IMG/VR virus record: IMGVR_UViG_3300047643_000075
Location: 1 to 27,243 of that record
Source of the DNA: a virus
DNA: 27,243 nt
Direction: 5' to 3' (one strand)
A program made the translations under genes and the position numbers. Position 1 is the first letter of the stretch; every line of letters starts with the position of its first letter. The notes beneath the pieces were generated by a model, which was given only the letters and a program-made list of their open reading frames with translations, was not told the DNA's origin and searched no databases. Positions 1 to 27,243 of this stretch are shown piece after piece.

Positions 1-951
1 TCAAAGCCCCCTATACGGTATACTTGAAACACTAACTCTTACATTCTTGTAGCCCCTTTCCGCCAAGAGAATTTCGCATGCGGCCTTTGCCTCCTTCTGA
101 TACGCTATTGGACCTACGATAACATCTGTAATGGGCAATGGCTTTCTTTGTTTAGAATTTTCTTCCCTCAGTTTTCTTGCCTTCATCTCCATTTCGTTTT
201 CTTTCTTCCTATTCACTTCGGTATTACTATCCTGTTCAATAAAATACTTAACGTATGGAACAGTGAATCCATGCAAGGGGTGTCTTCTGACATGGATCGG
301 AAGATCATTCTCGTACATTTCTGGGCTGTTATAATAACGCCAGTTATGGTTTGATGTGGTAATTAATCTGACTTCTTTCTCATTCTTAAAATGCTCGTCT
401 TTGTACTTCATGGAAGCTATATGCATAACACTGAAGGCCAGAATCTCCTTTAAATTCTTCGATAGCTTATCCTGTCCTTCTATCTTTACCTTATTCAATA
501 TCCACTTCTTAATATCCTTTGCTGAGTACAGACAACGATAAAAGGAGATTCCTTTCCCCTGGCGAAGCTTTTCCGCGTCAAATCCTATACAAAAACTACC
601 ATAAGCTCGCCATTGTTCAAGCAGGTCCTTCGCCCTACTGAATGAGGCCATATAATAGTTGGTATCGAAAGCTCCTTGTTGTGACATGTCGCGCCATGCG
701 CGCCACATATACTCCTTTGTAAAATCGCTTTCTTTGAGTATAGATCGATTATTTTGCAACATTCTTAGTTCGGTCGTGTCATTCATGAAAGCGGTGTTTG
801 ACATCCATATTTCATGATTGTCTATAATGCCCGCAACCCCGTCGACAGATGTATAATGGTAAACCGTTCCTCTATATGGTTCAGAGAGTGCTTGCATGAT
901 CTTGGTTAGCGGATTATATTCCACAGCCTTGTCCTTTACACATTCAGCCAT
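1..951 (-). CDS. DUF2971 family protein
   Basis: A complete 316-residue protein of the DUF2971 type; its biochemical role is not established. The family signature is visible: YHYTS at residues 31-35, an MND at 56-58 followed by E61, an EQWRAYGS stretch near 112-119 leading into CIGFD, and a late EKEVRLI near 191-197. The His-Tyr-Thr-Ser element and the late Glu-x-Glu-Val-Arg recall ADP-ribosyltransferase-like folds, but that is only a resemblance. There is no signal peptide, so it is probably cytoplasmic. The start is ATG with GAAGGTG about 10 bases upstream. It lies downstream of the repressor operon on the same strand after a 106-base gap, so it is either prophage cargo or the first host gene. 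Confidence 0.75.
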   Translation of the reverse strand: MAECVKDKAVEYNPLTKIMQALSEPYRGTVYHYTSVDGVAGIIDNHEIWMSNTAFMNDTTELRMLQNNRSILKESDFTKEYMWRAWRDMSQQGAFDTNYYMASFSRAKDLLEQWRAYGSFCIGFDAEKLRQGKGISFYRCLYSAKDIKKWILNKVKIEGQDKLSKNLKEILAFSVMHIASMKYKDEHFKNEKEVRLITTSNHNWRYYNSPEMYENDLPIHVRRHPLHGFTVPYVKYFIEQDSNTEVNRKKENEMEMKARKLREENSKQRKPLPITDVIVGPIAYQKEAKAACEILLAERGYKNVRVSVSSIPYRGL

Positions 952-1057
952 ATCTCATGCACCTTCGACCACTATCGGGTCCTTCAAACAGTCTTCTTGC
1001 CATAATGAAAAAATCACCCGGAGCGTAGCGATCGGCTGTATTACCTTTGTTGGGCTT
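952..1057. other. Gap between DUF2971 and DUF4145 genes
   Basis: No gene is seen in these 106 bases. On the minus strand a CCG..CGG pair is followed by GTGATTTTTT, which could be a poor terminator for the DUF4145 gene, but the stem is weak. The plus strand carries CCGGAGCGTAGCGATCGG, similar to a GAGCGTAAGCGA-type interspersed repeat seen near 22440. The prophage left end could lie here, but no clear set of transposase-site repeats was found. Confidence 0.3.
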
Positions 1058-1747
1058 TTATGATTTTCTGCCACGATCCACGCGGGCTGGCAAAACAAAC
1101 AAAAATTGTGCAAGTGCATTTACGAACTCAATAACTTTAGATGCTTCAGTGGATGTGGGTAGGTCTGCACTTTCATCTGCATGGCGCTGGTCATTTGCTT
1201 CGAGTCTTATTTCATGTGCCCAAGCAGCCATTTCTTGAGTGATTATATGTTCAGCGGCTGCTTTATCAATTCGTGAGTAAAGACTACCTTCTTTATAACC
1301 TTTTTCTTTTAACATTGCATCAACGGCACTTGCAGTTAACATAACAGCTCCCGCAGGGGCATGCATGCTTGCTATTGCTTGCGTCAGAAATGCCCGCGCC
1401 TTCGCTGGTATTGTTTCATCTACTTCTTGTAGTGCTGGCCATGTATTGGTTATTGGCATAAGAGGGCCTTGCAGTGAGCAAACCAGGACTATGGAACCAC
1501 ATGTTGAGCAGAGGTATGTTGACCAACTTCGAAGATTTTTCCCTGCGTGATCATTAAATTGACCTTGCCATTGTTTAGTTAATGTCGGTTTAGCGATGCT
1601 GCAATGGGGACAGCGATCAAGAGTTAGTTGATTTCCCTGAATCATCATATAGTACCCTCGATAATAATATTTTATAGCCCAACATTGTTTATGTGGATCG
1701 GTGCTAATACTGCAAAAGCCGACACCGCTGTCGACTTTGAAATTCAT
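1058..1747 (-). CDS. Zinc-ribbon DUF4145 domain protein
   Basis: A 229-residue protein with an N-terminal putative zinc ribbon (CPHC at residues 46-49 and CSTC at 80-83) and a C-terminal DUF4145 domain from about residue 114 to 225. The domain shows the usual end: an EIRLEAN..RH element (Arg181, Asn185, His189) and a FLFVLPARV tail. DUF4145 is helical, often found with restriction or defence genes, and has been linked to HEPN-like folds; the spaced Arg/His fits that but is not proof. The ATG at 1747 avoids overlap with the upstream lipoprotein gene; a GTG at 1804 in the same frame would add 19 residues. It probably belongs to the repressor operon. Confidence 0.7.
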   Translation of the reverse strand: MNFKVDSGVGFCSISTDPHKQCWAIKYYYRGYYMMIQGNQLTLDRCPHCSIAKPTLTKQWQGQFNDHAGKNLRSWSTYLCSTCGSIVLVCSLQGPLMPITNTWPALQEVDETIPAKARAFLTQAIASMHAPAGAVMLTASAVDAMLKEKGYKEGSLYSRIDKAAAEHIITQEMAAWAHEIRLEANDQRHADESADLPTSTEASKVIEFVNALAQFLFVLPARVDRGRKS

Positions 1748-1767
1748 TTTGGCCGGTTTTTTTAATC

Positions 1768-2280
1768 CTATTTTATATCTTCCATTCTTATTTCCTCGAC
1801 ACACTGCCTATATAAGATATTATATTTATCGTCACTTTCAGTCCAATCTTTATAAAAATTTTCTGGTGGTTTTCCTTGATAATATTTTAACATATCTAAT
1901 TTAACTTTTTGCATTTCACTTTCTATATTTTCGATCAGGGATTTATTATTATCAATTTCTTTGTTAACAGATTCCGCTTCACGTCTTGCTGTGTCTGATA
2001 AAGAATGATGATGTATTTTTAACAAGTCTTTATTATATCGTAATTTTCTACATACTTCTAATCTCTTACTATGAAGACCAAAATATGAATCTCTATATTG
2101 CTGCTGAATAAGATCATCGTTTGCATTTATATTAGATTTGTTTTGAGAAATTGTTTTATTTTGAACTATCTCATTATTGGTACTTACTTCTTCATCTCCT
2201 TGAGGGGTTACATCATTATTGTTGTGGCAACCGACAAATAATAAAAAAAATACCATTGATATAATTAATACTTTTTTCAC
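1768..2280 (-). CDS. Small predicted lipoprotein in repressor operon
   Basis: A 170-residue protein of no recognised family. The GTG start at 2280 is preceded by GGAGAGGTGAAATA, a good ribosome-binding site lying across the end of the repressor gene; an in-frame ATG 27 bases upstream lacks that support. The N-terminus is a lipoprotein signal: two lysines, a hydrophobic run, then FVGC with the lipidated Cys at residue 18. The mature part is polar, Asn/Gln/Lys rich, with a charged helical segment likely to form a coiled coil around residues 95-140. With only 4 bases between the two genes it is almost certainly co-transcribed with the repressor and so expressed in the lysogen. Superinfection exclusion is a plausible role, by inference only. 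Confidence 0.7.
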   Translation of the reverse strand: MKKVLIISMVFFLLFVGCHNNNDVTPQGDEEVSTNNEIVQNKTISQNKSNINANDDLIQQQYRDSYFGLHSKRLEVCRKLRYNKDLLKIHHHSLSDTARREAESVNKEIDNNKSLIENIESEMQKVKLDMLKYYQGKPPENFYKDWTESDDKYNILYRQCVEEIRMEDIK

Positions 2281-2284
2281 TATT

Positions 2285-2944
2285 TCACCTCTCCATATCC
2301 CTGGCAAACCAAATAACCTTCCCGTTGATTTTTACTTTATCGGACTCAATTTCATAGGGTTCATATTGTTTATTATCGCTGATAACGCAAAGTTTTCCAT
2401 CCGGGAAAATAGGCTGAATTCTCTTAATCATAATTTCGTGATTAACAGATATAGCGTAAATTCCTCCTTGTGATGCGATATAGTTTTTACCGTGGTCAAC
2501 CAATATTAGATCGCCATTCAATAGTGTCGGAATCATACTATCACCAGCAACCCTGATTAAAGACATATTCTCCGGCGTTCCTTTATGTGTGATCCAATCC
2601 TTGCGAAAAGCAATACGTAAATCCACGGTATCGTCAGGTTCCAGACCACCACCGGCACTGATCTTACCCCGCATTTGCCGGATGAAAATAAATTCATCAG
2701 ATAATCCATTCGCGTCTGGATATTCCTTTTTATCCGGGAACTTTTCGCCCTTGCCAGTCTTTAACCATTCCTCTCTAATATTAAAGGTACGACAAATAGC
2801 CCTGAGCATAGAAGGTGATAATTCAATTTTATCACTTTCCAATTTAGAAATTGAGCTTTTATCTTTAAAAATACGTTCAGAAAATTCCTTTTGAGAAAGT
2901 CCGTTATCTAAGCGTATTTGTTCAATTCTTTTCCCAATTGACAT
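2285..2944 (-). CDS. Phage repressor, HTH plus S24/LexA-like peptidase
   Basis: A 219-residue lysogeny repressor of the CI/LexA type. Residues 1-65 form an XRE helix-turn-helix (LSQKEFSERI..SSISKLESDK). Residues about 92-215 form the S24 self-cleaving peptidase: an Ala97-Gly98 cleavage site in ISAGGG, nucleophile Ser136 in AGDSM, and Lys174 in IMIKRI as general base. This implies induction by RecA-stimulated self-cleavage, unlike Mu c, which is ClpX/ClpP-controlled. It is transcribed leftward, divergent from the Ner-like gene, and should bind the inverted repeat in the 87-base gap between them. Its ATG has only a weak ribosome-binding site (GTGGTGAA). Confidence 0.93.
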   Translation of the reverse strand: MSIGKRIEQIRLDNGLSQKEFSERIFKDKSSISKLESDKIELSPSMLRAICRTFNIREEWLKTGKGEKFPDKKEYPDANGLSDEFIFIRQMRGKISAGGGLEPDDTVDLRIAFRKDWITHKGTPENMSLIRVAGDSMIPTLLNGDLILVDHGKNYIASQGGIYAISVNHEIMIKRIQPIFPDGKLCVISDNKQYEPYEIESDKVKINGKVIWFARDMER

Positions 2945-3031
2945 AATTCACCACAACAATTAATAAAATAATTATGTTGATTATTCATTTTTTACTTGAC
3001 TACTGATGAATAATCACTTAATTTCATCTCC
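2945..3031. promoter_or_regulatory. Divergent lysogeny/early operator region
   Basis: An AT-rich gap between the leftward repressor and rightward Ner-like genes. It holds a perfect 11-bp inverted repeat, TGATTATTCAT (2978-2988) and ATGAATAATCA (3006-3016), separated by 17 bp, a natural pair of repressor or Ner half-sites. A second pair, ACATAATT (2941-2948) and AATTATGT (2970-2977), overlaps the repressor start. On the minus strand CATAAT (2976-2971) is a candidate -10 for the repressor, about 27 bases before its ATG. In Mu the corresponding region also acts as the transpositional enhancer; whether that holds here cannot be seen. Confidence 0.7.
2996..3024 (+). promoter_or_regulatory. Candidate early promoter for the Ner-like gene
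   Basis: TTGACT (2996-3001) is a near-consensus -35 element, and 17 bp further on TAATTT (3019-3024) is a weaker -10. One half of the 11-bp inverted repeat lies between the two boxes and the other just upstream of the -35, so repressor binding would block it. Transcription would start about 3031-3032, on the ATG itself, suggesting a leaderless mRNA; this fits the lack of any ribosome-binding site before the gene. Confidence 0.5.
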
Positions 3032-3292
3032 ATGAGAGTAAAACACTTAACCAAAGACGACCAAAAAAGATACCGCTATATCAAATCATTACTTGCCCTC
3101 AGTGAAGACGAAATCGAACTGCAAGAAATTGCTAAAAAGGCCGAGGCATCATGTGCGCTCGTCTCGCAGGTTATCCGTGGGCATAAAAAGGGTTTCGCCC
3201 GCAACGGTAAAAAAATCGCAAAAATTAAACAACTGTTAGCCGCAGCCCTCGATAAACCAGAGGAAGATCTATTTCCGAAGAAGGCTGCGTAA
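3032..3292 (+). CDS. Ner/Cro-like small DNA-binding regulator
   Basis: An 86-residue basic protein in the position of Mu ner: first rightward gene, divergent from the repressor. A helix-turn-helix is visible around residues 33-55 (LQEIAKKAEASCALVSQVIR) followed by a basic helix (KKGFARNGKKIAKIKQLL). Mu Ner is about 75 residues and represses both early and repressor transcription; the same role is inferred here from position and fold only. No ribosome-binding site precedes the ATG, and the predicted transcript begins at or next to it. Confidence 0.7.
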   Translation: MRVKHLTKDDQKRYRYIKSLLALSEDEIELQEIAKKAEASCALVSQVIRGHKKGFARNGKKIAKIKQLLAAALDKPEEDLFPKKAA

Positions 3293-3329
3293 GAGTGATT
3301 ACATCTTACCAAAAATAGCGAGGAATGCA

Positions 3330-3815
3330 ATGTCAAAAAAACAGAAGAAAATTGACGAAACGCAAGTTAGCTTTTTTTCTCTTTTGGAGCCGGAAGCTCC
3401 TCCGCAGCCAGGCAGCATGGATATTAGCATGCGGCTGAGGCACGCCATTTCGAACGCGATCAAAAAATGCGGGAAAGACCGGATCGATATCTGCGCCGAG
3501 ATCTACAAATTATCCGGAAAAGAAGTGCCGAAAAGCACGCTGGACAACTGGAGCGCTGAGTCGCGTGATCTGTCAAATGACGTCCTTGATTTTAACGGAA
3601 ACAAAAGATGGGGAATATCCGCCGACGTTCTGGCGGCATTTTGTTGCGTCACGGGCGACTGGGAAGCATTGTTCATCATCGTTGAAGCCTGCAACTATAA
3701 GGCGCTCAAGGGCAAAGACGTTGTCCGGGCGCGTATCGGATTACTCAAAGAAGAAATCACAAAGAAAAATCAGGAACTCAAAGGGCTGGAGAAAGCCCTG
3801 GTTGAGTCGGAATAA
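3330..3815 (+). CDS. Phage early protein with putative DNA-binding region
   Basis: A 161-residue protein not assigned to a named family. A polar N-terminus (residues 1-30) is followed by a helical region, residues 35-75, in which EIYKLSGKEVPKSTLDNWSA looks like a helix-turn-helix. The middle (FCCVTGDWEALFIIVEAC) is hydrophobic and contains several Cys. The last 35 residues (GLLKEEITKKNQELKGLEKAL) form a short coiled coil. GAGGAATGCA precedes the ATG. It lies between the Ner-like gene and the transposase, where classical Mu has no gene, so it is probably an extra regulator of the lysis-lysogeny or transposition switch. Confidence 0.65.
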   Translation: MSKKQKKIDETQVSFFSLLEPEAPPQPGSMDISMRLRHAISNAIKKCGKDRIDICAEIYKLSGKEVPKSTLDNWSAESRDLSNDVLDFNGNKRWGISADVLAAFCCVTGDWEALFIIVEACNYKALKGKDVVRARIGLLKEEITKKNQELKGLEKALVESE

Positions 3816-3837
3816 TAATAAACAGGAAGGAGATGGC

Positions 3838-4140
3838 ATGACGACAGCGAAGAGTTGCAGAAAAATTGAAGTGATCATGGTTGCAGATCAGGTTCTCGAA
3901 GTGATTCGAGATGCGAAGGAACCGATCAGCGTCACGGATATAGCGCGCGCGACCGGATTGAGCGTTGACAGTTGTTTTAGGCAGATCGGAACGATGTCGG
4001 AATTAAGATGGGTCGAGAAGATCGGCGACGGCTACATCATCGGAATGAAGATGGCGGGATTTCGGGCAAAGAAAATAGCTCAACTATTAAATGAGGCTGA
4101 TGTCATCCATCATAAATTAGAAGAACTGGAGGAGGGATAA
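3838..4140 (+). CDS. Small winged-helix (IclR-N-like) protein
   Basis: A 100-residue protein. The ATG at 3838 is chosen because GGAAGGAG lies just upstream; the frame is open further back but inside the preceding gene. Residues about 18-80 look like the DNA-binding domain of IclR regulators: a first helix (ADQVLEVIRDAKEPIS), recognition helices (VTDIARATGLSVDSCFRQI) and a wing (WVEKIGDGYIIG). No effector-binding domain is present. Its stop codon abuts the ATG of the next gene, so the two are translationally coupled. A transcription-control role is inferred. Confidence 0.75.
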   Translation: MTTAKSCRKIEVIMVADQVLEVIRDAKEPISVTDIARATGLSVDSCFRQIGTMSELRWVEKIGDGYIIGMKMAGFRAKKIAQLLNEADVIHHKLEELEEG

Positions 4141-5151
4141 ATGTCAAAGAACGCAGGAGCGGTGGTATCAAAAGCGTATAGAGATGCGGCGGATGAATCG
4201 GCAAAAATGTCGCACAATCTAGTTATCAGCGCCGAGCAGCAGCAACGCGAAAAAGAAATCGCCATCGGTGAAATTCACGAGATGGCAGGTAAAGTTAAAG
4301 CCACGAATTTTTTCAAAACACAATCTGATTTTTTCACATTACTAATGCTCAAAAAAGTTAAAGACTCAAAAGAATATCGTGATCGCTTCGGCATGACGTG
4401 GGAAAATTTCTGCGAATATGTCGGGTTAAAACGGCGTACAGTCGATCTTCAACTGGAAGATATTGAGCCATTCCGGCAGGATTTTTTGGCAACGTTTGCC
4501 AATTTTTCCGGAGTCACAATAAGTAAAATTAGGTACTTAGGAATGGCAATTGATGAAAAACTGGCAAAGATTGCCGGAAATTCCATCATTTTTAACGGCG
4601 AAACCATCCCTGTGGATGCCGAGCATGCGGATGAAATCAAGGAACTTCTCGAAACCCTCGAAGAAAACCACAAAAAAGAAAAAGATGAAGCCGACACGAC
4701 GATCCGCACAAAAGACCGTCTCCTGAAATCAAAGGAAGACACCATCAATAAAATGGAGCGCGAATTAAAACGCCTGGAGCGCACGGTCGAAAAATCCGAA
4801 CTCACAGAGGAAGAGCAGGAAGGCGTGGACATGCTTATCCAGATGCAAAAAGATTTCCTCACCACGATCTCCGACATCAAGAAAAAAATTATTCCGCACA
4901 AAGCGCCGGACGTCGTCCTGCGTCAACTCTATTACCTTTATATATTCATGTCCAAAGTCACGATGGAAGAACGTCTGGCCCTGCATGAGGAATACAAAAA
5001 TGCGGAAGAGGTTCCCTGGGAAATTTCCGAATTTGAAATACCGCCCACGGACGTGATGCTCGACAACCTGCCCATGACGGCGGGCAAGGGCCTGGGCAAG
5101 AAAGTAGCGGAGAAAATGGCAGAGCGTCAGACGAAAAATAATAAAAAATAA
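4141..5151 (+). CDS. Coiled-coil phage protein upstream of the transposase
   Basis: A 336-residue protein of no family I can name. Residues 1-60 are helical and polar. Residues 60-125 contain EYRDRFGMTWENFCEYVGLK followed by a basic RRTVDLQLEDI, reminiscent of DNA-binding segments in phage regulators. Residues about 170-235 form a strongly charged coiled coil rich in Glu and Lys (KEDTINKMERELKRLERTVE). A helical C-terminal region ends in a basic tail. It starts right at the stop codon of the winged-helix gene with GGAGGG before it, and ends 12 bases before the transposase, so all three are one transcription unit. A role as partner or regulator of transposition is inference. Confidence 0.7.
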   Translation: MSKNAGAVVSKAYRDAADESAKMSHNLVISAEQQQREKEIAIGEIHEMAGKVKATNFFKTQSDFFTLLMLKKVKDSKEYRDRFGMTWENFCEYVGLKRRTVDLQLEDIEPFRQDFLATFANFSGVTISKIRYLGMAIDEKLAKIAGNSIIFNGETIPVDAEHADEIKELLETLEENHKKEKDEADTTIRTKDRLLKSKEDTINKMERELKRLERTVEKSELTEEEQEGVDMLIQMQKDFLTTISDIKKKIIPHKAPDVVLRQLYYLYIFMSKVTMEERLALHEEYKNAEEVPWEISEFEIPPTDVMLDNLPMTAGKGLGKKVAEKMAERQTKNNKK

Positions 5152-5163
5152 GAAGGCATAGTC

Positions 5164-6969
5164 ATGGCAGTATCGGAAACCATTTTAAACTACGTAGAAA
5201 CAAGCCTGCGCGGCCTCGCGCCAAAAGAAGCCGCCCGGAAGACAAAGGAACTCGCAGCGCATTACGGCGTCACACCGGCCAGCATCAATCGTTACGCGGC
5301 GGCGAGGGGAATTCGGTTTCGGAAGGAGCGCAAAACAAAAGGTCAATCAAGCGCGTCGCGTGAGATTCTTCTCAACGCATCAACGCTTATGCTGACATCC
5401 AGACGCACATCCAACGAAATCCCCTTGCCCGCCTGCTATGCGAAAATGATTCTGGAAGATTCCGGGATGGAGACAGGCGGCGTTTCCACCAACAGGTTTG
5501 TCGCGCGGCTTCGGGAAGAGCAAATATCGGCAAAAGATTTACTCCGGCCATCGCCGCACCAGCGCCTGCTTTCCGCTCATCCCAACCAGGTCTGGCAATT
5601 CGACGTAACAAACTGCCTTCAATATTTTCTTGACGATAAAAAAGGCATGGGCGAGCGCGACGTCCAGATGACCATGTACAAAAACAAACTCGTAAAGACA
5701 GCCAAAACAATCAAAAAAGAACTGCTCCGCTATGCCGTGGTCGATCATTGCAGCGGGGCTTTCTTTTTCCTTTACTATTACGCGTCGGGCGAACGGGCCG
5801 TGGACGGATCAGATTTCCTTTTCCGCGCCATGCGGCCCAAAGACGATCTCATTAAAAAAACGTGGAACGGCGAATCCGGCGCAAAACTCGGCAAATACCG
5901 ATTCCACGGCGTGCCCTTCATGCTCGTATCCGACCGGGGCTCCATCCTCACGGCAAAATCAAATCAGGCGCTTATGGAAGCCCTGCGCATCGACCTGCAA
6001 CTGCACATGCCCGGCAACCCGCGCGCGAAGGGCGCAATCGAAGGCCTGATGCATTATATCAATACTTTTGAATCGGGGCTGAAATTCCAGCGCCCCGCCG
6101 ATCTGAACGAACTTAACCGCTGGGCGCTCGATTGGTGCATATGGGTCAACGCCGAAAAGAAAATGCGCGGCGTCGCGCCCCGATCAATCATGTGGTCAAA
6201 CATCACGGCCCAGCAACTCCGGCTGTGTCCGGAAGAAGAACTTTACCGCCTGCTCATCAAAGAATCGACGATCACCAGGATCGCGGATGGATCGCGGCTG
6301 ATCAGCGTGGACAATCGCCACTATCAAATTCCCGATTCAATGGCTGCTGGCCAGAAGGTCAGCGTCGTGCGGCATCCTTATGAATACCCGAACGTCGAAG
6401 TGCATTTTAACGGCCACGTCTGGCTGTGCGAGCCTATTCCGGAAGACATCTACGGACGCGTGAGCAACGGCACGCCTTACGGCGAATACAAGACACCGAA
6501 GTATACCGAAACGCAAAAAGCAAAAACAGAAATGGAAGACAAGGCCGAAACCTGGGGCCTCACCTGGAAAGGCACCGGCGACAAGCGCATGGCCGTGGCA
6601 CCGCCTGTCGGATACGAATCGCCACTTAAAGTCTTCGGACATCACGCGGATAAAGTCGGCAATATCGAATTCATCGAACGCAAAGGAACGCCGCTGGAAA
6701 TCAAACACGCCGAGGAACCGGTCAATACCGCTATCACGGCAGACACTGCGGAAGTCCCGCGCCCGGTTACAGCACGGCGCATATCCTTTACCGAATTATT
6801 GAAAAAACTGCGCAGCGAGATCGGCGTCATCACAACGGCGCTCAATACCGAACTGCGTATGAAATACGAGCAAGGCATCACAATCGTTGAGGCGGAGGAG
6901 GTGATCAGGGCAATAACTGAAGGGTCATGGAATACAAGCCCGTTAGAGACTGTGTCTCTCACGGGATAA
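5164..6969 (+). CDS. Mu-like DDE transposase (MuA-type)
   Basis: A 601-residue transposase responsible for integration and replicative transposition. Residues 1-60 carry a helix-turn-helix (LAAHYGVTPASINRYAAARG). The RNase H-like core spans about 140-310: WQFDVTN gives Asp147, LVSDRGS gives Asp257, and RAKGAIEGL gives Glu293. The second Asp and Glu are 35 residues apart, the retroviral/IS3 spacing, whereas MuA has 55. Residues about 365-430 form the Mu transposase C-terminal beta-barrel (SRLISVDNRHYQIPD..VEVHFNGHVWLC). The rest is a helical tail that in MuA contacts MuB and ClpX. Length is close to the 663 of MuA. AAGAAGGC precedes the ATG weakly. Confidence 0.92.
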   Translation: MAVSETILNYVETSLRGLAPKEAARKTKELAAHYGVTPASINRYAAARGIRFRKERKTKGQSSASREILLNASTLMLTSRRTSNEIPLPACYAKMILEDSGMETGGVSTNRFVARLREEQISAKDLLRPSPHQRLLSAHPNQVWQFDVTNCLQYFLDDKKGMGERDVQMTMYKNKLVKTAKTIKKELLRYAVVDHCSGAFFFLYYYASGERAVDGSDFLFRAMRPKDDLIKKTWNGESGAKLGKYRFHGVPFMLVSDRGSILTAKSNQALMEALRIDLQLHMPGNPRAKGAIEGLMHYINTFESGLKFQRPADLNELNRWALDWCIWVNAEKKMRGVAPRSIMWSNITAQQLRLCPEEELYRLLIKESTITRIADGSRLISVDNRHYQIPDSMAAGQKVSVVRHPYEYPNVEVHFNGHVWLCEPIPEDIYGRVSNGTPYGEYKTPKYTETQKAKTEMEDKAETWGLTWKGTGDKRMAVAPPVGYESPLKVFGHHADKVGNIEFIERKGTPLEIKHAEEPVNTAITADTAEVPRPVTARRISFTELLKKLRSEIGVITTALNTELRMKYEQGITIVEAEEVIRAITEGSWNTSPLETVSLTG

Positions 6970-7000
6970 GATTTAAGTAATTAAGCAGAAGGAGATGGCG

Positions 7001-8251
7001 ATGGGAAGACCAAAAGTTAACGAAGAAACACCCTACGAGATGGCATTTGCGCCGCTCATCCTAAAAGAACTGTGCGTCGAATGCGGCATGAGCCAGGCCA
7101 AACTGGGCAAGGCCGCCGGTGTGAGCAGGGCCGCAATCAACATTGCAATCAATCGCGGATATTTCCCAAAAGAAAAACCAAATTTTAAAGAACTCGTAGA
7201 GAAGGAAATATCATCCGATGCGCGGGGCATGCAGTGGCTGATCGAGCGGCAGATGAAGGTGCAGGACATCTGGCAACCCCTGGGCAAAGATTTGCGCCAC
7301 GTATCACCGGCATCGGACAATTCTAAAATGTGGAACACACGAAGGATAGCGGCAATCGTGCCGGGCAACCCTGAACAATTAATCAATAGCGTGGAGGTGG
7401 AGATGATTAGTCAAGAAGCAATGAAACATTACAAGATATTTAGGAATCCTTTTATCGATGACATCCAAAAAGAGTCCGACGTTTTTATGTCTGAGGAACA
7501 CCGCTACATCGAAGCGGCAATGCTCGACGCCGCCAAGCACAGCGGATTTCTGGCCATCATCGGTGAAGTCGGGTCCGGAAAAACTGTTATCCGCCGCAAG
7601 GTCATGGAGCAACTCAAAAAAGACGGCGACATGATCATTATATATCCGGAGATTATCGACAAAACCAGAGTCAATGCATCGAGCATCTGCGACGCGATCA
7701 TCATGGATCTGTCCGAAGAAACCCCGAAGCGGACGATGGAAGCAAAATCAAGGCAGGTTCATAAACTCCTGCTGGAACGCGCGAAACAAGGCTTCCGCAG
7801 CGTTTTGATTTTGGAAGAGGCCCACGACCTCAGCACTAGCACATTGAAGTACCTCAAGCGATTTCAGGAAATCGAAGACGGTTACCGCAAACTGCTCGGC
7901 ATTATTCTGCTCGGCCAGACCGAACTGAATAATCTCCTGGATGAATCACGGCACATTGAAATGCGCGAAGTCATCCGCCGCATCCAGAAAGCCGAAATCA
8001 GGGGCCTCAACGGCAACACAAAGGATTACCTGCGGCTGAAATTCAAACGCATCAACATCAAGATCGAAGACATCTTTGATGATAGCGCTTTTCCCGCATT
8101 GTCCAAACGCCTCACGACCAAAGACCGGCGCGACAAAGCAATAAGCCATGCGTACCCGCTGGTCGTCAACAACTACGCCGCGCGGGCCATGAACCTGGCA
8201 TTTGAAATGGGCGAGAAGAAAGTCACCGCAGACGTTATCATGGCGATATAG
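7001..8251 (+). CDS. MuB-like AAA+ ATPase, target DNA activator
   Basis: A 416-residue ATPase that by family selects target DNA and stimulates the transposase. The N-terminal 65 residues hold a helix-turn-helix (CGMSQAKLGKAAGVSRAAIN), as MuB does. The ATPase core has Walker A GEVGSGKT at 188-195, Walker B SVLILEEAHD at 267-276 and a sensor-like GIILLGQTE near 300-308. This core resembles ExeA/MuB-type AAA proteins. It is longer than MuB (312 residues) because of a linker between helix-turn-helix and ATPase. The ATG at 7001 is favoured: AAGGAG (6989-6994) is then 6 bases away, whereas the in-frame ATG at 6995 would touch it. Confidence 0.9.
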   Translation: MGRPKVNEETPYEMAFAPLILKELCVECGMSQAKLGKAAGVSRAAINIAINRGYFPKEKPNFKELVEKEISSDARGMQWLIERQMKVQDIWQPLGKDLRHVSPASDNSKMWNTRRIAAIVPGNPEQLINSVEVEMISQEAMKHYKIFRNPFIDDIQKESDVFMSEEHRYIEAAMLDAAKHSGFLAIIGEVGSGKTVIRRKVMEQLKKDGDMIIIYPEIIDKTRVNASSICDAIIMDLSEETPKRTMEAKSRQVHKLLLERAKQGFRSVLILEEAHDLSTSTLKYLKRFQEIEDGYRKLLGIILLGQTELNNLLDESRHIEMREVIRRIQKAEIRGLNGNTKDYLRLKFKRINIKIEDIFDDSAFPALSKRLTTKDRRDKAISHAYPLVVNNYAARAMNLAFEMGEKKVTADVIMAI

Positions 8252-8268
8252 CCCGGCGCTACCGGGCG

Positions 8269-8335
8269 TGAAACGTGAAGGGTGAAGAGTTAATTCCCTC
8301 CCCCTTGAGGGGGGAGGTTAGGCGGGGGTGAGAAC
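8269..8335. repeat. Two adjacent interspersed repeats (GTGAA type and CCCTC hairpin)
   Basis: Between the MuB-like gene and a small ORF lie a GTGAA-type tandem (8269-8291) and a hairpin element with arms CCTCCCCC (8297-8304) and GGGGGAGG (8310-8317), followed by GTTAGGCGGGGGTGAGAAC. The second element aligns with one at 11310-11353 along its whole length. Its GGGGGTGA tail serves as ribosome-binding site for the next gene. A small GCCCGG/CCGGGC hairpin (8251-8267) precedes them at the stop codon. Confidence 0.75.
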
Positions 8336-8491
8336 ATGCTGAATAATATTAAAACGTACATCAATCAGGAACCCTGGGATGAAAAAATAATCAGGCAAGA
8401 TCGCGAATGGCAGCGATGGTGCCTGACATTCCTGGCGTTCGTAATGTTCTATTTCAGTATGGAAGTCATTATCAGATTATTAAAACTTTAA
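8336..8491 (+). CDS. Small single-span membrane protein
   Basis: A 51-residue ORF between the MuB-like gene and the next regulator. The N-terminal half is polar and charged (NQEPWDEKIIRQDREWQRW), followed by a hydrophobic segment of about 18 residues (CLTFLAFVMFYFSMEVII) that should span the membrane once, and a short tail. GGGGGTGA, part of the repeat upstream, is 5 bases from the ATG. No family is recognised. It could be a small inner-membrane effector; the coding assignment rests on the ribosome-binding site, spacing and composition. Confidence 0.5.
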   Translation: MLNNIKTYINQEPWDEKIIRQDREWQRWCLTFLAFVMFYFSMEVIIRLLKL

Positions 8492-8530
8492 GGGCAAAGC
8501 GAGGAGCTGCGATCTTAAAGGAGGCACCAA

Positions 8531-8944
8531 ATGATTGAAAAAGAAAAAAGCAGAGACATCGATACATCCGAACACAGGAACCGTTTGCAGACGGCATTAT
8601 GCAGCCATGTCGGCGAAATAAACGCCATCAGCATGCCTGCGTTATATGAGGCCGTGTTTTATCGTCCCTGGGATGAACGCATCAATGACACCCGCGCACT
8701 CAGGCACCTGATCACAGCCATGCGCGAGGAAGGAATTCCGATCTGTTCGACATCCTCAATGACCGGCGGCGGATACTATCTAGCTGCCGGAACGAGTGAG
8801 CTGGTCGACTACCTGCGCAAAACTGAACGCCGCGCCCTGCTTATTCTCATGCGAAATTCCAAGATTAAAAAAGTATCTCTGCCGGAATACCTCGGACAAT
8901 TAAAACTTGAAATGGAGACAGCGCCAAATGAAAAAGCAGCATAG
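8531..8944 (+). CDS. Phage early protein with winged-helix-like fold
   Basis: A 137-residue protein, start supported by AAAGGAGG upstream. Residues about 20-90 look like a winged helix: MPALYEAVFYRPWDERIND, a helix TRALRHLITAMREEGIPICS and a beta wing GGGYYLAAG. The C-terminal part (ELVDYLRKTERRALLILMRN) is helical. Proteins like this sit next to gam in several Mu-like phages. It is probably a regulator or replication accessory, by inference. Its 3' end overlaps the start of the Gam gene by 17 bases, implying coupling. Confidence 0.65.
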   Translation: MIEKEKSRDIDTSEHRNRLQTALCSHVGEINAISMPALYEAVFYRPWDERINDTRALRHLITAMREEGIPICSTSSMTGGGYYLAAGTSELVDYLRKTERRALLILMRNSKIKKVSLPEYLGQLKLEMETAPNEKAA

Positions 8945-9434
8945 TAAAGATGTGAATGGTGAATTGTTAAGGGTGAAGGACGAAGCGGATCATCGTCTGC
9001 ATGAGATTATTGCGCACACCGCGGCCCTCGAAGTTTTTCGCTCCAAGTATGAGGCGGAGATAAAAGAAGTGACAGCGAAATACGCCGCCAAGATAGAAGC
9101 CTATGAGGCACTCATAAAAAGCGCTGATCTGGCACTCATACAGACGATGAAGAAAAACAAAGGAGTTCTTTTTGGCGATGTTATCGATGTCGTCAACCTT
9201 ATGCACGGTTCTCTGATCAGAGAAAAAGGCGATCATGTCACTATCCCGAAAACTGCGCTGGCCGCGTGCAAAGAAAACAAATTTACCGACGTCATCAAGA
9301 TTGTCGAATCTCTCGATCGCGACAAAATCGAAAAATGGCCGGACGCCAAACTGACGCTGATCGGGGCGGAACGAAAGAAGAAGGAAGAATTTAAATATAA
9401 TTTAAGGATTTCGAGTAAGGGGATACCGGCATGA
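8928..9434 (+). CDS. gam: Host-nuclease inhibitor Gam-like protein
   Basis: A 168-residue homologue of Mu Gam, which coats DNA ends and protects them from RecBCD-type exonucleases. The family pattern is clear: a long charged coiled coil (residues 15-65, YEAEIKEVTAKYAAKIEAYE), then KKNKGVLFGDVIDVVNLMHG, VTIPKTALAAC, a helix, and a C-terminal KKKEEFKYNLRI. The ATG at 8928 is preceded by GGAGACAGC. A stretch encoding residues about 9-17 matches the GTGAA-type repeats found elsewhere in the window, so the N-terminus may have been altered by repeat insertion. It ends in an ATGA overlap with the next gene. Confidence 0.85.
   Translation: MKKQHSKDVNGELLRVKDEADHRLHEIIAHTAALEVFRSKYEAEIKEVTAKYAAKIEAYEALIKSADLALIQTMKKNKGVLFGDVIDVVNLMHGSLIREKGDHVTIPKTALAACKENKFTDVIKIVESLDRDKIEKWPDAKLTLIGAERKKKEEFKYNLRISSKGIPA
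8952..8979. repeat. GTGAA-type repeat inside the Gam N-terminal codons
   Basis: GTGAATGGTGAATTGTTAAG and the following GGTGAAGG match the tandem GTGAA repeats that elsewhere lie between genes (9786, 14087, 19233). Here the frame stays open, adding residues near position 9-17 of the Gam protein. The match is clear over the first 13 bases and looser after that. Confidence 0.5.
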
Positions 9435-9604
9435 AAGGCTATACATTTATTGGAGCAAACGAAAAAGGCGAATCGATTTTTTACTGTCCCGCCGACAAGA
9501 CAATCGTAATTGAAAAAGATTATCGGCATGTAGTGGTCCCAACACCTGAAGAGATGGAAGAAATTTATAAGGAATTCCCCACTCTAAAACAAAGTGGACA
9601 GTAA
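9431..9604 (+). CDS. Small hypothetical phage protein (57 aa)
   Basis: A 57-residue ORF starting in an ATGA overlap with the end of the Gam gene, so it is translationally coupled. The sequence begins MKGYTFIGANEKGESIFYC, probably a short beta-rich part, and ends in an acidic helix (VPTPEEMEEIYKEFPTL). No family recognised and no membrane segment. The tight packing with its neighbours is the main evidence. Confidence 0.6.
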   Translation: MKGYTFIGANEKGESIFYCPADKTIVIEKDYRHVVVPTPEEMEEIYKEFPTLKQSGQ

Positions 9605-9606
9605 AT

Positions 9607-9780
9607 ATGCCGACGATTGACGCGCCACTGGAGAGAATCTGCGCGACATGCGCAAGGTACGGATGGAAGCCCGATAATCCGAATAGCTGGCGATGGGCAT
9701 ACTGCGAATTTAAAAAGAAATGGTTCCCTGAGAGCATTGAAAAACCGGGAGATAAAAAGGGGTGCGAGGAATGGGCATAA
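9607..9780 (+). CDS. Small Cys-rich, probably zinc-binding protein
   Basis: A 57-residue ORF two bases after the previous stop. It has CATC near residue 12-15, one Cys in WAYCEF and one in KKGCEEWA, which could make a four-Cys zinc site. Many Trp and Tyr residues and a compact size fit a zinc-stabilised fold as seen in small phage proteins between gam and gemA. No specific function is suggested by the sequence. The ATG lacks a strong ribosome-binding site, so translation probably depends on the preceding gene. Confidence 0.6.
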   Translation: MPTIDAPLERICATCARYGWKPDNPNSWRWAYCEFKKKWFPESIEKPGDKKGCEEWA

Positions 9781-9785
9781 GCCCA

Positions 9786-9807
9786 GTGAATCGTGAATGG
9801 TGAATAG
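9786..9807. repeat. GTGAA-type tandem repeat
   Basis: Three GTGAAT units in 22 bases just after a stop codon and before the ASCH gene. It differs at a single base from the 22-base copy at 14087-14108. Confidence 0.75.
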
Positions 9808-9827
9808 AAAGAACAGGAGAAGCGGAA

Positions 9828-10118
9828 ATGAGCATATTGCATCTACACGTAAAAAAGAAATACTTCGATCAAATTAAAAGTGGCGAAAAAAAATATGAAT
9901 ACCGTCGCATGACACCATACTGGAAGAAAAGATTGGTGATAGAGCCTGAACATAATCTGATCATTATTTATTGCGGCTACCCTCGCAAGGGGGATAAATC
10001 CAAAGTTCTGTTATTCAGCTATAAGGGATGGATTCTTCAGACCAATTTTACCCACGAAGAATTTGGCAATAAACCAGTAGATGTTTACGCAATTATTTTA
10101 ATGGATGATAAAAAATGA
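9828..10118 (+). CDS. ASCH-domain protein
   Basis: A 96-residue protein of the ASCH (PUA-like) fold. Typical landmarks are MSILHLHVKKKYFDQIKSGE at the start, KYEYRRMTPYWKKRL next (the Lys-x-x-Glu-x-Arg pattern common in ASCH proteins), and a central IIIYCGYPRKG. ASCH domains bind RNA or nucleosides and some are RNA hydrolases or N4-acetylcytidine amidohydrolases; which applies here is not known. ACAGGAGAAGCG gives a good ribosome-binding site. It shares an ATGA overlap with the next gene. Confidence 0.75.
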   Translation: MSILHLHVKKKYFDQIKSGEKKYEYRRMTPYWKKRLVIEPEHNLIIIYCGYPRKGDKSKVLLFSYKGWILQTNFTHEEFGNKPVDVYAIILMDDKK

Positions 10119-10615
10119 CCGATCACTGCCCCTATTGCAATAAGGAGATAAACTTTATGGACGTTATTACAGACAAGGATTTGCGTTACGTCATTGCCGC
10201 CCTGCCGTCATTCGGTACGCGGTATTCACACCTGGTCATGGGCTACGCTCAATTATTCGGCGTCACGCCCATGCACGTAAAGGCTAAAAAACTGCGACTC
10301 ATCATCGAAGAGATGAAAAAGCTATTCGATGCGCAATCATTCACCTGGCAGAAAATAATATATCCGATCAGTCACGCCGGGATCGCCGAGGCTCTGGATA
10401 TCTGTTTGAAGAAGAATTTCACCGAGCACCTTGAAAACCACAACTATTTGAAAAAGGTCATGGTGGGGATCTCCGAACGCGAAGGCAAGGGAAAATCAAA
10501 ACAGGCGGAAAAGGATCTGCGCGCGCGTGAAGAAATTATCCCGGAGGTCTCACCTGACCAGGCAGAGAAAAACTTAACGCGGGTCCGGAACATTCTCGCG
10601 GGGATGGATAAATGA
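10115..10615 (+). CDS. Hypothetical early phage protein
   Basis: A 166-residue protein not recognised. It begins MTDHCPYCNKEI, half of a zinc knuckle. The body is helical with a KAKKLRLIIEEMKKLF segment and a basic, charged C-terminal region (SEREGKGKSKQAEKDLRARE). The ATG at 10115 overlaps the preceding stop codon (ATGA). A second in-frame ATG at 10157 has the better ribosome-binding site (AAGGAG, 9 bases away), so the true product could be 14 residues shorter. Position between gam and gemA suggests a DNA-metabolism accessory, which is inference. Confidence 0.6.
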   Translation: MTDHCPYCNKEINFMDVITDKDLRYVIAALPSFGTRYSHLVMGYAQLFGVTPMHVKAKKLRLIIEEMKKLFDAQSFTWQKIIYPISHAGIAEALDICLKKNFTEHLENHNYLKKVMVGISEREGKGKSKQAEKDLRAREEIIPEVSPDQAEKNLTRVRNILAGMDK

Positions 10616-10821
10616 TAACTCAATGCGCTATTTTCTTTTTCTCCTGCATCTCGATATGGGCGCTGTCCGGCAAGAGGTACCAGCTCGGCTTCGTTTGCGG
10701 CCTGTGCGGCCAGCCATTCTGGATATACGCCTCCTTTTCTTCCGGCCAATGGGGAATATTCCTTGTCAGCCTTTGGTTCACAGCGAACCATGTACGCGGT
10801 TTATGGAGGCATAAAAAATGA
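10612..10821 (+). CDS. Small multi-span membrane protein
   Basis: A 69-residue, strongly hydrophobic protein starting in an ATGA overlap with the previous gene and ending overlapped with gemA. Two to three membrane spans are likely: residues 4-19, about 26-42 and about 46-58, with a basic C-terminus (HVRGLWRHKK). The GLCGQPFWIYASF motif resembles small phage inner-membrane proteins. It lies in the early region rather than next to the endolysin, so calling it the holin would be a guess. Confidence 0.6.
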   Translation: MITQCAIFFFSCISIWALSGKRYQLGFVCGLCGQPFWIYASFSSGQWGIFLVSLWFTANHVRGLWRHKK

Positions 10822-11339
10822 AGATGATCGAACCCAAACAAATACAACTATTGCACATCGCGAAATCTCAATGCGGATTGAGCGACGATGATTACAGGGA
10901 CATTATCGCGGGCCAGACCAAAGGCAAAAAAACATCGAGCAAAGACCTAACCTATTTCGAAGCCGACGCGGTGATTAATTATTTTGTAAAGACGCTGGGC
11001 TTTAAAGTCAAATCAAAATATATCCGCACCTCCGGCGCAGCGCGCCGCTCGCGGTGGCAATATGCAAGCAGGGGCACGATGCATCGTGCCCCTACCCGAA
11101 CGGCACCATTACCGGATAACGTAACACAGCTTCCCTCCCGCGATCAGCTCGACATGATTGACGCCCTGGCTGAACAGATTACCTGGAAAGTGGAAGGCGG
11201 TTTTACGCGATGGCTGTTTAAGTATTTCCATACGGAAAGAATCACGACAGTGGCACAGGCCCAGCGCGTTACAGAAGGCCTAAAGGGCATGCTGGTTAAT
11301 CAAAACAAAGCTCCCTCTCCCTTGAGGAGAGAGGGTTAG
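10818..11339 (+). CDS. gemA: GemA-like regulatory protein (DUF1018)
   Basis: A 173-residue GemA homologue; in Mu, GemA modulates host gene expression and DNA topology. The N-terminal signature is clear: KQIQLLHIAKSQCGLSDDDY, RDIIAG, TYFEADAVINYFVKTLGFK. The C-terminal region (LDMIDALAEQITWKVEGGFT and RITTVAQAQRVTEGLKGML) also fits. Two anomalies are visible. A perfect 24-bp palindrome (11070-11093) sits in frame at residues 85-92 in the linker between the halves. The last residues (KAPSPLRREG) and the stop codon are encoded by a CCCTC-type repeat. Confidence 0.85.
   Translation: MKMIEPKQIQLLHIAKSQCGLSDDDYRDIIAGQTKGKKTSSKDLTYFEADAVINYFVKTLGFKVKSKYIRTSGAARRSRWQYASRGTMHRAPTRTAPLPDNVTQLPSRDQLDMIDALAEQITWKVEGGFTRWLFKYFHTERITTVAQAQRVTEGLKGMLVNQNKAPSPLRREG
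11070..11093. repeat. Perfect 24-bp palindrome inside gemA
   Basis: AGGGGCACGATG is followed directly by its exact reverse complement. Flanking GC-rich sequence (..CAAGC and ACCCG..) fits a class of GGGGCACG..CGTGCCCC repeats common between genes in environmental bacteria. Here it lies in the coding sequence and keeps the frame. Confidence 0.85.
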
Positions 11340-11353
11340 TATGAGGGTGAAAC
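11310..11353. repeat. CCCTC..GAGGG hairpin repeat between gemA and mor
   Basis: An imperfect hairpin with CCCTCTCC (11313-11320) and GGAGAGAGGG, followed by TTAGTATGAGGGTGAAAC. It aligns with the element at 8295-8335. It encodes the last GemA residues, carries the gemA stop codon TAG, and its GAGGGTGA is the ribosome-binding site of the Mor gene. Confidence 0.75.
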
Positions 11354-11668
11354 ATGGCTGAAAACTGGCTAAAAGAAATCGCCGCCGAAATTCCTCTGGA
11401 TAGTTTACCGGAGGAGTATCAGATCATCGCCGAACTTTTCGGGATGGAAGGCGCGCTGAAGCTGGCACAGCATTCCGGGAGTATGCGGATATACGTCCCG
11501 AAACTGGATACCCTTGTACGCGAGCACCGTGACGCCCGCATTCGAGCCGAGTTCACAGGATTCAATCACCGCGATCTGGCCCGCAAATATAACCTCTCCG
11601 AATCATGGATTCGCGAAATCGTGCAGCATAGATCATCCGACGATCAAACCGATATGTTTGCCGAATAA
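11354..11668 (+). CDS. mor: Mor-family transcription activator
   Basis: A 104-residue member of the Mor/C activator family, which in Mu switches on middle (Mor) or late (C) transcription by binding upstream of promoters lacking a good -35 box. Landmarks: the dimerisation part with IIAELFGMEGALKLAQHSGS, the beta strand MRIYVPK, then LVREHRDARIRAEFTGFNHR and a C-terminal helix-turn-helix DLARKYNLSESWIREIVQ. It is slightly shorter than Mu Mor (129). No second member (C) is visible downstream, so this protein probably controls the whole late region. Its ribosome-binding site comes from the preceding repeat. Confidence 0.92.
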   Translation: MAENWLKEIAAEIPLDSLPEEYQIIAELFGMEGALKLAQHSGSMRIYVPKLDTLVREHRDARIRAEFTGFNHRDLARKYNLSESWIREIVQHRSSDDQTDMFAE

Positions 11669-11676
11669 ATCATTGC

Positions 11677-11692
11677 CTCGCGCGCGCGCGAG
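11677..11692. repeat. 16-bp alternating CG palindrome
   Basis: CTCGCGCGCGCGCGAG is a perfect palindrome starting 9 bases after the mor stop codon. Alternating purine-pyrimidine of this kind can form a hairpin or Z-DNA. It is not followed at once by a T-run, so a terminator role is unproven. Confidence 0.7.
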
Positions 11693-11767
11693 AGCCCGGC
11701 TTTTCAAGTATTTTGTCCAAGCAAATATCTCAAGTGCTTTGGTAGTCACCAATTCATAAATCATTTA

Positions 11768-11883
11768 GTTTCAATCCCACATGAAGCATCTCCTCGCCAT
11801 AGTTTGCCGGATCTGATCGGGTGGTCGCCATCCCGCCCGATCAACCGGCAGGCGAATAAGAGCGAGGATCAGGGGATTGAAAC
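11768..11883. repeat. Large imperfect inverted repeat before the endolysin
   Basis: The outer arms GTTTCAATCCC (11768-11778) and GGGATTGAAAC (11873-11883) are perfect reverse complements. Inside them the arms keep matching in order: CTCCTCGC with GCGAGGAT, TGCCGG with CCGGCA, and GATCGGG with CCCGATC around a short loop near 11825. The right arm contains AGGGG, the likely ribosome-binding site of the endolysin, and ends at its ATG. In RNA this would be a long hairpin hiding that site. Confidence 0.75.
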
Positions 11884-12507
11884 ATGCGCCGACTCATCGT
11901 CACGATTATATTTCTTCTTATTGCTCAGCCGATTTTTGCGGCTGATTTTTTACCTGTATGGCAAAACACTATTCTCCCGCATGAAGGCGGATACTCAAAC
12001 AACATCCACGATCCCGGAAACTGGACTGGCGGCAAAGAAGGCAAAGGCCGCTTTCTCGGAACAAAGTACGGCATCGCGGCCAGCCAATACGGCACAAGCC
12101 TGTTAAAGCAAGGCATCATCATCAAACACCTCACCAAAGAACAGGCCAGGGATTTATTCGAGCGCGACTATTGGCTGAAATTCCACTTCGAAGAATTAAA
12201 ATCTCAGGGCATTGCCGACGAACTCTGCGACGAAGCCGTGAACATGGGCGGCGCAGCGGCAGAGAATTTGCTCCGCAAGGTATTCGTTGAGATTGCGTGG
12301 GCTACCGGAACATCAATTCCCGTCCCGTGGAAATTTACGCCGGAAACAATGCAGTGGATCAATGAGTACACGGAAAGCCGCTCCAACCGCGTGGCCTTTT
12401 TTAATTCTATCAGAAACAAACGGGTGAAATTCTACGCCGACCTCGTCAAAAGGCGACCGGCGATGAAAGAGTTTTTCATCTCCTGGATAAATCGAAGCGT
12501 AGACTGA
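11884..12507 (+). CDS. Endolysin, glycoside hydrolase family 108
   Basis: A 207-residue muramidase-type endolysin that cleaves the glycan chains of peptidoglycan. Residues 1-19 are a signal peptide (MRRLIVTIIFLLIAQPIFA), so it is exported by Sec. The GH108 motif ILPHEGGYSN gives the catalytic Glu34, followed by HDPGNWTGG and TKYGIA. The C-terminal half (DEAVNMGG.. and the WINEY..RVAFFNSIRNKRVKFY region) matches the associated peptidoglycan-binding domain. Mu Lys is similar in place, first of the late genes. Translation may be held by the inverted repeat immediately upstream. Confidence 0.93.
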   Translation: MRRLIVTIIFLLIAQPIFAADFLPVWQNTILPHEGGYSNNIHDPGNWTGGKEGKGRFLGTKYGIAASQYGTSLLKQGIIIKHLTKEQARDLFERDYWLKFHFEELKSQGIADELCDEAVNMGGAAAENLLRKVFVEIAWATGTSIPVPWKFTPETMQWINEYTESRSNRVAFFNSIRNKRVKFYADLVKRRPAMKEFFISWINRSVD

Positions 12508-12517
12508 GGAGGTACCA

Positions 12518-12709
12518 ATGCTGAAACAAATACTGGGCTTGTTAGGTTTAGTGATGGGCGGGAAAGAAATTGACCGGCTGGCGATGGCATCAGCGGGCAT
12601 GACGCATGGCAGCACTTTTTATGACTACCGCAAACCGAATCAGCGCCGACAGAGAGAAAACATGCGCAGGACGGTTTTCGCCAGCAGAAAAATCGCAAGA
12701 GGTTTTTAA
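12518..12709 (+). CDS. Small hypothetical protein in lysis module
   Basis: A 63-residue basic protein with a good ribosome-binding site (GAGGAGG) and only 10 bases after the endolysin gene. A short hydrophobic start (LKQILGLLGLVMGG) is followed by a polar, arginine-rich tail (PNQRRQRENMRRTVFASRKI). No family is recognised. The hydrophobic segment is marginal for a membrane span, so holin or antiholin function is not supported. Confidence 0.6.
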   Translation: MLKQILGLLGLVMGGKEIDRLAMASAGMTHGSTFYDYRKPNQRRQRENMRRTVFASRKIARGF

Positions 12710-12711
12710 TT

Positions 12712-13152
12712 ATGTATGTAACCTTGATTAAATGGATATGGGATAACAAAGCCCTCGCGCTTGCGGCGGCTCTTGTCATTGTCGTCGTTGTGGCCGGTCT
12801 GATCATCGGCGTTCAGCACGTCAACATCATGATTAAAAAAGCGGACATTAAAACCCTTAAAGTTGAAAACAAAACACTAACCTCAGCCAATAATATTATG
12901 AACCGCAACGCCGATGCATCCCGCGTTGCGGATGAAGAAATAAAAACAATCCAAAAGCAGGCGGAACCGCTCCGTGATCTGGCGGAAAGCCTGACGGAAA
13001 AAGAAAAGGCAGGATTGAACAATGAAAAGATGGATCGCATTAATGATTGTCTCGGCGCTTTTTTTACTGACGGCGTGCTGCCCGGAACCTGTGCTGGTGA
13101 AACCGTTCTGCCGCAGTCCGCTGGCGCCAACGTGGAAAAAGGGCGGAAGTAA
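12712..13152 (+). CDS. Rz-like inner-membrane spanin
   Basis: A 146-residue protein with the layout of an i-spanin: a short cytoplasmic start, one membrane span at about residues 14-35 (ALALAAALVIVVVVAGLIIG), then a long periplasmic helical region rich in Lys, Glu and Asn. It would join with the outer-membrane partner to fuse the two membranes in the last step of lysis. The identification is supported mainly by the overlapping lipoprotein gene in another frame (13022-13249), the classical Rz/Rz1 arrangement. The C-terminal region (CLGAFFTDGVLPGTCAGE) is encoded within the overlap. Confidence 0.8.
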   Translation: MYVTLIKWIWDNKALALAAALVIVVVVAGLIIGVQHVNIMIKKADIKTLKVENKTLTSANNIMNRNADASRVADEEIKTIQKQAEPLRDLAESLTEKEKAGLNNEKMDRINDCLGAFFTDGVLPGTCAGETVLPQSAGANVEKGRK

Positions 13153-13249
13153 TTTCGTTATCAACAGCACGAATACTGTCATCTACGCAAAGGAACTGGA
13201 AAAAACAGTGAAGTGCTACGAGCAGACATTTAATGAGCCTGTGAAATAA
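13022..13249 (+). CDS. Rz1-like outer-membrane lipoprotein spanin, nested in Rz
   Basis: A 75-residue lipoprotein starting inside the Rz-like gene in a different frame and running 97 bases past it. The signal peptide is MKRWIALMIVSALFLLTACC with lipobox LTAC and lipidated Cys19. The mature part includes CCPEPVLVKPFC, a proline-containing stretch as in Rz1 proteins, and ends in a helix (YAKELEKTVKCYEQTF). AGGATT lies upstream of its ATG. It is the o-spanin that pairs with the preceding protein. Confidence 0.85.
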   Translation: MKRWIALMIVSALFLLTACCPEPVLVKPFCRSPLAPTWKKGGSNFVINSTNTVIYAKELEKTVKCYEQTFNEPVK

Positions 13250-13250
13250 C

Positions 13251-13466
13251 AGGGCCGACGTCTTCGACAAGGCGCAGGAAAATGACGCACTTTTCCGGGA
13301 AAACGCGCTGAAGAAACATTTTGAAAAACGGCGATCACTCTTGCGCGGATCGGACGGCATCTGCGCCGACTGCGGCGAACCGATACCGGCAAAAAGATTA
13401 GAAGCAGAACCCGGCGCAGAGCGCTGTGTTGAATGCCAGACAAAATACGAACGAGGGAGCAACTAA
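13251..13466 (+). CDS. TraR/DksA-type zinc finger, lacking a normal start codon
   Basis: An open frame of 71 codons with a complete C4 zinc finger: CADC and CVEC separated by 17 residues, with GEPIPAKRLEAEPGAERC between, the TraR/DksA signature. The N-terminal part, ADVFDKAQENDALFRENALK, resembles the start of small phage TraR proteins, which bind the RNA polymerase secondary channel. Such proteins start Met-Ala-Asp, but the codon before GCC GAC here is AGG, and a stop lies 9 bases upstream in frame. Possible explanations are loss of ATG by one substitution, a sequence error, use of a TTG at 13341 (41 residues, finger kept), or a +1 shift from Rz1. The last coordinate is the stop TAA. Confidence 0.6.
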   Translation, partial: RADVFDKAQENDALFRENALKKHFEKRRSLLRGSDGICADCGEPIPAKRLEAEPGAERCVECQTKYERGSN

Positions 13467-13467
13467 C

Positions 13468-13845
13468 GTGGATCAATTAGGCATAATGAGCGTTCTAAAA
13501 ATACTGGGCGATTTCGGGACGGTCGGTTTGGTTATATTCCTCTGGTGGTCGGATAACCACCGCCTCGAAAATGTGATGACAAAAAACAACGCGGATATGA
13601 CCGCCGTGCTGAAACAATACGAAAGAGACATGCTCGAACAGCGAAAAATGTATGAAGCCAATGTCTCGTTATGCCAGCAGTTCGCCAGCGTGACAAACGA
13701 TCTACGCGATATCGTCACGCTCAACGTCCAGACAATGACCGAATGCAGGGATGCGATAAACAATAATCAATTTTGCCCGGTGATCCGAATTAGCAAAAAA
13801 AAAGCAATGCAGCTTTTTACGGATGAAGTAGGAGGCGGTCGATGA
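13468..13845 (+). CDS. Membrane-anchored coiled-coil phage protein
   Basis: A 125-residue protein. The GTG at 13468 is preferred because GAGGGAGC lies about 8 bases upstream and it follows the TraR-like frame by one base; an earlier in-frame start at 13426 would overlap that frame. Residues about 6-27 (IMSVLKILGDFGTVGLVIFLWW) are a membrane span, followed by a charged coiled-coil region. Its position in the lysis/late region and single span resemble small Mu-like proteins of unknown function; a pinholin or spanin-like role is conceivable but unsupported. Confidence 0.65.
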   Translation: MDQLGIMSVLKILGDFGTVGLVIFLWWSDNHRLENVMTKNNADMTAVLKQYERDMLEQRKMYEANVSLCQQFASVTNDLRDIVTLNVQTMTECRDAINNNQFCPVIRISKKKAMQLFTDEVGGGR

Positions 13846-14087
13846 GCACACTGAATGCAATGCGCCACGTAAGAATCACGAACTTCGAACACAAGGCAAA
13901 AAAACTGCGTCTGGAAATCGAAAGCCTCTCGCAGATCATCTGCATCAATCTGGATTGCAGTCTGCATCGTCCGGAGGATCTGCCGATAGATGTCGTGGAT
14001 AACCAGTTCGACGAACTGAAATCAAAGTGGGCGGAACTCGTTTCCGCGCAGGCTGAAATCAAGCGGCTGGAAGAGGAACTTCGCTAG
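13842..14087 (+). CDS. Small coiled-coil hypothetical protein
   Basis: An 81-residue protein in ATGA overlap with the previous gene. The N-terminal helix (NFEHKAKKLRLEIESLSQII) and the C-terminal helix (WAELVSAQAEIKRLEEELR) flank a loop containing two Cys, suggesting a helical hairpin. No family recognised. The stop codon TAG abuts a GTGAA-type repeat. Confidence 0.6.
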   Translation: MSTLNAMRHVRITNFEHKAKKLRLEIESLSQIICINLDCSLHRPEDLPIDVVDNQFDELKSKWAELVSAQAEIKRLEEELR

Positions 14088-14108
14088 TGAATAGTGAATG
14101 GTGAATAG
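14087..14108. repeat. GTGAA-type tandem repeat
   Basis: Three GTGAAT units that begin at the last base of the preceding stop codon. One base differs from the copy at 9786-9807. Confidence 0.75.
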
Positions 14109-14124
14109 AGAGAAAGGCTTTTAA

Positions 14125-14397
14125 ATGAAATTCCCCGGATACATGACAGTCGATGAGGCATTAAAGAACGGCTTTACTCATCACGGAAAGTATTACGGCA
14201 TCCCCGTGTATCTCGCTCTGGACAATTTTGATTTTCCTGTGGCGACAAAATGGGCACCAATGGAAGGCGTCATGACAGTTATTGCATTTATTGAAACGTA
14301 TCTGCGGATCATGTTTGACGCCGGTGATTTTTTTCAATTCGCTGTCATGGGGGAGATCGAGCCGACAAAGGAAAAAGTGAACCTCAAACAATGTTGA
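14125..14397 (+). CDS. Hypothetical phage protein (90 aa)
   Basis: A 90-residue protein not recognised. It starts MKFPGYMTVDEALKNGFTHH, a polar part, followed by a hydrophobic region WAPMEGVMTVIAFIETYLRI that may be one membrane span or a buried helix, and an acidic then basic tail. AGAGAAAGG precedes the ATG. It lies between the lysis genes and the small terminase, separated from the latter by a palindromic repeat. Confidence 0.6.
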   Translation: MKFPGYMTVDEALKNGFTHHGKYYGIPVYLALDNFDFPVATKWAPMEGVMTVIAFIETYLRIMFDAGDFFQFAVMGEIEPTKEKVNLKQC

Positions 14398-14409
14398 AAA
14401 ACAGGAACG

Positions 14410-14443
14410 TTGTCATTCCCGCGAAGGCGGGAATCCAGGAATA
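14410..14443. repeat. Palindromic repeat, CATTCCCGCG/CGGGAATCC type
   Basis: ATTCCCGC and GCGGGAAT form the stem around a short loop, with TTGTCA before and CCAGGAATA after. It is identical at 33 of 34 positions to the copy at 16505-16538. It fills the gap before the small terminase gene. Confidence 0.85.
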
Positions 14444-14462
14444 AAAGAACGGAGTTTTTACC

Positions 14463-14960
14463 TTGGCAGAAAAAGGCGCACGCATACAACTGGAGCCGGT
14501 TGCCCGGCAGATGTTCATCGACGGCAAGAACCTGACCGATATCGCATCCGAACTTAGCGTGTCGCGTCAGTCGTTATCCGACTGGAAGGGTCAGACGAAA
14601 AAACCGAACGAAGATCTCGACGAATGGGATAAGGCACGCGCGCGCAAAGCAAACTTCGGCATCCGCATGGAAGCCCTCCTGGAGCGCGAGCTCACCTTCG
14701 CCGAAGAGAGACAACCCGGCGCGATAGAAGGCGCATCCCTGGATAACTTAAGCAAACTCGGTTCGCTTGTCGTCAAGTTCCGCGCTCAGGAAAACACAGG
14801 CGCGGGCTACGATAAAGCCAAAGTCTTTTTAGAGGATTTACAATGGATAGTTGTCTGGTTAACGGAAAACGATCCTGAAGGATTGAAAATTCTGGCGGCT
14901 GATTTCGACGCGATGACGATGAAGTTTAAAATGGAGTGCATGAATAATGGTAATGCGTAA
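14463..14960 (+). CDS. Putative small terminase subunit (DUF1804-like)
   Basis: A 165-residue protein immediately before the large terminase, with which it overlaps by 14 bases. The N-terminal helix-turn-helix (FIDGKNLTDIASELSVSRQS followed by LSDWKGQ) and DEWDKARARKANFG match the DUF1804 type found in Mu-like phages as the DNA-recognition subunit of the packaging motor. The C-terminal part (LEDLQWIVVWLTENDPEGLK) is probably the oligomerisation or large-subunit contact. The start is TTG, supported by GGAG 8 bases upstream; no in-frame ATG would keep the helix-turn-helix. Confidence 0.75.
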   Translation: MAEKGARIQLEPVARQMFIDGKNLTDIASELSVSRQSLSDWKGQTKKPNEDLDEWDKARARKANFGIRMEALLERELTFAEERQPGAIEGASLDNLSKLGSLVVKFRAQENTGAGYDKAKVFLEDLQWIVVWLTENDPEGLKILAADFDAMTMKFKMECMNNGNA

Positions 14961-16494
14961 ACGACAGAATCTTTCCGAACCGCAATTTGACGATTTTGTA
15001 AATTCGCTGCGCAAAAAAATCGCCGAGAGCGTCTCTCCGTTTGAAAACGATACGCCTGCAAAGAAGAAAGATCGCATTGCGCGTTGCGCTGATCCGCTCA
15101 CGTTCATGCAAACCTATATGCCGCATTATTTCCCGGCAGCGCCTGCCGATTGTCACGCCGAATGGTGCGAGATTGCCGACACACCGGGATTCAATCTGAT
15201 GGGCGCTCCGCGCGATCACGCCAAGACCACAGTGGTCACCTTCGGCCTGCGCGTTTACCGCATCGCCCGGAAACTGCGAAAATACATTATGCTCGGTTCC
15301 AATATCCATGACCAGGCTAAACGCTTCAGCGTCAGCATCAAAGTCGAGTTGGAAGACAATCCCCGCCTGCGCCATGATTACGGCGAGGCCATCGCTAAAA
15401 CCAGAACATGGGGCGATGATCTGTTCATCACTAAAGGCGGGACGATGGTGGAAGCCCTGGGACGCGGCGATCAGTGGCGAGGCAAGAAGTTCGGCCCTTA
15501 TCGTCCGGACGATATCGGCCTCGACGATCTGGAAGATAACGCCACAGTCAAAAGCCCGGCGGTCACCCGCGCCATCGTAGAATTTATCCAGGGCGAAGTC
15601 CTAGGCTGTATAGAGGGCGATTGCTCGGCCACGATGGTCGGCAACGTCTTCCATGCCAAAAGCGCCCTTTCTCAATTGATAGCGATGGAAGACGAAGACT
15701 CCGGCGAGAGACTCTACAATTCCAAAGTTTATGACGCTATCGTTGATGAGGAAAAGCATATTACCCTCTGGCCCGCCCGCTGGCCCTGGGAAAAACTGAT
15801 GCGCCGCAAATCAATGATTACGACCCGTGTCTTTAACAAAGAGTACCGCAACAAATCAACGGAGGAGGACAGCCCTTTCCCGCAGGAAACGGTCAGCTAC
15901 TTTGAACGCGTTGAACTTCTCCGCGTCCCATTGATCTATGCCACCGGAGTTGATCCGGCAAGTACTGCGGGTTCCAGCAGCGATTTTCGCAGTGTGGTCA
16001 CCTGGGGACTGGAACGGGTCAAAATGGAATTCTTCTGCATGCATGCCTGGATCAAGCGCCGTTCCATCGGTGAATTCTTTGCCGCCGCCTACGCGCAGCA
16101 TGATGATTATCCGGGCCCGGTCGTCGTCGAAGAAAACATGCTCAAGGATTTTCTGCACGAGGCGATCCAGAATTATGCCATACAAGTGGGCAGATATTTG
16201 CCCTGGGACCCGATTCATCATTCCACAAGCAAGATCGACTCGCGCATCATCGGCACCTGCGAATATTTGTGGGAACACAAAAAAATGCACTTTGAAAAGC
16301 GGCACAGCGATCAAAAGATATTGGAAGAGCAGTTTGTCTATATCATGAACCCGACCGTCCATGACGACGGCCCGGATGCTTCGGAAATGGCCATCAGTAA
16401 TCTTCAACATGGCAACGGATTAATCGAATTTCAATCGACCGGTGTCCGGAGTGTTACTTCCGGGGCATCCATGAACTCATATTTGGGACGGTGA
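14947..16494 (+). CDS. Large terminase subunit (Mu gp28-like)
   Basis: A 515-residue packaging motor with ATPase and nuclease halves. Walker A is MGAPRDHAKTT (residues 85-95) and Walker B is DDIGLDDLED (188-197). The RNase H-like nuclease has GVDPAST with Asp336, VVVEEN around 392-397 with a likely acidic ligand, and HDDGPDASE with Asp residues at 473-477. It pumps DNA into the prohead and makes the headful cut. Length is close to that of Mu gp28. An ATG two codons later (14953) is an equally possible start. It ends directly before a palindromic repeat. Confidence 0.92.
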   Translation: MVMRKRQNLSEPQFDDFVNSLRKKIAESVSPFENDTPAKKKDRIARCADPLTFMQTYMPHYFPAAPADCHAEWCEIADTPGFNLMGAPRDHAKTTVVTFGLRVYRIARKLRKYIMLGSNIHDQAKRFSVSIKVELEDNPRLRHDYGEAIAKTRTWGDDLFITKGGTMVEALGRGDQWRGKKFGPYRPDDIGLDDLEDNATVKSPAVTRAIVEFIQGEVLGCIEGDCSATMVGNVFHAKSALSQLIAMEDEDSGERLYNSKVYDAIVDEEKHITLWPARWPWEKLMRRKSMITTRVFNKEYRNKSTEEDSPFPQETVSYFERVELLRVPLIYATGVDPASTAGSSSDFRSVVTWGLERVKMEFFCMHAWIKRRSIGEFFAAAYAQHDDYPGPVVVEENMLKDFLHEAIQNYAIQVGRYLPWDPIHHSTSKIDSRIIGTCEYLWEHKKMHFEKRHSDQKILEEQFVYIMNPTVHDDGPDASEMAISNLQHGNGLIEFQSTGVRSVTSGASMNSYLGR

Positions 16495-16504
16495 AAAGTA
16501 AAGT

Positions 16505-16538
16505 TTGTCATTCCCGCGCAGGCGGGAATCCAGGAATA
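16505..16538. repeat. Palindromic repeat, CATTCCCGCG/CGGGAATCC type
   Basis: Second copy of the element at 14410-14443, differing at one base in the loop. It lies between the large terminase and a small ORF, for which its CAGGAA may act as ribosome-binding site. Confidence 0.85.
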
Positions 16539-16544
16539 GAAAAT

Positions 16545-16679
16545 ATGCAAAAAAACAGACGCCGCAAATTTAGCCCACAATCAATCCAGCCGGTTTTTGG
16601 CACCATTGGGGCGGGAGTTTCATTGACACTGTTTATAAACATAACGTCGCGCGCGACAGGGGCGAAATTATCATGCTAG
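16545..16679 (+). CDS. Small basic ORF before the portal gene
   Basis: A possible 44-residue protein, starting MQKNRRRKFSPQSIQPVFGT, then a moderately hydrophobic stretch (IGAGVSLTLFINIT) and ending 7 bases inside the portal gene. The ATG at 16545 follows the repeat-borne AGGAAT; an in-frame GTG at 16491 would translate the repeat itself and is not favoured. No family recognised. Evidence is only position, overlap and a basic start. Confidence 0.35.
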   Translation: MQKNRRRKFSPQSIQPVFGTIGAGVSLTLFINITSRATGAKLSC

Positions 16680-18799
16680 TCGACCAATTTGGGCAGAATA
16701 TTAAAGAATCAGCGGTTATGACCGACGAAGTGGCCACTATTCAAAAAGACATTGATGTCTTTTACGGGTGGATCAAGCGGCTGGAAAACCCTGATCCGGT
16801 TCTGCGCTCCGAAGCGGCGGGCAAGGGCCTTAAACTATACGATGAAGTCGAACGCGACGCCCATGCCGGATCGGTACTTCAACAGCGCATTATGGCGATA
16901 GTCGGCAAGGAATGGGAAATCACGTCAGCGAAGTCGGCAAAAAGCAAGGGACGCCCGGCATCCACCACGCAGGAGCAGGTTATTGCCGATTACGTTGCCG
17001 ATGTTTTGATGAATTGCAATTTCGACCAGGCGCGGCAGGAACTGCTCAAGGCTATTCTTTACGGTTTCTATAATGCGGAAATCATGTGGAAGGTCGCAAA
17101 CGGCAATGTTATTGCCATCAGCAAAATTATGGGCAAACATCCGCGCCGTTTCAGTTTTACCGCCGAGAGGGAGCTGCGCCTGCTCACTTTGCAAAACATG
17201 ATCGAAGGCGAAGTCCTGCCGGATCGTAAGTTCATAACCTTCACTTATGGCGACAGTGACAATCCTTACGGCAAAGGCCTCGGCCAGCGCCTCTGGTGGC
17301 CGGTATGGTTCAAAAAAAACGGCGTCAAGTTCTGGATGATCTTCCTGGATAAATTCGGCATGCCCACTCCTGTCGGTAAATATCCTCCGGGAACATTGTC
17401 TGACAAACAGAACAAACTTATGCAAGCCGTCAAAGCCATTCAGACGGATACGGGCATCATAATGCCCGACAATCAGAACATAGAATTTCTGGAAGCTTCC
17501 CGCGCCGGTAATGTCTCTCATGAGCAATTATGCAAGTATATGGACGCACAAATATCCAAAGCGGTACTCGGCCAGACGGCCAGCACGGAAGGCACACCCG
17601 GCAAACTGGGTAATGACCAGATGCAAAATGAAGTCCGGCAGGAAATCATTGAGGCCGACGCGGATCTTCTGGATGGCTGTCTCAATGACAGTTTGATTAA
17701 GTGGATCGTTGATTACAACTTCCCGAATGTCACGGCCTATCCTAAAATTAAAACCTATGCCAATTCCAAACCGGATCTTACCGCAAAGAGCGCCATTGAC
17801 AAAACGCTAGTGGTCGATATCGGCCTGCCGGTCGCCGTGGATTACTTCTATGAGACCTATGGCATTCCCGCGCCACAGGCAGGCGATGTGCTGGTTATCC
17901 CCGTCAAACCGGCATCACCTTTCGGCGCACAAAGCCCGGCGAATGCCGGGGGAATCCAGGATGGTAAACAGTTTGCAGAAAAGAATCAACCCGACTGGCG
18001 CGCCACATACATGGAAGCCCTTAAACCTTCCCTGCAAAATGCCCGCACGGACGCGCTTGATAAAATCGAAACTTATTTGAGTAAACAGACTACGCCGCCC
18101 ACAGATACCGAATTCACCGCCGCCTTACAGGGCATACTCGGCGCTTCGTTTGAATTAGTGGCCGGAGTAACGGCGGCGGCTACTATTGCCGATATGTACA
18201 AAACCTTTCGCGGCCCGATAGCAGGCGTTGGTTTCGGCGGGCCGGATATCCGTTCGATGGATTTTCTTTCCAAGTTGGACAATTTTTATATTTCCAAATG
18301 GATTCAGAACCCGGATGCCGTCGCAACGGTAAAATCATTTTTAAACGAACGTTATCTTCAGGACGGCGGCGGATTATTCGGACGGCAAAACCCGGACAAT
18401 GTCTTGTCCTTCCGCGATCTCTTCGATCAGAAACTTGCCGATCTGGAAGACTGGCAGGTCAGCCGGATCATCGACACCAGTGTGACTAGAGTACAGAACT
18501 GGGCGGCGGTAAACCAATACCACGAAGCGGGCATAGCATATGTAGAAATATATGAACCTACCCATGAATGTGATTTCTGCGCAAAAATGAACGGCCAAAA
18601 AATATCCGTAGAAACCGCCTATGGAACCATGACGCGCCAGATGGGATTGACACCTGCGGAATTTTCCGCAGAGCTAAGCGATAAAGCGAATGCGCCTACG
18701 ATAGAAAACATAGATACATTGTTGATCAACGGAATTTTGCCACCGTATCATCCGCATTGCACGGGTATCGTGATTAAACATATCGGGGGTATGGGATGA
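16673..18799 (+). CDS. Portal protein (DUF935, Mu gp29-like) fused to Mu gpF-like domain
   Basis: A 708-residue fusion. Residues about 1-415 are the DUF935 portal: LVDQFGQNIKESAVMTDEVA at the start, a WWPVWFKKNGVKFWMIFLDK segment near 210-230 and YGDSDNPYGKGLGQRLWW just before. Portal proteins form the ring through which DNA enters the head. From about residue 560 the C-terminal part resembles Mu gpF / SPP1 gp7-type minor head proteins, with THECDFCAKMNG, and PPYHPHCTGIVI near the end, the usual Pro-x-His-Pro-x-Cys close. In Mu the two are separate genes. The region near residues 421-431 (QSPANAGGIQD) is encoded by a degenerate palindromic repeat and sits just after the portal domain. Confidence 0.88.
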   Translation: MLVDQFGQNIKESAVMTDEVATIQKDIDVFYGWIKRLENPDPVLRSEAAGKGLKLYDEVERDAHAGSVLQQRIMAIVGKEWEITSAKSAKSKGRPASTTQEQVIADYVADVLMNCNFDQARQELLKAILYGFYNAEIMWKVANGNVIAISKIMGKHPRRFSFTAERELRLLTLQNMIEGEVLPDRKFITFTYGDSDNPYGKGLGQRLWWPVWFKKNGVKFWMIFLDKFGMPTPVGKYPPGTLSDKQNKLMQAVKAIQTDTGIIMPDNQNIEFLEASRAGNVSHEQLCKYMDAQISKAVLGQTASTEGTPGKLGNDQMQNEVRQEIIEADADLLDGCLNDSLIKWIVDYNFPNVTAYPKIKTYANSKPDLTAKSAIDKTLVVDIGLPVAVDYFYETYGIPAPQAGDVLVIPVKPASPFGAQSPANAGGIQDGKQFAEKNQPDWRATYMEALKPSLQNARTDALDKIETYLSKQTTPPTDTEFTAALQGILGASFELVAGVTAAATIADMYKTFRGPIAGVGFGGPDIRSMDFLSKLDNFYISKWIQNPDAVATVKSFLNERYLQDGGGLFGRQNPDNVLSFRDLFDQKLADLEDWQVSRIIDTSVTRVQNWAAVNQYHEAGIAYVEIYEPTHECDFCAKMNGQKISVETAYGTMTRQMGLTPAEFSAELSDKANAPTIENIDTLLINGILPPYHPHCTGIVIKHIGGMG
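17935..17964. repeat. Degenerate palindromic repeat inside the portal gene
   Basis: CCCGGCGAATGCCGGG is a hairpin followed by GGAATCCAGGATGG, matching the right half (CGGGAATCCAGGA) of the repeats at 14410 and 16505. It is in frame in a linker of the portal-gpF fusion. Confidence 0.65.
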
Positions 18800-19236
18800 A
18801 TATTAAAATGGTCATCATACCGGACATGAAAATATTGGCGAAGGCCATCGGCGATGACTACAACGGCGCGCGACGGGCGGGCATGATTAATCTGCTGGCT
18901 ACCATTGAGGCTCTGGCCGTTAAAAAGGCTCCCGTAAAAACGGGCAATCTTGCCCGTTCCCGAACAAGCAATGCTTCGGAAGACGGCAATCACGGAACGC
19001 TGAGTTTCACTGCGCCCTATGCAGTGTATGTGCATGAAGGCACGGGCCTGTTTGGAATATATCACCGGCGGATCGTGCCGACTAACAAAAAGGCGCTTTT
19101 CTGGCCGGGTGCGAAACATCCGGTCAAATCAATTGCCGGTATGAAAGGCCGTCCCTGGGTGACTGAGGCAGTTGATGAAATCGATGCCACGGCAGAATTT
19201 AACGAAGGCATGAGAAACTTTTTGAACAGACGGTGA
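18796..19236 (+). CDS. HK97 gp10 / Mu gpG-like head-tail protein
   Basis: A 146-residue protein in ATGA overlap with the portal gene. The pattern AVKKAPVKTGNLARSRTSN, then APYAVYVHEGTG and a late GRPWVTEAVDE is that of the HK97-gp10 family of tail completion or neck proteins, to which gpG-like virion morphogenesis proteins are related. It would act at the head-tail joining step. The region between, HRRIVPTNKKALFWPGAKHP, is the family's variable loop. The stop codon is the first GTGA unit of a repeat. Confidence 0.8.
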   Translation: MNIKMVIIPDMKILAKAIGDDYNGARRAGMINLLATIEALAVKKAPVKTGNLARSRTSNASEDGNHGTLSFTAPYAVYVHEGTGLFGIYHRRIVPTNKKALFWPGAKHPVKSIAGMKGRPWVTEAVDEIDATAEFNEGMRNFLNRR

Positions 19237-19254
19237 AGAGTGAATAGTGAAAGG
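19233..19254. repeat. GTGAA-type tandem repeat
   Basis: GTGAAGAGTGAATAGTGAAA and GG overlap the stop codon of the gp10-like gene. Same family as 9786 and 14087. Confidence 0.7.
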
Positions 19255-19262
19255 AAACAAAA

Positions 19263-19300
19263 TTGTCATTGCGAGTTCACGACAGTGAATGTGGCAATCT
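19263..19300. repeat. TTGTCATTGCGAG..GTGGCAATCT repeat
   Basis: TTGTCATTGCGAG at the left and GTGGCAATCT at the right, with TTCAC..GTGAA inverted in the middle (TTCACgacaGTGAA). This is a widespread intergenic repeat form. It lies between the gp10-like and protease genes. Confidence 0.7.
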
Positions 19301-19318
19301 AAACAAACGAGGTGAAAA

Positions 19319-20518
19319 ATGAATTTTAAAGGCTTTGACGACTACATTCCCATCTTCAGGGGAGGCAAACAGATAGACAGCAACGGAGTCGAACACGACG
19401 GCGACGCGCTGATTGATAAGGCTCTTGCTAATTTCAATGCCGCCAAGCATGAACCGCCTGCGGTTATCGGACACCCGAAAGAAAACGCTCCGGCTTACGG
19501 TTGGGTTGAAGGACTCAAAAAAGTTGCCGGTGATAAAGGCAATCTTCTGCTGGCTAAATTCAAACAGGTTCAGCCTGATTTTGCCGACATGGTCAAGCAT
19601 GGTCTTTTTAAAAAACGCAGTTCAGCCTTTTATCCGGACGGAACCCTTCGGCACGTCGGCTTCCTGGGCGCAATGCCTCCGGCTGTCAAGGGTCTGCCGG
19701 ATGTGGCTTTTGCCGAGGGCGATGCGGCTAGTTTTGAGTTCGCTGAATCGTTTGCCTGGAATTCCATTGCCAACGTTTTCCGAAGTCTCAGAGAATTTCT
19801 TATCACTAAATTCGGGCAGGACACGGCGGATCAGATCATTCCTGACTATAAAATTGAAGATTTAAGATCGGCGGCAAGCGCCTCGTGCGATGCGCCCGAT
19901 GAAGTGCAACCAAACCTATACAAAGAAAAGGAGGATGAAAATATGAATTTTCAGGAAAAGTTGGCCGCTATTTTTGCCGAGATATTGGCCAAAATCAAAG
20001 GAGAAACACCGGCAGTAGTAGTAACGGCGGCGCCAGCAGGCCAGCAGTTTTCAGAAGCCGATCTGGAAAAAATCAGAACAGAATCCGAGGCCAAAGGCAA
20101 ACAGGCAGCGCAGGCGGAATTTGCTGAACAGCAAAAGCAGTCACGCCTGGCAACCATCAAAACAGAGATCGCCGCGTTTTGCGAAACACTGCTCAAAGCG
20201 GGAAAGATAACACCCGCGACAGTTACCTTCGGTCTGCCGGAAATACTTTTTTCAATGGCTGAAATCGATAATCAAATCGAATTTGGCGAGAAGAAAGAAA
20301 AGGCAACCGCTTTCGACCGAATGAAGGCGCTCCTGGAGTCCGCCACGCCGCTGATCAATTTCAGTGAAGTTGCAACCAGAGCCAAAGACACTGGCGACAA
20401 TACCGGCGGCGCGAAACGGGATAAACTTGTTACAGAGTTTATGGAATCAAAGAAGGTGGGCTACAAAGAAGCCGTTTTGGCGGTATCCAAAGAGCACCCC
20501 GATCTTTTTAAAGAATAA
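19319..20518 (+). CDS. Phage prohead protease with in-frame scaffold (Mu gpI-like)
   Basis: A 399-residue protein of the Mu gpI type. Residues 1-145 are the protease: DDYIPIFRGGKQ, HPKENAPAYGWV, a LFKKRSSAFYPDG segment with the likely catalytic Ser, and LRHVGFLGAMPPAVKGL. Residues from 209 onward are a Glu/Lys/Ala-rich scaffold that fills the prohead and is removed by proteolysis. An internal start at 19943 makes the scaffold alone. The protease matures the capsid and scaffold in assembly. GAGGTGAAAA precedes the ATG. Confidence 0.88.
   Translation: MNFKGFDDYIPIFRGGKQIDSNGVEHDGDALIDKALANFNAAKHEPPAVIGHPKENAPAYGWVEGLKKVAGDKGNLLLAKFKQVQPDFADMVKHGLFKKRSSAFYPDGTLRHVGFLGAMPPAVKGLPDVAFAEGDAASFEFAESFAWNSIANVFRSLREFLITKFGQDTADQIIPDYKIEDLRSAASASCDAPDEVQPNLYKEKEDENMNFQEKLAAIFAEILAKIKGETPAVVVTAAPAGQQFSEADLEKIRTESEAKGKQAAQAEFAEQQKQSRLATIKTEIAAFCETLLKAGKITPATVTFGLPEILFSMAEIDNQIEFGEKKEKATAFDRMKALLESATPLINFSEVATRAKDTGDNTGGAKRDKLVTEFMESKKVGYKEAVLAVSKEHPDLFKE
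19943..20518 (+). CDS. Nested scaffold protein (Mu gpZ-like), internal start
   Basis: An internal ATG in the same frame as the protease (its Met209) is preceded by AAAGGAGGAT, 6 bases away and one of the strongest ribosome-binding sites in the window. It yields a 191-residue protein, MNFQEKLAAIFAEILAKIKG onward, with a helical region (residues about 35-65) and an end typical of scaffolds (EAVLAVSKEHPDLFKE). Mu makes gpZ from gpI by the same trick, so two products in different amounts are expected. Confidence 0.75.
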   Translation: MNFQEKLAAIFAEILAKIKGETPAVVVTAAPAGQQFSEADLEKIRTESEAKGKQAAQAEFAEQQKQSRLATIKTEIAAFCETLLKAGKITPATVTFGLPEILFSMAEIDNQIEFGEKKEKATAFDRMKALLESATPLINFSEVATRAKDTGDNTGGAKRDKLVTEFMESKKVGYKEAVLAVSKEHPDLFKE

Positions 20519-20600
20519 CGCAGGGGCGCGGTCTCTGCGCCCGGATGAAAAATAAATAACCGGGTAGTTAAAACTATCCCCAATAAAGAAGGAGAATAAT
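20519..20600. other. Gap with hairpin before decoration gene
   Basis: GGGCGC (20524-20529) and GCGCCC (20537-20542) form a small hairpin just after the protease/scaffold stop codon. There is no T-run, so it is more likely an mRNA-processing or stabilising element or a repeat remnant than a terminator. GAAGGAG near the end is the ribosome-binding site of the next gene. Confidence 0.4.
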
Positions 20601-20981
20601 ATGCTCGGAAAAACAACCATCATGGAAAAATCGGCAAAATGCACGGCAGCCGTTGTTGCCAATACCATCGCCATGCCCGGCGCGGATGATGACACGTTTT
20701 CCACTGCCACTGGTGTCAGCGACGAACTGATCGGTCTATTTCAACACGACACATCAGTAGCAGGCGCGGAAGTGCGTGTGATGCTGGAGGGTATAGCTGA
20801 GATCAAACTTGCCGGCAACGTAACGCGCGGAAACTGGCTCACCAGTGACAGTGCCGGTAAGGGCCTGGCCGCAGCCCCGGCCGCAGGCGTCAACAACAAC
20901 GTCATCGGTAAGGCCCTGGCATCGGGTGTAACAGACGATGTTATCCCGATGCTTATATCGCGGGCAAAGATTCAGGGATAA
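20601..20981 (+). CDS. Capsid decoration protein (DUF2190-like)
   Basis: A 126-residue protein between scaffold and capsid genes. The composition is Ala/Gly/Thr-rich with beta-strand character: VVANTIAMPGADDDTF, ATGVSDELIGLFQ, EVRVMLEGIAEIKLAGNVTR and SDSAGKGLAAAPA. This is the DUF2190 pattern of phage capsid cement or decoration proteins, which trim the expanded head. AAGAAGGAGAA gives a good ribosome-binding site. Confidence 0.8.
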   Translation: MLGKTTIMEKSAKCTAAVVANTIAMPGADDDTFSTATGVSDELIGLFQHDTSVAGAEVRVMLEGIAEIKLAGNVTRGNWLTSDSAGKGLAAAPAAGVNNNVIGKALASGVTDDVIPMLISRAKIQG

Positions 20982-21044
20982 CTTATATCAACAATACCCT
21001 GAAGTATTTTGATTAAACACAATATTTTTTAGGAGGAAAAAGAA

Positions 21045-21983
21045 ATGCCTGAATCAAAATCGTTACATGTAGACGCCATATTGACCAATCTTTCGATCCA
21101 GTATTGCAATGAAGCGTTGATCTGGCCATTAGTAATGCCTATCGTCAAGGTCAACAAGAGATCGGATTTATTTTTTAAATACAACAAAGATGACAGCTAC
21201 CGGATTCCCAACGATCAGCTTGGCCCTAAAAGCCTTCCCAATGAGATCGACTGGGGAGTCGCCACGGACAATTATTCCGTGAAGGGGCATGGTCTGGGCG
21301 ATTGGCTGGCGCAGGAAGCCATCGACAATGCCGACAATCCCCTGCAACCGGAAATTGATACCAACGACACGTTAAACGGCCAGCTGGACTTGGCGCAGGA
21401 AGCAAGAGTCGCCAATATTATTTTTTCGGCTGCAAATTATCCTTCCGGCAATAAGGTGCAGCTTTCCGGAACCGGTCAATGGGGCGGCGCAGCAGACAAC
21501 CCGATACAGGACGTACTCAATGCCATTGAAGGATGCTTTATCCGCGCCAACACATTCGTAATGGGAGCGGACGTCTGGAAAAAATTCCGGGCATTGCCTG
21601 AGGTGCTGGATGCCGTAAAGAGTTCCAGCCGTTATCAGGGTTCATCCGGCGGATTGGCCACGACAGATGAATGCAAAGGCCTGTTTGAAGTGGAAAACTG
21701 GATCGTAGGCCGTTCCCGCTACACATCGACTAAACCGGGCCAGACGCCGACATACTCCCGCCTCTGGGGTAAACATGCCGCCGCTCTGTTTGTGCCTGCA
21801 ACTCCCGGCATCAAAACCATCGGCTTTGGGTTCACCTTCTGCGAAAGTCTCCGGACGACCTTCAGGGATTTTGACGGCAAGCGCGGTGAAAAAGGCGCGC
21901 ATTATTTCAAAGTGGCCTGGAACTCGGATGAAAAAATTGTCGCCAATGACGTCGGCTCTTTCATCCAGGATGCCGTAGCCTAA
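21045..21983 (+). CDS. Major capsid protein
   Basis: A 312-residue protein with AGGAGG before its ATG, as expected for a highly made protein. It has the features of a Mu-like major head protein with an HK97-type fold: an N-terminal helical arm (HVDAILTNLSIQYCNEALIW), KRSDLFFKYNKDDSYRIP, a long central helix region (NGQLDLAQEARVANIIFSAA), and a DVWKKFRALPEVLDAVK segment of the A domain, ending with RTTFRDFDGKRGEKGAHYFK. The order protease/scaffold, decoration, capsid supports this. Confidence 0.85.
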   Translation: MPESKSLHVDAILTNLSIQYCNEALIWPLVMPIVKVNKRSDLFFKYNKDDSYRIPNDQLGPKSLPNEIDWGVATDNYSVKGHGLGDWLAQEAIDNADNPLQPEIDTNDTLNGQLDLAQEARVANIIFSAANYPSGNKVQLSGTGQWGGAADNPIQDVLNAIEGCFIRANTFVMGADVWKKFRALPEVLDAVKSSSRYQGSSGGLATTDECKGLFEVENWIVGRSRYTSTKPGQTPTYSRLWGKHAAALFVPATPGIKTIGFGFTFCESLRTTFRDFDGKRGEKGAHYFKVAWNSDEKIVANDVGSFIQDAVA

Positions 21984-22000
21984 AACAAATTTTAATATTT

Positions 22001-22020
22001 CCTTCCCCATGAGGGGAAGG
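22001..22020. repeat. CCTTCCCC hairpin after the capsid gene
   Basis: CCTTCCCC (22001-22008) and GGGGAAGG (22013-22020) form a perfect 8-bp stem with an ATGA loop. It resembles the CCCTC hairpins at 8295 and 11310. AAGAAGGAG follows as ribosome-binding site for the next gene. It may also protect the 3' end of the capsid message. Confidence 0.7.
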
Positions 22021-22037
22021 AAAAGAAGGAGACCAAC

Positions 22038-22394
22038 ATGGCAAAGTATATTGTTCAGGAAATGTCAATTATACATGGGGCAAAAGGCGACAAAGAAGCC
22101 TCGCTCTATGAGCCAGGCGCGGAAATCGAATTAACAGCAGCGGAAGCAGCCGCCCTGGGCAGCAACGTGATCCCGGTAGACGAAGAAGGAGCCAAAGGCT
22201 ACGACAGCATGACCAAAGCGGAACTCGTTAACATATTGGAAGGAAAAGTGGAGATACCGGCCAACGCCAACAAGCCGACTCTAGTCGAGTTGGCGGGACT
22301 TGTTGCTGTATTGGAGGGTAAAGGCGTGGAGATACCGGCCAACGCCAAAAAGGACGAACTCCTTGCTTTGATCAGCGAGGCGGAAAAAAAATAG
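22038..22394 (+). CDS. HeH/SAP-motif phage head protein
   Basis: A 118-residue protein. The first 50 residues look beta-rich (YIVQEMSIIHGAKG..YEPGAEIELTAAEAAAL), as in small head proteins that follow the capsid in Mu-like phages. Residues about 55-115 contain two helix-extension-helix motifs (MTKAELVNILEGK and KPTLVELAGLVAVLE, then KKDELLALI), each followed by VEIPANA. The two VEIPANA copies come from an exact 23-base direct repeat at 22248-22270 and 22326-22348. HeH/SAP motifs often bind nucleic acid; a role near packaged DNA or the head-tail joint is possible but not shown. Confidence 0.65.
   Translation: MAKYIVQEMSIIHGAKGDKEASLYEPGAEIELTAAEAAALGSNVIPVDEEGAKGYDSMTKAELVNILEGKVEIPANANKPTLVELAGLVAVLEGKGVEIPANAKKDELLALISEAEKK
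22248..22348. repeat. Internal direct repeat in HeH-motif gene
   Basis: GTGGAGATACCGGCCAACGC plus CAA occurs exactly at 22248-22270 and again at 22326-22348, 78 bases (26 codons) apart. Each copy follows a LEGK-type helix and encodes VEIPANA. This is a recent tandem duplication of one motif. Confidence 0.9.
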
Positions 22395-22480
22395 CGAGCC
22401 TGTGGATCACGACGTGATCCCAAAGCAAACTATCCCATGAGCGTAAGCGACGCGGGATAAACGGATTTAACCTCAGCTAG
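22395..22480. repeat. Intergenic hairpins after the HeH-motif gene
   Basis: GGATCAC (22404-22410) and GTGATCC (22414-22420) form one hairpin. TATCCC (22431-22436) and GGGATA (22454-22459) flank ATGAGCGTAAGCGACGC, a form common in interspersed bacterial repeats. No ORF with a ribosome-binding site is seen here. Confidence 0.55.
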
Positions 22481-22514
22481 AAGCTCCCTCCTTAGAGGTA
22501 GGGAGGGAGCTTTT
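22481..22514 (+). terminator. Likely rho-independent terminator
   Basis: AAGCTCCCTCC (22481-22491) and GGAGGGAGCTT (22502-22512) form a perfect 11-bp stem with a 10-base loop, running into TTTT. It looks like a repeat of the CCCTC family recruited as a terminator. It ends the main head operon just before an AT-rich cassette, so the genes after it may have their own promoter or depend on readthrough. Confidence 0.55.
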
Positions 22515-22566
22515 GTGGTGAGATCAAACGGATGAAAAAATGGTTCGGAAACCATAGGAGACTTGA

Positions 22567-23112
22567 ATGTATTTCAAAATCGAAAAAACAGGTTGTTCTG
22601 TAAGAACTTTAAAAGACGCAAAACAAGATGATTGTCATTTTACTCAAGTCCGTATGGATTTCTTTCTTGATAGTTCCGACATTGGCTATGACAAGCAACA
22701 TGTTCAAGCACCGATAATTCCAGTGGGTGGTTATTCGGGCAAAAAAAATGAAACGGGAACTCCCGACAATATGGACGATTATATATCGTGGATTAAATCA
22801 CTCCCGACAGCATTTGTTGACAATCCTTTTCATGCCCACTTTGTTCAGTTCAATTCCGATGTCAAAGATGAAGAAATTCTTTTTGTCGCGGCTATCGCAA
22901 TGTCATGGGCTTATGAAAAATGGACGATAGTTTGTAATCGAAATCTTGAAGGTCTGGAAGCTTTAGAGATTTGGAAAACTCTCAAAAATTTACCACTGAC
23001 TCCGATTGACAATAATTATGTCAAAGAACTCCATGACCAAAGATTAAGTGAAATTATAACTACTGATTTTTCAAAAGTTCAAGACGCAAACCTGTATCAA
23101 GTGAGGACATAA
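22567..23112 (+). CDS. Hypothetical protein in AT-rich cassette
   Basis: A 181-residue protein of no recognised family. It is acidic and aromatic-rich (DYISWIKSLPTAF, FVAAIAMSWAYEKWTIVCN), with no signal peptide. Base composition is clearly more AT-rich than in the neighbouring head genes and A/T-ending codons dominate, so the gene was probably acquired separately. Two bases separate it from the next gene. The upstream CATAGGAGACTTG gives a fair ribosome-binding site. A structural or cargo role is possible. Confidence 0.65.
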   Translation: MYFKIEKTGCSVRTLKDAKQDDCHFTQVRMDFFLDSSDIGYDKQHVQAPIIPVGGYSGKKNETGTPDNMDDYISWIKSLPTAFVDNPFHAHFVQFNSDVKDEEILFVAAIAMSWAYEKWTIVCNRNLEGLEALEIWKTLKNLPLTPIDNNYVKELHDQRLSEIITTDFSKVQDANLYQVRT

Positions 23113-23113
23113 A

Positions 23114-24145
23114 ATGTCAATTACAATTGGAAATGTCGCAATCGATAGAGGTAATTGGACTTCAATAGCTGGATACACACATATAGATAGAAATGTCGCA
23201 GCTAACGAAAGTGGGTCGTTAGATACTTTTCAAGTATATTTCCATGCTTGGAATGCCTCTGGTGTAAAAATAGGCACGTTTAGTGGGGCATTTTGGTCAG
23301 ACCCAAATATTTTGCATGACTATGTAACGATTGGGGCAGTAACCTGTAATCAAGTATCAACATTTACAGGTCTTAACTGTGCTGTGTCAGCAGGCGAATA
23401 TCTGGGTATATATGCTACTGATGGAATGCTTGAGTGTAATACATTGTATGGCTATTACACTAAAAGAAGTCCGAATGACGAGTTTGCAAATAATGTGAAA
23501 CAATTTAACGTCGCCGACTCAAATAAATTCAGCTTATATGGAGTTGGAGGTTCGATTCCAATTCCAGATTCTCCAACAAATTTTGCGGCAACAAAAAACC
23601 AATCCGATAAAGTTACTATGACATGGATAAAATCAACTGGAGCAACAGGGTATAAGATTTATAAAAATTCAACCCTGTTCCAGACGGTCGGAGACGTGAA
23701 TACGTATGATGATACGGCGGCGGCCCCAGTGATTACAGCCGGAACCGCAAACGCAACGGACGGCTCACTTAAAGCAAGTGTGACATTGACTTTAAGCGGT
23801 CATTCGATTGCCAACGGAACAACAGCAACTTATTACGTGACGGCCACAAATATATCCGGAGAGAGTTCTTCAAGCGGAACTGACACTGGATATAGATTGG
23901 CTAGCGCACTTACTCTTCAATGGCAACGTTCAAGCGCCGATTTAAGCGGCTCGTTTACTGATATAAGCGGAGCGACAACATCCTCGTTCGATGACACTGG
24001 AGCGCCGTCAGATGGAAGCATACGGCAATTTCGTTGTGTGGTGTCTGCGGTTAATTCAGTATCTCAATATTCGTCAGTGGATTCGGGTTGCCGAGCGGCC
24101 ATGAGCGGCGGCGTATCGCGCGCACGACTTACAAACGGAGCATAG
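23114..24145 (+). CDS. Structural/adhesin-like protein with FN3 and Ig-like domains
   Basis: A 343-residue protein. Residues 1-150 are a beta-rich unknown region (FSGAFWSDPNILHDYVTIG, SAGEYLGIYATDGM). A fibronectin type III-like domain follows from about 150 to 255 (PDSPTNFAATKNQSDKVTMT, TGATGYKIYKNS, TYYVTATNISGES). Residues about 262-330 look like an Ig-like fold (LTLQWQRSS, DDTGAPSDGSIRQFRCVVSA). Such domains decorate phage heads and tails and bind host surfaces weakly. The first part is AT-rich, the last part matches neighbouring GC, with the change near 23690, so the gene appears to be a recombinant. Confidence 0.6.
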   Translation: MSITIGNVAIDRGNWTSIAGYTHIDRNVAANESGSLDTFQVYFHAWNASGVKIGTFSGAFWSDPNILHDYVTIGAVTCNQVSTFTGLNCAVSAGEYLGIYATDGMLECNTLYGYYTKRSPNDEFANNVKQFNVADSNKFSLYGVGGSIPIPDSPTNFAATKNQSDKVTMTWIKSTGATGYKIYKNSTLFQTVGDVNTYDDTAAAPVITAGTANATDGSLKASVTLTLSGHSIANGTTATYYVTATNISGESSSSGTDTGYRLASALTLQWQRSSADLSGSFTDISGATTSSFDDTGAPSDGSIRQFRCVVSAVNSVSQYSSVDSGCRAAMSGGVSRARLTNGA

Positions 24146-24146
24146 C

Positions 24147-25019
24147 ATGATTAAATCAAGACAACAAAACAGCACTGCATATCCGATCAATTTTCTGATG
24201 GTGGATTCTAATGACGGCAAGTCTGGGAAAACAGGATTGACGCCTACAGTCACGCTCAGTAAAAACGGCGGCGCTTTCGCGTCGGCGGCAGGCGCGGTAA
24301 GCGAAATCGGCAACGGCTGGTATTCTCTGGCCGGAAACGCCACTGACAGAAATACGTTTGGCGAATTATGTATTCATGCTACGGCAACCGGCGCTGAAGA
24401 TGCAGACCCTCAATATTCAATTGTTAATTTCGATCCGTTTGTTTTTAAGCCATCTGTAAGTTTGGCGGCAGTTGACGTATCCGGTAATCTGCCCGCTGAT
24501 GCAAAAGCCTGGAATGGCGAAGCACTGCCGACTATCGGCACCTCGACGCTTACGGCGCAGCAGGTGTGGGAATACGCAACCCGGACGCTCTCCGCATTTG
24601 GATTTTCCGTTGCCCTTTCATCTGAAGCACAAGCCGCAATCATCACGGCAATGGCAGCCTCTTTTGTCCTCCCCGTCATGCAGGGGCAGGTCTACACAGC
24701 CACAGCCATTCAGAGTCGTGAGGTTGTGATCGTCCAGGGCGATACGCCGCGTATCATATTTGATTTCGGTGCTGATTATTCCGGATGGACTCCTTCCTTC
24801 GGCACAAAGGCCGCGCTGGCTGATACCGAGTACGCCATCAATCCCAAAGCGTGCACATGGATAGACGATACAACTGGCAAAGGTTATGTCGATCTGAGCG
24901 CGGCGGAGACGGCCATACGCGGAAAATACTTCGCCGAAATAGAACTGCGCAACGGAACTCAGCGCCTCACCGCAATGAAGTTCACTCTGAAAATAATCGA
25001 TGAGGTAATCAAGGAGTAA
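24147..25019 (+). CDS. Phage structural protein with beta-rich N-terminus
   Basis: A 290-residue protein, one base after the previous gene. Residues 1-100 (KSGKTGLTPTVTLSKNGGAF, EIGNGWYSLAG) show a pattern I know from phage baseplate or fibre-like proteins that begin with a small beta-sandwich. The middle (LTAQQVWEYATRTLSAFGFS) is a common linker in tail or head fibre proteins. The C-terminal part (SREVVIVQGDTPRIIFDFGA and ..RTLTAMKFTLKI-like end) resembles a BppU-type domain. It is probably virion surface protein. Its position in the head module, before the connector genes, is unusual. Confidence 0.6.
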   Translation: MIKSRQQNSTAYPINFLMVDSNDGKSGKTGLTPTVTLSKNGGAFASAAGAVSEIGNGWYSLAGNATDRNTFGELCIHATATGAEDADPQYSIVNFDPFVFKPSVSLAAVDVSGNLPADAKAWNGEALPTIGTSTLTAQQVWEYATRTLSAFGFSVALSSEAQAAIITAMAASFVLPVMQGQVYTATAIQSREVVIVQGDTPRIIFDFGADYSGWTPSFGTKAALADTEYAINPKACTWIDDTTGKGYVDLSAAETAIRGKYFAEIELRNGTQRLTAMKFTLKIIDEVIKE

Positions 25020-25023
25020 TTGA

Positions 25024-25437
25024 ATGTACTGCACAATCGCTAATATCATCGAAAAAATCGGAGAAACGACACTAACGCAACTCACTGATGATCTGGGATC
25101 AGGCGCAATTGATGAAGCGCTGGTCAACGCGGCAATCACCGCTGCCGGTTCTATTATTGATGCATATTGTCAGGGGCCGCTTAGTCCGGTACATCCGATG
25201 ATACCTGGATTATGCGTGGATCTCGCCGTGTACGATCTCTATTCCCGCAGCGACCTTGCCTTACCGGATATACGAAAGGATCGTTATAATAACGCAATCA
25301 GTTTTCTAAACAAAGTTGCAGCAGGGACGATATCTCTCGGAGTGCAGGAGCCAGCCCCGGCAGGTTCCAAGGACTCGGCTGAGTCATCGAACAGCGGCCC
25401 ACGTATTTTTAACCGAGACACTATGAAAGGATTTTAG
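25024..25437 (+). CDS. Mu gp36-like protein (DUF1320), head-tail connector
   Basis: A 137-residue protein of the DUF1320 family. It starts YCTIANIIEKIGETTLTQLT, followed by a helix (VNAAITAAGSIIDAYCQG) and LCVDLAVYDLYSR, and RYNNAISFLNKVAAGTISLG, all typical. Mu gp36 lies between the head genes and the tail genes and is thought to be a head-completion or adaptor protein. The C-terminal 30 residues are polar and probably flexible. The preceding gene stops 4 bases earlier. Confidence 0.88.
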   Translation: MYCTIANIIEKIGETTLTQLTDDLGSGAIDEALVNAAITAAGSIIDAYCQGPLSPVHPMIPGLCVDLAVYDLYSRSDLALPDIRKDRYNNAISFLNKVAAGTISLGVQEPAPAGSKDSAESSNSGPRIFNRDTMKGF

Positions 25438-25446
25438 TGAGCCTGT

Positions 25447-25866
25447 ATGCTGGAAATAATACAAAACGATATAATCGGGCAAGTGACCGCCATCGAAGAT
25501 ATAAAGACTGCTGATGCCTGGCAGGGCGACGTTGATTCCCTGCTGAAAATGCCGCAGAAGATGCCGTCGTTGCATGTTGTTTATCAAGGCGCAAAATTTG
25601 AGCCGTTCGATCAGGTCGGTGAGCCTACGATAACATCGTTGGAATATCTGCTCGTTTTAATCGTCCAGAATCAGAAGAGTCGGGAGGGCGCGTCTGTCGC
25701 TGCTTACACAATCATTGAAGCCGTCCGGGGTAAATTAACCGGGCATCAAATAGGTGCTTACGGCTTTCTTCGTCCCAAGCAGGAAGATCTCCTCATGGCG
25801 GCGGGAAGCATCCTTGCTTACGGCCTTACATACAGCATGGAAAATGTGCTGATATCAACAGAATAG
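25447..25866 (+). CDS. Mu gp37-like protein (DUF1834), tail terminator type
   Basis: A 139-residue protein of the DUF1834 family, in the place of Mu gp37. Visible pattern: a first helix (MLEIIQNDIIGQVT), a strand (KMPSLHVVYQGAKFEPF), LEYLLVLIVQNQKSREGASV, AYTIIEAVRGKL and a C-terminal AYGLTYSMENVLIS strand. Proteins of this fold form the ring closing the tail end near the head. It follows the gp36-like gene after 9 bases. Confidence 0.85.
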   Translation: MLEIIQNDIIGQVTAIEDIKTADAWQGDVDSLLKMPQKMPSLHVVYQGAKFEPFDQVGEPTITSLEYLLVLIVQNQKSREGASVAAYTIIEAVRGKLTGHQIGAYGFLRPKQEDLLMAAGSILAYGLTYSMENVLISTE

Positions 25867-25880
25867 GAGGTAGTTTTATT

Positions 25881-26078
25881 ATGTCTTATATATTGAGAAA
25901 AGGAGTTCAGGGTTTCACCGTTATCGATGGCCCGATGTCCGGAAAAAGTTTCAAAAGCGGAATCGCCTATGACGAAATTCCGCCGCAGGAAGCCGCGAAA
26001 TTTGAGGTAATACCGGATGCGGCAGCGGATACAGCAGCAATGAAAAATTCAAAGAAAGTGAAAAGTAGTGAAGAATGA
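25881..26078 (+). CDS. Small Mu gp38-like protein (DUF2635-like)
   Basis: A 65-residue protein in the place of Mu gp38, after the DUF1834 gene. The core FTVIDGPMSGKSFKSGIAYD followed by EIPPQEAAKFEVIPD suggests a small beta domain, as in DUF2635. The last residues (KNSKKVKSSEE) are encoded by a GTGAA-type repeat that also supplies the stop codon, so the natural C-terminus may have been altered. AGGAGG lies upstream. Confidence 0.65.
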   Translation: MSYILRKGVQGFTVIDGPMSGKSFKSGIAYDEIPPQEAAKFEVIPDAAADTAAMKNSKKVKSSEE

Positions 26079-26108
26079 AAGGTGATTTTTCACCTTTCAT
26101 CTTTCACC
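26058..26108. repeat. GTGAA-type repeat with perfect hairpin
   Basis: GTGAAAAGTAGTGAAG is followed by ATGAAAGGTGA (26075-26085), a TTTT loop and TCACCTTTCAT (26090-26100), an 11-bp perfect stem. It overlaps the end of the DUF2635-like gene. It is not followed by a T-run, so it probably does not terminate transcription fully. Confidence 0.75.
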
Positions 26109-26130
26109 AATTAAAGGAGGTTAAGTAATT

Positions 26131-27243
26131 ATGAGAAATTTCATGGCACCAAACAATGTCATCGCGGTGTCCGCCAACCTGCGGGAATCGGCGATTAATA
26201 CCGAGCAGACGCTCGATACCACCATGCTCTGGAATATGGCCAGTCTGATCGACATCGATCCGCGCCGCCAGAATAATGATAGTGAAGCCCACGGCAAAGA
26301 AGAAGTTGATACGATCTATGATCGAGGAGCTTTGTCTATATGGCCTGCGGCACATGATATGGCACAGCCTCAGAATATCGCCTTCCTGATGGGGTATGGA
26401 ATGGGCAATGTGGTTTCGACAACGTTAGGCGCAGGGAAGAAACACATTATCACGCCGATAGCCGGGAGTCTGGATGATAATCGCGACAATCCTTCTTTTA
26501 CCGCAGCGCAGCGTTACGGCAACCAGGTAATGAAGAGACGCTTCGCCTCGATGTTTGTTGATTCTGTGACGACAACCTTTGCACGCGATTCTTTTGTAAA
26601 GATATCAGGCAGTGTCAAGGGCACCGGCAAATATGCCGACAACGTCGTCAAGGAAACTCTTTCCGCTGCCGGGAATGCCGCATCCTTAACGCTGGCCGCA
26701 AATGGCGTTCAAGGTGCGGATGCGGCAACCAGACTGGCAAATATCCATCGTATCAGGGTGCAACTGGCCTCCGGCGTATGGATGGAAGTTGCATATTCCG
26801 CCGTATCCGGAGCCACTCCGGCAGTCATCACCATTACCTCTCCCGGCGGTACTGCTACGCCGGTGAACTATGAAATTCTTTATGTGACGACCGAAACCGG
26901 ATGGATGACGCTCCCGGCCCGCGTCAACGAATCACCGCTGGAAGTAGCGCAGACGATATTTAATATCGGCGGGACATGGAACGGAACTACTTTTGCCGGT
27001 GGACGTTCACTCTCGGCGGAAGTCAAATCGCTGGAACACACGCTTAATAATAACGGCGAAGTGCAGTTTGTGCCGGGAGCGGGCGGAGCTTACGGCGGCA
27101 GGTATATGCGCGGCGGAAGAATGCAGACAATCAAACTGGATCGGGAATTCCGCGAGTTCATCATGCAGCGCCACATGATCGATAATGATACTTTCGGGAT
27201 TTATGTGAAGGCGCAAGGCGCTCTTTATGATGCCACTTATTAT
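26131..27243 (+). CDS. Tail tube-like major tail protein (partial)
   Basis: Open from the ATG at 26131 to the window edge, 371 codons, so the C-terminus is missing. AAAGGAGG lies 10 bases upstream. The sequence (RESAINTEQTLDTTMLWNMA, DPRRQNNDSEAHGKEEVDTI, YGNQVMKRRFASMFVDSVTT, FARDSFVKISGSVKGTGKYA, VKSLEHTLNNNGEVQFVP, REFREFIMQRHMIDNDTFGI) resembles the major tail or tube proteins of siphophages. In Mu this position holds the contractile sheath gene L, but no sheath motif is recognised here. A non-contractile tail, as in the transposable siphophages B3 and D3112, is therefore plausible. The middle (NIHRIRVQLASGVWMEVAYS) may be an inserted beta domain. Confidence 0.65.
   Translation, partial: MRNFMAPNNVIAVSANLRESAINTEQTLDTTMLWNMASLIDIDPRRQNNDSEAHGKEEVDTIYDRGALSIWPAAHDMAQPQNIAFLMGYGMGNVVSTTLGAGKKHIITPIAGSLDDNRDNPSFTAAQRYGNQVMKRRFASMFVDSVTTTFARDSFVKISGSVKGTGKYADNVVKETLSAAGNAASLTLAANGVQGADAATRLANIHRIRVQLASGVWMEVAYSAVSGATPAVITITSPGGTATPVNYEILYVTTETGWMTLPARVNESPLEVAQTIFNIGGTWNGTTFAGGRSLSAEVKSLEHTLNNNGEVQFVPGAGGAYGGRYMRGGRMQTIKLDREFREFIMQRHMIDNDTFGIYVKAQGALYDATYY

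Follow-up and report, generated by a model that had tools for sequence, protein, structure and literature searches.

Gene context of the hairpin

The window, that is, the whole stretch of DNA analysed (27,243 nucleotides), corresponds to a 27.2-kb virus record, and its gene content is that of a Mu-like phage. Genes for transposase, GemA and a Mor-family activator are followed by the late genes, which encode, in order, a GH108 endolysin, an Rz-like spanin, terminase and portal. The late operon is single in the window, and a hairpin is located between the Mor-family activator gene (PF08765), which adjoins the putative late promoter, and the lysozyme gene.

11354..11668, + strand: gene for a transcription activator of the Mor family, at the end of the early operon (Pfam PF08765, E 4.6e-18)
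11884..12507, + strand: endolysin, glycosyl hydrolase 108, first late gene (Pfam PF05838, 1.2e-17; phrog_315 endolysin)

The N-terminus of the endolysin is a signal or SAR segment. Within 12712-13249, an Rz-like protein (12712-13152) and a lipoprotein (13022-13249, LTACC), whose gene overlaps that of the Rz-like protein out of frame, likely constitute a two-component spanin, as in Mu. A perfect palindrome (AGGGGCACGATG/CATCGTGCCCCT) occupies 11070-11093 in gemA, and a further repeat, CTCCCTCTCCCTTGAGGAGAGAGGG, is located near 11310-11335; both resemble dispersed repeats of a host that were put into the coding region. The product of a short ORF at 16491-16560, CHSRAGGNPG, is typical of the GTCATTCCCGC..GCGGGAATCC palindromic repeat, and a similar repeat (MSFPRRRESR) was found 3' of mor in L002, one of the relatives designated here by L numbers.

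Architecture and folding of the leader

The sequence-only reading had described the segment 11768-11883 as a hairpin with exact outer arms, inward matching blocks and the AGGGG of the ribosome-binding site in its right arm. This architecture was confirmed: the 11-bp arms are exact, three inner helices are present, and the matching blocks are real (UCCUCGC/GCGAGGA, GUUUGCCGG/CCGGCAGGC and UGAUCGGGUGG/CCGCCCGAUCA), with AGGGG at 11871-11875 and the ATG at 11884.

11768..11778, + strand: left outer arm GTTTCAATCCC, at the place of the putative promoter and start site (sequence match)
11791..11797, + strand: lower stem, 5' side (partner 11862-11868, predicted fold)
11802..11810, + strand: middle stem, 5' side (partner 11845-11853, the conserved ACCGGCAGGC side)
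11814..11824, + strand: apical stem, 5' side (partner 11833-11843), the most variable among relatives
11871..11875, + strand: Shine-Dalgarno AGGGG (from sequence; anti-Shine-Dalgarno duplex -6.5 kcal/mol)
11873..11883, + strand: right outer arm GGGATTGAAAC, which covers part of the Shine-Dalgarno and runs up to the ATG (identical sequence in L002)

A second purine block, GAGGA at 11864-11868, lies about 16 nt 5' of the ATG and is probably not the Shine-Dalgarno because it is probably too far from the start codon. The predicted fold of 11750-11900 had an energy of -65.3 kcal/mol against -40.1 +- 4.5 for shuffled sequences (z -5.6), and none of the 200 shuffles was as good. The window holds 12 inverted-repeat pairs of at least 11 nt, including several exact 11-mers, and the outer 11-bp arms alone are unremarkable for it. 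The significance of the hairpin thus lies in the nested whole and its conservation in relatives, not in the outer arms alone.

The leader gave no match to a covariance model of Rfam 15 at the gathering score. A leader peptide starting at 11782, ATGAAGCATCTCCTC, was rejected as it has no counterpart in L002 and is frame-shifted in L004. The arms GTTTCAATCCC/GGGATTGAAAC resemble the ends of CRISPR repeats; this identity was discarded because in relatives the left arm varies in the manner of a promoter (AATGTAATCC), and because neither direct repeats nor spacers were seen nearby.

Conservation of the leader in relatives

Relatives were found via the endolysin and the Mor protein. A hairpin was present 3' of mor at the same place in L002, L003, L004/L006, L008, L116, L117, L118 (where it is cut by the contig end) and L119, and also in L143/L144, L146, L147 and L148. 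The first late gene varies among these phages, being a GH108 lysozyme, a phrog_465-type endolysin (L008) or a gene for a small membrane protein (L143/L148). Since the hairpin stays while the first late gene differs, the leader belongs to the late promoter rather than to the lysozyme gene. Profile searches of genome contigs with the lysozyme and Mor alignments found no relatives, and pattern scans of viral contigs outside the known loci yielded chance matches.

The consensus made with MAFFT/RNAalifold, whose alignment was disturbed by the variable apical stems, showed weak covariation only, and a cross-pairing test of the arms was used in its place. For 11 leaders, the duplex energy averaged -48.9 kcal/mol between arms of the same leader and -33.5 kcal/mol between foreign arms, a difference of -15.4; dinucleotide shuffles treated alike gave -2.3 +- 1.6 and never went beyond -6.7 in 100. 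Because their own arms pair better than foreign ones, the arms have stayed matched while diverging. The fold z of nine of the 10 leaders tested was between -3 and -8, the remaining one (L119) being at -2.2.

The most conserved features of the leader are the inner hairpin and the motif CAYCTCY, which resembles the 3' tail of 16S rRNA.

11787..11793, + strand: anti-Shine-Dalgarno-like motif CATCTCC (CACCTCC in others), conserved

The distance of this motif from the activator centre is nearly fixed, +47 to +54 in each of the 12 leaders for which a centre could be defined. In the window it pairs with the purine block just 5' of the Shine-Dalgarno, and direct pairing with the Shine-Dalgarno itself was not found there; in L117, L119, L143, L147 and L148, part of the motif pairs with the Shine-Dalgarno. 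The inner hairpin and CAYCTCY may serve in protection of the 5' end, in keeping the lysozyme rate low, or in an action on RNA polymerase.

A putative late promoter within the left arm

11728..11743, + strand: putative activator site of the Mor type, TCTCA-AGTGCT-TTGGT, with CAAGYGCTTTGGTAG (11731-11745) as its conserved core
11764..11769, + strand: putative -10 box TTTAGT (TTTAAT in relatives), in conserved AATCNNTTA (11759-11767)
11776..11779, + strand: predicted late transcription start, from the -10 box and Mu Pm spacing

The signature GCTTTGGTAG-N13-AATCNNTTA, which overlaps the putative 16-bp activator element at 11728-11743, is exact in six phages (the window, L002, L004, L008, L116 and L117). 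A more perfect form of this putative site, TGTGAAGCGCTTCACA, was found in L143 (TGTGA-AGCGCT-TCACA). It has a 5-6-5 arrangement like the Mor site of Mu, which is centred at -43.5 and accompanied by a -10 box and no -35 (PMC4390567). The pairs matching in the 16-bp dyad number 4/8 in the window, 8/8 in L143 and 7/8 in both L119 and L151. The window has one activator-like site of this kind; another dyad, TTTGGTagtcACCAA at 11738-11752, was rejected as the activator site because it is not conserved.

The -10 box lies 29-34 nt 3' of the activator-site centre, and TTTAGT is a weak match to TATAAT. The start would be at 11779 by the Mu spacing (43.5 from the centre) and at 11776 by 7 nt from the -10 box. 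A generic sigma-70 scan gave no hit, as expected, because an activator-dependent promoter should escape such a scan. According to the sequence-only reading, a transcript start inside the repeat, to the right of 11778, would leave the ribosome-binding site free and thereby refute its hiding; the predicted positions come very close to this.

For most of its length, the left outer arm (11768-11778) appears to consist of promoter and start-site sequence, and it shows no conservation as an arm. This would explain why it is alike in relatives whose leaders lack a right arm to match it. Since the putative promoter coincides with the left arm, the late RNA would lack most of that arm.

Calculated opening of the Shine-Dalgarno

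The calculated cost of opening the Shine-Dalgarno was about 11-12 kcal/mol for RNA starting at or before 11768 and 3.2-3.6 kcal/mol for RNA starting at 11775-11779, against a mean of 3.3 and a maximum of 8.6 kcal/mol for 28 other genes of the window. By this calculation, the read-through RNA carries the most closed ribosome site among the genes examined, and the late RNA an ordinary one. The proposal that the hairpin hides the ribosome-binding site is therefore supported only for RNA with the whole left arm, as expected from early read-through, for which the cost was 11.3-11.7 kcal/mol.

A similar drop was calculated for L002 (from 8.4-10.2 in the long RNA to 2.7-3.0 in the late RNA) and for L147 (from 11.3 to 4.5, partly via sequence upstream of the arm). 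The cost changed little with the start in L003, L004, L008, L116, L117, L143 and L148, and in L119 the mask was already gone upstream of the -10 box. Predicted masking is thus common to the window, L002 and probably L147, most relatives being without it. No phage but the window has the perfect outer arm, and its right half recurs in L002 only, so that the case for a mask comes down to a single ancestral right arm and L147.

Early terminator and terminator-like hairpin around the putative late promoter

11677..11708, + strand: terminator of the early operon in degenerate form; palindrome CTCGCGCGCGCGCGAG, the TTTT lying several nt past the stem (score -23.7)
11925..11951, + strand: terminator-like hairpin with T6 in the first lysozyme codons (score 10.9)

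An intact CCCCTCCTCGC..GCGAGAGAGGGGTTTTC was found at the equivalent place in L004, L008 and L117, with scores of 33-36. Including L003, these strong terminators scored 25-36, followed by L116 (14) and L002 (11), and the degenerate cases were the window (-24) and L147 (-28). The phages with strong terminators (L003, L004, L008 and L117) have no mask, and masked leaders tend to have a weakened early terminator, in what is a small set. Exceptions are L143/L148, with neither a recognisable terminator nor a mask, and L116, with a middling terminator and a slight mask.

The hairpin at 11925-11951 has counterparts in L003, L004 and L005 in different codon phases and a weak one in L002. Lying in the signal-peptide codons, it could, speculatively, be a translation-coupled attenuator that stops untranslated RNA.

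Proposed explanation and alternatives

The leader is best explained, with a probability of roughly 50%, as that of a Mu-like late operon whose lysozyme Shine-Dalgarno is masked in early read-through RNA and left open in late RNA. The adjacent Mor-family protein would activate the late promoter, with transcription starting at about 11776-11779. The late mRNA would then begin as the left outer arm ends and carry the inner hairpin alone, with the lysozyme Shine-Dalgarno about as accessible as those of other genes. The degenerate terminator of the early operon would let read-through RNA include the whole left arm, which would pair with GGGATTGAAAC and mask the Shine-Dalgarno, so that lysozyme would not be made early. 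Were transcription to begin at 11768-11771, the late RNA would by this calculation still be masked. Such masking does not need the strongly conserved inner hairpin and CAYCTCY.

These two features are the ground for another account, which we consider possible though rather unlikely. Here the inner hairpin has the conserved function, either stabilising a very long late transcript or fixing a low translation of the first gene, and the outer arm pairs with the Shine-Dalgarno as an incidental trait of the lineage. The arms matched within each leader (-48.9 against -33.5 kcal/mol), the fold z in nine of 10 leaders, the fixed distance of CAYCTCY and the retention of the hairpin before GH108 lysozyme, phrog_465-type endolysin and other first genes all agree with it. 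However, it leaves unexplained the exact 11-bp outer arm at the ATG and the loss of that arm across the start.

The sequence-only reading had suggested a translational timer, in which the whole hairpin in the late mRNA delays lysozyme until something opens it. The Shine-Dalgarno would indeed be masked if transcription started at or before 11768, but the promoter geometry points to 11776-11779, most relatives are without the outer arm and no trigger is known, and a timer is therefore improbable. The predicted start at the inner edge of the arm together with an ordinary calculated opening cost for the late RNA (3.6) argues for a guard against premature lysozyme instead.

The leader might also act in cis on RNA polymerase and modify it along the long late operon, in the manner of the put RNA of HK022 (PMC9378689), which is no more probable than the timer. 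The leader is promoter-proximal, conserved and structured, heads one long late operon and follows the single activator-like site in the window, but it is conserved as a hairpin at a ribosome-binding site and has no Rfam match. The mobile-element remnant also suggested earlier, here a palindrome of the MITE/REP type that inserted before the lysozyme gene, is very improbable despite the palindromic shape and the presence of other palindromes resembling dispersed repeats in the phage (11070-11093), since such an element needs several copies at unrelated sites, whereas this hairpin is syntenic in relatives, has co-varying arms and showed no second copy in the record, in 50,697 phage records or in the other fetched loci.

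Terminators of the same geometry in other Mor phages

Another Mor lineage of 13 phages (L123, L150-L154, L158, L159, L162, L164-L166 and FP_Mushu L185), whose hosts are probably Firmicutes, carries an intrinsic terminator before the first late gene, with a left arm that spans the predicted late start. In 12 of the 13, the calculated energy of the terminator hairpin went from between -17 and -24 kcal/mol in read-through RNA to between 0 and about -8 in RNA from +43/+44 relative to the activator centre (the exception being L162), in a set of mutually related phages where several centres are weak dyads chosen by eye. These results suggest that a start inside the left arm of a hairpin is a recurring design in Mor phages. 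An incomplete literature search found no prior description of a terminator with a late start in its left arm.

As in L150-L166, L123 and FP_Mushu L185, the left arm of the window hairpin crosses the predicted late start. Unlike those hairpins, which have a U-tract and would stop transcription, that of the window has no U-tract and covers the Shine-Dalgarno. A tentative joint reading, less likely than not, is that Mor-activated Mu-like phages of distant hosts share a hairpin with the start in its left arm that blocks early read-through, in one lineage by termination and in others by masking the Shine-Dalgarno of the lysis gene, and that late RNA initiated at the right place is the only RNA to escape. 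The window lineage would add a second conserved layer that controls the first late gene, made up of a co-varying hairpin and, about 4-10 nt past the start, a motif resembling the anti-Shine-Dalgarno.

Comparison with known systems

In T4 gene e, long early transcripts hide the ribosome site and late promoters within the 5' arm free it, as is experimentally documented (PMC3014915, citing McPheeters 1986). Against that account, the window likewise has a lysozyme gene whose Shine-Dalgarno is predicted to be masked in long early RNA, and a predicted late start that drops most of the left arm, the mask falling by several kcal/mol. It differs from T4 gene e, as described there, in being a Mu-like phage with a Mor-type promoter, in retaining a conserved inner hairpin in the late RNA, in sharing its right arm with L002 alone and in having a mechanism that is predicted.

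Like Mu Pm/Plys, the window has a Mor-family gene directly upstream and a lysis gene early in the late region (PMC4390567; AF083977), with a putative activator site and -10 and no recognised -35 (PMC4390567). Unlike the window, Mu has a predicted terminator in the upstream part of Pm, and its annotated lys ribosome-binding site lies at the end of the Plys feature; a long hairpin leader is absent (AF083977). The leader shares with HK022 put RNA that it is a promoter-proximal structured phage RNA; put acts on RNA polymerase, in early operons (PMC9378689).

In summary, the analysis defines a conserved leader RNA without an Rfam match. The proposed mechanism would extend the principle of T4 gene e, in which the masking arm contains the start, to transposable phages, whose promoter system is unrelated, and would connect Shine-Dalgarno masking with the terminators that share this geometry in other Mor phages. 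It may offer a simple explanation for the silence of lysis genes before the late phase in long early-to-late transcription units.
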